Part shown: one piece after another, positions 1 through 64,000 of the stretch
Layout of the letters: every line of letters starts with the position of its first letter
Position numbering within the stretch: the stretch's first letter is position 1
Assembly (NCBI RefSeq): GCF_015234305.1
Contig: NZ_JADGMI010000006.1
Coordinates: 62,001 to 126,000, forward strand
Direction: 5' to 3'
Length of the DNA stretch: 64,000 bases
From: Superficieibacter sp. 1612_C1
GTDB taxonomy: Bacteria; Pseudomonadota; Gammaproteobacteria; Enterobacterales; Enterobacteriaceae
Position numbers and translations under genes: made by a program
The notes under the pieces: model-generated
What the model was told of the DNA's origin: nothing
The model's input: the letters and a program-made list of their open reading frames with translations, nothing else
The model's database searches: none

Positions 1-2
1 CC

Positions 3-659
3 TTCAGCATTGATTATCGTCACGAAGTACAGGATCGGGCTGAAAACACGCATAAAGACCGGCTATTACTTTCTCACCGTTTTGCTAATGGATTTGGGCT
101 CTCATCGGAGGTGAAATGGAAAACCGGCGATAGCGACGCTGATAATAATAAAATCTATCATGAAAATACCAGCGACGGTTTTGAGGTTACGCCCAGCTAC
201 CTCTATGGCTTTAACAAGATCTATTCTCTCGAAGGGGGGCTGAATATTGTTTCCGACAGCGGTTACACAAACTATCGCCCCTATATTAAAAGCATTATCA
301 ATATTACAGAAGATGTAAACTGGTCGTTGCGTTATCGCCCGTTTTATAAACGCTATAGCGCAAACAGGAATACAGAAAAAGAGACCTCGGAGAACGGCGT
401 GACCATTACCTCCGTACTGGGGTATCGCTTCCTGAGCCAGTGGGGTCTGGATTACGAACTGGAATACCATAAAACCAACACCGCCTTCTTTGCGCCGGTC
501 GCTAATAATAAAAGCTACCAATGGACGCACGATCTTAAACTGGCATATTCGGTTGATAAAAACTGGAAGCCTTATGTCGCCATCGGTAACGTCTCCGGCA
601 GTAAATACACTGATGAACGCCAGACGCGCTATCGCGTTGGGGTCACGTATAACTTTTAA
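3..659 (+). CDS. KdgM-family oligogalacturonate-type outer-membrane porin, 5' end missing
   Basis: The frame is open from the left edge and ends with TAA at 657-659, so only the last 218 residues are present. The protein alternates short polar turns with aromatic-rich beta strands (for example SLRYRPFYKRYS, LDYELEYHKTN) and ends in VTYNF, the terminal-Phe signature of outer-membrane barrels. This pattern matches the KdgM/NanC family of small 12-strand channels for acidic oligosaccharides. Signal peptide and first strands lie outside the window. It is convergent with the oxidoreductase gene at 689. The exact sugar cannot be read from the sequence; family-level confidence is good, substrate confidence is low. 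Confidence 0.8.
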   Translation, partial: FSIDYRHEVQDRAENTHKDRLLLSHRFANGFGLSSEVKWKTGDSDADNNKIYHENTSDGFEVTPSYLYGFNKIYSLEGGLNIVSDSGYTNYRPYIKSIINITEDVNWSLRYRPFYKRYSANRNTEKETSENGVTITSVLGYRFLSQWGLDYELEYHKTNTAFFAPVANNKSYQWTHDLKLAYSVDKNWKPYVAIGNVSGSKYTDERQTRYRVGVTYNF

Positions 660-667
660 GGCGTAAC

Positions 668-685
668 GGGCGGCTGACGCCGCCC
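668..685. terminator. Hairpin between convergent genes
   Basis: Perfect 7-bp stem GGGCGGC/GCCGCCC with a TGAC loop, between two convergent stop codons. There is no clear T-tract on either side, so it may be a 3'-end stabiliser or a weak bidirectional terminator. Confidence 0.45.
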
Positions 686-688
686 GGA

Positions 689-1873
689 TTATTGCGCAGC
701 CGGATAATGAAGCGTGGCGAACGCCGGAAACTGTTCCGCCGTTTTTCCCAGCAGTCGCTGTGGCGAAAAGTCGCTCAGCAACGGGGAGCGCGCACCCTGG
801 ATAATTTCGTCAGCGCACAGGCGGCCCAGCAGGGGTGCAAGTGTCATTCCGCTGTGGGTCACCATTAAATAAACGCGGCGCAGAGAAGAGATATAGCCCA
901 GCCCCGGCAAGCCGTCAGCCGGCCGGGAGCGTTGCCCGACGGCAATATTGTCGATACGGGCCGATGCCATGTTGTCAAACAAACGCCGGAGCCGCCTGAG
1001 CATTTCTTCCCCGATAAATCCGTCAACCGCCGCCGGGCTGGCGGGGTTAGCATAATCATCCAGATCAGGTGCCTGAAGCAGCAGCCGCCCGCCGCCTTCA
1101 GGCCGAACATTAAGATCGGGAGTGATCAAGTTCGACTGGAGCTGAGTTAATACCGGCTGAGTAGTGGCAAGAAACCCGCAGGCGATTTTATTCGGCTGGT
1201 TTGCATCTATCATCGCCAGCGGTTGACCCAGTCTGGCGACCAGCTCTGGCGACCAGCGCCCCGTTGCGATGACGACGCTGTCGCCCTTCCATACATTGCC
1301 GTCCGCCAGCCTTAACGTTGCCCCCGCGCTATTTTCCCCCACGTCTGTAACGTCGCTGTCGGTTTGCAGAGTGACCTTATGGGCACGCAGTTCTGCAACC
1401 AGTCCCGCCATAAATACGCACGGCACTAATAAACATTCATGAGGGAAGTACCACATATTGCCGGCATCGGCAGCAATACGAATTTCAGGCACGGCGCGTT
1501 TTAGCGCTTCCGCCGTAAGCGACTGTACCGGATAGCTCAGCGCCATCAATTTGTTAACCCGGGCATTCAGCCTCTCTTCCGCTGCCGTTCCGCTCGCCCA
1601 TTCGAAAGTGCCCGTTTGTAATAGCCAGCGTCCCTGAGCGGTATTTTCCTGCTGAAGACGCACGTGTTCATCAATCGCCAGCGCATTCAGGCGATGATAG
1701 CTTTGCGGATTTTTACCGTTAGCGTTAATCCAGGCGAAGGTCGTGCTGCTTGTCCCGGCACCTGGCTGGCTGCGCTCAAAAACCGTGACGTTCGCTCCCT
1801 GCCGGGCAAGCGAGCGGGCGACGGAAAGCCCCAGCACGCCAGCGCCGATCACGGCGATATTTTTTACGGTCAT
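689..1873 (-). CDS. FAD-dependent D-amino-acid oxidase/dehydrogenase-type oxidoreductase (DAO family)
   Basis: A 394-residue protein. It begins with a Rossmann FAD motif (VIGAGVLGLSVARSL, residues about 8-22) followed by an acidic residue at the end of strand 2 (VTVFERS), as in the DadA/glycine oxidase/DAO fold. The C-terminal part (LPGLGYISSLRRVYLMVTHSGMTLAPLLG) matches the second FAD-contacting segment of the family. The start is preceded by GGGAGGGG. Only 19 bp separate it from the upstream 119-residue gene, so the two are probably one transcript. It likely oxidises an amino or imino acid; the substrate is unknown. No membrane anchor is visible. Confidence 0.8.
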   Translation of the reverse strand: MTVKNIAVIGAGVLGLSVARSLARQGANVTVFERSQPGAGTSSTTFAWINANGKNPQSYHRLNALAIDEHVRLQQENTAQGRWLLQTGTFEWASGTAAEERLNARVNKLMALSYPVQSLTAEALKRAVPEIRIAADAGNMWYFPHECLLVPCVFMAGLVAELRAHKVTLQTDSDVTDVGENSAGATLRLADGNVWKGDSVVIATGRWSPELVARLGQPLAMIDANQPNKIACGFLATTQPVLTQLQSNLITPDLNVRPEGGGRLLLQAPDLDDYANPASPAAVDGFIGEEMLRRLRRLFDNMASARIDNIAVGQRSRPADGLPGLGYISSLRRVYLMVTHSGMTLAPLLGRLCADEIIQGARSPLLSDFSPQRLLGKTAEQFPAFATLHYPAAQ

Positions 1874-1892
1874 TACCCCTCCCGTAAGGATA

Positions 1893-2252
1893 TCAGCGTT
1901 CCGCCTCGGGGCGCGTTTCGGACGCGTCGCTCAGCTCATTCAACACAATCTGCTTCGTGCTGGCGGTTTCCAGCTTATCGCCATAGTCAGCCGACAAATC
2001 CGGCAGGCTGGTAAACTGGCCGTCAAGAAACAGAAAGTCGATTTTACTGGCGATATCATCCAGCGCTTCCCGCTCCGTACTGGCCCCCTCGCCTTGCTCT
2101 TTGTTGCCATCCAGAAGCCAGGAGATGCCGTCCTCTTCCGCCTGGTATCCGCCGATATCAATAATATGGCCGTCAATATTTTGCGCCAGAATGCGCTGCT
2201 CGCAGAGATAAATAAAATAGGGCATACGGTCCTGTTTATTATTCGCGGCCAT
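1893..2252 (-). CDS. Unrecognised 119-residue acidic protein in operon with the FAD oxidoreductase
   Basis: I do not recognise this family. The start is placed at the ATG ending at 2252 because GAGGAG sits about 8 bases upstream of it; an ATG five codons earlier (2267) has no good ribosome site. The protein is very acidic, starts MAANNKQDRMPYFIYLCEQ, has no signal peptide or membrane segment and ends in a charged tail (ASETRPEAER). It reads like a small cytosolic protein of mixed alpha/beta content. It is the first gene of a two-gene unit with the DAO-type oxidoreductase, which may point to a shared role. Confidence 0.6.
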   Translation of the reverse strand: MAANNKQDRMPYFIYLCEQRILAQNIDGHIIDIGGYQAEEDGISWLLDGNKEQGEGASTEREALDDIASKIDFLFLDGQFTSLPDLSADYGDKLETASTKQIVLNELSDASETRPEAER

Positions 2253-2424
2253 CGTCGTGCTCCTCATCGTGATAAACGTTTAAGTCAGGGGTAAGTATAG
2301 GCGGCTTCAGGCGGAGTGCGGTTCAGACGCCAATTTATTATGTTATAACGTAACAATAAACATTGCTAACCTTTGATGCGCGATATCGTAAAGAGAATGT
2401 AAATCTATGCTGGAAATTGTAAAG

Positions 2425-2440
2425 GATAATAATTATCATT
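2425..2440 (+). promoter_or_regulatory. Fur box upstream of the siderophore receptor
   Basis: GATAATAATTATCATT matches the Fur consensus (GATAATGATAATCATTATC) at nearly all positions and lies about 105 bp before the receptor ATG. It predicts iron-repressed expression of the gene at 2547. The rest of 2253-2546 shows no other clear element. Confidence 0.8.
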
Positions 2441-2546
2441 GCCATTCTCAAATTGCGAGCTTCTTCCCTTTCCGTCCCACGCGACAGAAAAGGGATGCCA
2501 CAACAACTTAAAAGAAGCGGCACTCTCTTTCTGACAGGAACCTGGT

Positions 2547-4703
2547 ATGTCTTTTGATAGCAAGGAAACCGGCGCGTCCGGCATTACCGTTTCATTTCTG
2601 GCGCTGGCTATCCACGCCACCGTTTTTCCCCTCCTCGCGCACGCTGAAGAGGTGAAAACGCCAGAGCAAGATATGATAGTGGAAGGTAAAACCGACGGCG
2701 CAGAGAGTGAAACTGCGCATGATTACAATGTGGCGACTACCCACGCGGGAACAAAGCTGACGCTGACGCCGCGCGACGTTCCGCAGTCATTTAGCGTTAT
2801 CACACAGCAACGTATTGAAGATCAGGATCTGCAATCTATCGGCGAGGTGCTGGACAACACGACCGGTATCTCATCGCAAATTGTCGATAGCGAGCGATCC
2901 TCGTACTTCTCGCGCGGTTTTGAGATCAGTAACTACACCTACGATGATATCCCGACCTCCGTCAGCGACGTCTGGAACTACGGCGATGCCGCGTCTGACA
3001 CCGCCATCTACGACCGCATCGAGGTTGTGCGCGGCGCTACCGGATTGATGACCGGGGCGGGCAGCCCGGCGGCGTCGGTCAATATGGTACGCAAACATGC
3101 GGACAGCAAAACCTTTACCGGCAACGTCAATGCCAGCTATGGAAGCTGGAATAAGCAGCGTTATGTGGCTGACGTCTCTGGCCCGCTGAATGAGATGGGA
3201 TCGGTGCGCGGGCGTATTATCGCAGGCTATCAGGATCAGGATGGCTGGCTGGACCGCTATCATAAAAGCAAAAAATTCCTCTACGGGGTGGTGGATGCGG
3301 ATGTATCCGACCACACCACCCTGTCGCTGGGCTACGACTATCAGGAGAGCAATACCGGCAATCCGACCTGGGGCGGGCTGCCGACCTGGTACAGCAACGG
3401 CGTGCGCACTCATTACGATCGCAGTACTAACACCTCGGCGGACTGGGCGCGCTACAGCCTGGATTCGCGTAAAGTCTTTGCTAACGCCACGCATAACTTC
3501 GATAACGGCTGGTCGCTGCGGGTGAATGGCACCCATGCGGAGGAGAATTTTAACGACAAGCTGCTCTATGTGATGGGCTCCCCGGATATGATCACCGGCG
3601 GAGGCACCAGCGGTTTCGGCAGTAAAGACAAAGGCAAGCGTAAGCTGGATTCAGTCGATACCTATGCGACTGGCCCGTTCTCCCTGCTCGGCCGCCAGCA
3701 TGAACTGGTTGCCGGGGTGAGCTACAGTCGCCAGCATAACGCCACTTACAGTGCCGACGGTCCAATTGATAGCGAGCAGATGGGCCGTTTTGATGATAGC
3801 TGGAACGGCGATGTTATCGATCCTGAATGGGGCGACTGGTATCTCAATGCCGACGATGTGGTGCGGCAGAAATCCGCCTACTCCGCCGCCCGCTTCTCGC
3901 TGGCCGACCCGCTCTCCTTGATTGTCGGCGCGCGCTATACGCAGTGGAGCACCAACGGTAGCAGCGGCGATATGAGCAAGACTAATATCACACCGTATGG
4001 CGGACTGATCTATGACATTAACGATATCTGGTCGGCCTACGCCAGCTACACGTCCATCTTCCAGCCGCAGACTAAGCGCGACAGCAGCGGCAAATATCTT
4101 TCCCCTGTCACCGGGAAAAGCTACGAAACCGGGCTGAAATCCGACTGGCTGAATGGCCGCCTGACGGCCACGTTTGCCGTGTTCCGTATTGAGCAGGATA
4201 ACGTCGGCCAGGAGATTGATGGATCGTTTGTTAACGGTGGCAGCGAGCAGGCGTACTACCCGGCAAAAGGGGCCACCAGCAAAGGGGCTGAGTTCGAACT
4301 GAACGGCGCGGTGACCGACAATCTGCAAATGACCTTCGGCGCAACGCGCTATGTCGCACGCGACACGTCTGGCCGCTTTAACAGCAACATGCCGCAGACC
4401 ACGTTCAAGCTCTTTACCCGCTATCAGTTGCCGATGCTGCCGGACGTCACCATTGGCGGCGGGGCGAACTGGCAGAACAGGGTGTATAAAGACGCGACCG
4501 CGCCGGACGGCGAAACGAAGCGCGTATCACAGGGCAGTTTCCCGCTGGTGAATCTGTTTGCCCGCTACCAGATGACGAAACAACTGGCGGTGCAGGCTAA
4601 CGTTGAAAACTTGTTTGACCGCAGCTATTACACCTGGCTGGGGGATTCGGAAGTGTATGGCGAACCGCTGAACTATTCGGTGAATCTGTCTTATACGTTC
4701 TGA
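2547..4703 (+). CDS. TonB-dependent FhuE-like ferric siderophore receptor
   Basis: A 718-residue outer-membrane receptor. It has an N-terminal signal peptide (cleavage likely after AHA, about residue 33), a TonB-box-like segment (DMIVEG), a plug domain with the family motifs VEVVRGATGLMTGAGSPAASVNMVRKH and QSFSVITQQRIEDQ, then a 22-strand barrel ending ...SVNLSYTF with terminal Phe. Long blocks (SYTSIFQPQ, RDSSGKYL, GLKSDW, FRIEQDNV, GGGANWQNRVY) closely resemble E. coli FhuE, the receptor for coprogen and rhodotorulic acid. It is not at the usual fhuE locus, so it may be a paralogue; ligand specificity is inferred. A Fur box lies upstream and a GC-rich hairpin follows the stop. Confidence 0.88.
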   Translation: MSFDSKETGASGITVSFLALAIHATVFPLLAHAEEVKTPEQDMIVEGKTDGAESETAHDYNVATTHAGTKLTLTPRDVPQSFSVITQQRIEDQDLQSIGEVLDNTTGISSQIVDSERSSYFSRGFEISNYTYDDIPTSVSDVWNYGDAASDTAIYDRIEVVRGATGLMTGAGSPAASVNMVRKHADSKTFTGNVNASYGSWNKQRYVADVSGPLNEMGSVRGRIIAGYQDQDGWLDRYHKSKKFLYGVVDADVSDHTTLSLGYDYQESNTGNPTWGGLPTWYSNGVRTHYDRSTNTSADWARYSLDSRKVFANATHNFDNGWSLRVNGTHAEENFNDKLLYVMGSPDMITGGGTSGFGSKDKGKRKLDSVDTYATGPFSLLGRQHELVAGVSYSRQHNATYSADGPIDSEQMGRFDDSWNGDVIDPEWGDWYLNADDVVRQKSAYSAARFSLADPLSLIVGARYTQWSTNGSSGDMSKTNITPYGGLIYDINDIWSAYASYTSIFQPQTKRDSSGKYLSPVTGKSYETGLKSDWLNGRLTATFAVFRIEQDNVGQEIDGSFVNGGSEQAYYPAKGATSKGAEFELNGAVTDNLQMTFGATRYVARDTSGRFNSNMPQTTFKLFTRYQLPMLPDVTIGGGANWQNRVYKDATAPDGETKRVSQGSFPLVNLFARYQMTKQLAVQANVENLFDRSYYTWLGDSEVYGEPLNYSVNLSYTF

Positions 4704-4710
4704 TACAACT

Positions 4711-4734
4711 GGCCCCGGCGCGAGCGTCGGGGCC
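4711..4734. terminator. GC-rich hairpin between convergent receptor and kbp genes
   Basis: Stem GGCCCCG/CGGGGCC around a 10-base loop, directly after the receptor stop and before the 3' end of kbp on the other strand. No T-tract is evident. Confidence 0.5.
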
Positions 4735-4763
4735 AACAGCAATACTGTCAGAAAACCAATCTG

Positions 4764-5204
4764 TTACTCAGGGATACGCAATACCTGACCGGGATAGATT
4801 TTCTCCGGGCTTTTCAGCATCGGCTTATTCGCCTCAAAAATCTTATTGTACTTATTTGCGTCGCCATAAACCTGTTTTGAAATAGCGCTCAGGGTATCGC
4901 CGGATTTGACGGTATAGAACTGGCTCTCTTTAGCCGGCGCATCGGTTTTAACCTGATCGTCAACGCTGGAAATACCCGCGATATTACCTACCGCTACCAG
5001 CAGTTTCTCTTTAGCTTCCTGGCTCAGAGCAATACCGGAGACCACGGCTGCGCCGTCAGTCACCTGTACGTTAACTTTATCCGCGTCAGGAATACCGGTT
5101 TTACTCAGGTGATCCTGAACTTTTTTTGCCTGATCGTCATGATGACCGGATACTGCATCCCAGAGCTTCTCGCCAGCATCTTTTACAAAGTTAAACAGTC
5201 CCAT
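4764..5204 (-). CDS. kbp: Potassium-binding BON-LysM protein Kbp (YgaU)
   Basis: A 146-residue protein matching E. coli Kbp/YgaU almost throughout. The N-terminal part carries a BON domain (about residues 20-90, [22 protein letters not shown]) and the C-terminal part a LysM domain ([35 protein letters not shown]...[10 protein letters not shown]). Kbp is a cytosolic K+ sensor induced under osmotic and stationary-phase stress. Start chosen at MGLFNF (ATG ends at 5204), which has GAGG upstream and matches the family; an upstream in-frame ATG would add 18 non-family residues. Confidence 0.95.
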
Positions 5205-5425
5205 TTTTACCTCGTTATATGCAGTGAAGATATCAAAAGTGTAGCAGAAAATAACCATCCTACATTCTGCACCGTTTATGAATAAACAGTTGTGACTAAA
5301 AGTTATAGTGCTGGTAGTTAAATAAATTCATCAGTTAATTCTGATAAATAATATTTTCAGGAGTATAAAATTTAACCGATGAATACATTGCAGCAGAGAA
5401 TGTCTCCGCTGCAAAATTTGTATTG

Positions 5426-5821
5426 CTATTTCTCTAAATGACTGACGCGGACCAGAGGAGGATCCTGTTTTTTATCCAGACTACCGCTCACGGTAAGCAG
5501 ATGATCCGGTTTAACCTCGCGATCGTCAAAGACGCTCGGCGGAATTTGCACCGTAATTTCGCCGGTTTTATCGCGGAACAGGAAACGGTCATCACCGGTT
5601 TTTTTCACCAGGTTCCCCCGAAATGAGACTGACGCGCCATCGTGCATCGCCTTTGCTTTCTCGATGGTCGAGATACGCGCATCCTCAACCCCACGATATC
5701 CGTCATCCATCGCGTGCGGCGGCGGTGGAGCGTCACCCGGCTTCAGGCCACCTTTTTCTTCAGCGTGTGCGCCTACACTTAGCAATGAGCCAAGAAGAAT
5801 GAAAAGTGCTTTCTTATTCAT
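5426..5821 (-). CDS. YdeI/YgiW-type periplasmic OB-fold stress protein
   Basis: A 131-residue protein with a signal peptide (MNKKALFILLGSLLSVGAHA) followed by a Pro-rich linker and a bacterial OB-fold (BOF) domain: ISTIEKAKAMHDGASVSFRGNLVKK, FLFRDKTGEITVQIPPSVFDDREV and LLTVSGSLDKK are the family signatures. Members (YdeI, YgiW) bind cationic or stress-related ligands in the periplasm and help tolerance to peroxide and antimicrobial peptides. It is divergent from the CinA-like gene at 6026; E. coli has the same divergent pair ydeI/ydeJ at another chromosomal position, so this is probably the ydeI orthologue. Confidence 0.85.
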   Translation of the reverse strand: MNKKALFILLGSLLSVGAHAEEKGGLKPGDAPPPPHAMDDGYRGVEDARISTIEKAKAMHDGASVSFRGNLVKKTGDDRFLFRDKTGEITVQIPPSVFDDREVKPDHLLTVSGSLDKKQDPPLVRVSHLEK

Positions 5822-6025
5822 CGGAGCCTCTCCGGTTATTTAACTCAGGTATTAAGCATGGCAGCCATCTTTCATTCCTGCAAATTCGCCGGGTTATCAC
5901 CGCTAACGCCCTGATTAAACGAAGCGGCAACCCGCGCTTATTTCTCTGCCGCTGTAGGAATTTTGACTATATTACTTGGTAGCGTAGTGATTAATGAAAG
6001 TTAACCGGTAACAATGAAGGTCGTA

Positions 6026-6577
6026 ATGAATAATTCCACAAGCCCGTCCGCTACTGAACAACACGATCTTTCTTCGCTCTCTGTAGAACAGCTTACAGAC
6101 CGTCTGGGCAGCATCCTGACGCAAAAGAATTTACGCCTGACGACCGCTGAGTCCTGTACCGGTGGGCAAATCGCCACCACGCTTTGCGCGGCAAAAGACA
6201 CCCCTGATTTTTACGGCTGTGGTTTTGTCACCTTTACCGATGAGGCGAAGATGACGTTACTTCACGTTAATCCCCGGACGCTGGCTGAGCATACCGCCGT
6301 CAGCCAGCAGACCGTGGAAGAGATGGCGCAGGGCGCAAGAGAGGTCTCGGGTGAACCGCTTTCCGTTGCGGTCAGCGGCTATGCCGGTCCGGATGATGGA
6401 CCGGACGGCACGCCTGCCGGTTTTGTCTGGTTTGCATGGTCAGTACTTGATCGGCCTGTGATAAGCGAATCACGGCAGTTCAGCGGTGAGCCTAAAGAGG
6501 TGATTAACCAGGCGGTACATTTTGCCCTTGCCCGCGTGCTGCACTTTCTGGAAGAAGAGACTGAAGCCTCAGAGTAA
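6026..6577 (+). CDS. CinA C-terminal-domain protein, YdeJ-like (PncC paralogue)
   Basis: A protein of about 183 residues consisting of one CinA C-terminal domain. It shows TTAESCTGGQIATTLC, GCGFVTFTDEAKMTLL and AVSGYAGPDDGPDGTPAGFVWFAW, which align with PncC encoded at 37550 in this window (TTAESCTGGW, GFVTYSNEAK, SISGIAGPDGGS). The Tyr of the FVTYSNEAK motif is Phe here, so NMN amidase activity is doubtful. Start placed at 6026 because GAAGG lies five bases upstream; an ATG at 6014 lacks a site. The divergent pairing with the YdeI-like gene supports a YdeJ assignment. Confidence 0.8.
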   Translation: MNNSTSPSATEQHDLSSLSVEQLTDRLGSILTQKNLRLTTAESCTGGQIATTLCAAKDTPDFYGCGFVTFTDEAKMTLLHVNPRTLAEHTAVSQQTVEEMAQGAREVSGEPLSVAVSGYAGPDDGPDGTPAGFVWFAWSVLDRPVISESRQFSGEPKEVINQAVHFALARVLHFLEEETEASE

Positions 6578-6594
6578 TACCCTGAGGCTGTCCA

Positions 6595-6753
6595 TTAATT
6601 TCGTGTCTGTACCCAGAAAGCGTGAATGAGTCCAGGAATATAGCCCAGCAGCGTCAGAATAATATTCAGCAGAAACGCCCAGCCGAAGCCTTTACCAATA
6701 AGTACTCCCAAAGGGGGAAGAATGATCGTAATCACTACGCGCCAAAAACCCAT
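6595..6753 (-). CDS. yqaE: Pmp3/UPF0057 small membrane protein YqaE
   Basis: A 52-residue protein read from the sequence. It has two hydrophobic helices, VVITIILPPLGVLL and WAFLLNIILTLLGYIPGLIH, joined by GKGFG, and ends AFWVQTRN. This is almost identical to E. coli YqaE, a member of the Pmp3 proteolipid family found in bacterial and fungal membranes and linked to membrane potential and salt stress. It is convergent with the CinA-like gene, whose stop is only 18 bp away. Confidence 0.93.
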   Translation of the reverse strand: MGFWRVVITIILPPLGVLIGKGFGWAFLLNIILTLLGYIPGLIHAFWVQTRN

Positions 6754-6926
6754 AAAAAACTCCCTATAAAAAAGCAGGCTATTGTATAAAAAGAGATTTT
6801 ATCTCTGCGGGTAAACAGTGTAGTCAATGGTGAAGGTTGCGCCCTGCCTTTTTACCCTCTTTTACCTTCCTGACGTTACTATGCTAATGTTTTGAACAAT
6901 GAACCACACCTCACAGGAGAGTAAGT

Positions 6927-7106
6927 ATGTTCTCAACGGGCGATATCGTGCAGCCGCGTATTGGCGGTCCAAAATTAAAAATCATTGAAGTTAATGCCGA
7001 CCAGATTGTTGCCGTCCCGGCAAACGATGAGCAGGGCAATAAAGTGACGCTCAAGGCCGCTGACGTGGTGCTCTACGCCGAAGATGGCGATTTTGGCGTT
7101 TGCTAA
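6927..7106 (+). CDS. Small DUF2158-like (YodC-type) protein
   Basis: A 59-residue protein, MFSTGDIVQPRIGGPKLKII..., read from the sequence, with a good ribosome site CAGGAGA six bases before the ATG. The opening (GDIVQ...GGPKL.I) resembles the YodC/DUF2158 pattern of about 60-residue SH3-like proteins, with a run of short beta strands (QIVAVPAN, NKVTLKAADVVLY) and a terminal Cys. Function is unknown. It stands alone between yqaE and the alaE upstream region. Family assignment is from pattern only. Confidence 0.75.
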   Translation: MFSTGDIVQPRIGGPKLKIIEVNADQIVAVPANDEQGNKVTLKAADVVLYAEDGDFGVC

Positions 7107-7550
7107 TAACAGGCGGTGAGGTCAACCCTCGCCGCAATGCAAATATGCATTTCCATTCATTTTAATCGCATAAAAAGCGACTCTTCTTTTCAGCATTATC
7201 GTCTACTAAACGCGTTTTTATCCTATAAAAAATGCTTTACCTTCCGCTTAATGACGCCGCTCCCGATACTCTGCTGAAAAATGTGAAGTGGCGCAGATCA
7301 TCTGAGATGCATCAAAACATCTCTCCTTTTTAACCCATTGATTTAAAACAAGTAAAAACACAGAAGCAACGAAAATAACGAAACGCGCAAAAAACAGCCA
7401 ACCACAAAGCAAATTATCCACAAAAACGCAATAAATAAAAATATTCCACTAGTTGTACGTTTATAAGCAGCCATATAATCTATACATATCGAATGAGGCG
7501 GCGATTCCCGCTGATAAATACCCTTTCCCCCTTTCTTCAGGAGCACAACG
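7107..7550. other. AT-rich intergenic region before alaE
   Basis: 444 bp, markedly more AT-rich than its surroundings, especially 7140-7500. The only promoter-like element I see is TATAAT at 7474-7479 with a weak TTGTAC at 7453. In E. coli the H-NS paralogue gene stpA lies next to alaE; no stpA, ygaP or ygaV coding sequence is present here. A short minus-strand frame (7343-7546) exists but has biased, low-complexity composition and no ribosome site, so I do not call it a gene. Confidence 0.6.
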
Positions 7551-8000
7551 ATGTTCTCTGCGCAGTCCCGTCTGCGTCACGCGATGGCTGACACGTTTGC
7601 AATGGTGGTCTACTGCTCCATTGTCAATATGCTGATCGAGATATTCCTCTCCGGAATGACGTTTGAGCAGTCGCTTTCTTCGCGGCTGGTGGCAATCCCG
7701 GTTAACATTATTATTGCGTGGCCTTACGGCTTCTATCGCGATGCCATTATGCGCGTGGCGCGCCGCATTAGCCCGGCGGGATGGATTAAGAATCTGGCGG
7801 ATGTGGTGGCGTATGTGACGTTCCAGTCACCGGTCTATATTGCGATTTTGCTGACCGTAGGCGCAGGCTGGCCGCAAATCGTGGCGGCCGTCAGCTCGAA
7901 TATTGTGATTTCCATGTTGATGGGGGCGGTTTACGGCTACTTTCTGGACTACTGCCGCCGTCTCTTTCGCGTCACGGCAGGCCAGCAGGTGAAAGCCTGA
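7551..8000 (+). CDS. alaE: L-alanine exporter AlaE (YgaW)
   Basis: A 149-residue inner-membrane protein with four hydrophobic segments (about residues 15-35, 45-60, 85-105, 110-130). [42 protein letters not shown] and SGWIKN-like [19 protein letters not shown] match E. coli AlaE, the alanine export carrier. GGAG lies about nine bases before the ATG. Convergent with ygaC. In E. coli the gene responds to alanine through Lrp; no Lrp site is obvious here. Confidence 0.95.
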
Positions 8001-8010
8001 GGGAACAGCG

Positions 8011-8361
8011 TTAACCCGGCTGGTACTCGCCGAATACGCCTTTAACAAAACGCTCAAGTGCCATCCGTGAACTAAAGCCGTGAGGGATACCGTAATGTTC
8101 CTCGCGGTGGCCTCCCAGATAAAGCGGGAAGTGCTGATAGTGATCGCAGGTTTTTATATCCGAGGCCGGATCCGCAAGCGTCATGCACCGTTCTTTCAGG
8201 GTCGGATGGACAATCAGCGCCGTTCTTCCCATCCGCGCTTCGCGATTAACATATACATAGTCCTCCCCACGCTGATAACCATAGGTTTTCTGCGTAACCA
8301 CATCCATTGTAAAACCCATTCTTTCAAGAACGCGCGCCACCTCATCGGGTCGTAAATACAT
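8011..8361 (-). CDS. ygaC: DUF2002 protein YgaC
   Basis: A 116-residue protein, [46 protein letters not shown]..., matching E. coli YgaC (DUF2002) along its full length. It is soluble and mixed alpha/beta with an aromatic- and Arg-rich surface; the E. coli gene is Fur-regulated and the biochemical role is unknown. It is divergent from ygaM, with 162 bp between the starts, and convergent with alaE. Confidence 0.93.
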
Positions 8362-8523
8362 ATTTTATCCTCGTTATCTTTTACTGCATCGCCACCTTAC
8401 CGTATTCAGCATTAGCACCGCTTTCAGAAAAGTCCATAAAAGAGTTTTTAGCGCTGCGTTTAATTTCCGGGTCAAAAAAGGTGGTCTACACTTAAAAACA
8501 CATCGAAATCAATGGAGGATCCC

Positions 8524-8853
8524 ATGTTTAATCGACCGAACCGTAACGATGTAGATGATGGCGTACAGGATATCCAGAATGACGTTAACCAATTAGCGGA
8601 TAGCCTTGAATCCGTATTAAAGTCCTGGGGCAGTGATGCCAAAGGTGAAGCGGAAGAAGCGCGTCGTAAAGCGAAAGTGCTGTTAAAAGAGACGCGTGCG
8701 CGTGCTAATGGCCGCACTCGTGTAGGTCAGGCAACGCGTGATGCCGTAGGCTGCGCGGAAACGTTTCTGCGCGATAAACCCTGGTGCAGCGTCGGTACTG
8801 CCGCCGCCGTTGGCATTTTCTTTGGCGCACTGCTGAGCCTGCGTCGCCGCTAA
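8524..8853 (+). CDS. ygaM: DUF883 tail-anchored protein YgaM (ElaB/YqjD family)
   Basis: A 109-residue protein. The long charged helix (DVDDGVQDIQNDVNQLADSLESVLKSW...KGEAEEARRKAKVLLKETRARAN) is followed by a C-terminal membrane segment (SVGTAAAVGIFFGALLSLRRR), the layout of ElaB, YqjD and YgaM. These are inner-membrane proteins that bind ribosomes in stationary phase. Start taken at 8524 (MFNRPN) because GGAGG is placed correctly before it. A strong terminator follows. Confidence 0.93.
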   Translation: MFNRPNRNDVDDGVQDIQNDVNQLADSLESVLKSWGSDAKGEAEEARRKAKVLLKETRARANGRTRVGQATRDAVGCAETFLRDKPWCSVGTAAAVGIFFGALLSLRRR

Positions 8854-8876
8854 TTTACACCCTGGTTTTACCGGAA

Positions 8877-8911
8877 CCCCTGCTGGCCCATCCAGCGGGG
8901 GTTTTCTTTTT
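8877..8911 (+). terminator. Rho-independent terminator after ygaM
   Basis: Ten-pair stem (CCCCTGCTGG with CCAGCGGGGG, one G-T pair) followed by GTTTTCTTTTT. Confidence 0.9.
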
Positions 8912-8991
8912 CCCTCGCCCGCTCCGCTCTACGTCAGCAACAGCACGCCTTCCCGCGCTACGTTCATCAGCCAGGCAAAACTTATCTAAAA

Positions 8992-9039
8992 ATACTATAT
9001 CTTGTATGGTTGAACTTTTAGTTATCTACATCTAGTATC
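8992..9039 (+). promoter_or_regulatory. Pair of NrdR boxes upstream of nrdHIEF
   Basis: ATACTATATCTTGTAT (8992-9007) and ATCTACATCTAGTATC (9024-9039) both resemble the NrdR box (ACACTATATATTGTGT). Their starts are 32 bp apart, three helical turns, as at known nrd promoters. This predicts repression by NrdR when dATP is high. Confidence 0.75.
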
Positions 9040-9112
9040 TCATCTTATGAAGCAACACGACTCCGACGCGATATCCGCGCCGCCACTCTCATTCTAAATG
9101 GAAATACGAATC

Positions 9113-9358
9113 ATGCGTATTATTATTTACACTCGAAATGATTGCGTTCAATGCCACGCCACCAAACGTGCGATGGAAAGTCGCGGACTGGCTTTTGAGA
9201 TGGTTAACCTGGATGTCGAGCCGGATGAAATCGAGACGCTGCGTGCCCAGGGTTATCGCCAGCTGCCGGTGGTCATCGCCGGTGAAACCAGCTGGTCTGG
9301 CTTTCGCCCGGATATGATTAATCGCCTTAGCGCCGCGCCCATCGCCGCCCGCGCATGA
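9113..9358 (+). CDS. nrdH: NrdH glutaredoxin-like electron donor of class Ib ribonucleotide reductase
   Basis: An 81-residue thioredoxin-fold protein with the redox motif CVQC near residues 11-14 and the NrdH signature [12 protein letters not shown] near the C-terminus. It reduces NrdE using thioredoxin reductase. Start set at [10 protein letters not shown] (9113) to match E. coli; an ATG five codons earlier is also in frame. First gene of nrdHIEF; its stop overlaps the nrdI start (ATGA). NrdR boxes lie upstream. Confidence 0.95.
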
Positions 9359-9740
9359 GCACCCTCGTCTTCTTCTCCAGCAGCTCGGAAAATACGCTGC
9401 GCTTTATCGAGCGGCTGGGATTGCCCGCGGTGCGCATTCCGCTGAACGAGCGCGAACGCATCCGGGTAGACGAACCCTATATTCTGATTGTGCCGAGCTA
9501 CGGCGGCGGCGGCGGAACGGCAGGCGCAGTGCCGCGCCAGGTCATTCGATTTTTAAACGATGAACATAATCGTGCGCTGATTCGCGGGGTGATCGCCTCG
9601 GGAAACCGCAACTTCGGCGAGGCTTACGGGCGCGCGGGAGATGTCATTTCTCAGAAGTGCAATGTTCCCTGGCTCTATCGGTTTGAGCTGATGGGTACCC
9701 AGCGTGATATTGATAACGTGCGAAAAGGAGTGAGCGAATT

Positions 9741-9768
<28 letters not shown>
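9355..9768 (+). CDS. nrdI: NrdI flavodoxin, activator of the NrdF dimanganese-tyrosyl cofactor
   Basis: A 137-residue flavodoxin-like protein. The FMN loop SSSSENT (about residues 8-14) and the glycine-rich [16 protein letters not shown] segment are typical of NrdI, which delivers superoxide to oxidise Mn(II)2-Nrd[17 protein letters not shown] is the conserved 90s-100s segment. It overlaps nrdH at the start by four bases and nrdE at the end by 28 bases, indicating tight translational coupling. Confidence 0.95.
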
Positions 9769-12858
<3,090 letters not shown>

Positions 12859-12917
12859 AGGCAGGACTGCCGGACAGCAGACGCCGCCCGGCAGCAAACC
12901 TGTCTTTCACCACCCGA

Positions 12918-14089
12918 TTAATCAACGGCTGAAACGCGGGCAGGTGTGTCAGTCAGGGCAGCGGCAGATTGCTGTTCCCGACGCTCGGCCAGTAACCGAC
13001 TAATTTCGGCGTGCTTATCTTCCGTAAAGTCAAAAAAGTACATAATGATCATACGGACAAGCGAGCCAATCGCCGGTAATAAGCTGATGCCGAAGAACAA
13101 GCCGTTCAACACGCTCTCGCTTTGCGTAGCCGCCTGCGGAACATAATCAATCAGGGTCAGATAAACCCCAATCAGTCCGCCGCCAACGGCGACTGACATT
13201 TTGCCGGTAAACGTCTGTCCGGAAAAGGTGATTGCGGCACAGCGTTTATGGGTATGGTACTCCGCGTATTCTATGGTATCGACGATCATTGCAGAGACAA
13301 ACAGGTTGCTCATCATCACAAATAACGTGCTAAGTCCCAGTAAAGAAAATAACAGGATAAGGCTTTGATAACCACAGAACCATAAAATCACCCGTACCAC
13401 AATATCCAGCACGCAGAGCGCCATAAATAACGTGCGTTTTTTATAACGTCGGGTCAATACCGGCGCGACTAAGCAGGCCAGCGCGGCAAGAATACCCATG
13501 GTACCAATCGCGGCCTGCAAGCTGGCATCCGCCATATTATAAATAAAAAAGTAAATATAAATGCCGTTGGCAATATTGTGCAGGACCAGGCAAAAAAAGC
13601 ACACAGCACGATAAACAACGGTTTATTCTGCCACAAGTTGCGGAAAGTATCCCGCATAGTGACCTTTTCCATGCCTGGCGGAACGCGCTCTTTCACATTA
13701 AAGAAGCCGTTGAGCATTAATAACATACCCACAACCATCATCACCAGCACCGCCATAAAATAGCCATGATCGGTAGAATAAGGCGCGAAGAACTTCGTCA
13801 GGCGGGGAAAGAAAATATTGGCGCAGGCGCAGCCAGCGTTGACGCCGAGAACGGCTGCTGTCACCGCCTTAGTGCGCTCGCGGGGTTTGCTGCTCATCAC
13901 CGATGAAATCGACCAGAAAGGAATATCCGAAATAGCGTACAGCGTCCCCCATAAAATATAGGTCACACCAGCATAAATAATTTTTGTAGACATTGGCGCG
14001 TCGATAATATAGAACGACGCCAGGGTCATAACCGTTTAGCCAAAATAAGACCATAGCTCTTTTTGGGGTATTTTCATTACCGTTGCCAT
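12918..14089 (-). pseudogene. Decayed GPH-family sugar:cation symporter
   Basis: Two adjacent frames together encode most of a glycoside-pentoside-hexuronide (MelB-type) transporter. The upstream frame (to 14089) starts MATVMKIPQKELWSYFG, hits an in-frame TAA at 14036-14038, resumes at TLASFYII and runs through YAISDIPFWSISSVMSSKPRERTK. The usual ~90 residues of the first helices are missing at the stop, implying an internal deletion. The second frame (from 13604) continues CLVLHNIANGIYIYFFIYNMADAS to the end. The shift falls in seven A's at 13592-13598 (T7 on the coding strand); one more base would restore the frame. It lies downstream of the glycosidase gene, so it was probably its uptake partner. 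Confidence 0.85.
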
Positions 14090-14158
14090 AAGAAATTCCT
14101 TTCTTTCCCCCGGTCAGGACACCGGGGGGTATATTTTAAAAATTGTTTTTCTAATTCG

Positions 14159-15253
14159 TCAGAAGCGTGGGTGCAGATCAATACGGGCAAGATGTGATAC
14201 CAGTTCCAGCTCAGCTTTACGGAATGGCAGCCCGTTTTCATCGAAAACATCGTGGAACCAGAGGTGAGCATAATCGCCCTGCTCTTTCAGAACGCCAGGC
14301 CACGGCATAAAGGTTTGCGTTTTCCCGCGTACCAGCCCCCACTGATACGGCACCACGTTACAGCCATGCATAAGCGGTAGCTGCGCCTCAAAGGTGCTGC
14401 CGACGTGACGGGCCAGCCATTCGGTGCAAAACAGCGGACGACCAAATTGCTCCACGTGACGGATCGCGCGGACCATTTTTGCCGTGCCGACATAGGCGTG
14501 AAAACTGATCACGTCAGAGAGCTCCAGTGCAGCGCGATCGACCGGGTGCTGATAGATCTCCTCATCCGGCTGCTCCGGATCCTGCGAAAGATGCCAGGCG
14601 CTTACGGTCAAAGGCTGAACAGGATCTTCGTCTCGCGCCCACTGGAAGGCCTTCGTCATTAACTCCAGCGCAAAACGCTCCAGCTTTTCATCGTACAGCA
14701 CCTCTTCGGTCCCGCTGGCAAAGGTGCCGCGGTTGCCCGGCTCGTTGTACAAATCCCAGACAACAATACGCGCATCTTCGCGGAAGGTACGGATGATATC
14801 GCGCACATAGCGTTCGATTTCCGGCCAGACCGCATAATCGCACACCTTGTCACGGCCCGGGCTGGCGGCGGCCTGGCTATTATGTTTGCCGGGCACCGGC
14901 GCTTTTTGCGGCCCGAGATAAGGTTCATCGCCGGAGAATCCGCAGTCGTCCATCAGGGTGAGCATGGTACGAAAACCATGTTTCGCCGCTATCGTTAAAA
15001 AAGCGTCGATGCGGCTAATCAGGCCGTCGCGATCGTGCTGCCAGACGATAAACGGCAGGTTGATACGCAAGGTGTTATAACCCACGTCCTGCGCCCACCC
15101 CAGCTCTTGATCGATAGTCGGCGCATCGAAGGTTTCGGCCTGCCAGATATCGGTCCAGTTCACGGCGGTCCGTGGCAGATAGTTAAATCCGCACATCCAA
15201 CCCTGCTGCTGATACCAATGATTTGCCTGCTCTTTACTCCATTGTTGACGCAT
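14159..15253 (-). CDS. Clan GH-A glycoside hydrolase (GH5/cellulase-like)
   Basis: A 364-residue TIM-barrel glycosidase without a signal peptide. WDLYNEPGN (about residue 170) contains the acid/base Glu of the NEP motif, and FCTEWLAR (about residue 290) the nucleophile Glu. Conserved LRINLPF, LMDDCGF and FHAYVG segments fit retaining clan GH-A enzymes, often annotated as beta-xylanase or cellulase family. Being cytoplasmic, it likely cleaves a small imported glycoside. Start at MRQQWSK (15253) follows CAGGAG six bases upstream. It is divergent from the LacI-type regulator and upstream of the dead transporter. Confidence 0.8.
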
Positions 15254-15275
15254 AATTTCTCCTGTAGTCGCTCGC

Positions 15276-15307
15276 AAGTAATATTTATTAGCTAATAAAT
15301 ATTACTT
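15276..15307. promoter_or_regulatory. Perfect 32-bp palindrome between the glycosidase and LacI-type genes
   Basis: The half-site aagtaatatttattag is followed by its exact reverse complement. It lies 22 bp upstream of the glycosidase start and about 125 bp before the regulator start, where an operator for the divergent LacI-type protein is expected. It is very AT-rich and lacks the usual central CG of LacI operators, having TTAGCTAA instead. Confidence 0.6.
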
Positions 15308-15432
15308 AGTATCCTGAACCGCAAGATCGCCGTGAGGTAATTGTTACGACGATCACATTCCATCGCTTTTACGAGCGCGGCCAGAAAACCCCTGTCAGGC
15401 TATGGTATAGTGGGTCAGAAATCAGATAACCG

Positions 15433-16452
15433 ATGGCGAAGGTTATGAAAAAGAAAGAAAAAATTACCATGAACGATATCGCTCGCGAGGCGGGAGTCTC
15501 GCAGGCGACGGTGTCACTGATCCTCAATAACTCACAGAGCATTAAGCTCAGCGATGAAACGCGTCAGCGGGTCATCGGCACCGCGCAAAAGCTGGGATAT
15601 AAAAAGATCCCCTCGCCGCATCAGCTGGAGGGGCAGGAGGAGCTTGCTATCCTGGTCAACGCCATGCCCGGCTACGATCCTTTTGTCGATGCGTTTAATC
15701 AGGCCAGGGATGCCGCCTGGCGCAACAGCACCCTGCTGACCATTTACGACTACGGTGATGATGGTGAACTGGCGATCCATATTATCCGTCAGCTTGAACA
15801 GCGGCGCTGCACCGGAATTATTCTTGCGTCCCCTATCACCAGCGCGATTGATTTCGCACCGTTTGACAATTGCACCCGCATCCCGCTGGTGCTGCTGAAC
15901 GTCTATGACCGCAACTATCCGATGGTGCCGACGTTTTTGCCGAACGATTATGCCAATGCCTTGCAGGTTACCCGTCATCTGATCGGCCAGGGCGCGCGAC
16001 GCATCGCGCATATTACCGGCGATCGCTGGATGGATGCGTCACAACATCGTCTGGAAGGGTATAAAGCGGCGCTGGCGCAGGCAGAGATCGAGTTTGACCC
16101 TTCGCTGGTTATCAGCACCAACTGGCAGCTTAATGAAGCCCGGTGCGCCACCCGCCAGCTGATGCAGTGTTCACCGCCACCGGACGCCATATTTTGCGCC
16201 AGCGACTGGCTCGCGCTGGGTTGCTATCAGGCGCTGGCCGAATTGCAGATCAGCGTTCCTCAGCAGGTGATGGTAGCCGGCTACGACGATCAGCGCTATA
16301 CCAGCCAGCTCACGCCGGAATTAACCAGCGTTCAGCTTCCCTACGCCGAGCTGGGGCGGCTCGCCGTGGAATATCTTTGTGAGGGTGAAGATACGGCCAC
16401 CCAGGTGATGATGACCGGAAAACTGATGGTCCGTCAGTCGACCCAGCGTTAG
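15433..16452 (+). CDS. LacI-family transcriptional regulator of the glycosidase locus
   Basis: A 339-residue regulator. The N-terminal HTH reads ITMNDIAREAGVSQATVSLILNNSQSIKLSDETRQRVIGTAQKLGYKK (about residues 11-58), including the hinge region, followed by a periplasmic-binding-protein-like sensor domain (IFCASDWLALGCYQAL, VMVAGYDDQRYTSQLTPELTSVQLPYAELGRLAVEYL). The start is uncertain: ATGs at 15433, 15445 and 15469 are possible and the first has only a weak ribosome site. It probably represses the divergent glycosidase and transporter genes. Confidence 0.85.
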   Translation: MAKVMKKKEKITMNDIAREAGVSQATVSLILNNSQSIKLSDETRQRVIGTAQKLGYKKIPSPHQLEGQEELAILVNAMPGYDPFVDAFNQARDAAWRNSTLLTIYDYGDDGELAIHIIRQLEQRRCTGIILASPITSAIDFAPFDNCTRIPLVLLNVYDRNYPMVPTFLPNDYANALQVTRHLIGQGARRIAHITGDRWMDASQHRLEGYKAALAQAEIEFDPSLVISTNWQLNEARCATRQLMQCSPPPDAIFCASDWLALGCYQALAELQISVPQQVMVAGYDDQRYTSQLTPELTSVQLPYAELGRLAVEYLCEGEDTATQVMMTGKLMVRQSTQR

Positions 16453-16718
16453 CCTTGTCATGATTATTCGTCAGGAAATATCCCTTGTTTCCTGGCCGGA
16501 TATTTCCCAAAGATTGCATATTTATCACACATATATTTCAATTTAGGTTAAGGTTAATAGTGCAAAGCATAATCGTCAGAATCATCCGATTCAGGACGTT
16601 CTTCTGTTGTGGCTATAAAAAAATATCAACTTTATTCGATTCCCGCTCAGCCCTTATATCATGGGAAATGCCGCCGATCCTGGTACGGCAATATTCATGC
16701 CAACCGGCAGGGTGAGGG
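16453..16718. other. Upstream part of the proU control region
   Basis: Noncoding stretch between the lacI-type stop and the proU promoter. It is AT-rich in 16500-16660, consistent with the curved, H-NS-responsive DNA upstream of proU in E. coli. No gene is visible. Confidence 0.5.
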
Positions 16719-16746
16719 TTGCCTCAGATTCTCAGTGTGCTAGGGT
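16719..16746 (+). promoter_or_regulatory. proU P2 promoter
   Basis: TTGCCT (16719-16724) and TAGGGT (16741-16746) with a 16-bp spacer reproduce the sequence I remember for the E. coli osmoregulated proU P2 promoter (TTGCCT, then CAGATTCTCAGT, then TAGGGT). The start would be about 60 bp before proV. Confidence 0.75.
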
Positions 16747-16814
16747 ATACCGCGGTGATTATTTCTTACAGGTAGCAAATCGACAAAAGCAAATAACGGG
16801 AATCTTTTTATTGC

Positions 16815-18017
16815 ATGGCAATTAAATTAGAAGTTAAGAATCTATATAAAGTATTTGGTGAGCATCCACAGCGCGCATTCAAATATATCGAGAAAGGACT
16901 TTCGAAAGAGCAAATTCTGGAAAAAACAGGGCTATCGCTTGGCGTTAAAGACGCGAGTCTGGCCATTGAAGAAGGCGAGATATTTGTCATCATGGGATTA
17001 TCCGGCTCGGGTAAATCCACAATGGTACGCCTTCTCAATCGCCTGATTGAACCCACCCGTGGACAGGTGCTGATTGACGGCGTCGATATCGCCAAAATCT
17101 CAGATGCTGAACTCCGCGAGGTGCGCAGGAAGAAGATTGCGATGGTGTTCCAGTCGTTTGCACTGATGCCACATATGACCGTGCTGGACAATACCGCGTT
17201 TGGTATGGAGCTGGCAGGCGTTGCTGCGCAGGAGCGTCAGGAAAAAGCGCTGGATGCGTTGCGTCAGGTCGGCCTGGAAAATTATGCCCACGGCTACCCG
17301 GATGAACTATCTGGCGGTATGCGTCAGCGCGTCGGTCTGGCCCGCGCCTTAGCCATCAATCCTGATATTCTGTTAATGGACGAAGCGTTCTCCGCCCTCG
17401 ATCCGTTAATTCGTACCGAAATGCAGGATGAGCTGGTGAAATTGCAGGCGAAGCATCAGCGTACCGTGGTCTTTATTTCTCACGACCTGGATGAAGCGAT
17501 GCGCATTGGGGACCGCATTGCCATTATGCAAAATGGTGAAGTGGTTCAGGTCGGTACGCCGGATGAAATTCTCAATAATCCGGCCAATGATTATGTGCGC
17601 ACCTTCTTCCGTGGTGTGGATATTAGTCAGGTCTTCAGTGCGAAAGATATTGCCCGCCGTAGTCCGGTAGGGTTGATTCGTAAAACGCCGGGCTTCGGTC
17701 CGCGTTCAGCGCTCAAATTATTACAGGATGAAGATCGCGAATACGGTTATGTGATTGAACGCGGCAATAAATATGTCGGCATTGTCTCCATTGACTCCCT
17801 GAAAGCGGCGCTCAGCCAGCAGCAGGGTATCGACGCGGCGTTAATCGATTCCCCGCTTGCGGTGGAGGCGCAAACGCCGCTCAGCGAACTGCTTTCCCAT
17901 GTGGGCCAGGCACCCTGTGCCGTACCGGTAGTGGATGAAGAGCAGCAATACCTCGGCATCATCTCAAAACGGATGCTGCTACAGTCTTTAGATCGCGAGG
18001 GGGCTACCAATGGCTGA
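16815..18017 (+). CDS. proV: Glycine betaine/proline ABC transporter ATPase ProV
   Basis: A 400-residue ATPase. Walker [10 protein letters not shown] (about residues 60-68), Q-loop VFQSFALMP, signature [15 protein letters not shown], Walker [13 protein letters not shown] and the H-loop VFISHD are all intact. A pair of CBS domains fills the C-terminal third (about 280-395), the ionic-strength-sensing module of this family. It powers import of glycine betaine and proline betaine under osmotic stress. Start ATG at 16815. The stop overlaps the proW start by eight bases. Confidence 0.97.
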
Positions 18018-19074
18018 TCAAAATAACCCGTGGGAAACCGCACCTGCCGCCGACAGCGCAGCACAATCCGCCGATGCCTGGGGCACGCCCGCCGCGCCCG
18101 CCGACGGTGGTGGAAGCGCCGACTGGCTTAATAGCGCGCCTGCGCCAGCACCAGAACATTTCAATATCATGGATCCGTTCCACAAGACGCTGATCCCACT
18201 CGATAGCTGGGTGACGCAGGGGATCGACTGGGTGGTGACTCACTTCCGCCCGGTATTCCAGGGCATTCGCGTGCCGGTGGATTATATTCTCAACGGTTTC
18301 CAGCAGCTGCTGCTGGGAATGCCTGCGCCGGTGGCGATTCTCGTCTTTACCCTGATTGCCTGGCAGATTTCCGGCCTCGGCATGGGGATCGCGACGCTGA
18401 TCTCCCTGATTGCCATTGGCGCGATTGGCGCATGGTCGCAAGCGATGATCACTCTGGCGCTGGTGCTCACCGCGCTACTGTTCTGCGTGATACTGGGACT
18501 GCCGCTGGGGATCTGGCTGGCACGAAGCCCGCGTGCGGCGAAAATTATCCGTCCGCTGCTGGATGCGATGCAAACCACGCCCGCGTTCGTTTACCTGGTA
18601 CCTATCGTCATGCTGTTCGGGATCGGTAACGTGCCGGGCGTAGTGGTCACCATTATCTTCGCCCTGCCACCGATTGTGCGCCTGACGATCCTCGGTATTA
18701 ATCAGGTACCGGCGGATCTCATTGAGGCATCGCGCTCCTTTGGGGCCAGCCCGCGTCAGATGCTGTTTAAAGTGCAGCTCCCGCTGGCAATGCCAACCAT
18801 CATGGCAGGCGTCAACCAGACGCTGATGCTGGCCCTCTCGATGGTGGTGATCGCCTCGATGATCGCCGTAGGCGGTCTGGGTCAAATGGTACTGCGCGGT
18901 ATTGGCCGTCTTGATATGGGTCTGGCGACCGTTGGCGGCGTCGGGATCGTGATCCTCGCCATCATTCTTGACCGCCTTACCCAGGCCGTTGGCCGCGATT
19001 CCCGCAGTCGCGGTAACCGCCGCTGGTACGCGACTGGCCCGCTGGGATTAGTCACTCGCCCCTTCATCAAATAA
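18010..19074 (+). CDS. proW: Glycine betaine/proline ABC transporter permease ProW
   Basis: A 354-residue inner-membrane permease with the long hydrophilic Pro/Ala-rich N-terminal tail typical of ProW (about residues 1-95) and then about seven membrane helices. The EAA loop that contacts ProV is visible as [32 protein letters not shown]. It forms the translocation channel with ProV and receives ligand from ProX. It overlaps the end of proV. Confidence 0.97.
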
Positions 19075-19082
19075 TCACCCTT

Positions 19083-19108
19083 GCCCGGCGGCGCAACGTC
19101 TGCCGGGC
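19083..19108 (+). repeat. REP-like hairpin between proW and proX
   Basis: GCCCGGC and GCCGGGC arms around a 12-base loop in the 68-bp gap between the stop of proW and the start of proX. Such hairpins stabilise the upstream mRNA and help set different expression of binding protein and permease. Confidence 0.55.
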
Positions 19109-19142
19109 CTGCCCGACCTCACTCAATTAAAAAGGAACAACG

Positions 19143-20138
19143 ATGCGACATAGCACGATTTTAGCCACTGCCCTGGCCACTCTTGTTTCCACCAGCACCT
19201 TTGCGGCCGATCTGCCGGGTAAAGGCGTAACCGTTCAGCCGGTGCAGAGCACCATTTCTGAAGAATCCTTCCAGACGCTGCTGGTCAGCCGCGCGCTGGA
19301 GAAGCTGGGCTACACCGTGAATAAGCCGAGCGAAGTTGACTATAACGTGGGCTACACCTCCATTGCTTCTGGTGATGCGACCTTTACCGCCGTTAACTGG
19401 CAGCCGCTGCACGACGATATGTATGCCGCCGCGGGTGGCGACAAAAAGTTTTATCGTGAAGGCGTGTTTGTGACCGGTGCGGCGCAGGGGTATCTGATCG
19501 ATAAAAAAACCGCCGAGCAGTATAAAATCACCAATCTCGCTCAGCTGAAAGATCCGAAGATTGCCAAAATCTTTGATACTAACGGCGATGGCAAAGCGGA
19601 CATGATGGGCTGCTCGCCGGGCTGGGGCTGTGAAGCGGTTATTAACCACCAGAATAAAGCGTTTGATCTGGAAAAAACGGTTGATGTCAGCCACGGCAAC
19701 TACTCAGCGATGATGGCGGATACCATTACCCGCTTTAAAGAAGGTAAGCCGATCCTCTATTACACCTGGACGCCGTACTGGGTGAGCGATGTGATGAAAC
19801 CGGGTAAAGATGTGGTCTGGTTACAGGTGCCGTTCTCTTCACTGCCGGGTGAGCAGAAAGATATCGATACCAAACTGCCGAACGGCGCGAACTATGGTTT
19901 CCCGGTAAATACCATGCATATCGTCGCCAACAAAGCCTGGGCGGAGAAAAACCCGGCGGCGGCGAAGCTGTTCTCGCTGATGAAACTGCCGCTGGCGGAT
20001 ATCAACGCGCAGAACGCGATGATGCATGAGGGTAAAGCGTCCGAGGCTGATGTCCAGGGCCACGTTGATGGCTGGATCAAAGCCCACCAGCAGCAGTTCG
20101 ACGGCTGGGTGAAGGACGCGCTGGCAGCGCAGAAATAA
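19143..20138 (+). CDS. proX: Glycine betaine-binding periplasmic protein ProX
   Basis: A 331-residue substrate-binding protein with a signal peptide ([21 protein letters not shown], cleavage before ADLPGKG). The conserved aromatic box residues that hold the trimethylammonium head group are expected in [20 protein letters not shown] and [11 protein letters not shown]. The two Cys of [11 protein letters not shown] match the E. coli disulfide. Last gene of proVWX; AAGGAAC precedes the ATG and a hairpin with an 8-bp stem follows at about 20151-20171. Confidence 0.96.
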
Positions 20139-20266
20139 TCGTTCTGATCTCCCCTCCTCCACGGGAGGGGATAACCCCAACCGCACAATCCAACACGCTC
20201 TCCCTCCCCGTTAGCATCAATCATTCGTTATTATGGGTACAACGTAAATAACCATCACTGATAACA

Positions 20267-21436
20267 ATGAACAAATCTACTCAGGCGCTGAGCCCGACGC
20301 TTATCGTGCTTATGTCCGTCGCCACCGGCCTTGCCGTCGCCAGCAACTATTATCCACAGCCGCTGCTCGATACCATCGCCAGAGCGTTTTCTCTGACGCC
20401 CGGCCAGGCAGGATTTATCGTCACGGTGGCTCAATTAGGCTACGCGGCAGGTCTGCTGTTCCTGGTTCCACTGGGGGATATGTTTGAACGGCGCAAACTG
20501 ATTGTCTCCATGACGCTGCTTTCAGCGATCGGACTGTTAGTGACCGCCAGCAGTCAGTCGCTCGCGGTAATGCTTCTCGGTACCGCGCTGACCGGCCTCT
20601 TTTCGGTAGTGGCGCAGATCCTCGTCCCGCTGGCCGCCACCCTCGCCACACCGGAAAAGCGCGGTAAAGTGGTGGGAACCATTATGAGCGGTCTGCTGCT
20701 TGGCATTCTGCTGGCGCGAACGGTAGCCGGACTTCTCGCCGATCTGGGTGGCTGGCGCACCGTCTACTGGGTGGCCGCCGTGTTAATGACATTAATGGCC
20801 CTGGCCCTGTGGCGCGGCCTTCCGAAGATAAAACAGGAAAACCACCTTAACTATCCGCAGATCCTCGGCTCGGTCTTTACCCTCTTTCTGCACAACAAGC
20901 TGTTGCGCACCCGCGCCATCCTCGGCTGTCTGACCTTTGCGAACTTCAGCATTCTGTGGACCTCGATGGCCTTTCTGCTCGCCTCCCCGCCGTTTAACTA
21001 TTCAGAAAGCATGATTGGCCTGTTTGGTCTGGCGGGTGCCGCAGGCGCGCTGGGCGCACGCCCCGCGGGTGGACTGGCGGACAAAGGCAAAGCCCACCTG
21101 ACAACCACCGTCGGCCTGCTGCTGCTGCTGCTGTCGTGGATAGCCATCTGGTTCGGCCACGCCTCTGTGCTCGCATTGATTATCGGTATTCTGGTGCTCG
21201 ACCTCACCGTTCAGGGCGTACATATCACTAACCAGACGGTGATTTACCGCGTGCAGCCCGATGCGCGTAATCGCCTGACCGCAGGCTACATGACCAGCTA
21301 TTTTATCGGCGGCGCGGCAGGCTCGCTGATCTCCGCCGCTGCCTGGCAACACGCGGGCTGGGCGGGCGTCTGCGGAGCGGGCGCGATTATCGCGGTACTG
21401 AATCTGTTGGCCTGGTGGCGCGGTTCAGCTTACTAA
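20267..21436 (+). CDS. ygaY: MFS transporter YgaY, full length
   Basis: A 389-residue protein with 12 predicted membrane helices. It shows the MFS loop-2/3 motif GDMFERRKLI (about residues 70-80) and a second half starting ILGSVFTLFLHNKLLRTRAI. By position (proX downstream, ygaZ upstream) it is YgaY. In E. coli K-12 ygaY is a broken gene, whereas here the frame is uninterrupted, so the drug/metabolite-type exporter is probably functional. The substrate is unknown. No obvious operon partner. Confidence 0.85.
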   Translation: MNKSTQALSPTLIVLMSVATGLAVASNYYPQPLLDTIARAFSLTPGQAGFIVTVAQLGYAAGLLFLVPLGDMFERRKLIVSMTLLSAIGLLVTASSQSLAVMLLGTALTGLFSVVAQILVPLAATLATPEKRGKVVGTIMSGLLLGILLARTVAGLLADLGGWRTVYWVAAVLMTLMALALWRGLPKIKQENHLNYPQILGSVFTLFLHNKLLRTRAILGCLTFANFSILWTSMAFLLASPPFNYSESMIGLFGLAGAAGALGARPAGGLADKGKAHLTTTVGLLLLLLSWIAIWFGHASVLALIIGILVLDLTVQGVHITNQTVIYRVQPDARNRLTAGYMTSYFIGGAAGSLISAAAWQHAGWAGVCGAGAIIAVLNLLAWWRGSAY

Positions 21437-21538
21437 TCTTGTCTGACGGTGGGATGTTAACCCCTCCCGCCGTCTGGTATGGTGTTATAACCTGTTAATT
21501 CACGTGATTATCACCCCGGTTATAAATCAATCAAAAAT

Positions 21539-22285
21539 ATGGCAAGCCCCGCTCACACTTCCGATAGCTTTCCGCTTAATCAGGCCACCCTGTTTGAGGG
21601 GATCAAAGACAGTCTGCCCATCGTAATCAGTTATATCCCGGTCGCCTTCGCCTTTGGCCTTAACGCCACCCGGCTTGGCTTTACACCCGTTGAGAGCCTC
21701 TTTTTTTCCTGCATCATTTATGCCGGTGCCAGCCAGTTTGTGATCACTACCATGCTGGCGGCGGGCAGTTCGCTGTGGATTGCGGCGCTGACGGTGATGG
21801 CGATGGACGTTCGTCACGTTCTGTACGGCCCTTCCCTGCGCAGCCGGATTGTCACACGGCTTAGTAAGCCTAAAACGGCACTGTGGGCTTTTGGTCTCAC
21901 CGATGAAGTCTTTGCCGCCGCCACCGCTAAACTGGTGCGGGACAATCGCCGCTGGAGTGAAAACTGGATGATCGGCATTGCCTTCTGCTCGTGGGCGTCC
22001 TGGGTGCTGGGAACGATCGTCGGTGCCTGGTCAGGCAACGGCCTGCTGGCCGGGTATCCCGCCATCGAAGCGGCGATGGGTTTTATGCTCCCGGCCCTGT
22101 TCATGAGCTTTCTGCTGGCCTCTTTTCAGCGTAAACAATCGCTTTGCGTGACGGCTGCTCTTATCGGTTCGCTGGCAGGCGTTACCCTGGTCTCCATTCC
22201 GGTCGCCATTCTGGCGGGCATTACCTGCGGATGCCTGACCGCACTAATACAGGCATCTCTGAAGGAGAAAAAGCATGAGCAGTAG
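21539..22285 (+). CDS. ygaZ: AzlC-type branched-chain amino-acid exporter subunit YgaZ
   Basis: A 248-residue membrane protein with the AzlC signature [41 protein letters not shown] and the MDVRHVLYG motif. With YgaH it forms the L-valine/L-methionine exporter of E. coli. The ygaH start overlaps the last 11 bases, showing translational coupling. Confidence 0.95.
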
Positions 22286-22610
22286 CGTTCTTTTACTCGG
22301 TCTGCTGGTGGGCAGCGTGAATTACCTGTTTCGTTATTTGCCGCTGCGCCTGCAATCAGGTCGCCCCGCCCCGGTAAAACACGGCGCGTCCGGCGTGCTG
22401 CTCGACACTATCGGCATCGCTTCTATCTGCGCACTGCTGGTGGTCTCCAGCGCACCAGAGGTTATCGCTGATGTACAACGCCTGCTGCCCACCCTGGTAG
22501 GATTTGCCGTGCTGGGCATCAGCTTCTATAAGACCCGCAGCATTATTATTCCAACACTCTTGAGCGCTGCCGCCTATGGATTGGCCTGGAAATGGCTGAC
22601 GAATATATAA
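22275..22610 (+). CDS. ygaH: AzlD-type exporter small subunit YgaH
   Basis: A 111-residue protein with four hydrophobic helices. [45 protein letters not shown] is the AzlD pattern of YgaH. It partners YgaZ in amino-acid export. GGAG precedes the ATG inside ygaZ. mprA begins 91 bp later on the same strand. Confidence 0.94.
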
Positions 22611-22700
22611 TTGGTAAATATTAATTTAGGTAATTAATGGATTTACTTTATTTGTCACTGTCGTTATTATATCGGCTGAAACTAATGAGGTCATGCCCAA

Positions 22701-23231
22701 ATGGATAGTTCGTTTACGCCCATTGAACAAATGCTAAAATTCCGTGCCAGTCGCTATGAGGAGTTTCCCTTCAAGGAAGTGCTTCTGACTCGCCTGTGTA
22801 TGCATATGCAGGGCAAACTGCTCGAAAACCGCAATAAGATGTTGAAAGCACAGGGGATCAACGAGACGTTATTTATGGCGCTCATCACGCTGGAGTCTCA
22901 GGAAGATCACAGCATTCAGCCTTCCGAATTAAGCTGTGCGTTAGGATCATCTCGTACTAATGCCACCCGTATCGCCGATGAGCTGGAAAAGCGCGGCTGG
23001 ATCGAACGTCGTGAAAGCGATAACGATCGCCGTTGCCTGCATCTGCAACTGACTGAGAAAGGCCATCAATTCTTACGTGAAGTCCTTCCCCCTCAGCATC
23101 AGTGCCTGAACAAACTCTGGTCAGCGCTGAACACCACTGAACAAGAACAGCTTGAGCAGATCACGCGTAAGCTTCTGACCCGTCTCGATCAGATGGACGA
23201 AGAAGGCGCAATCCTCGAGGCGTTGCGCTAA
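22701..23231 (+). CDS. mprA: MarR-family repressor of emrAB, MprA (EmrR)
   Basis: A 176-residue winged-helix protein. The recognition region and wing are [46 protein letters not shown] (about residues 75-120), with a dimerisation helix at each end, matching E. coli MprA/EmrR. It represses its own gene and emrAB and is released by uncouplers such as CCCP and by salicylate-like compounds. First gene of mprA-emrA-emrB, with 126 bp before emrA. Confidence 0.95.
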
Positions 23232-23357
23232 CGTTTCGTGTCGCTCGCATATCCTGATTAAAAAGAAATTGACAGGCCAGCAGGCTAAAACTGCTGGCCT
23301 GTCTGACAAACTGGTCGGCATAAGCCGATGTGAAATAATAAGATCGTGGAGAATAAC

Positions 23358-24530
23358 ATGAGCGAAAATGCGGCGATTCCAGCCCCGCAGCAACCGGTGA
23401 AGAAGAAGGGCAAGCGTAAACGCCTGCTTCTGCTTTTGACCCTGCTCTTTATTATTATTGCCGTGGCATGGGGAATTTACTGGTTTTTGGTTCTGCGTCA
23501 TTTTGAAGAAACCGACGATGCTTACGTCGCAGGGAATCAGGTGCAAATCATGGCGCAGGTGTCGGGCAGCGTAACGAAAGTCTGGGCCGATAACACTGAC
23601 TTCGTGCAAAAAGGCGACGTACTGGTCACTCTTGATGAGACCGATGCTCAGCAGGCGTTTGAAAAAGCGCAGACCGAACTCGCCTCCAGCGTGCGCCAGA
23701 CCCGCCAGCAAATGATTAACAGCAAGCAGTTGCAGGCGAATATCAACGTGCAGAAAACGGCGCTCTCTCAGGCGCAAACCGACCTCAACCGCCGCGTGCC
23801 GCTCGGCTCCGCCAACCTGATTGGCCGGGAAGAGTTGCAACATGCGCGTGATGCTGTTGCCAGCGCTCAGGCGCAGCTTGACGTGGCAATTCAGCAGTAC
23901 AATGCCAATCAGGCGATGATCCTCGGCACCCGCCTTGAAGATCAGCCAGCGGTGAAGCAGGCCGCGACCGAAGTGCGTAATGCCTGGCTTGCGTTGCAAC
24001 GTACCAAAATCGTCAGCCCGCTGACCGGCTACGTTTCCCGCCGCTCGGTTCAGCCCGGCGCGCAGATTAGCCCAACCACGCCGCTGATGGCCGTGGTGCC
24101 CGCCACTAACCTGTGGGTAGACGCTAACTTTAAAGAGACCCAGCTTGCGCATATGCGTATTGGCCAGTCGGTTACCGTCGTCAGCGATGTCTATGGCGAC
24201 GATATCAAATACACCGGTAAAGTGGTGGGCCTGGATATGGGTACCGGCAGCGCCTTCTCGCTACTGCCTGCGCAGAACGCCACCGGTAACTGGATCAAAG
24301 TGGTTCAGCGTCTGCCCGTGCGTATCGAACTGGACCAGAAACAGCTTACTGACCATCCGCTGCGCATTGGTCTGTCTACGCTGGTGACCGTCGATACGAC
24401 CAATCGCGACGGACAAATGCTGGCGAATCAGGCGCGTAAAAATCCGGCATACGAAAGTAACGCCCGCGAAATCAGCCTTGAACCTGTTAACAAACTCATT
24501 AATGACATTGTGCAGGCTAACGCAGGGTAA
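23358..24530 (+). CDS. emrA: Multidrug efflux membrane-fusion protein EmrA
   Basis: A 390-residue adaptor: a basic N-terminus, one membrane anchor (RLLLLLTLLFIIIAVAWGIYWFLVL, about residues 25-49), a lipoyl half-motif (DDAYVAGNQVQIMAQVSGSV), a coiled-coil hairpin (about 95-200) and a beta-barrel ending with VNKLINDIVQANAG. It links EmrB to TolC. Start set at 23358 (MSENAAIP) behind GTGGAG, matching E. coli. emrB starts 15 bp after the stop. Confidence 0.96.
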   Translation: MSENAAIPAPQQPVKKKGKRKRLLLLLTLLFIIIAVAWGIYWFLVLRHFEETDDAYVAGNQVQIMAQVSGSVTKVWADNTDFVQKGDVLVTLDETDAQQAFEKAQTELASSVRQTRQQMINSKQLQANINVQKTALSQAQTDLNRRVPLGSANLIGREELQHARDAVASAQAQLDVAIQQYNANQAMILGTRLEDQPAVKQAATEVRNAWLALQRTKIVSPLTGYVSRRSVQPGAQISPTTPLMAVVPATNLWVDANFKETQLAHMRIGQSVTVVSDVYGDDIKYTGKVVGLDMGTGSAFSLLPAQNATGNWIKVVQRLPVRIELDQKQLTDHPLRIGLSTLVTVDTTNRDGQMLANQARKNPAYESNAREISLEPVNKLINDIVQANAG

Positions 24531-24545
24531 TTTAAGGTGAGCGTA

Positions 24546-26084
24546 ATGCAACAGCAAAAACCGCTGGAGGGCGCGCAACTGGTCATCATGACCATCGCGC
24601 TGTCGCTGGCGACCTTCATGCAGGTGCTGGACTCAACCATTGCTAACGTCGCGATCCCCACTATCGCCGGGAACCTTGGCTCGTCACTGAGCCAGGGAAC
24701 GTGGGTGATTACCTCCTTCGGCGTGGCGAATGCGATCTCCATTCCGATCACCGGCTGGCTGGCAAAACGCGTCGGGGAAGTAAAACTGTTCCTGTGGTCC
24801 ACGGTGGCGTTTGCGATTGCCTCCTGGGCCTGCGGCGTCTCCAGCAGCCTGACGATGCTGATTTTCTTCCGCGTCATTCAGGGGATTGTGGCCGGGCCGC
24901 TGATCCCGCTGTCGCAAAGTCTGCTGCTGAGTAACTACCCGCCCGCCAAACGCTCCATCGCGCTGGCGCTGTGGTCGATGACGGTGATCGTCGCGCCGAT
25001 TTGCGGGCCGATCCTCGGGGGCTATATCAGCGACAACTACCACTGGGGCTGGATCTTCTTCATCAACGTGCCGATCGGCATTCTGGTGGTGCTGCTGACC
25101 CTGCAATCGCTGCGCGGACGCGAGACCCGCACCGAGCAACGGCGAATTGATGGCGTCGGGCTGGGGCTGCTGGTGCTCGGGATTGGCAGTCTGCAAATCA
25201 TGCTTGACCGGGGTAAAGAGCTGGACTGGTTCGCGTCCAGTGAAATTATCGTGCTGACGGTGGTCGCCGTGGTGTCGATTGCCTTCCTGATCGTCTGGGA
25301 GTTGACCGACGATAACCCGATTGTCGATCTGTCGTTGTTTAAGTCGCGCAACTTTACCATCGGCTGCCTGTGTATCAGTCTGGCCTATATGCTCTACTTC
25401 GGCGCGATTGTCCTGTTGCCGCAGCTATTGCAGGAGGTCTACGGCTATACCGCCACCTGGGCCGGTCTGGCTTCGGCTCCCGTCGGGGTGATCCCGGTAC
25501 TCCTGTCGCCGATTATCGGCCGCTTTGCACATAAACTGGATATGCGCCGTCTGGTGACGTTCAGCTTTATCATGTATGCGGTCTGCTTCTACTGGCGTGC
25601 GTATACCTTCGAACCCGGCATGGATTTCGGTGCCTCGGCGTGGCCGCAGTTTATCCAGGGCTTTGCCGTCGCCTGCTTCTTTATGCCGCTGACCACGATT
25701 ACGCTTTCCGGCCTGCCGCCGGAGCGTCTGGCCGCCGCATCGAGTCTGTCGAACTTTACGCGAACCCTTGCCGGGTCGATTGGCACCTCAATCACCACAA
25801 CCCTGTGGACCAACCGCGAGTCGTTGCATCATGCGCAGCTCACCGAGTCGGTTAATCCGTATAATCCCGAGGCCCAGCAGATGTACGATCAGCTTCAGGG
25901 ACTGGGTATGACGCAGCAGCAGGCGTCCGGCTGGCTGGCGCAGCAAATTACCAATCAGGGGTTAATTATTTCCGCCAACGAGATCTTCTGGATTTCGGCA
26001 GGGATATTTATTCTTCTGCTCGGGCTGGTCTGGTTTGCCAGGCCGCCGTTTGGTGCAGGCGGTGGTGGGGGTGGAGCCCACTAA
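24546..26084 (+). CDS. emrB: Multidrug efflux MFS pump EmrB (DHA2, 14 helices)
   Basis: A 512-residue protein. The DHA2 family motifs are present: FMQVLDSTIANVAIPTIAGNLG in helix 1, GWLAKRVGEVK in the 2-3 loop, and motif C APICGPILGG in helix 5. The C-terminus is the glycine-rich GGGGGGAH tail of EmrB. It exports hydrophobic uncouplers and nalidixic acid with EmrA and TolC. ATG at 24546 is chosen over a GTG nine bases upstream because AAGG is well placed and it gives the E. coli length. The stop is four bases before the palindrome-flanked element at 26089. Confidence 0.96.
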   Translation: MQQQKPLEGAQLVIMTIALSLATFMQVLDSTIANVAIPTIAGNLGSSLSQGTWVITSFGVANAISIPITGWLAKRVGEVKLFLWSTVAFAIASWACGVSSSLTMLIFFRVIQGIVAGPLIPLSQSLLLSNYPPAKRSIALALWSMTVIVAPICGPILGGYISDNYHWGWIFFINVPIGILVVLLTLQSLRGRETRTEQRRIDGVGLGLLVLGIGSLQIMLDRGKELDWFASSEIIVLTVVAVVSIAFLIVWELTDDNPIVDLSLFKSRNFTIGCLCISLAYMLYFGAIVLLPQLLQEVYGYTATWAGLASAPVGVIPVLLSPIIGRFAHKLDMRRLVTFSFIMYAVCFYWRAYTFEPGMDFGASAWPQFIQGFAVACFFMPLTTITLSGLPPERLAAASSLSNFTRTLAGSIGTSITTTLWTNRESLHHAQLTESVNPYNPEAQQMYDQLQGLGMTQQQASGWLAQQITNQGLIISANEIFWISAGIFILLLGLVWFARPPFGAGGGGGGAH

Positions 26085-26088
26085 ATAT

Positions 26089-26247
26089 AATGGGATCTGC
26101 GGATCCCATTCAGACCGCTGAAAAAGTGGGTTGTCAGGGGAAACACCGGGATTGGGGTCCCGGAGGGAGGCCCAACCCGGTGGTCGCCCCGTGTTCCACG
26201 GACGGTTTATCATCAACCCCAATGGGATCTGCGGATCCCATTTTTTT
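26089..26247 (+). ncRNA. Candidate structured RNA/element bounded by two identical 22-bp palindromes
   Basis: Two identical 22-bp palindromes (arms AATGGGATC and GATCCCATT, loop TGCG) occupy 26089-26110 and 26221-26242. The second is followed by seven T's and is a convincing terminator; the first is not. The 110 bases between can fold strongly. CACCGGG(A)TTGGG (26144-26156) pairs with CCCAACCCGGTG (26171-26182), 12 pairs with one bulged A, capped by TCCC-GGA-GGGA. GGGTTG (128-133) can pair with CAACCC (214-219), and CCGTG-TTC-CACGG forms a small hairpin at 26189-26201. It lies between emrB and an RNA-repair operon. It could be a stable RNA, a MITE-like insert, or a duplicated emrB terminator; I cannot decide from one sequence. 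Confidence 0.4.
26221..26247 (+). terminator. Rho-independent terminator after emrB/candidate RNA
   Basis: Nine-pair stem with TGCG loop followed directly by TTTTTTT. It would end transcripts from emrB or from the 26111-26220 element. Confidence 0.85.
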
Positions 26248-26445
26248 GCAATCACTTTTTAACCCGCGTATTATCTCCCCGCCCCGCTCTTTCCGTTCAC
26301 TTTTCAACCGGTGCTGAGCCATCCGCTCGGTCGTTTTTCCACTGATTGCCCTCCCGCCTGGCCCGATTAACCGCCATGCCGGGGATCGCCACGCTGATTT
26401 TCCTCGCGCTTTCAGCTCAACTAAAAAACCGAATAATGGATTATC
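26248..26445 (+). promoter_or_regulatory. Leader region of the RNA-repair operon
   Basis: 198 bp without a gene. CTGAGC (26314-26319) pairs with GCTCGG (26325-26330) and is followed by TCGTTTTT, a terminator- or attenuator-like hairpin ahead of the ligase gene. I see no convincing sigma-70 or sigma-54 promoter and only a weak ribosome site (GGATTATC) before the ATG at 26446. Confidence 0.35.
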
Positions 26446-27153
26446 ATGAATACCCAACGAAAATACGGGAGAACCTGGCACTATCCTTTCTCCCCCGGCA
26501 CCACCAGCGAAGATCGCATTAACGCTCACTACTGGCAGGATTTGCAGGCGATCGCTTCCCTGGTGCATACCGAAAAACTGGACGGCGAGAATAATTGCCT
26601 CAATCGTCACGGCGTTTTCGCCCGTTCGCACGCCGCGCCGACGGACTCCGCCTGGACGCATAAAATCCGCCAGCGCTGGCAGTTGCTGAAGCACGATCTG
26701 GGCGATCTGGAGCTATTTGGCGAAAATCTGTATGCCGTGCATTCCATTGAATATCACCAGCTTGAGCAGGACTTTTACCTGTTTGCCGTGCGCTGTCATG
26801 AGACATGGTTAAGCTGGGAAGAGGTGAAGTTCTACGCCGCGCTGTTTGATTTCCCCTGCGTACCGGAAATCACCATTGACCCGCCGGGCAACAGTGAGCC
26901 AGCATGGCGGCAACGCTTTCTGACGCATACCGATAGCCGCGGCGCATTCGCGCCGTTTGATGTCCATACCGGCCTGCCCTGTACGGTGGAAGGTATCGTC
27001 AGCCGCAACGCTGACGCCTTCCCGGTGGCGGATTTTGCCCACAACGTTTTTAAATACGTGCGGAAAAACCATGTCAAAACTGACCAGCACTGGAAACGCC
27101 ACTGGCGACGTGCGCGAATGGCATGGGAGTTTCAACCAGGAGAAAAAGCATGA
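26446..27153 (+). CDS. Compact ATP-dependent RNA ligase (Rnl2-like nucleotidyltransferase core)
   Basis: A 235-residue protein with all core motifs of covalent nucleotidyltransferases. Motif I is TEKLDGENN with the AMP-accepting Lys44. Then come motif Ia GVFARSH (about 56-62), motif [16 protein letters not shown] (88-100), IIIa FYLFAVRC (110-117), motif IV VEGIVSR (181-187, Glu182) and motif [10 protein letters not shown] (201-209). EKxDGEN and EGIV-R favour the RNA ligase branch (Rnl2/REL1/Rnl5-like) over DNA ligases. There is no accessory domain beyond the core and a short basic tail. It would seal 3'-OH/5'-phosphate RNA nicks. Its stop overlaps the start of the HD-kinase gene (ATGA), so the two are coupled. 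Not present at this locus in E. coli. Confidence 0.85.
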
Positions 27154-28265
27154 TCTGGACGATGAGCCAGACGCAAAGCTGGCCTGACCTTCGCCAACAA
27201 TTCAGTTGGGTGGACGAGATGCACAACGTGCCGCAGGACGCGCATCATCATGCGGAAGGTAATGTTGGCATTCATACGGAAATGGTGCTTGATGCGCTGC
27301 GTGCGCAAGCCAGCTATCAGGCGCTGAAGCCTCAGCAGCAGGCGCTGTTATGGGCCGCTGCGCTGCTGCACGATGTTGAAAAACGCAGCACCACGCGTAT
27401 TGATGAAGAGGGACGCATCTCCTCTCCTGGTCACGCGCGCAAAGGGGAACTGACTGCCAGAGAAATTCTCTTCCGTGATATTCCCACGCCGTTTGTGCTG
27501 CGTGAGCAGATTGCCTCGCTGGTACGCCTGCATGGCCTTCCGCTATGGCTGCTTGAGCGCCCTGCCCCCGAACGGTTACTGCTTAGCGCAGCGATGCGGG
27601 TTGATACCCGGCTGCTGGCAATACTGGCCCGCGCCGATGTCGAAGGTCGGGAGTGCGCCGATAAAAACGTGATTCTGGATCGCATCGCGTTATTTGAACT
27701 GTTTTGTCAGGAGCAACAGTGCTGGGGTCGGGAACGTCCATTCCCTTCCTCCGCAAGCCGCTGGCACTATCTGACGCACCCGGACAGCGCGCCGGGTTTC
27801 GAGCCGTGGATTGAGCAGCCTTTCGAAGTGATTTTGCTCAGCGCCCTGCCGGGGATGGGCAAAGATCGCTATATCGCGGCGCACTGCCACGCTATGCCGG
27901 TCATCAGCCTTGATGATATTCGCCGTCGCCTCGGCGTGACGCCGGAAAACCGGGCGGCAACGGGGCGTATCGTGCAGCAGGCAAAAGAAGAGGCGCGGGT
28001 ATTGCTGCGGCAAAAAACGCCGTTTGTCTGGAATGCCACGAACATCACCCGCCAGCTACGCACGCAGTTAGTCTCGCTTTTTACTGCCTATGGCGCGGAG
28101 GTCAAAATTGTCTATCTGGAGGTGCCGTATCAGCAGTGGAAGCAGCAGAACAGGAACCGACAGCATGCGGTGCCGGAGACGGTATTACAGCGGATGTTGA
28201 CGAAGCTGGAGGTGCCGCAGCCCGATGAGGCGCAGCGCGTGGAGTATCGGGTTACCGACCCGTAA
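27150..28265 (+). CDS. HD phosphohydrolase - polynucleotide kinase fusion (RNA end-healing enzyme)
   Basis: A 371-residue two-domain protein. The N-terminal HD domain has His42 ([10 protein letters not shown]), His74-Asp75 (ALLHDVEKR), His95 (SPGHARKG), His128 (VRLHGLP) and Asp152/Asp163. The C-terminal domain (from about 225) is a P-loop kinase: [13 protein letters not shown] (Lys238), then [12 protein letters not shown] (Asp255-Asp256, Arg258), as in T4-Pnk-like kinases, and a later TNITRQLR segment. The order matches bacterial HD-Pnk (characterised in Runella slithyformis), which removes 2',3'-cyclic phosphate ends and phosphorylates 5'-OH ends. The P-loop has GKDR where Ser/Thr is usual. 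Start at 27150 follows AGGAG and overlaps the ligase stop; upstream ATG 27123 is less likely. Confidence 0.82.
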
Positions 28266-28301
28266 AACAAGGCGGGCAGGGATATCCCTGCCCGATAGCC
28301 A

Positions 28302-28817
28302 CTAGATATGCAGTTCCTGCAATTTCTCTTTCGGCAGTTTCAGCTCTTCGTTGCTGTTCACGCGCACGTCATGATCGAGAATGTGACGTGCAATGTCCTG
28401 CGCTTCCGCCAGGGAGTGCATGTGATACGTACCGCACTGGTAGACGTTCAGCTCAGGGATCTGCTTCTGATCCTGAACTTTTAATACGTCGGCCATTGCC
28501 GCTTTCCACGCATCGGCAACGCGCTGCTCATCAGGGGTACCAATCAGGCTCATGTAGAAGCCGGTACGGCAGCCCATTGGCGAAATGTCGATAATTTCAA
28601 CGCCGTTGCCGTTCAGGTGATCGCGCATAAAGCCTGCAAACAGGTGCTCCAGCGTATGAATCCCTTTTTCCGGCATCACTTCTTTGTTCGGAATGCAGAA
28701 ACGCAGGTCAAACACGGTGATGGCATCGCCGTGCGGCGTGTTCATGGTTTTCGCCACGCGCACCGCAGGGGCTTCCATACGAGTATGGTCAACAGTAAAG
28801 CTATCTAATAGCGGCAT
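28302..28817 (-). CDS. luxS: S-ribosylhomocysteine lyase LuxS
   Basis: A 171-residue protein. The Fe/Zn-binding HTLEH-type motif appears as [11 protein letters not shown] (His54/His58 region) with a third ligand in PMGCRTGFY (active-site Cys84) and [11 protein letters not shown]. It cleaves S-ribosylhomocysteine to homocysteine and the AI-2 precursor DPD. GGAGG lies before the ATG. micA is divergent from luxS, as in E. coli. Confidence 0.98.
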
Positions 28818-28927
28818 TCTATCTCCTCCAGGCTATCTTTATGTCTTTAAATTCAGCAGGTTACTTTCAACCTTCTGCTCTGAATTTCTCATCACTGTGG
28901 ATAGCGTAATTTTTTTTAAAATTAAAT

Positions 28928-28954
28928 GAACTCTTTAGTGCCGGGCGAGTCTGA
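28928..28954 (+). promoter_or_regulatory. Sigma-E promoter of micA
   Basis: GAACTC (28928-28933) and GTCTGA (28949-28954) with a 15-bp spacer fit the RpoE consensus (GAACTT / GTCTGA) and place the start at 28961, the first base of MicA. Confidence 0.8.
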
Positions 28955-28960
28955 ATATAT

Positions 28961-29036
28961 GAAAGACGCGCATTTGTTATCATCATCCCTGATTTCAGAG
29001 ATGTAAATTTTGGCCACAGTGATGTGGCCTTTTTCT
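28961..29036 (+). ncRNA. micA: MicA small RNA
   Basis: The 5' end GAAAGACGCGCATTTGTTAT is the well-known MicA seed that pairs with ompA mRNA. It is followed by the TCATCATCCCTGA.TTCAGAGATG stem-loop and a terminator hairpin (GGCCACAGTGATGTGGCC, then TTTTTCTTTT). The position between luxS and gshA is as in E. coli. It is an Hfq-dependent, envelope-stress-induced RNA that lowers porin synthesis and, being divergent from luxS, can overlap the luxS 5' leader. Confidence 0.95.
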
Positions 29037-29042
29037 TTTGTG

Positions 29043-30599
29043 TCAGGCATGTCTCGCCAGTACGGCTTCAAACGGCTCAGTATCTGCCGCCTCCAGCTCA
29101 CGCTGACGTTCCCATGAGGCTTTGCCCTCGGCAATAAAATCATCTTCGCTCAGGATTTCCAGCGGCTCTTCCCGAAGAGTGGCGCGGTACTCTGCTGCCA
29201 GTTGTTTCCCCGTCCCGCCAATCCCCTGCTCTTTCATCATGCGCAGAATACGGGCCGAGAAGGTGAGTTCTGGATTGTCGAAACAGGCGACCAGTTCATC
29301 ACATACCTTCTGATAGGCGTCAGAACCGTCAATGCTGTCCAGCGTTTGCGCGACACGGCGCAGGTCGCGGAACAGATCTTTGCCGACCTGCACCAGCGGG
29401 AACTGGGCGCTTTCGCAGCCGATGCCCAGCGTGAGACCCGGCTTACGGCCTTCGAGGATCACCCGGTTCCAGTTGGTACGTGTACACAGCAGCTCATCGC
29501 TGCTCATTTCCGGCGCATCCGCCAGCGCACACCAGACCATAAACAGGTCGAGGAAACGTACCTGCTGCTCGTCCACGCCAATCGGCGAGAACGGGTTGAT
29601 ATCCAGCGAGCGCACTTCAATATACTCAATGCCGCCGCGCAGCAGCGCATCCGACGGCGTCTCCCCGCTGCGGGTAACGCGTTTCGGACGGATCGGCGCA
29701 TACAGCTCGTTTTCAATCTGCAAAATATTGCTATTGATTTGCAGGTACTTACCGTCTTTTTGCAGCCCCATTTTGGCATACTCTTCAGAAGGCGTTTTAA
29801 TCGCCCGCTTCAATCCTGCCACATAAGTCTGCAAATCGTTAAACGTAATACCGAGATTGCTTTGCGATTTATTGGTATAGCCAAGATCGCTCAGACGCAA
29901 CGAGGTCGCCCAGGGCAGATAGCACATGCCGCTTTCGGTTTTTTCAAACGGCAGCGTGGTGGGTTTGCCCTGCAAGAAAGAGGAGCAGATGGCGGGCGAG
30001 GCACCAAATAAATAGGGGATCACCCAGCCAAAGCGATAGTAGTTGCGAATCGAGCGGAAGTAACCCGCTGAGATTTGCTCTTTACCACTCTCTACATCCG
30101 TTACGCCGCATTTCGCCTGCCAGAAGGCCATCGGCAGAGAAAAATTGTAGTGCACACCGGAGATGGTCTGCATCAGCGCGCCATAGCGATTTTTTAAACC
30201 TTCACGATAAAGCGTTTTCAGCCGGCCCATGTTTGAGGTGCCGTACTGGGCTAATTCGATGTCCTGACCATTTTCGATATAGCACGGCATACTCAGCGGC
30301 CACATCCGCTCCTCGCCAATCTGACGGGCAGTATAGCGATGGACGTCGCGCATAAAGCTCAGCATGTGCTGGATATCGCCATCTACCGGCGTAATAAACT
30401 CCAGTAAGGCTTCAGCAAAGTCCGTGGTGATCCATTGATGCGTGAAGGCCGCCCCTAAGGCTTCAGGGTGTCCGGTCGTTGCCAGCGTACCGTCTTCATT
30501 TACGCGCAGCGTTTCCCGCTCAAGGCCGCGTTGGATGCCTTTTATTGCCTGTGGATTTTTTTCCAGCCAGGCCAGCGCCTGTGATACGTCCGGGATCAA
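29043..30599 (-). CDS. gshA: Glutamate-cysteine ligase GshA
   Basis: A 518-residue enzyme matching E. coli GshA from end to end ([67 protein letters not shown]). It makes gamma-glutamylcysteine, the first step of glutathione synthesis. The start codon is TTG (30597-30599), as in E. coli, giving [14 protein letters not shown]. yqaA, which separates gshA from yqaB in E. coli, is absent. Confidence 0.97.
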
Positions 30600-30747
30600 A
30601 TTGACCTCCCGCCTGTCGAATTCATTGTAATAATCATAGTAGTGCTACCATGCCATACTTGCGGAAACAAACGCACAAGAATAACGTTAGTTACCCCTTC
30701 AGCGCTATTAGCCATTGTTGCTATTCAAAATAAAAGTCAGGGAGTAC

Positions 30748-31314
30748 TTAAAGCAGCCGGACGTCCACCGCATCCATGCCCGCCAGGCGCGCAGCCTGAA
30801 GGCCAAAATCAGCATCTTCAAACACCACGCATTTTTCCGGGGCGACGCCCATGCGTTCTGCGCATAACAGAAACGTATCCGGCGCGGGCTTATGGTTTTT
30901 AACGTCGTCGGCCGCTACAACCGCGGAAAAATAGCGGCGAAGATCGAGATGCGCCAGCAGCGCTTCCGCTATCGCGCGCTCGCTGCCGGTGCCCACCGCC
31001 ATAGGACGACGCCCGTGCCACGCTTTCACCACCTCAATAAGCGGCAGCGGCTGCACGGTATCAAGCAGCATCGCCTTAACCGCATCGGTTTTTTCCCGCG
31101 CTAATTGATGGGGATCGAGATCGGCCTGATTGAGTTCGATAATCGCCTGCGCAATACGCCAGGTGGGAGAGCCGTTTAGCGAAACCATCGCCGCCATATC
31201 AAAACTCAGGCCGTAGCCGCCGAGGACTTCATTCCAGGCTTTACGGTGTGTCGGTTCGGTATCGAGGATGGTGCCATCCATATCGAAAATCAAACCCTCA
31301 TAACGCTCGTACAT
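30748..31314 (-). CDS. yqaB: HAD-family sugar phosphatase YqaB (fructose-1-phosphatase)
   Basis: A 188-residue HAD phosphatase. Motif I is IFDMDGTILDTEPTHRKAW (about residues 9-27), motif II is in VGTGSERAI, motif III KNHKPAPDTF and motif IV VFEDADFGLQAA. It matches E. coli YqaB, which hydrolyses fructose-1-phosphate and 6-phosphogluconate. Start at MYERYEG (31314); an upstream ATG would add non-family residues. Confidence 0.95.
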   Translation of the reverse strand: MYERYEGLIFDMDGTILDTEPTHRKAWNEVLGGYGLSFDMAAMVSLNGSPTWRIAQAIIELNQADLDPHQLAREKTDAVKAMLLDTVQPLPLIEVVKAWHGRRPMAVGTGSERAIAEALLAHLDLRRYFSAVVAADDVKNHKPAPDTFLLCAERMGVAPEKCVVFEDADFGLQAARLAGMDAVDVRLL

Positions 31315-31429
31315 CGTATTCTCACCAACCAAATGACAGGGTAATACTGTAGCGTAACTGGGCTTTTTTGTCGCTGACGACAGAATGAGGAATTATCAGG
31401 ATAGGGGAGAGTGTAAACAGGGAGAAATA

Positions 31430-31506
31430 TGGTGCATCCAGGAGGATTCGAACCTCCGACCGCTCGGTTCGTAGCCGAGTACTCTATCCAGCTGAGCTAT
31501 GGATGC
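31430..31506 (-). tRNA. argQ: tRNA-Arg(ACG), copy 1
   Basis: 77 bases including encoded CCA. Acceptor GCATCCA pairs with the 3' strand; anticodon loop reads CTACGAA with anticodon ACG (inosine-modified); T-loop GGTTCGAATCC. It corresponds to the argQ-argZ-argY-argV cluster of E. coli, on the same strand; the individual name is by position only. Confidence 0.97.
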
Positions 31507-31569
31507 ATTGGGATAACTATTTTACTGCTGATACCTGTACCGCGTAACGCTGCACCAGATAATAGATGG

Positions 31570-31638
31570 TGCATCCGGGAGGATTACTCGGCTGCGCCTC
31601 GCCCTACGGGCCGTTGCTGTCGCAACGTTATCCTCCCT
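31570..31638 (-). other. tRNA-Arg 3'-end remnant with inverted repeat
   Basis: At 31570-31587 the last 18 bases of a tRNA-Arg gene recur (TGGTGCATCCGGGAGGAT), then the sequence departs from tRNA. It continues as a GC-rich element containing CGTTGC-TGTC-GCAACG (about 31612-31627) and closes with ATCCTCCC, which is the reverse complement of GGGAGGAT. So it is a hairpin-forming unit built on a truncated tRNA 3' end, lying between two intact tRNA-Arg genes at equal spacing. Confidence 0.7.
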
Positions 31639-31701
31639 GGTGCCTGCGATAAGTCCGCAGAGGACAGGTAACAGCGTTCTGGCTGTTAACAGGGAGCAAA
31701 A

Positions 31702-31778
31702 TGGTGCATCCGGGAGGATTCGAACCTCCGACCGCTCGGTTCGTAGCCGAGTACTCTATCCAGCTGAGCTACGGATGC
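31702..31778 (-). tRNA. argZ: tRNA-Arg(ACG), copy 2
   Basis: 77 bases with encoded CCA, anticodon ACG, acceptor GCATCCG. It differs from copies 1, 3 and 4 by one compensated acceptor pair (G-C in place of A-T). Name by position. Confidence 0.97.
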
Positions 31779-31838
31779 ATCGGGATTACTGCTTTACTGC
31801 TGATACCTGTACCGCGTAACGCCGTACCAGGTAAGAGA

Positions 31839-31915
31839 TGGTGCATCCAGGAGGATTCGAACCTCCGACCGCTCGGTTCGTAGCCGAGTACTCTATCCAG
31901 CTGAGCTATGGATGC
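31839..31915 (-). tRNA. argY: tRNA-Arg(ACG), copy 3
   Basis: 77 bases with encoded CCA, anticodon ACG, same sequence as copy 1. The spacer to copy 2 repeats most of the spacer between copy 1 and the remnant (GATACCTGTACCGCGTAACGC), a sign of tandem duplication. Name by position. Confidence 0.97.
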
Positions 31916-31977
31916 ATCAGAATTACTACTTTACTACAGATTCAATGTTACTCAACCTGCCGTAACACTGATGAAGA

Positions 31978-32054
31978 TGGTGCATCCAGGAGGATTCGAA
32001 CCTCCGACCGCTCGGTTCGTAGCCGAGTACTCTATCCAGCTGAGCTATGGATGC
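31978..32054 (-). tRNA. argV: tRNA-Arg(ACG), copy 4
   Basis: 77 bases with encoded CCA, anticodon ACG. It lies three bases from serV and is probably cotranscribed with it. Name by position. Confidence 0.97.
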
Positions 32055-32057
32055 AAA

Positions 32058-32150
32058 TGGCGGTGAGGCGGGGATTCGAACCCCGGATGCAGCTTTTGAC
32101 CGCATACTCCCTTAGCAGGGGAGCGCCTTCAGCCTCTCGGCCACCTCACC
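32058..32150 (-). tRNA. serV: tRNA-Ser(GCT)
   Basis: 93-base class II tRNA with a long variable arm and encoded CCA. The anticodon loop CTGCTAA gives anticodon GCT for AGC/AGU codons; it is identical or nearly so to E. coli serV. First tRNA of the serV-argVYZQ transcript. Confidence 0.97.
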
Positions 32151-32462
32151 ACACGCCTCTTACGAGTGCTTCGAAGAACTTGTTTCTGCTCATCGTCGCT
32201 GCGTGGCGCACATATTACTTTCTGGGACTTATAAGTCAAACAATTTTTCCCAAGCTTTTATCGTTTGCACACTTCACACACAATTAGCCTGCAAAAACGG
32301 CAAAGAGAGTGATTTTTCGACGGAAAATTCTGCGGACGCAAGCGATTTACGCCTGATTAAGCGCAGCAAAAAAAGAGGATATTTAGCAGGGGGAGACGAA
32401 AAAAAGAAGAAAACGGAAACGAGAGGGATCCGCGCCTTACCAGACAGCAAGGCGCGAAAACA
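32151..32462. other. Intergenic region between csrA and serV
   Basis: 312 bp without a gene. CGCGCCTT / AAGGCGCG arms at about 32429-32457 form a hairpin just past the csrA stop (minus strand), probably its 3' end. The rest must contain the rRNA/tRNA-type promoter of serV; I cannot place it with confidence. Confidence 0.6.
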
Positions 32463-32648
32463 TTAGTAACTGGACTGCTGGGATTTTTCAGCCTGAATAC
32501 GCTGATAGATCTCTTCACGGTGAACAGAAACTTCTTTCGGGGCGTTTACGCCAATGCGTACCTGGTTGCCCTTCACCCCTAAAACTGTCACGGTGACCTC
32601 ATCCCCAATCATGAGGGTTTCACCAACTCGGCGAGTCAGAATCAGCAT
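32463..32648 (-). CDS. csrA: Carbon storage regulator CsrA
   Basis: A 61-residue RNA-binding protein, [52 protein letters not shown]..., identical or nearly so to E. coli CsrA, with Leu4 and Arg44 of the RNA-binding surface. It binds GGA motifs in leaders and controls glycogen, motility and biofilm genes. AAGGAG lies before the ATG. Confidence 0.99.
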
Positions 32649-33006
32649 TCTTTGCTCCTTGAAAGATTATAAGAGTCGGGTCTCTCTGTATCCCGGCATT
32701 ATCCGTCATATAACGCCAAAAAGTAAGCGATGACCAACACGTAAAGTGTAAGCAGTCACGGCATCACAATCTGTTAAACGTAAGTTTAGCCGATATACAA
32801 AACTTCAACCTGACTTTATCGTTATAAAACCGTCCCGATAAAGGTGACAGGCACGATGTCAGCACCCGATCCAGAAGCCAGGCAGACCCGGTTTCTGAAA
32901 TTCATTGTGTTCTCATCGTACTGCAATCTGTTCGGTCTGGATAGCAATAGTGCAGTTGCAGAACGCCTTTCTCGCAGAAAACGACGCTCGCAACTGCTTA
33001 TAGTTA
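32649..33006. other. csrA upstream region
   Basis: 358 bp between the alaS stop and the csrA start, read toward csrA on the minus strand. It has the length and position of the multi-promoter csrA leader of E. coli. No coding sequence is supported, and I cannot place the individual promoters. Confidence 0.5.
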
Positions 33007-35634
33007 TTACAGTTTTGTACTTACCCAGCTTTTAACGCTGGCTAATGCGCCAGGTAAAGCTGCCGCGTCGGTACCGCCAGCTTGCGCCATATCCGGACGC
33101 CCGCCGCCTTTACCGCCGACTTGCTGAGCAACCATACCCACCAGTTCCCCTGCTTTTACGCGATCGGTGACATCTTTTGATACACCTGCAATCAGAGAAA
33201 CCTTACCTTCCGCTACGGTTGCCAGAACCACAATTGTCGATCCCAGTTGGTTTTTAAGATCGTCAACCATCGTTCGCAGCATCTTCGGTTCAACGCCCGT
33301 CAGTTCACTGACCAGCAGCTTAACACCGTTGATCTCTTCCGCTTTACTGGAAAGACTTGCGCTTTCCTGAGCGGCAGCCTGCGCTTTAAGCTGTTGCAGC
33401 TCTTTTTCCAGCTGACGCGACCGTTCCAGCACTGAACGGACTTTGTCGCTCAGATTATGGCTATCGCCCTTCAGCAGTTGCGCAATATCGCTGAGCTGGT
33501 CGCTTTCCGCATGCAGCGCCGCAATGGCACCGTCACCCGTCACCGCTTCAATACGACGCACACCTGCCGCCGTGCCGGATTCAGACACAATACGGAACAG
33601 ACCAATATCACCGGTACGGCTGGCATGCGTGCCGCCACACAGTTCGGTGGAGAAGTCGCCCATACTCAGCACGCGCACGCGCTCATCGTATTTTTCACCG
33701 AACAGCGCCATCGCGCCCTTCTCGCGCGCCGCGTCCAGATCCATAATGTTCGTTTCGATCGGCAAGTTGCGGCGGATCTGCGCATTCACCAGATCTTCCA
33801 CTGCCCGGATTTCTGCCGGTTTCATGGCTTCGAAATGCGAGAAGTCGAAGCGCAGCACTTTATCGTTTACCAGCGACCCTTTCTGTGCAACGTGGGTCCC
33901 CAGTACCTGACGTAACGCCGCATGCATCAGGTGAGTGGCCGAGTGGTTGCGACGAATACGCGCGCGACGCTCTTCATCAACGTCCGCCTGTACGGCGTCG
34001 CCGACTTTCAGCGAACCGGTCGTCAGTTTGCCGAGATGACCAATTGCCTGGCCATACTTCTGCGTATCATCCACCGCAAAGCTAAAACCTGCGCCTTTGA
34101 TTTCGCCTTTATCGCCTACCTGACCGCCGGATTCGCCGTAGAACGGCGTCTCGTCAAGCACGACTACGGCCTGCTGGCCAGCGCTGATAGCGTCAACCGC
34201 TTTACCATCAACGAACAGCGCGGTCACTTTGCCGTTCAGTTCGAGGTAGTCGTAACCTTTAAATTCAGATGTCCCGTCAACGCGGATCATCGCGTTGTAG
34301 TCCGCGCCGAAACCGCTGGATTCGCGCGCGCGACGGCGCTGCGCTTCCATTGCTGCTTCAAAGCCCTCTTCATCGACTTTGATATTGCGCTCGCGGCAAA
34401 CGTCCGCCGTCAGGTCTACCGGGAAGCCGTAGGTGTCGTACAGGCGGAAGGCGGTTTCGCCATCCAGGGTATCGCCGGTCAGTTTCGTCAGCTCTTCATC
34501 GAGCAGCGCCAGGCCACGTTCCAGAGTGCGGGCAAACTGCTCTTCTTCGGTTTTCAGCACCTGCTCAACCTGCGCCTGCTGGCGTTTCAACTCTTCACCG
34601 GCAGCACCCATAACCTCAACCAGCGGCCCCACCAGCTTGTAGAAGAAGGTGTCTTTCGCGCCGAGCATATTGCCGTGGCGAATAGCACGGCGAATGATAC
34701 GACGCAGCACGTAGCCGCGGTTTTCATTCGACGGGATCACGCCATCGGCAATCAGGAAGGCGCAGGAGCGAATGTGGTCGGCAATCACGCGCAGCGATTT
34801 ATTGCTCAGATCGGTAGCACCAGTGACTTTTGCCACCGCGTCGATCAGCGTACGGAACAGGTCAATTTCATAGTTGGAATTAACATGTTGCATTACCGCC
34901 GTAATACGCTCCAGCCCCATACCGGTATCGACGGAGGGTTTCGGCAGCGGCTCCATCGTGCCGTCAGCCTGACGGTTGAACTGCATAAAGACGATGTTCC
35001 AGATCTCAATATAGCGATCGCCATCTTCTTCCGGGCTTCCCGGAGGGCCACCCCAGATGTGGTCGCCGTGATCGTAGAAAATTTCGGTGCACGGACCACA
35101 AGGACCGGTATCGCCCATCTGCCAGAAGTTATCAGAGGCATACGGCGCGCCTTTGTTGTCACCGATGCGAATAATGCGCTCAGCCGGGATGCCGACTTCT
35201 TTTTCCCAGATGGCATAGGCTTCGTCGTCAGTTTCGTAAACGGTCACCCACAGACGCTCTTTCGGCAGGGCAAACCAGTTTTCTCCGGTCAGCAGTTCCC
35301 ACGCATATTGAATGGCGTCGTGTTTGAAATAGTCACCGAAGCTGAAGTTACCCAGCATTTCGAAGAACGTATGGTGGCGTGCAGTGTAACCGACGTTTTC
35401 CAGGTCGTTATGTTTACCGCCCGCACGCACGCAACGCTGAGACGTGGTGGCACGAGAGTAGTTACGTTTGTCGAGTCCAAGGAAAACATCCTTGAACTGA
35501 TTCATCCCGGCATTAGTGAACAGCAGCGTCGGGTCGTTGTGAGGAACAAGGGAGCTGCTGGCAACTACCTGATGTCCCTTACCGTGGAAAAAGTCGAGAA
35601 ACGCCTGACGGATCTCAGCGGTGCTCTTGCTCAT
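33007..35634 (-). CDS. alaS: Alanyl-tRNA synthetase AlaS
   Basis: An 875-residue enzyme. The class II aminoacylation domain begins [47 protein letters not shown]. The editing domain has the HxxxH zinc motif ([12 protein letters not shown]) and the CxxxH motif ([16 protein letters not shown]). A C-terminal coiled-coil/C-Ala domain closes the protein ([15 protein letters not shown]). It charges tRNA-Ala and clears mischarged Ser and Gly. In E. coli it also represses its own promoter. Confidence 0.99.
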
Positions 35635-35761
35635 AATTATCCTGAAATCAAGCTAACGAATATCGTAGCCAGCGGACACCCTGAGGTACATCAACGCCAG
35701 CTACCGAAAAAGTGGGAATAAGATAAGTTTTCTTGACGGGGAAGTAAAATCCCGTATGCGG

Positions 35762-36262
35762 TCAATCAGTAAAATTTCGCCAGATATCCTGAATATCTTC
35801 CATAAGATAGCCACGATAGAGCAAAAATCGCTGGATTTTCACTTTTTGTGGAAAGTCAGTAGGCAACGGTTCGCCATATTTTCGTACGGCCTGCTCTTTA
35901 GCAAGTACAGCCCACTCAATCTCACATTCCCGCATCGCCCGTTCGCCAACCTCGCGGGGAATGCCCTTCTGATTAAGCTCCTGACGAATGCGCGCCGGGC
36001 CATACCCTTTGCGGCTACGGCTGGCGATAAACTGCTGCACGAAACGGCTGTCATCAAGGTAGTGATTTTCGATGCACCATACGATGACGCGATCCACATC
36101 CTCTGGCGTCGCATCTGACGCTTCAGGGCCTTGTTTCGTGATGATGGGCGCGGCCAGCTTACGGCGCAACTCCTGCTCGCTGTGGTCGCGCATAGCCAGA
36201 ATGCGTACAGCACGGTCAAGGAGTCGCGAATACGCAGAGCGGCGTGGGGTATTCTCTGTCAT
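35762..36262 (-). CDS. recX: RecA regulator RecX
   Basis: A 166-residue protein of repeated three-helix units ([73 protein letters not shown]), the RecX pattern. It binds in the RecA filament groove and caps its growth. It lies downstream of recA on the same strand, separated by a stem-loop, so it is probably produced by read-through as in E. coli. Confidence 0.97.
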
Positions 36263-36348
36263 AGCAAAACCTGCAAGCGTTAAAATAGCAAAAGGGCCGC
36301 ATTAAGCAGCCCTTTAGTGACTAACATCCGTCGATGTTACCTGATTTT

Positions 36349-36380
36349 CTGGAGGATGCCATTTACGTTGCCTCCTCCAG
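36349..36380 (-). terminator. Stem-loop between recA and recX
   Basis: Arms CTGGAGGA and TCCTCCAG just past the recA stop, without a strong T-tract. It fits a leaky terminator that lowers recX relative to recA. A second hairpin, AAAGGGC/GCCCTTT followed by T's on the minus strand, lies at about 36291-36316. Confidence 0.6.
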
Positions 36381-36393
36381 CTTTACCGAAAGA

Positions 36394-37506
<1,113 letters not shown>

Positions 37507-37529
37507 TTACTGTTCTGTTGCGCTAATTA

Positions 37530-37549
37530 TACTGTATAGCCATACAGTA
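37530..37549 (-). promoter_or_regulatory. LexA (SOS) box of recA
   Basis: CTGTATAGCCATACAG fits CTGT-N8-ACAG exactly and extends to a 20-bp imperfect dyad flanked by TA. Position relative to recA matches the E. coli operator. Confidence 0.93.
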
Positions 37550-38047
37550 TCAAGCATTTTGTAGAAAATTTTGCCACAGGGTTTGCAGGGCATACGCCGT
37601 GGCCTGACGCCGCACTGCATCACGGTCGCCAGCGAAACATTCACAGCGGGTAATCCCCTCTCCGCGAGCGCTGGCAAAGCCAAACCAGACTGTGCCGACC
37701 GGCTTGGTTTCGCTGCCGCCGTCCGGTCCGGCAATGCCGCTGATGGAGACAGCGTAATCGGCACGCGCCGCGCGCAGTGCGCCAATCGCCATCTCGACGA
37801 CGACAGGTTCACTCACCGCGCCGTGCTGTTCAAGTGTGGCACTTTTTACGCCGATCATTTGCGCTTTTGCTTCATTACTGTAGGTGACAAAGCCGCGTTC
37901 AAACCAGGCGGAGCTGCCCGCGATGTCGGTAATCACTTTCGCCACCCAGCCGCCGGTGCAGGATTCCGCGGTGGTCATTGTTGCGCCGCGCGCCTTAAGC
38001 GCCAGCCCTACACGCTGACTTAACTGTTGTAATTCACCCTCGGTCAT
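37550..38047 (-). CDS. pncC: Nicotinamide-nucleotide amidase PncC (YgaD)
   Basis: A 165-residue CinA C-terminal domain protein: TTAESCTGGWVAKVITDIAGSSAWFERGFVTYSNEAK and VSISGIAGPDGGSETKPVGTVWFGF. It hydrolyses NMN to NaMN in pyridine nucleotide recycling. It lies just upstream of recA on the same strand, the arrangement of E. coli. Compare the YdeJ-like paralogue at 6026, which has Phe in place of the motif Tyr. Confidence 0.96.
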   Translation of the reverse strand: MTEGELQQLSQRVGLALKARGATMTTAESCTGGWVAKVITDIAGSSAWFERGFVTYSNEAKAQMIGVKSATLEQHGAVSEPVVVEMAIGALRAARADYAVSISGIAGPDGGSETKPVGTVWFGFASARGEGITRCECFAGDRDAVRRQATAYALQTLWQNFLQNA

Positions 38048-38173
38048 AGGGGCCTCGCGATGCCGAAAAGAATGGACAACAAGATAGCACTTTCCAGCAG
38101 GAGATGGGGGCGACGAGTTGATTTTACGAGGAAGATTCAGAAAAAAGGCCAGCCAGGGCTGACCTTTAAAGCT

Positions 38174-39052
38174 TTATTTCATGCTGTTGGCGATGGTTTC
38201 AATATTGTGACGCATCGCTTTCTCATAGGTATCCGCCACGCCGCCGGGTGCGGACAGGGCTTCAGGATACAGCTCGCCTCCCGGCTGTGCGCCGGTGGCG
38301 CTGGCAATCTGCCGGACCAGGCGCGGATCGAGCTGATTTTCCATAAACCAGACTTTCACGCCGTCGGCTTTAATCTGCTTAATCATCTGGGCAATCTGCG
38401 CCGCGCTCGGCTCGCTTTCCGAGGAGAGCCCCTGCGGCGGGACGAAGGTTACACCATACGCCCGGCCAAAATAGCCGAAGGCATCATGGCTGGTGAGCAC
38501 TTTACGCTTCGCCTGCGGTATCGCGCTGAACTGCGTTTTTGCCCAGCTATCCAGCTGTTGAAGCTGGGTAATGTAGCGGCTGCCGGACGCTTTCAGATCG
38601 GCAGCATCTTGCGGATCGGCCTTCTCCAGCGCCGCCTGAATGTTCTTCGCATAGTGCACACCGTTGGCAACATCATTCCACGCATGCGGATCGGTCACGG
38701 TTTTACCGTCCTCCTCCAGAGTATGCGTTTTGATACCGTCTGAGGCGACAACCAGCGTGCCGTGAAAGCCGGAAGCTTTGACCATCCGGTCAAGCCAGCC
38801 CTCCAGCCCAAGACCGTTAACCACCACCACGTCGGCTTTGCTCAGCATCGCGCTGTCCTGGGGCGACGGTTCAAAGGTATGCGGATCGCCGTCCGGTCCT
38901 ACCAGCGTTCTCACGTTAACGTGATCGCCTCCGACCTGCTGAGTAATATCCTCGAGTATCGAAAAACTGGTAACCACATTCAGCGTTTTCGCCATCGCGT
39001 TCTGCGCCATGACGCTGAGCGCCAGCGCAATAATGACCCCTGTACATTTCAT
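38174..39052 (-). CDS. Zn/Mn ABC transporter substrate-binding protein (ZnuA/SitA-type, cluster A-I)
   Basis: A 292-residue protein with a signal peptide (MKCTGVIIALALSVMAQNAMA). The metal-binding His residues of cluster A-I proteins are in GDPHTFEPSPQD (about 58), TDPHAWNDV (about 130) and TSHDAFGYF (about 190), with the last acidic ligand expected near the C-terminus. The His-rich loop typical of ZnuA is short and has only one His, so Zn or Mn are both possible. Last gene of a four-gene minus-strand operon inserted between pncC and mltB. Confidence 0.9.
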   Translation of the reverse strand: MKCTGVIIALALSVMAQNAMAKTLNVVTSFSILEDITQQVGGDHVNVRTLVGPDGDPHTFEPSPQDSAMLSKADVVVVNGLGLEGWLDRMVKASGFHGTLVVASDGIKTHTLEEDGKTVTDPHAWNDVANGVHYAKNIQAALEKADPQDAADLKASGSRYITQLQQLDSWAKTQFSAIPQAKRKVLTSHDAFGYFGRAYGVTFVPPQGLSSESEPSAAQIAQMIKQIKADGVKVWFMENQLDPRLVRQIASATGAQPGGELYPEALSAPGGVADTYEKAMRHNIETIANSMK

Positions 39053-39067
39053 CTTTTCCCCTTGCTA

Positions 39068-39928
39068 TTAAAAAATGGCGCGCAAACTGCTTGCCAGCCC
39101 GCTACGCCTGCCAAATAAAACGGATATAAAAAACAGGGCGCTGGCGGTCAGAACAATGGATGGCCCGGCGGGAAGATTGGCTCCCCAGGAGAGGCTCAAT
39201 CCCAACCAGGCGCTGAGGACACCGCCTGCTCCAGCCAGCACCAGCAGCCCCGGCAGAGTATTCGCCCAGCAGCGTGCGGCGACCGCAGGCAGCATCATGA
39301 CGCCCACCGCCATCAGCGTGCCGAGGACCTGAAAACCGGCCACCAGATTCAGCACCAGCAGCGCCAGAAACAGGCCGTGCAGCAACGAGGGTAGCCAGCG
39401 GGCATTCACCTGTAGCCAGGCGCTGTCGAACGCTTCACTCACCAGCCCGCGATAGAACAGCGCCAGGCACACTAACGTGATGCCGGACACACCCGCGACA
39501 AAAATAGCCGCGTCGGTATCGACCGCCAGAATCGAGCCAAACAGCAAATGCAGAAGATCGACGCTGGAGCCGCGCAGGGATACCAGCGTCACCCCCAGCG
39601 CCAGCGATCCCAGATAGAACCCGGCAAAACTGGCGTCCTCTTTAAGCAGCGTGCGGCGACTCACCCATCCGGCGATCAGCGCGACCACGATCCCGGCAAT
39701 AAACCCGCCGATGCTCATCGCCAGAAGCGACATACCGTTGAGCAGATAGCCCACCGCCACGCCCGGCAAAATCGCGTGGGAAAGCGCGTCTCCCATCAGG
39801 CTCATCCGCCGCAAAAGCAGAAAAACGCCCAGTGCCGTGGTGCTCATGGAAAGCGCCAGGCACACCACCAGCGCGCGGCGCATAAAGCCAAACTCAATAA
39901 ACGGCTGAAAAAAGAGATGCCAGATCAT
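39068..39928 (-). CDS. Zn/Mn ABC transporter permease (ABC-3 family)
   Basis: A 286-residue permease with about eight membrane helices. FMRRALVVCLALSMSTTALGVFLLLRRMSLMGDALSHAILPGVAVGYLL is the ABC-3 family signature shared with ZnuB and SitC. It overlaps the ATPase gene by four bases (ATGA) and lies 15 bp upstream of the binding-protein gene. It forms the inner-membrane channel for the metal. Confidence 0.92.
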   Translation of the reverse strand: MIWHLFFQPFIEFGFMRRALVVCLALSMSTTALGVFLLLRRMSLMGDALSHAILPGVAVGYLLNGMSLLAMSIGGFIAGIVVALIAGWVSRRTLLKEDASFAGFYLGSLALGVTLVSLRGSSVDLLHLLFGSILAVDTDAAIFVAGVSGITLVCLALFYRGLVSEAFDSAWLQVNARWLPSLLHGLFLALLVLNLVAGFQVLGTLMAVGVMMLPAVAARCWANTLPGLLVLAGAGGVLSAWLGLSLSWGANLPAGPSIVLTASALFFISVLFGRRSGLASSLRAIF

Positions 39929-40581
39929 GCAAACGCCGCTCCCTGCGTGCTGCCCCAGTACGCCTGTTCAGCCGCGAGATGAAGATTTTCAGGAAAGTAG
40001 TCAGCCACGCGCTGGCTATCGTGCAGTACCGCCAGCAGGGTTTGCCCCTGCCGATTCATTTCAATCATGAGTGTCATAAGGGCTTGCCGGGTAATTTCAT
40101 CGACGCCGGTAAAAGGTTCATCCAGCATCACCAGCGGTGCCTGCTGGAGCAGAACGCGGGCGAACAACATCCGCTGGAACTGCCCGCCGGAAAGCCGATC
40201 GATGGTGACACCGGCCATGGCGCTCAGGCCAACACGCTCCAGAACCGCCGCAATACGCTTTCGCAGGTGGCGATCCAGCGCTTTTAACAATGAGATCCGC
40301 GGCCAGGCCCCCATACTCACCACGTCCTGCACGGTGAGGGGAAACTGCGACTCCAGCGCGTGACGCTGCGCCAGCCAGCCAATCACCGGCCGCCCGGACG
40401 ACCAACGGACCGTACCGCTGACGGGAGGTATAAAGCCTGCCAGCGTTTTCAGCAGCGTCGATTTACCGCAGCCGTTAACGCCAGTAATAGCCGTCATGCT
40501 GCCGGTTTCAATCGTGCCGCTTAACGAGGCGGTAATCGGCTGGCGGTCATAGCCCACCACAAGGTGATCAAGTTCAATCAT
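39925..40581 (-). CDS. Zn/Mn ABC transporter ATPase
   Basis: A 218-residue ATPase. Walker A GVNGCGKST (about residues 34-42), Q-loop GWLAQRHALE, signature LSGGQFQRMLFARVL, Walker B LVMLDEPFTGVD, H-loop AVLHDSQRV. The ATG at 40579-40581 overlaps the stop of the upstream 36-codon gene (ATGA), giving a start at MIELDHLV. Powers the permease encoded at 39068. Confidence 0.92.
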   Translation of the reverse strand: MIELDHLVVGYDRQPITASLSGTIETGSMTAITGVNGCGKSTLLKTLAGFIPPVSGTVRWSSGRPVIGWLAQRHALESQFPLTVQDVVSMGAWPRISLLKALDRHLRKRIAAVLERVGLSAMAGVTIDRLSGGQFQRMLFARVLLQQAPLVMLDEPFTGVDEITRQALMTLMIEMNRQGQTLLAVLHDSQRVADYFPENLHLAAEQAYWGSTQGAAFA

Positions 40582-40688
40582 GGCAATACCACCGCCCAGG
40601 TCACGGCTAACCACAGGACGATGAGTAGCAAGACTGCGAATAGCAGGCGCGTGACGGCAGAAAAAGAGAAAAGCGTGGAAGAAAGCAT
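40578..40688 (-). CDS. 36-residue hydrophobic peptide, first gene of the metal-transport operon
   Basis: Read from the sequence: MLSSTLFSFSAVTRLLFAVL..., a single membrane helix rich in Leu/Val with one Arg, ending WAVVLP. GAGGT sits at good spacing before the ATG and the stop overlaps the ATPase start by ATGA, so the frame is translationally coupled. These features make it a real small gene rather than chance. It may be an inner-membrane partner of the transporter or a leader peptide; I recognise no family. Confidence 0.65.
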   Translation of the reverse strand: MLSSTLFSFSAVTRLLFAVLLLIVLWLAVTWAVVLP

Positions 40689-40698
40689 GGAATACCTC

Positions 40699-40716
40699 AT
40701 AACGTTATAACATAAC
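40699..40716 (-). promoter_or_regulatory. Zur-box-like dyad before the metal-transport operon
   Basis: On the minus strand GTTATGTTATAACGTTAT, centred on GTTATAAC, resembles Zur operators of proteobacteria (ATGTTATAACAT core). It ends a few bases before the ribosome site of the small first gene. It does not resemble MntR or Fur boxes, which favours a zinc system. Confidence 0.45.
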
Positions 40717-40851
40717 AATAATGAGTTTGTAGAGAAATGTAAATCAGGTTTACCGCGAGGAATATGTCGAAATATTTCAGGCTAACGAAGGACGTTTTCG
40801 CCCCGACGCTGGGTGCCGGGGCGAGAGAAGCATACAAGAAGCGTTATTGAA

Positions 40852-41928
40852 CTATCGCGCCAGCGCCACCGCTTCACCCAGTTGCCAGACGGCCATCGCA
40901 TAGTTGGTACTATGGTTATAGCGGGTGATGGTGTAGAAGTTAGGGAAGCCGTACCAGTACTGGTAGCTGGTGCCGATATCCAGCCGCAGCAGGCTGGCCT
41001 GCTGGTGATTACCCAGCGGCTGAAGCGGCGTCAGTCCGGCAGCGGCAAGCTGTGACACGCTGTATTTGGTATTGAATCCGCTTTCCAGCCCCACCGCCTG
41101 ACCGCTGGCCTGCACCGCAACCAGATCACCCTTCACCCAGCCATGTTCTTTGAAATAGTTAGCGACGCTGCCGATAGCGTCTTCCGGATCCCACAGGTTA
41201 ATCCGTCCATCGCCGTTAAAATCGACCGCATACTGCTTATATGAGGAGGGCATGAACTGGCCATACCCCATCGCACCAGCAAATGACCCCTGCAAATCCA
41301 GCGGATCGTCCTGCTCGTCGCGCGCCATCAGCAGGAAGGTTTCCAGTTCGCCGGAGAAGTATTCGGCGCGGCGCGGGTAGTTAAAGGAGAGCGTCGCCAG
41401 CGCATCAAGAATACGCGTTTTGCCCATCACCCGGCCCCAGCGGGTTTCCACACCGATAATACCGACAATGATTTCCGGCGGCACGCCGTACACCTGCCAT
41501 GCGCGGTTCAGCGCATCCTGGTACTGATTCCAGAACACGACACCATTTTGCACGTTATCCGGGGTAATGAACTGCTGGCGATAGCGCAACCATGCGCCAT
41601 TCGGGCCGCTCGGCAACGTCGAGGTGGTCGGTGCCTGCCGGTCCATCAGGCGCAGCACGTTATCTTTACGCTTCGCCTGCGACAGGATCTCCTGAAGCTG
41701 CTGCTTATTAAAACCATGCTTGCTCACCATTTTATCGATGAACTGTTCCGCCACCGGGTTATTAGCGAAGTCACCGCTGAGCATCATCACGTTATGCTGC
41801 GGCTCCAGCAGGAAACCGCCAGACGGAGCCACCGTTTCAGGAGGCGCGGCGGGCGTTTTGGGTTTGCTGCTACAGGCAGCGAGCAAAGTAACTAACGGAA
41901 GTAGAGCCAGGTAACGACGCTTAAGCAT
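40852..41928 (-). CDS. mltB: Membrane-bound lytic murein transglycosylase B MltB
   Basis: A 358-residue lipoprotein: signal with lipobox LAAC (MLKRRYLALLPLVTLLAACSS). The catalytic Glu lies in GIIGVETRWGR, followed by AMGYGQFMPSSYKQYAVDFNGDGRINLWDPEDAIGSVANYF, the MltB family core. It cleaves peptidoglycan to 1,6-anhydro ends at the outer membrane. Start at MLKRRY (41928), giving the family length; longer frames upstream add unrelated residues. Divergent from srlA. Confidence 0.97.
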   Translation of the reverse strand: MLKRRYLALLPLVTLLAACSSKPKTPAAPPETVAPSGGFLLEPQHNVMMLSGDFANNPVAEQFIDKMVSKHGFNKQQLQEILSQAKRKDNVLRLMDRQAPTTSTLPSGPNGAWLRYRQQFITPDNVQNGVVFWNQYQDALNRAWQVYGVPPEIIVGIIGVETRWGRVMGKTRILDALATLSFNYPRRAEYFSGELETFLLMARDEQDDPLDLQGSFAGAMGYGQFMPSSYKQYAVDFNGDGRINLWDPEDAIGSVANYFKEHGWVKGDLVAVQASGQAVGLESGFNTKYSVSQLAAAGLTPLQPLGNHQQASLLRLDIGTSYQYWYGFPNFYTITRYNHSTNYAMAVWQLGEAVALAR

Positions 41929-42088
41929 GGGAGTTCCATTCAACGAATTTGAGCAAAGGCAAGTATGGTAAAACATCCGCCAGCTCTCAAGGAAGCGGTA
42001 GTGTTTCCTGCAAACAAAAAAGTGCTTCTGCACATTCCGATACCTCCTCTCTTTTTACTATCTTTCAAACTAAAATATTTATCTTTCA

Positions 42089-42112
42089 TTTTGCGATCAA
42101 ATTAACACTTTT
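42089..42112 (+). promoter_or_regulatory. CRP site of the srl (gut) operon
   Basis: TTTTGCGATCAAATTAACAC closely matches the CRP site before the E. coli srl operon (TGCGATCAAAATAACACT as remembered) and lies about 80 bp before srlA. Confidence 0.75.
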
Positions 42113-42160
42113 AAACCTTTCGATCTGATTAAAATAGGCCACCATTTAGCAAGACCGTAG

Positions 42161-43707
<1,547 letters not shown>

Positions 43708-43718
43708 GGGGCCTGAAG

Positions 43719-44081
43719 ATGACTGTGATTTACCAGACCACCATTACCCAGATTGGTCAGTGCGCTGCGGATGCGCTCAACGATCGCATGCTTATCACCT
43801 TTCGTGAGGGCGCACCCGCCGACATCGTGGAGTTCTGTTTTATCCACTGCCACGGCGAGCTGACCGGCACGCTTAAGCCAGGCACCCGGTTCGAACTGGG
43901 CGATCTGCGCTATGCCGTAACTGCCGTAGGCGATGTTGCCGAACAGAATTTACGTGAGCTTGGGCATATCACCCTGCGTTTTGACGGTGAGCATGAGGCG
44001 GAATATCCCGGCACCGTTCACGTTGCAGGTCCTATGCCAGAGGCGATTGCCCCCGGCTGTATTTTGAAATTTGTCGCTTAA
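43719..44081 (+). CDS. srlB: Sorbitol PTS enzyme IIA component SrlB
   Basis: A 120-residue IIA-gut protein, MTVIYQTTITQIGQCAADALND..., with the phosphorylatable His in FCFIHCHGEL. Start set at 43719; the frame is open further upstream within srlE but family length supports this ATG. Followed 17 bp later by srlD. Confidence 0.95.
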   Translation: MTVIYQTTITQIGQCAADALNDRMLITFREGAPADIVEFCFIHCHGELTGTLKPGTRFELGDLRYAVTAVGDVAEQNLRELGHITLRFDGEHEAEYPGTVHVAGPMPEAIAPGCILKFVA

Positions 44082-44098
44082 GTTGTGAGGAGAAGAGT

Positions 44099-44878
44099 AT
44101 GAGTCAGGTTGCCGTTGTCATTGGCGGAGGACAGACCCTGGGGGCGTTCCTGAGCCGTGGGCTTGCCGCAGAAGGCTACCGCGTCGCGGTGGTGGATATT
44201 CAGAGTGATAAAGCGGCCGCGGTCGCGAAGGAAATTAACGCCGAATTTGGCGAAGGGATGGCGTACGGTTTCGGCGCGGACGCCACCAGCGAGCATAGCG
44301 TACTGGCGCTGGCACGCGGCGTGGATGAAATCTTTGGCCGCGCCGACCTGCTGGTCTACAGCGCGGGGATTGCCAAAGCGGCGTTTATCAGCGATTTCGC
44401 GCTGGGCGATTTTGACCGCTCCTTGCAGGTGAATCTGGTCGGCTACTTCCTCTGCGCCCGTGAGTTCTCCCGTCTGATGATCCGCGACGGTATTCAGGGG
44501 CGGATTATTCAGATCAACTCGAAATCGGGCAAGGTGGGCAGCAAGCACAATTCCGGCTATAGCGCGGCAAAATTCGGCGGCGTCGGGCTGACGCAATCGC
44601 TGGCGCTGGATCTGGCGGAGTATGGCATTACCGTTCACTCGCTGATGCTTGGCAACCTGTTGAAATCACCGATGTTTCAGTCTTTGCTTCCGCAGTATGC
44701 GGCCAAGCTGGGTATTAAGGCGGACGAGGTCGAGCAGTATTACATCGACAAAGTGCCATTGAAACGCGGTTGTGATTATCAGGACGTGCTGAATATGCTG
44801 CTGTTTTACGCCAGCCCGAAAGCGTCCTATTGCACCGGGCAGTCGATTAACGTTACCGGTGGTCAGGTGATGTTTTAA
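44099..44878 (+). CDS. srlD: Sorbitol-6-phosphate 2-dehydrogenase SrlD
   Basis: A 259-residue short-chain dehydrogenase. The NAD motif reads VVIGGGQTLGAFLSRGLAAEGYRVAVVDI; the catalytic Ser-Tyr-Lys set is in INSKSGKVGSKHNSGYSAAKFGG. It oxidises sorbitol-6-phosphate to fructose-6-phosphate. AGGAG precedes the ATG. A REP pair lies between it and srlM. Confidence 0.97.
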   Translation: MSQVAVVIGGGQTLGAFLSRGLAAEGYRVAVVDIQSDKAAAVAKEINAEFGEGMAYGFGADATSEHSVLALARGVDEIFGRADLLVYSAGIAKAAFISDFALGDFDRSLQVNLVGYFLCAREFSRLMIRDGIQGRIIQINSKSGKVGSKHNSGYSAAKFGGVGLTQSLALDLAEYGITVHSLMLGNLLKSPMFQSLLPQYAAKLGIKADEVEQYYIDKVPLKRGCDYQDVLNMLLFYASPKASYCTGQSINVTGGQVMF

Positions 44879-44910
44879 GGGTGTGCCCGATGGCGCTGGC
44901 AGTGTGCCAC

Positions 44911-45008
44911 GATGCCCGGTGGTGCTGCGCTTACCGGGCCTACATATTATCGTAATTGATTGAGTTTTGAACCTTTGTAGGCCGGGCAAGCGCAGCGCCG
45001 CCCGGCAT
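44911..45008. repeat. REP pair (BIME) between srlD and srlM
   Basis: A REP unit (GATGCCCGGTGGTGCTGCGC...CCGGGCCTAC, 44911-44943) faces an inverted unit (GTAGGCCGGGCAAGCGCAGC...GCCCGGCAT, 44978-45008). They can form stable hairpins and likely protect the upstream srlAEBD message. Confidence 0.85.
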
Positions 45009-45066
45009 AACTTTCCCCGGAGGCCGAAGGTGTTTATTGCGGCCCCCCACAAAAGAGGAGTTAACT

Positions 45067-45426
45067 ATGGTTGCCGCCCTGATCACCGTCGCCATCATCG
45101 CCTGGCTCAGCCAGCTCGCCCTCGGCGGCTGGCAGATCTGGCTTTTTAACCGCGCCTTCGACAAGCTCTGCCAGCAGGGACGCGTCGGCGTCGGGCGCTC
45201 CGGCGGCCGTTTTAAGCCCAGAGTCGTTATCGCCCTCGCACTCGACAAACACGATAAAGTCTGCGACTCGCTGATAATGCGTGGCCTCACCGTTTTCGCC
45301 CGTCCGGGCAAAATTGCCGCGCTTGAGGGCAAATATCTCCAGGAATTAAAGCCTGATGTGATCTTTCCACAAGATCCGCTCTGTCAGAATGCACTATCAT
45401 TGGCGCTTAAACTGAAACATGGGTAA
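45067..45426 (+). CDS. srlM: Sorbitol operon activator SrlM (GutM)
   Basis: A 119-residue protein, MVAALITVAIIAWLSQLALGGWQIWLFNRAFDKLCQQGRVGVGRSGGRFKPR..., matching E. coli GutM. It begins with a hydrophobic helix, which is unusual for an activator. It promotes srl transcription together with CRP and opposes SrlR. AGAGGAG precedes the ATG. Confidence 0.93.
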   Translation: MVAALITVAIIAWLSQLALGGWQIWLFNRAFDKLCQQGRVGVGRSGGRFKPRVVIALALDKHDKVCDSLIMRGLTVFARPGKIAALEGKYLQELKPDVIFPQDPLCQNALSLALKLKHG

Positions 45427-45492
45427 TTTCGTTGTGAACGCTAATAGCTTGCGAAATTATCACTTCGCAACTTAATTCGGGTATCCACGCCT

Positions 45493-46266
45493 ATGAAACC
45501 ACGTCAGCGCCAGGCCGCTATCCTTGAGCATCTGCAAAAGCAGGGGAAATGCTCGGTGGAGGAACTGGCACAGCACTTTGACACCACCGGCACGACTATC
45601 CGCAAGGATCTGGTGATGCTGGAAAATGCGGGAACCGTCATTCGCACCTATGGCGGCGTCGTGCTGAATAAAGATGAAGCCGATCCGCCTATCGATCACA
45701 AGACGCTGATCAACACGCATAAAAAAGCGCTGATCGCCGAAAGCGCGGTGAAGTTTATCCACGACGGCGACTCCATCATTCTGGACGCGGGCAGCACCGT
45801 GTTGCAGATGGTGCCGCTGCTGAGCCGCTTTAATAACATTACGGTGATGACCAACAGCCTGCACATCGTCAATGCGCTGTCGGAGCTGGATAATGAGCAA
45901 ACCATCCTGATGCCCGGCGGCACCTTTCGCAAAAAATCCGCCTCTTTTCACGGCCAGCTTGCCGAGAACGCCTTCCAGCATTTCAGCTTTGACAAGCTCT
46001 TTATGGGGACCGACGGCATCGATCTGAACGCGGGCGTCACGACCTTCAATGAGGTCTTCAGCGTCAGTAACGCCATGTGCGCCGCCGCGCGTGAAATCAT
46101 TCTGATGGCGGACTCATCAAAGTTTGGCCGCAAAAGCCCCAACATCGTCTGTGGTCTGGAACGCGTTAATAAACTGATCACCGACGCGGGCATTACCCCG
46201 GCGTTTCGGCAGGCGCTGGAAGAAAAAGGCGTTGAAGTGATTATTACCGGAGAAGAGCATGAGTGA
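45493..46266 (+). CDS. srlR: DeoR-family sorbitol repressor SrlR (GutR)
   Basis: A 257-residue DeoR-type regulator. [53 protein letters not shown]. The sugar-phosphate isomerase-like sensor domain follows ([29 protein letters not shown]). Represses the srl operon in the absence of sorbitol. It overlaps gutQ by eight bases. Confidence 0.96.
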
Positions 46267-47224
46267 GTTTTTGTTGGACGCGGGCCGTCAGACGTTACAG
46301 CTGGAGCTACAGGAAGCCAGCCGCCTCGCCGAGCGGCTGGGCGAGGATTTTATTCGCGCCGCCAATACCATTATCCACTGCGCCGGAAAAGTGATTGTCT
46401 CCGGGATGGGAAAATCGGGGCATATTGGTAAAAAAATCGCCGCGACGCTCGCCAGCACCGGCACGCCGGCGTTTTTTGTCCATCCGGCAGAGGCGCTGCA
46501 CGGCGATCTGGGGATGATCGAAAGCCGCGACGTGCTGCTGTTTATCTCCTATTCCGGCAGCGCCAAAGAGCTGGATCTTATTATCCCGCGCTTACAGGAA
46601 AAGGCGGTAACGCTGCTGGCGATGACCGGCAAATCCCGCTCGCCGCTGGCGCTGGCGGCCTCGGCGGTGCTGGATATTTCCGTCGAGCGCGAAGCCTGCC
46701 CGATGCATCTTGCCCCCACCTCCAGCACGGTCAATACCCTGATGATGGGGGATGCGCTGGCGATGGCGGTAATGCAGGCACGCGGTTTTAACGAGGAAGA
46801 TTTTGCCCGTTCGCATCCGGCGGGTGCACTGGGCGCACGGTTGCTGAATAAGGTCCACCATCTGATGCGCCGCGACGCGGCGATCCCACAGGTAAAACTG
46901 ACCACCAGCGTGATGGACGCGATGATGGAACTCAGCCGCACCGGGCTTGGGCTGGTGGCAGTCTGCGACGACGACGCACAGGTACAGGGCGTGTTTACCG
47001 ATGGCGATCTGCGGCGCTGGCTGGTAGGCGGCGGCGCGTTAACCGCTGACGTCGGCGGGGCGATGACCAGGGGCGGTATTACGCTTCAGGCCGACAGCCG
47101 CGCCGTTGATGCTAAAGAGATCCTGATGAAGCGTAAAATTACCGCCGCGCCGGTGGTGGACGCGCAGGGTAAACTCACCGGCGCGATTAACCTTCAGGAT
47201 TTCTACCAGGCCGGCATTCTCTAG
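46259..47224 (+). CDS. gutQ: Arabinose-5-phosphate isomerase GutQ
   Basis: A 321-residue SIS-domain enzyme ([61 protein letters not shown]) with two CBS domains (about 205-320), the KdsD/GutQ layout. It interconverts D-arabinose 5-phosphate and D-ribulose 5-phosphate, feeding KDO synthesis or signalling in the operon. Last gene of the sorbitol operon; overlaps the norR 3' end by four bases on the opposite strand. Confidence 0.96.
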
Positions 47225-48738
47225 GCTTTTAGTCCGAGACGCTTCGCCAGCCGGTGCAGGTTGGCGACGTCAGTTTCCAGTAGCCTGGCGCTGGCCGCCC
47301 AGTTTCCCTCACTTTGCCCCAGCGCGCGGGTAATCAACTCCCGCTGAAAACGTTCGGTGGCGTCACGCAGATTCGCACCAGCGGTCGGGGGCTGAACGCT
47401 GGCGGCGGCGGGCGCGGCCGGTTCATCATGCAGCGCAAAATGCTGCGCCTCCAGCACGACCTCTTCCCCCGTTCTTGCGGCCCGCGCCAGCACCACTGCC
47501 CGGTGGATGGCGTGCTCCAGTTCACGCACGTTGCCCGGCCAGCCGTAGCTCAGCAGATGCGCCCGCGCGCCGGGGCTTAACACCACCCGCGACAGCCCAA
47601 GCCGGGCGCGACACTGCTCGCAAAAATAGCCCGCCAGCAGGATGACATCCTCCCCCCTTTCGCGCAGCGGCGGCACCGAAAGCGGAAACACGCTCAGCCG
47701 ATGAAACAGGTCGGCGCGAAAACGTCCGGCCAGCACCTCTTCGCGCAGATCGCGGTTGGTCGCCGCCAGCACGCGCACGTCAACCCGCAGGCTGCGATCG
47801 TCACCGACCCGCTGAATATCGCCATACTGTAATACGCGAAGCAGCTTGGCCTGCAACGCCAGCGACAGCTCGCCAATTTCATCAAGGAACAGGGTGCCGT
47901 TATCCGCCATCTCAAATTTACCGCTGCGGTTGCTAATAGCGCCGGTAAACGCCCCCTTTACATGCCCGAACAGTTCGCTTTCCGCCACGCTCTCCGGCAG
48001 CGCTGCGCAGTTAAGGTAGACCAGCGGGCTGGCCCCGCGCGGCGATCCTTCGTGGATGGCTTTCGCCACCAGCTCTTTACCCGTACCGGTTTCCCCGCCA
48101 ATCAGCACGTTAAGATCGGAGGCCGCCACAATCGCGATCTCTTTTTTCAACTGCGTCATATTGTCCGACAGGCCGATCATCTCCTGCCCCGCCGTCTGCC
48201 CGTAACCGCGCGTCTCGCCCGGCAACACGTTCTGGCTTTCAAGCTGGGCAATCAGGAGCGCATTATTCAGCGCGCCCGCCACCAGCGCGGCGATCAGCCG
48301 CAGCTCTTCATCGCTGAAATTATCGAAGCGGTCGGCGGACATGCCGTCGAGGGTCAGCGCGCCGATCAGATTTTGCCCGGCAAACAGCGGCAGCCCGACG
48401 CAGGCGTGTACCTTCAGACTCTCCTGACCGGGGATCAGACCGTCGTAAGGGTCGGGGAGATCGCTGTCCGCCGGGAACCGCACCACGTCGCCCGCGCGGG
48501 CAATCGCTTCCAGACGCGGATGCCCGGCCAGCGCAAACCGCCGCCCGAGCACATCCTGCGCCAGCCCGTCGATCGCCAGCGGGATAAACTGATGCGCCTC
48601 ATAGCGCAGCAGCGCCGAGGCATCGCAGCCCAGCGCCTGACGCAGCGTGGCGATCAGTCGTGCAAAACGATCCTGATGGCCGATATCGCGCTGTAACTCA
48701 ATGGCGATCTTCGCCAGTACCTCAACCGAAAAGCCCAT
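47221..48738 (-). CDS. norR: Nitric-oxide-sensing sigma-54 activator NorR
   Basis: A 505-residue activator. An N-terminal GAF domain (about 1-170), which holds the NO-sensing non-heme iron, is followed by an AAA+ domain with Walker [10 protein letters not shown], the sigma-54 contact loop GAFTGA and [12 protein letters not shown], then a Fis-type HTH ([33 protein letters not shown]). It turns on norVW when NO binds. Divergent from norV. Confidence 0.97.
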
Positions 48739-48749
48739 GCCACCTCATT

Positions 48750-48805
48750 GTCTTTTTGACTATCAGCTTTGTCATATTGACAGTCATGATGATAGTCATT
48801 TTGAC
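48750..48805 (+). promoter_or_regulatory. Three NorR-binding sites between norR and norV
   Basis: GTCTTTTTGAC (48750-48760), GTCATATTGAC (48771-48781) and GTCATTTTGAC (48795-48805) each fit GT-N7-AC. Three such sites upstream of norV are the known arrangement needed for activation. Confidence 0.9.
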
Positions 48806-48859
48806 ATCAAAAAAACAAGCGTTAAATACATAACCCAATAAAAACAACCAGTTAAAAAC

Positions 48860-48875
48860 TGGCACGCTTATTGAT
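48860..48875 (+). promoter_or_regulatory. Sigma-54 promoter of norVW
   Basis: TGGCAC-N5-TTGAT fits the -24/-12 consensus (TGGCAC-N5-TTGCA), with A in place of C in the -12 element. It lies 48 bp before norV and 55 bp after the last NorR site. Confidence 0.8.
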
Positions 48876-48923
48876 TATAGCTATACATCTTTGATAAATA
48901 TTTGGCTTACGATAGAGGTTGTG

Positions 48924-50372
48924 ATGGCTATTCTGGTAAAAAATAATATTCAGTGGGTTGGGCAACGTGACTGGGAAGTGCGTGATTTTCACGGCACCGA
49001 ATATAAAACGCTGCGCGGCAGCAGCTACAACAGTTATCTGATTCAGGAAGGGAAAAACGTTCTGATCGATACCGTCGATCACAAATTCAGCCGCGAGTTC
49101 GTGCAGAACCTGCGGGCGGAGATCGATCTGGCGAAAATCGATTACATCGTGATTAACCACGCGGAAGAAGATCATGCCGGTGCGCTGACCGAACTGATGT
49201 CTTATATTCCGCACACCCCGATTTACTGTACCGCCAACGCGATTGACTCCATTAACGGCCACCATCATCACCCGGAGTGGAACTTCAACGTGGTGAAAAC
49301 CGGCGATGCGCTGGATATTGGTAACGGCAAGCAGCTGATCTTTGTTGAAACGCCGATGCTGCACTGGCCGGACAGCATGATGACCTATATGACCGGCGAC
49401 GCGGTGCTGTTCAGTAACGATGCCTTTGGTCAGCATTACTGCGACGAACGCCTGTTTAATGATGAAGTCGATCAGACCGAGCTGTTCGAACAGTGCCAGC
49501 GCTACTACGCCAATATCCTGACGCCGTTCAGCCGCCTGGTGACGCCAAAAATTACTGAAATCCTCGGTTTTAACCTGCCGGTCGATATGATTGCCACCTC
49601 GCACGGCGTGGTATGGCGCGACAACCCGACGCAGATCGTTGAGCTGTACCTGAAATGGGCGGCGGATTATCAGGAAGACCGGATCACCATTTTCTACGAC
49701 ACCATGTCGAACAACACCCGCATGATGGCGGATGCCATCGCCCAGGGTATCAACGAAGTGGACCCGAACGTGGCGGTGAAAATCTTTAACGTCGCCCGCA
49801 GCGATAAAAACGAGATCCTGACCAACGTCTTCCGCTCAAAAGGCGTGCTGGTGGGCACCTCCACGATGAACAACGTGATGATGCCGAAAATTGCCGGGCT
49901 GGTCGAAGAGATCACCGGCCTGCGTTTTCGCAACAAACGCGCCAGCGCCTTCGGCTCTCACGGCTGGAGCGGCGGCGCGGTGGATCGTCTCTCCACCCGC
50001 TTGCAGGATGCCGGTCTGGAAATGTCGCTGAGCCTGAAGGCCAAATGGCGTCCGGACCTCGACGCGCTGGAAGTGTGCCGTCAGCACGGTCGCGATATCG
50101 CCCGTCAGTGGGCGCTCGCTCCGCTGCCGGAAGCCAAACCGGTTATTACTCCGCCGCAGGAGGAGTGCGCCTGCGCCGCTGCCGCTGTCGCCGACCTTGG
50201 CCCGTGCATGCAGTGCAGCGTGTGCCAGTGGATCTACGATCCGCAAACCGGCGAACCGATGCAGAATGTTGCGCCCGGTACACCGTGGAGCGACGTGCCG
50301 GATGATTTCCTGTGCCCGGAATGCTCATTAGGTAAAGAGGTATTCGACGAACTGGCGACGGAGGCGGTATGA
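48924..50372 (+). CDS. norV: Flavorubredoxin NO reductase NorV
   Basis: A 482-residue protein: a beta-lactamase-like diiron domain ([11 protein letters not shown] ligands, about 79-90; [17 protein letters not shown]), a flavodoxin domain ([20 protein letters not shown], about 255-400) and a C-terminal rubredoxin ([13 protein letters not shown] ... [12 protein letters not shown]). It reduces NO to N2O under anaerobic conditions. Start at MAILVKNN (48924). The linker before the rubredoxin contains an extra CACAA stretch. norW overlaps by four bases. Confidence 0.97.
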
Positions 50373-51502
50373 ACCACGGCATAGTGATTATCGGCTCGGG
50401 CTTTGCGGCCCGTCAGCTGGTGAAAAATATCCGCAAGCAGGACGCCAGCGTACCGTTAACGCTGATTGCAGCAGACAGCATGGATGAGTACAACAAACCG
50501 GATCTCAGCCATGTGATCAGCCGGGGCCTGCACGCCGACGAACTGACGCTGCAAACGGCAGGCGAGTTTGCCGAGCAGTACAATCTGCGCCTGTGCCCGC
50601 ATACCCGCATTACCGATATCGACGCGGCGAATCACCGGGTGTTGAGTCAGGATCGTCAGTGGCAGTACGACAAGCTGGTGCTGGCGACCGGGGCGGCGGC
50701 CTTCGTGCCGCCGGTGCCCGGCCATGAACTGATGCTGACGCTCAATAGCCAGCAGGAGTATCGCGCGGCGCAAACTACGCTCCGTGATGCAAAACGGGTG
50801 CTGATTGTTGGCAGCGGGCTGATCGGCACCGAGCTGGCGATGGATTTTTGCCGCGCGGGCAAGGCAGTGACGCTAATTGACAGCGCCGCCAGCATTCTGG
50901 CCTCGCTGATGCCGCCGGAAGTCAGCAGCCGCCTGCAACATCGTCTGACGGAAAGCGATGTGCATCTGCTGCTGAAGTCGCAGCTGGTCTCGCTGGAGCA
51001 GACCGCCAGCGGCATTCGCGCCACCCTCGACCGTCAGCGGGTGATTGAGGTGGATGCGGTGGTTGCCGCCACCGGCCTGCGTCCGGAAACCACCCTCGCA
51101 CGGCGCGCTGGCGTGGCGGTCAATCGTGGGATCGTGGTGAACAGTTCGCTGCAAACCAGCAACGCGACGATCTTTGCGCTGGGTGACTGCGCGGAGATTA
51201 ACGGCATGGTGCTACCCTTCCTGCAACCCATTATGTTAAGCGCCATGTGCCTGGCGAAAACCCTGATCGCCACGGGCGGCGAGCTGAAGCTTCCGGCGAT
51301 GCTGGTGAAAGTGAAGACAACGGATCTGCCGCTGCATCTGGCAGGAGACACCCGACGGGCAGATTTGCGCTGGCAAATCGCTGTCGATGCGCAGGGGATG
51401 GTGGCAAAAGGTATGGATGCGGATGAGCGGCTGTGCGCGTTTGTGGTCAGCGAAGATCGGATGAAAGAGGCGTTCGCCTTGCTCAAAGCGCTGGCCGCGT
51501 GA
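50369..51502 (+). CDS. norW: NADH:flavorubredoxin reductase NorW
   Basis: A 377-residue FAD/NADH oxidoreductase. FAD motif [23 protein letters not shown] motif [21 protein letters not shown] and the second FAD motif [13 protein letters not shown]. It passes electrons from NADH to the NorV rubredoxin. Starts with ATGA overlap to norV. Its last codons (CTGGCCGCGTGA) recur 97 bp downstream in the scar region. Confidence 0.96.
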
Positions 51503-51550
51503 GCAATTTTTAGCGGCGGGTGGGCACGTTGCTGACAACGGTCGCGCTTA

Positions 51551-51584
51551 TGCCGGATGGCGGCTACGCCTTATCCGGCCTACA
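51551..51584. repeat. REP element
   Basis: TGCCGGATGGCGGCTACGCC then TTATCCGGCCTACA, a standard Y-type REP, first of three after norW. Confidence 0.9.
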
Positions 51585-51638
51585 AAACTGGCCGCGTGAG
51601 GGCGTTTTCCCCGCGTTGCAGACTGACCGGAGCGCGGA

Positions 51639-51672
51639 TGCCGGATGGCGGCTACGCCTTATCCGGCCTACA
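51639..51672. repeat. REP element, identical to the one at 51551
   Basis: Same 34-base unit as 51551-51584, in direct orientation. Its last bases provide the TAG stop of the displaced hypF tail. Confidence 0.9.
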
Positions 51673-51757
51673 AAACCTTTACCGTCCGCGCCGCAGAGGC
51701 GGTCTGCCCCAGCGCAACCCCGCCGTCACCAGCCGGAAACTGCCGCCGGAAGCTGAC
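51668..51757 (-). pseudogene. Displaced duplicate of the hypF 3' end
   Basis: On the minus strand this reads [25 protein letters not shown]-stop. The true HypF end at 51815 reads [23 protein letters not shown]-stop. The nucleotide match is about 80% over some 50 bases and keeps the reading frame. It lies between two REP units, 58 bp beyond the present hypF stop, so it is a leftover hypF tail, not chance. Confidence 0.8.
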
Positions 51758-51759
51758 TC

Positions 51760-51791
51760 GTAGGCCTGATAAGCGCAGCGCCATCAGGCAT
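51760..51791. repeat. REP element in inverted orientation
   Basis: GTAGGCCTGATAAGCGCAGC then GCCATCAGGCAT, the reverse-oriented REP type, 23 bp from the hypF stop. Confidence 0.85.
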
Positions 51792-51814
51792 TCCGGCTCA
51801 GGAGCCGCAGATTC

Positions 51815-54139
51815 TTACATCAACCGTGCCGCGGCGACCACCGCCTGCCCCAGCGCGATGCCGCCATCACCGGCCGGAAACTGCTGCGGAAAAAGCAGTT
51901 CAAAGTCAGAAAGATAAAAACTAAGCCGCGCACGCAGAAGACGGTTATGCAGCACGCCGCCGCTGAATACCAGCGTGGTAATCCCCCGCCCTTGCGCCTG
52001 CTGGCGCATCAGCGAGGCAAACCCCGCCGCCAGTGCGTCGTGAAATGCCCAGGCGCGTTCGGCGGGCGTGGCCTGCCAGTTAAGCCACTGATGCCAGAAG
52101 GTTGCCAGATCGAGCTGGTTTTCAGCCACCGGCATTGAGACCGGATGCTGAACCTCATCACAGGTCGCGGCCAGCGCCTCCAGCATGCAGGCCGCCTCTC
52201 CTTCGTAGCTCAATGCAGTCGATACCTCGCTCAATAAATTCGACGCGCTATCTGCCCCCCTTAACTTCCCGCCTGACAATACCGTTGCAGCGCCCAGCAC
52301 CGCAGCTACCGCGTCAAACAACCGTCCACATGAGGAGGCCAGCGGCGCGTTAAGCCCGCGCGCAATCGCCCGGGCCAGCAGCGGCCAGTTCTGCGCCCGC
52401 ACTCCCGCCGTTTCCGGATAACGCTCCCACTCCGGCACAAACGCCAGACACTGCGCCAGCAGATTGCGCCACGGCTGGCGCGCCGCCAGATCGCCGCCGG
52501 GCAGCGCGACGGCAGGCAAACCACCGAGATGCTCGCACTCCCGATAGTTCACCCGTAAACACTCGCCACCCCACAGCGCGCCATTCTCGCCCATGCCGAT
52601 GCCGTCCAGCGCCAGTGCTATCACATCGCCGCCGTCCAGCGGCCAGCGGTGCTCGGCCAGGCAAGCGGCGATATGGGCGTGGTGATGGAGAACCGTCTGA
52701 TGGGGAAGGCCGTGCGCGGCAGCCCACTGCGAAGAGTGATAGCCAGGGTGCGCGTCGGCAACCACCGCCTGCGGAGTAAAATCGTAGATGGCCTGCATCA
52801 GCTGTAGCGACTGTTTCCACTGTGCTTCAACGCCTTCATCCGTGAGATCGCCAAAATGCTGGCTTAGCACCGCCTGTTCACCGCGTACCAGGCAGAAGGT
52901 ATTTTTGAGATCCGCGCCGAGGCAAAGCATTGGCGGGATATTCTCAAAGCCCGGCGGTAACGTCAGCGCATCCGGGACGTAACCGCGCGAACGGCGCAGC
53001 ATCTCCCCGCTCTGGCGCACCACCGAGTCGTCCATCCGCTGCACAATGTCGCGATTATGCAGTAAAAAACCGTCGGCGATATCCGCCAGATCCGCCAGCG
53101 CCTGCGCGTTGGTCATGGCGGGCGGCTTACCGCTCAGGTTGCCGGAGGTCATTACTAGCGGGCGGTCGAGCGCCTGCATCAGCAGATGGTGCAGCGGCGT
53201 GGCGGGCAGCATCACGCCAACCTCATTCAGGCCCGGCGCAATCGCCTCACACAGGTCGTTTAGGCCGGATTTTTCCACCAGCACTACCGGCGCGGCGGGA
53301 GTTGAAAGTAGCGTGCGCGCCTGCGGCGGCAAGTCGTCGGCTGAAGGGATCATCACCGCCAGCGGTTTGGCAGGACGCCGTTTGCGCTGGCGAAGCCGCG
53401 CTACCGCGTCCCCGTTGCGCGCATCACAGGCCAGATGAAAACCGCCAAGCCCTTTAACGGCGACGATCCCGCCGCTGGTCAGTAGCGCCACCGCCGCCCG
53501 TAAGGCTGACTCCCGATCCGCCTCTCCCCCGTCATACGGAAACGCAGACTCCTGCGCTTCCGGTTCCCCGGCACGCCGCCACATCAACGTCGGACCGCAC
53601 TCTGCGCACGCCACCGGCTGCGCATGAAAGCGACGATCGTAAGGATTACGGTACTCCGCCTCGCAGGCGGGGCACAGGGGAAAATCGGCCATCACCGTGA
53701 AAGGACGATCGTAGGGCATGGCGTGAATAATGGTGAAACGCGGTCCGCAGTGGGTGCAGTTAATAAACGGATAGCGGTAGCGGCGCTCTCGCGGATCGTT
53801 CATTTCCGCCAGACAGGCCGGACAGGTGGCGGCATCGGGAACAATCTGCGTGCTCATGCTCCCCGCCGCGCTTTGGCGAATGGTAAAATCTACCGGCGTA
53901 ACGTCCCAACGCATTGGCAGGATGTCGGTCCGATCAATACGCGCCAGCGGCGGGCAGTTCTGATGGAGCTGGGCAAGAAACGCGTCGCCCTCCCCCAGCA
54001 GCCGCACCACCACGCCAGCGCCGTCATTACAGACATCGCCTTTCAGATGCAGCCGCTGCGCCACCTGCCAGACAAAGGGGCGGAACCCCACCCCCTGTAC
54101 TTTACCGCGCACCCGGATTTGCACGCCGCTGTTACTCAT
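51815..54139 (-). CDS. hypF: Hydrogenase maturation carbamoyltransferase HypF
   Basis: A 774-residue protein with the HypF domain order: acylphosphatase ([18 protein letters not shown], about 8-25), two C4 zinc fingers (CPACLAEM...[16 protein letters not shown]...CAECGPTL, about 108-185), a YrdC-like domain (about 210-390; [12 protein letters not shown]) and a Kae1-like carbamoyltransferase domain ([30 protein letters not shown]). It makes thiocyanate on HypE for the CN ligands of NiFe hydrogenases. Its 5' end is 10 bp from the fdhF-like stop, so both belong to the hydN operon. The 3' end looks rearranged (see 51668). Confidence 0.96.
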
Positions 54140-54149
54140 CGCGCTATGA

Positions 54150-56300
54150 TTACTCTGCTATCGCTTCGCACAGCCGTCCTTTCATATTACTGTAGGTGGT
54201 CTGCACGTACTCTTCCGCCTGACGTTGATCGGCAATCGCCGTCACTTTTACCGCGCAATACTTGGTTTCCGGCGTTTTAGAAATCGGATCAAGATTATCC
54301 TGCGTCAGCTCGTTGCAGGCACCAATCCACCACTGGTAGGTCATATAGACGCTGCCCTGGTTGATACGCTCGCTGACGCTGGCGCGGGTGATCACTTTAC
54401 CACGGCGGGATTCGACCCACACCAGTTGTCCGTCCCGCACGCCCAGTTGCTCTGCGTTCAGCGGATTGATCTGCACAAAACCCGGCTCGTCAGCCAGCGT
54501 TTGCAGGGCGGCGCAGTTGCCGGTCATCGAGCGGCAGGAGTAATGCCCCACTTCACGCACGGTACACAATACCAGCGGATACGCCTCATCAGGGCGTTCG
54601 GCAGGCGCGCGCCACGGGGCGGCAAAAAGATGCCCTTTGCCATCCGGCGTGGAGAATTTATTGCCTTCATACAGATACGGCGTACCGGGATGGTCCAGCG
54701 TCGGACACGGCCACTGAACGTGCCCCATGTCGCCCATTTTTTCATACGTCACGCCGTAGAACAGCGGGCACAGCTCGCGCATTTCGTCCCAGATTTGCTG
54801 GTTATTGTCGTAATGCATCGGGTAGCCCATTTCGCTGGCCAGCAGGCTGATGATTTCCCAGTCGCGCTTGACGTTGTACTTCGGCTCAATGGCTTTTTCG
54901 AAACGCTGGAAGCCGCGATCGGCGCAGGTAAAGACCCCGCCGTGCTCGCCCCAGGAGGTCGCGGGCAGCAGCACGTCAGCCTGCTCGGCGGTTTTGGTCA
55001 TAAAGATATCCTGCACCACCACAAAATCGAGGGCTTCGAATCCTTTACGCACCAACCCTAAATCAGCCTCGGTCTGGAGCGGATCTTCCCCCATGATGTA
55101 GTAGGCTTTGACCTTGCCTTCCAGCGCCAGGTGCGGTACCTCGGTGATCCGCACCCCGACCTTATCATCCATTTGATTAACGTCGATGCCCCAGGCGTTG
55201 GCGAATTTCGCCCGCACGTTGGGATCAACTACATCCTGATAGCCGGGGAACTGATTGGGCAACACGCCCATATCGCACGCGCCCTGCACGTTATTCTGCC
55301 CACGCACCGGACCAACGCCGACGTTTTCACGACCTAAATTGCCGGTCATTAACGCCAGACTCGACAACCCTTTCACCACGTCCACCGCCTGACCAAACTG
55401 GGTCACGCCCATCCCCCACATAATAGTGGCGGAGGGCGCGGCGGCGTAGGTGCGCATCGCCTGACGGATCTGCTGCGCCGACACGCCGGTCAGATGCTCC
55501 ACCGCTTCCGGCGCGTAATCCTGCACCTGCTCGCGGTACGCATCCAGCCCGGTGGTATAACGCGCCACATATTCTTTATCGTAGAGTTCTTCTTCCAGCA
55601 GCACGTAAGCGAACGCGTTGACCAGCGCCATATTGCAGCCGTTGTTGATTTGCAGATGCTGATCGGCGATGCGCGCGGTTTCAATACGGCGTGGATCGCA
55701 AACGATGATTTTGGCCCCGTTCTGCTTCGCTTTAATCACCCGGCGCGCGACGATTGGATGCGAATCGGCGCAGTTGTAGCCGAAAACCAGCAGACAGCGC
55801 GAGTTTTCGATATCGCCGATGGAGTTGCTCATGGCACCGTTACCGAGCGTCTCCTGCAATCCGGCAACGGACGGTCCGTGGCACACGCGGGCACAACAGT
55901 CGACATTATTAGTATGCAGCACGCCGCGGGCGAATTTCTGCATCACATAGTTGGTTTCGTTACCGGTCCCGCGCGATGATCCGGTAGTCATAATGGCGCG
56001 CGGGCCGTATTTTTGCTTGATATCGCTCAGCCGTTTCGCGGTGTAGCGAATGGCTTCATCCCAGCTTACCGGCGTAAATTTGCCGCCCTTTTGATAGCGG
56101 ATCATCGGCTGCGTCAGGCGTGGCGTCAGTAGTTTAGTGTCGTTCAGAAAATCCCAACCGTAATAGCCCTTCAGACAGAGTTCATTTTGGTTAGTTTTAC
56201 CGTCCGCCGCTTCCGCGCGGATAATACGATTATTCTCGACAACCAGCTTCAGTTTGCAGCCCGCGCCGCAATAAGGACATACGCTCGTCATTTTTTTCAT
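54150..56300 (-). CDS. Formate dehydrogenase H, cysteine form (FdhF paralogue)
   Basis: A 716-residue molybdopterin enzyme aligning without gaps to E. coli FdhF over its first 140 residues. [4Fe-4S] ligands Cys8, Cys11, Cys15 and Cys42 (VCPYCGAGC...[11 protein letters not shown]) are present. At the catalytic position the motif reads ARVCHGPS, with Cys140 (TGC at 55881-55883) where E. coli has selenocysteine; the following His141 is kept. Other blocks ([62 protein letters not shown]) fit FdhF. It oxidises formate for formate hydrogenlyase. It lies between hydN and hypF, unlike E. coli. Confidence 0.93.
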
Positions 56301-56336
56301 CAGTAACAGACCTGTTAAAAGTGAAACGATTGGGAT

Positions 56337-56882
56337 TTAAAATATCAGGGAGGTGGCAGTATCCAGCGCCGTGCGACGACGTTTTTCCGCGCTTAACTGC
56401 TCAAGTTTGTTGCGGTCAACGCAGACCAGCGCGTGCGTTGGGCAGGCAGCCATACAGGCCGGGCCTTCTTCACGATGGTGGCAGAGATCGCATTTATTGG
56501 CCTCGGCTTTCTCCGCGCGCACGTTCAGCGCACTGCCGCTGTTACGCACCACCGGACGCAAAACCACTTCCATCGCGCCATAAGGACAAGCCACAACGCA
56601 GGTTTTACAGCCGATGCAGCGCTCCTGCATCACATGCACAAAGCCTTTATCACGGCTAATTGCGCCGTTCGGGCAGACATTGGCACAGGGCGCATCCTCG
56701 CACTGGCGGCACAGGGTAGCGGTGGAAACATTGACCCCTTTAATAACGTGAATACGCGGCAGAAAATTTTGCGGCGTCAGGGCTGCGCAATCCTGATCCT
56801 GCTGGTGGGATACCACGCAGGCGACTTCGCAGGTGCGACAACCAATGCATTTGCTCGCGTCAGCAATGATGAAACGGTTCAT
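56337..56882 (-). CDS. hydN: Electron-transfer protein HydN (four [4Fe-4S])
   Basis: A 181-residue ferredoxin-type protein with four CxxCxxCxxxC clusters: CIGCRTCEVAC, CRQCEDAPCANVC, CIGCKTCVVAC and CDLCHHREEGPACMAAC. It matches E. coli HydN, needed for full formate dehydrogenase H activity. Start at MNRFIIADASK (56882). First gene of hydN-fdhF-hypF; a sigma-54 promoter and FhlA-like sites lie upstream. Confidence 0.95.
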   Translation of the reverse strand: MNRFIIADASKCIGCRTCEVACVVSHQQDQDCAALTPQNFLPRIHVIKGVNVSTATLCRQCEDAPCANVCPNGAISRDKGFVHVMQERCIGCKTCVVACPYGAMEVVLRPVVRNSGSALNVRAEKAEANKCDLCHHREEGPACMAACPTHALVCVDRNKLEQLSAEKRRRTALDTATSLIF

Positions 56883-56919
56883 CAAACTCTCCAGTAATGG
56901 CTGATAACGCGCTGGAGGA

Positions 56920-56935
56920 TGCATAATTCGCGCCA
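56920..56935 (-). promoter_or_regulatory. Sigma-54 promoter of the hydN operon
   Basis: On the minus strand TGGCGC-N5-ATGCA keeps GG and GC ten bases apart, the -24/-12 signature. It starts 38 bp before the hydN ATG. The E. coli hydN-hypF unit is sigma-54/FhlA dependent. Confidence 0.8.
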
Positions 56936-56993
56936 ATTATTATATAATTGATTTTTAAAGATATTTATTTGTCGAAGAGGATTTTGTTACTGT

Positions 56994-57027
56994 CATCGAC
57001 AGAAGTGACGATGACAGTTGTCGAGGT
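56994..57027 (-). promoter_or_regulatory. Candidate FhlA activator site
   Basis: TGTCATCG and CGATGACA form an inverted repeat, with further TGTCG/CGACA elements inside and beside it, as in described FhlA half-sites (TGTCG, TGACA). It is about 60-90 bp upstream of the sigma-54 promoter and directly downstream of the ascG stop. Confidence 0.6.
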
Positions 57028-58041
57028 TCAGGCATGCGGCCCGGCAGTGAGAGAATCGCGCACGATAAGCTCGCCGGGGAAGGTTTGCTGATAATTAAAC
57101 TCGCCGCCGTCGAGCATAAAAATCAGGCGGCTGATGGTTTCCTTAATCATCTCCGTCACCGGGATTTTAACGCTGGACAGGGAGGGAATAAGATACGGAG
57201 CGAGCGCGGTATCATCGAAACCAAGCACCGATACCTGCTCCGGCACGCGTATTCCCTGCTGGTGCAACTGCTTCATGGCTCCGGTCGCCATATCGTCATT
57301 GCTGGCAACCAGCGCGGAAAACGGCACCTGGCGTGCAAGCAGTGTCTCAACGCCTGCCGCACCGGTAGCAGGCGTCCATTTTCCTTCCACAATCAGCGCG
57401 TTACATACGGCGATATTATTCTGGCCTAATGCCTCTTTATACCCGGCAAGGCGTTCAATGCCGGTGGGCGAATCCAGCGATCCGGTGATAAACGCAATAT
57501 CGCGATGGCCCTGCGCGATAAGGTGCGAGACGGCGTGAAAACTCGACGCTTTTTGATCGGACCAGACGCAATGGCTACGATTACGGCGCAGGCGGCGGTT
57601 AATCACCATAATCGGCTGGCTATGGCTCTGAATAATGTCATCCATCTCATCCACGCTCAGGAAACGCGGATAGATAATAATCGCATCGCAGCGCAGATCG
57701 AGCAGGTACTGAATTGCCTCGCGCTCCTCGTCGGCGCTGTGTTTACCGTCGGCAAGGATTAATCGCCTTCCCTTATCTTCGGTCATCCGCGCAGCGTGAA
57801 ACAGCAGCTCGCTAAAATAGACGCCGTGATAGAGCGTATTGGTCACCACCAGTCCGATGGTTTGCGTGGATTTGGTTGCCAGGCTGCGCGCCAGCAAATT
57901 AGGCCGGTAACCGCTCTCTTCAATCGCCTGAAAAACGCGATCTTTGGTCTCCTGGCTGACGTAGCCGTTGCCTGTCAGCACGCGTGAAACCGTCGCCTTC
58001 GACACCCCTGCCCGCTTCGCCACTTCCAGCATCGTCGCCAT
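57028..58041 (-). CDS. ascG: LacI-family repressor AscG
   Basis: A 337-residue regulator. HTH: MLEVAKRAGVSKATVSRVLTGNGYVSQETKDRVFQAIEESGYRPNLLARSL; the sensor domain matches E. coli AscG (VVTNTLYHGVYFSELLFHAARM, SALVASNDDMATGAMKQLHQQG). It represses ascFB and, in E. coli, also prpBC. Divergent from ascF. Confidence 0.96.
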   Translation of the reverse strand: MATMLEVAKRAGVSKATVSRVLTGNGYVSQETKDRVFQAIEESGYRPNLLARSLATKSTQTIGLVVTNTLYHGVYFSELLFHAARMTEDKGRRLILADGKHSADEEREAIQYLLDLRCDAIIIYPRFLSVDEMDDIIQSHSQPIMVINRRLRRNRSHCVWSDQKASSFHAVSHLIAQGHRDIAFITGSLDSPTGIERLAGYKEALGQNNIAVCNALIVEGKWTPATGAAGVETLLARQVPFSALVASNDDMATGAMKQLHQQGIRVPEQVSVLGFDDTALAPYLIPSLSSVKIPVTEMIKETISRLIFMLDGGEFNYQQTFPGELIVRDSLTAGPHA

Positions 58042-58126
58042 ATCGCCCGTCCCTCTTCATAAGATGTGCCGAGTGTACTTCACCCTCTGTCAATTTACAG
58101 CGCTGGCCTGTGAGCGTCATGCAGGG

Positions 58127-58148
58127 CAAAGCGATCTACATCACAATT
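58127..58148 (+). promoter_or_regulatory. CRP site upstream of ascFB
   Basis: GATCTACATCACA with flanking A/T matches 17 of 22 consensus CRP positions; one half-site is perfect (TCACA). It is placed to activate ascF. Confidence 0.65.
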
Positions 58149-58205
58149 CAGCAACATAAAAAAATTAGATCTTGCCTGAGAAATACAAACTCATCACCCT
58201 GATGT

Positions 58206-58218
58206 GGAACCGGTTTCC
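58206..58218 (+). promoter_or_regulatory. AscG operator
   Basis: GGAACCGGTTTCC is a CCGG-centred dyad resembling the AscG operator (TGAAACCGGTTTCA), about 66 bp before ascF. Confidence 0.75.
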
Positions 58219-58284
58219 TATACAAAATTTAATCACCCTTCTACGGCGCTCGTGCCGTTTAATGAAAAACAGGACAGAGATCCG

Positions 58285-61169
<2,885 letters not shown>

Positions 61170-61233
61170 TGTAGCTGCCCGGTGGCACAATGCTTCCGGG
61201 CAGGAAACCCACAGCGGCCACAACGGCGTTGTA

Positions 61234-61315
61234 ATGCCGGATGGCGGCTTCGCCTTATCCGGCCTACAAACGATGGCATCGCACGTAGGCCCGGTAAGCG
61301 CAGCGCCACCGGGCA
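61234..61315. repeat. REP pair after ascB
   Basis: Unit ATGCCGGATGGCGGCTTCGC ... ATCCGGCCTACA (61234-61268) and inverted unit GTAGGCCCGGTAAGCGCAGC ... ACCGGGCA (61285-61315). A further imperfect unit begins near 61178. They lie between the convergent ascB and hycI genes. Confidence 0.85.
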
Positions 61316-61353
61316 AAGAGCCAAACGCGGCTACCGCCGACTAAATCGCCGCC

Positions 61354-61821
61354 TCAAAGCTGCGCAAAACCGCCGTCTCCCTGCCAGTCTGCCAGCCGGG
61401 CGTAAACGGTGTCTACCGCGTCTTTGATCGGCTGGGTCATCGGGTAATAAAACCCAACAATATCCGGCTGAATGCCGAGAAAAATCACCTCTCCCACGTC
61501 GTCTTTAAGCTGATCGACCAGGTAGTTGAGCGGCATATTATGGGTGGTCATCATAAACATCTCAGCGATGTCGTCCGGGTCGATTATGCGGATCTCGCCA
61601 GGATTGAGTCCCATATCGGTGGCATCGACAATCAGCAGGCGTTGCGGGCGCAGTTCGCGGATGGCGAAAACGTCATTTTCTGGCGCGTTGCCGCCGTCGA
61701 TAACAACCCAGTCGCCCTGCGGGTTAGCGGCGCACATTTCCGCCAGCAACGGACCCGCGCCATCGTCGCCCATCATACTGTTGCCCACGCACAATAAAAC
61801 GTCAGTCACCCTTCTCTCCAC
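61354..61821 (-). CDS. hycI: Hydrogenase 3 maturation endopeptidase HycI
   Basis: A 155-residue protease. The family pattern TDVLLCVGNSMMGDDGAGPLLAEM has the Ni-contacting Asp; others are in VIDGGNAPEN and the His in MMTTHNMPLNYLVDQL. It trims the C-terminus of HycE after Ni insertion. In E. coli it follows hycH directly; here a methyltransferase gene separates them. Confidence 0.95.
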   Translation of the reverse strand: MERRVTDVLLCVGNSMMGDDGAGPLLAEMCAANPQGDWVVIDGGNAPENDVFAIRELRPQRLLIVDATDMGLNPGEIRIIDPDDIAEMFMMTTHNMPLNYLVDQLKDDVGEVIFLGIQPDIVGFYYPMTQPIKDAVDTVYARLADWQGDGGFAQL

Positions 61822-61848
61822 GCTACATGTATTTCATTAAGAACGCCG

Positions 61849-62544
61849 CTACGCTTTCCGCAATGCGAAAAAGAGAAAGCGCGGCGCGGTTGTTAGTTTC
61901 CGCCAGGCGTCAGGGAATTTCTCCCGCGCTTGCGCCAGCGGCATCGGTTCGTCTATCTGCTCAATATGAAAACCGGCCTGTTCAATGGCGCGTAACATCG
62001 CCACCAGCGGACGGTGCCAGAAGCGCATGGTCACGGTCTGGTCGCCGCGCTGCCACGCTTCTTCGAAGGTATAGGTCGCGAAATAATCCACGCCGCCGCT
62101 CTGCGCATGATCCATAAACGGATGGTGGGTCGAAAACACCAGCCGCCCGTCGTCCTTTAAAATGCGATGAAACTCACCCAACGGCTGCGACCAGTCTTCG
62201 AGATAATGCAGAGCCAGCGAGGAGAGGATCATGTCAAACTGATTATCCGCATACGGCAAAGGCTGCGTCAGATCCACCTGCTTTAGCGCGATGCGCTCTC
62301 CCAGCCGTCGTCTGGCTTGCCGCAGCATCCCGGCGCTTAAATCACAGCCCTCAACGTCCGCGCCGCCGGCCAGCAGCGCTTCGCTGTGCGCGCCCGCGCC
62401 GCAACCGGCGTCAAGGACGCGCTTTCCCGCCACGTCACCTGCCATCGCCAGAATAGCAGGCCGTTCGTAGAGGGCATTCCAGGCGTTGTTTTCGTTGTCG
62501 GCGCTGTAGTCTGCCGCCATGGCATCGTAATCGTTCACGCTCAT
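61849..62544 (-). CDS. Class I SAM-dependent methyltransferase inserted in the hyc operon
   Basis: A 231-residue Rossmann methyltransferase. Motif I is VLDAGCGAGAHSEALL (about residues 43-58), the acidic end of strand 2 VEGCDLSAGML, motif II/III QFDMILSSLALHYLEDW, and the C-terminal half resembles UbiE/methyltransf_11 proteins. Start at Met3 of the longest frame (62544) because GGGAG is seven bases upstream. It lies between hycH and hycI in the same direction with short gaps. E. coli has no gene here. Substrate unknown. Confidence 0.85.
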   Translation of the reverse strand: MSVNDYDAMAADYSADNENNAWNALYERPAILAMAGDVAGKRVLDAGCGAGAHSEALLAGGADVEGCDLSAGMLRQARRRLGERIALKQVDLTQPLPYADNQFDMILSSLALHYLEDWSQPLGEFHRILKDDGRLVFSTHHPFMDHAQSGGVDYFATYTFEEAWQRGDQTVTMRFWHRPLVAMLRAIEQAGFHIEQIDEPMPLAQAREKFPDAWRKLTTAPRFLFFALRKA

Positions 62545-62604
62545 TGTCATACTCCCGCCTTCAGATAAACCGAATCATCAGCGTAGCCGAAGACGGGAGA
62601 GACG

Positions 62605-63015
62605 TCAGTCGCGGTGGCGTCTCACCATCAGATAGATAGCGCTCTCCTGATGAATGTCGTGGAGCATGCTGAGCATCAGTTTGCTCCATTCCTGCTGCTG
62701 CGGTGTTTGCGTCGCGAGCGCATTGTCGAACGCGCGCGCCAGCATCTGAATATGGTTAAAATCAATGACGATTTCACCGTATTTCGGCACGCCTTCCATC
62801 TTGCGCCGCGCCTCGCTGCCCGCTTCCAGGGTGCCGATCCACGCCAGATAATCCTCCCACGGACAGGTCAGCGCCGCCTCCAGACAGTCGATTACGCCGA
62901 GGTGGTGACCAATCGCCAGGCTGTAATAGACCACCTGCTGTGCCTCGGCGGGCGTCGCATCGTTCTCGTCAATAAATTTACGGCTCAGCTGACTGAACAC
63001 CACCGTTTCGCTCAT
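62605..63015 (-). CDS. hycH: Formate hydrogenlyase maturation protein HycH
   Basis: A 136-residue protein matching E. coli HycH ([62 protein letters not shown]). It assists maturation of the hydrogenase 3 large subunit. Starts four bases inside the end of hycG (ATGA-type overlap). Confidence 0.95.
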
Positions 63016-63779
63016 CGGATACGCGCCTCTTCAACGACCTGATTCAGTTGGGTAACGATCTCGGTGAGACGCGGATCGTTTTCCGCTTCCAGCCAGCGTG
63101 TCACCTGGTGCTCGCCCTGGTTTATCAGACGCAGATAATCGTCGGCGATCTGGCGACCGTAGCGGTAGCCCGCCAGACGACGCGCCTCGCGATCCACTTT
63201 CACGCGTAGCGGCTGCACCATATCAGGATGCAAAATATCGGCAGGCCGCTCGTCCAGTTCGCCCGGCGCGCGGGCGTGGATTTTCTGCTCCAGCAGGCCG
63301 AGCGCCATCGCGAAGCCGTACAGCGTGGCGGCAGGCGTCGGCGGGCAGCCGGGAATGTAAACGTCCACCGGCACGATTTTGTCGGTGCCGCCCCAGACGC
63401 AGTACAGGTCGTGGAAGATGCCGCCGCTGTTGCCGCAGGCCCCGTAGGAGATACAGATTTTCGGATCCGGCGCGGACTGCCAGGCGCGCAGCGCGGGTGA
63501 ACGCATGGCGCGAGTCACGGCCCCCGTGAACAGCAGGATGTCGGCGTGGCGCGGCGACGGCACCACTTTAATACCAAAGCGTTCGGCATCGAACAGCGGC
63601 GAAATAGAGGCGAAAATTTCAATTTCACAGCCGTTACAGCCGCCGCAGTCCACGCGGTAAACGTAGGCTGAACGTTTGATGTTTTTCAGCAGCGAGGTTT
63701 TCATGCTGGCGATGGATTCATCCACCGTCATCGGCACCGGAATGCCGTTGGCGTCACGCGGGCCTAATAAATTGCTCAT
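63012..63779 (-). CDS. hycG: Hydrogenase 3 small subunit HycG
   Basis: A 255-residue NuoB-like subunit. The [4Fe-4S] ligands are in [21 protein letters not shown] and YIPGCPPTP. It transfers electrons from formate oxidation to the NiFe subunit HycE. It overlaps hycF at the start and hycH at the end. Confidence 0.97.
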
Positions 63780-64000
63780 CAGCTGGCCTCTTTCATATGG
63801 CGAGTCAGTTCAATACGGTCGGACGGCACCAGACATTTCTGGCGCTTGCATTCCGGGCAGGTCTCAAAGCTGTCGCGGTGAAGTTCCGCGCGGCTGTCGC
63901 CGTTGTGCGCAAGCAGCGCAATGGCGTAGTCGATCTCTTTCTGCACCGCAAAAGGACGGTTGCAGACGCGGCAGTTGCACAGCGCAAAGCGGGACTGCTG
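63779..64000 (-). CDS. hycF: Formate hydrogenlyase subunit HycF, C-terminal part
   Basis: The frame runs into the window from the right edge and ends at 63779 (TGA overlapping the hycG ATG). The visible 73 residues include [23 protein letters not shown] and [27 protein letters not shown], the Cys-rich tail of HycF. The ferredoxin domain lies outside the window. Confidence 0.92.

Follow-up and report, generated by a model that had tools for sequence, protein, structure and literature searches.

Behind emrB in Superficieibacter sp. 1612_C1 two identical hairpins stand with 110 bp between them. These 110 bp are very probably a non-autonomous transposable element that was mobilised in trans by a transposase of the IS1182 family and that inserted into the rho-independent terminator of emrB, with duplication of the terminator hairpin. 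It is best read as working like an IS1182-mobilised MITE, YPAL-like and with an unusual hairpin as cargo. Read in this way, what had looked like a puzzling RNA bounded by palindromes becomes a clear example of terminator-targeted transposition. It also carries a caution: a structured segment lying between identical hairpins behind a gene can be the product of target duplication and not an RNA gene. Positions given below are those of the window, that is, the whole 64,000-nucleotide stretch of DNA that was analysed.

The emrB terminator and its duplication

The stop codon of emrB (at 26084) is followed in turn by the left hairpin, the 110 bases, the right hairpin and a T run (Table 1). Each hairpin is the palindrome AATGGGATCTGCGGATCCCATT, with 9-bp arms and a 4-nt loop. 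A sequence-only reading had noted two identical 22-bp palindromes with starts 132 bp apart, enclosing 110 bp, and a T tract on the + strand beside the right palindrome only, and all of this is borne out. The same reading had proposed that the palindromes might be the terminal inverted repeats of an element. They are instead the duplicated target, the terminator of emrB, and the true terminal repeats lie just inside them. The consensus of these ends in the family of copies described below, TTCAGACCGCTGACAAAG ... GGTTTGTCATCAACCTCA, sits directly inside the duplicated hairpins. As inverted repeats they are imperfect, with 11/17 matching letters in the consensus and a poor 9/17 between the two ends of the window copy.

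Table 1. Features of the emrB terminator region (positions in the window)
Feature	Position	Strand	Basis
emrB, gene whose terminator is the target	24537..26084	+	NCBIfam EmrB, 1045 bits (cut-off 925)
First (left) hairpin of the 22-bp target-site duplication, the emrB terminator hairpin minus its T tract	26089..26110	+	identical to 26221-26242; single at the empty site of G002 (L141)
110-bp miniature element with YPAL-like ends and without a transposase gene of its own	26111..26220	+	23 matches in own genome; copies aligned
Left terminal repeat, CAGACCGCTGAAAAAG	26111..26126	+	17/18 letters equal to family consensus, counting two preceding T
54-nt hairpin core, made up of a foot (4 pairs), a stem (12 pairs, one A bulged) and a cap (4 pairs)	26137..26190	+	83.6 bits with model R1, which was built from an alignment containing this copy; covariation
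Right terminal repeat, GGTTTATCATCAACCCC	26204..26220	+	16/18 letters equal to family consensus, counting the shared A at 26221
Second (right) hairpin of the target-site duplication; together with the T run up to 26247 it is presumed to be the terminator now at work	26221..26242	+	terminator-like site in scan; empty-site comparison

The DNA between the hairpins is a dispersed repeat, which takes the observation beyond chance. With 26085-26250 as query, 23 matches are found in the window's own genome (5.05 Mb in 17 contigs), the window copy being counted; a shorter query gives 22 and a model of the hairpin 20, and the congener G002 has 17 matches to the element. The other 22 matches in the window's own genome cover all or part of the 110-base interior; two of them go past it, one by 15 letters into the region of the left hairpin and the other by 4 letters at each end. 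Clear copies have the same hairpin on both sides, and the sequence of that hairpin is specific to the locus (for example, AACGGCGCAGAAATGCGCCGTT, GGGGGCGGCTTTCGCCCCC and AGAAGCCGCCTGTAAAGGGCGGCTTTTTC). Since the hairpin varies from locus to locus, the palindromes are part of the target rather than of the element.

The duplication can be examined in two ways. Forty copies in two genomes were taken for a comparison of left and right flanks, 33 of them passing a filter on core score, with 1056 mismatched flank pairs as the reference. The flank repeat reaches or exceeds the 99th percentile of the mismatched pairs in 12/33 copies, and four of the 33, the window copy among them, lie above the largest mismatched pair. 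A significant duplication is absent from the remaining 21 usable copies, which may reflect decay with age. The second comparison is with empty sites: the upstream flanks of ten copies, picked from the clearer of the 23, were compared with three congeners. At all ten loci at least one congener has a single locus-specific hairpin and no element. The emrB site of G002 reads ...GAATGGGATCTGCGGATCCCATTTTTTTTGCAATC..., with a single hairpin and the insert absent; the emrB hairpin of the window is not present in G001. One locus (L013) lacks the right hairpin in the window's own genome; the element is present at this site in G002 and absent from it in G003. The single hairpins at empty sites establish insertion with target duplication, of 22 bp in the window. 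The suggestion of duplication, mobility and a MITE-like unit in the sequence-only reading is thus upheld by the repeat family, the duplicated target and the empty sites.

Double terminators exist, and two terminators could in principle come from a local tandem duplication, or from selection for a double terminator, with the repeat between them there by coincidence. We give this next to no credence: the same layout recurs at other copies, each with a locus-specific hairpin of its own, and the hairpins at empty sites are single at 10/10 loci tested.

Ten example duplications, some of them represented by the left copy only, are 19 to 25 bp long and form 7 to 10 pairs along their full length, as is expected if both feet of the hairpin are cut. 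In the proposed mechanism, an IS1182-family transposase acting in trans would recognise the imperfect terminal inverted repeats of the element and would cleave at both feet of the terminator hairpin. Joining and repair would then duplicate the whole hairpin, the emrB-side copy losing the T tract and the far-side copy keeping it. Transcription of emrB would probably run through the element and stop at the second copy, which, we propose, would make the insertion nearly harmless. This would be a safe-harbour mode of insertion, in which a terminator is the target and is regenerated as the insertion is made.

Shared ends and the likely mover

The ends of the element are ends of a known kind. A 168-nt RU-2/YPAL sequence of Yersinia (YPAL standing for Yersinia palindromic sequence) is printed in Table 1b of PMC2759123, and its ends, TTCAGACTGCTGACAAAC ... 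ACTTTGTCAATAACCTCA, agree with our consensus at 16/18 letters on the left and 14/18 on the right. According to the available text of PMC2229807, YPAL target duplications measure 3-26 bp and lie at dyad symmetries or adjoin them. The window element and YPAL/RU-2 as printed there are therefore alike in being short, in having ends of like kind in the same order, in a duplication that falls within 3-26 bp and in a target that lies in a dyad symmetry or adjoins one. They differ in length, ~168 bp (167-168) in the printed YPAL sequences as against 110 bp, and in their interiors, the printed YPAL interior being unrelated to the core (their local alignment is equalled by 495/500 shuffles). Because length and interior differ, the window element is not YPAL itself. 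ERIC (127 bp) is likewise a short intergenic miniature element of enterobacteria, but in the available text of PMC2759123 and PMC2229807 it has TA ends and a TA target duplication.

A second family with the same ends occurs within the genus. Its members are ~175 bp long and stand behind terminator hairpins, and their interior is a REP pair. These REP-pair (BIME) elements (L058, L064 and L145) share with the window element the ends, the kind of target and the duplicated hairpin, and differ from it in length and in having two REP sequences where it has the 54-nt core. One of them, L145, occupies the emrB terminator of G003. Another, L064, has matches in 16/5426 E. coli genomes, none of them over more than 80% of its length. 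Further members of the REP-pair family with the same ends are L072, L074 and L075. The exact left-end word is found in 52/198 sampled genomes of the family (44/154 genera), its backward control in two among the matches listed. Short YPAL-ended elements with other interiors were also seen in other genera, each standing immediately behind a hairpin (L172, L173, L167-L169, L170, L182 and L183).

The left-end word also leads to full insertion sequences. Four of 20 further loci that have it run into a transposase gene (L164 to L166 and L177); at least three of these are broken or ended by contig ends, and related plasmid copies carry an IS1182 family annotation. Three intact relatives have ends common to the element and to YPAL, together with duplicated hairpins. 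Two are on plasmids (L185 and L186, with intact DDE transposases that score 489.8 and 486.7 bits against NF033551, cut-off 270) and one is chromosomal (L188, intact, 496.6 bits). The consensus ends of the element agree with theirs at 16 to 17/18 letters on the left (17/18 for both L186 and L188) and at 13 to 15/18 on the right. All three have terminator hairpins duplicated on both sides, 20 to 24 bp long and paired end to end; the exact flank repeat of L186 reaches at least 26, and L188 has a third copy of its hairpin ~165 bp further on (hairpins at 1383, 3006 and 3171). The likeness to the window element thus takes in the ends, the site directly behind a terminator hairpin and the duplication of the whole hairpin. 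Unlike it, these insertion sequences are ~1.6 kb long, have a transposase gene and a diverged right end, and had no hairpin core that we could find. (Of 12 loci with IS1182, REP-pair or other YPAL-ended elements, none matches the core model.) Two Salmonella plasmid loci are less regular: L184 has unrelated hairpins on its two sides, and the hairpins of L187 (near 2180-2200 and in the right flank) differ by an inverted loop.

The best described IS1182 relative with terminator-hairpin targets is IS1272, itself of the IS1182 family. According to the available text of PMC4923244, IS1272 / TnSha1 of Staphylococcus go to hairpins, many of them terminators, without preference for primary sequence; IS1272 inserts bluntly into the terminator hairpin and deletes part of it, with no duplication. 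What they share with the window element, as far as that text goes, is IS1182-family mobility into hairpins; the difference is that the hairpin is partly deleted there and duplicated here.

The mover of the window copy would, on these likenesses, be an IS1182 transposase. The right end, less IS1182-like than the left, counts against an IS1182 origin, as do the copies in which no significant duplication is seen, the irregular hairpins of L184 and L187, the third hairpin copy of L188, the partial deletion reported for IS1272 and the poor inverted repeats of the window copy. No IS1182 transposase scores above cut-off in the four genomes of the genus (G000 to G003), and none is found at E 1e-20 in G000, G001 and G002. 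The window's own genome has five weak matches below cut-off, so the mover may be absent today or may have been missed. G003 retains the broken remains of an IS1182 element, which have YPAL-type ends and lie next to terminator hairpins (L218, G003:C11 near 289681-290076). The left-end word is present in 9/13 genomes with an IS1182 transposase and in 43/185 without (Fisher p ~0.001, on the assumption that the two 198-genome samples are identical), an association that is partly circular since the insertion sequence itself carries the word. In the literature searched there is no report that joins YPAL with IS1182, and none was found on terminator duplication in Enterobacter. The available text of PMC2759123 and PMC2229807 names no transposase for YPAL, and that of a 2024 review of prokaryotic MITEs (PMC10969869) mentions neither YPAL nor IS1182.

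The 54-nt hairpin core

A 12-pair stem with a bulged A and a capped inner helix, already drawn in the sequence-only reading, is predicted by folding, is the best-conserved part of the repeat family, and covaries. When the core (26137-26190) is made into a covariance model, it matches, under strict filters, 41/392 genomes of the family, in 19/154 genera. Among 229 genomes drawn from the class, the window's own is the sole match. With a 24-base core pattern, matches lie in three stretches from named genomes, of Atlantibacter and of two Kluyvera species; the viral contigs, from which records close to the window genome may be missing, have none. Among 60 distinct cores, 95.5% of cells are paired as against 45-63% in slid controls, the alignment being model-fitted and leaning toward pairing; with that same alignment, 11/20 pairs have two-sided changes, in 99 cells as against 23.0 in shuffles. 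The covariation indicates that pairing has been kept in the lineages that spread.

The core is found under at least two kinds of ends. At L083, L085, L087, L089 and L092 it lies between the inverted ends TAACACCGTT/AACGGTGTTA, also by terminator-like palindromes, and at L094, in another genus, it is inverted inside YPAL-type ends and adjoins a palindrome. Tandem arrays of cores, with a spacing of 104 to 160 bp, occur in Kluyvera and other genera (L078:6432-6703, L038:1427-1778, L081, L091, L097 and L098). Neither the element nor cores from other genera had a match in collections of E. coli, plasmids and phages, from which records close to the window genome may be missing. An identification of the core with boxC of E. 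coli is not borne out either, there being no E. coli match. The presence of this module under other ends in many enterobacterial genera makes it cargo, or an aid to spreading, and not an RNA specific to emrB.

A hairpin repeat that forms tandem arrays in several genera, with a sister family in which the same ends enclose a REP pair, brings to mind palindromic repeats of the REP kind, dispersed by a RAYT/Y1 transposase, the duplication of the terminator being a by-product. To our knowledge, Y1 transposases make no target duplication. In addition, the outer ends common to both families resemble ends of the IS1182 type, and in other genera the core lies under different ends. We therefore regard movement by a RAYT as highly improbable and retain mobilisation by an IS1182-family transposase.

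A wider reading, to which we incline with some reserve, is that IS1182-type transposases drive a modular set of enterobacterial miniature elements (YPAL, the REP-pair elements and the hairpin-core elements) in which ends are shared and interiors swapped, and which seek out terminators and duplicate them, every insertion leaving the host with a fresh working terminator. The 54-nt hairpin would then be a REP-like module that spreads independently and is carried, across 19 genera or more, by transposon ends of different kinds. If this is true, a transposase is supplied for YPAL. The ends themselves already tie the long-known YPAL miniature elements to a transposase family.

The small-RNA question and the neighbourhood

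The hairpin repeat is widespread and has no Rfam family. The rival view, that the segment is a structured small RNA with a gene of its own or a structured 3' UTR element under selection for some function at emrB or in RNA repair, has several things to recommend it: the 54-nt hairpin covaries strongly across genera, the whole region folds very stably (z -5.8, as against -1.8 for the interior alone), and genes for an RNA ligase and for an HD/kinase protein adjoin. We nevertheless consider it very unlikely, for reasons that lie in the conservation of the core at fixed sites, in the pairing statistics and in the state of the site in congeners.

Eleven pairs of orthologous filled sites were tried, of which nine were counted, L021 and L027 being dropped for poor upstream alignment. 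The core agrees in 438/552 columns (gaps taken as differences), whereas the flanks agree at 93.2% upstream and 91.9% downstream. In 4/9 pairs it equals or surpasses both ends in conservation, which would suit an RNA, and in 5/9 it falls below both. Over the nine sites it is thus no better kept than ends or flanks, which we take as the absence of consistent selection on the core at fixed sites; a local RNA role is for that reason unlikely. G-U pairs, at 37 cells to 22 for A-C in the core pairs, are not in excess by position (14 vs 14), and these wobble counts favour neither RNA nor DNA as the level at which pairing matters. No Rfam match at the gathering score lies in the element; seven sub-threshold matches near it (P35 and 5S among the weak ones, best E 0.3) are read as chance. 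In a consensus scan both promoter-like matches fall at 26245-26274, downstream of the element, whose interior has none. On the conservation, Rfam and promoter results the proposal of an independent small RNA gene in the sequence-only reading is not sustained. Its further proposal, an RNA excised at both hairpins, likewise found no support.

The same reading had drawn two long-range pairings that would cross as a pseudoknot. They can be drawn, but covariation lends them no clear support. AGACCG/CGGTTT is paired in 95.6% of cells in 19 copies, a value equalled by 83/500 shuffles, and its covariation score is reached by 40/500; it shares bases with the terminal repeats, and their conservation can account for its pairing. 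GGGTTG/CAACCC is paired in 73.7% of cells in the 19 copies (reached by 57/500 shuffles). For the pairing of the terminal repeats with each other the corresponding value is 94.7% (8/500), and for the left subterminal hairpin it is 88.0% (239/500).

Downstream of the element, at 26446-28265, lie an RNA ligase gene (PF09414) and then a gene whose product combines an HD domain with a kinase-like AAA_33 domain; the two resemble an RNA-repair pair, and the element had been linked to them. The ligase gene is in the same place in G002, where the site is empty, and in G003, where the REP-pair element stands; no such gene was seen in the stretch from G001. With the ligase gene present in both congeners and this element in neither, the neighbourhood is older than the insertion and the link to RNA repair is incidental, which also weighs against a small RNA with a role there. 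Unrelated sequence between the palindromes in relatives had been named in advance as evidence against a structured element, and the outcome is divided: G002 has nothing there, and G003 has a different element with ends of the same kind.

Further along, the window has MicA sRNA on the + strand (28961-29033) and, at 31430-32150, a tRNA cluster in which four genes are for tRNA-Arg(ACG) and one is for tRNA-Ser(GCT).
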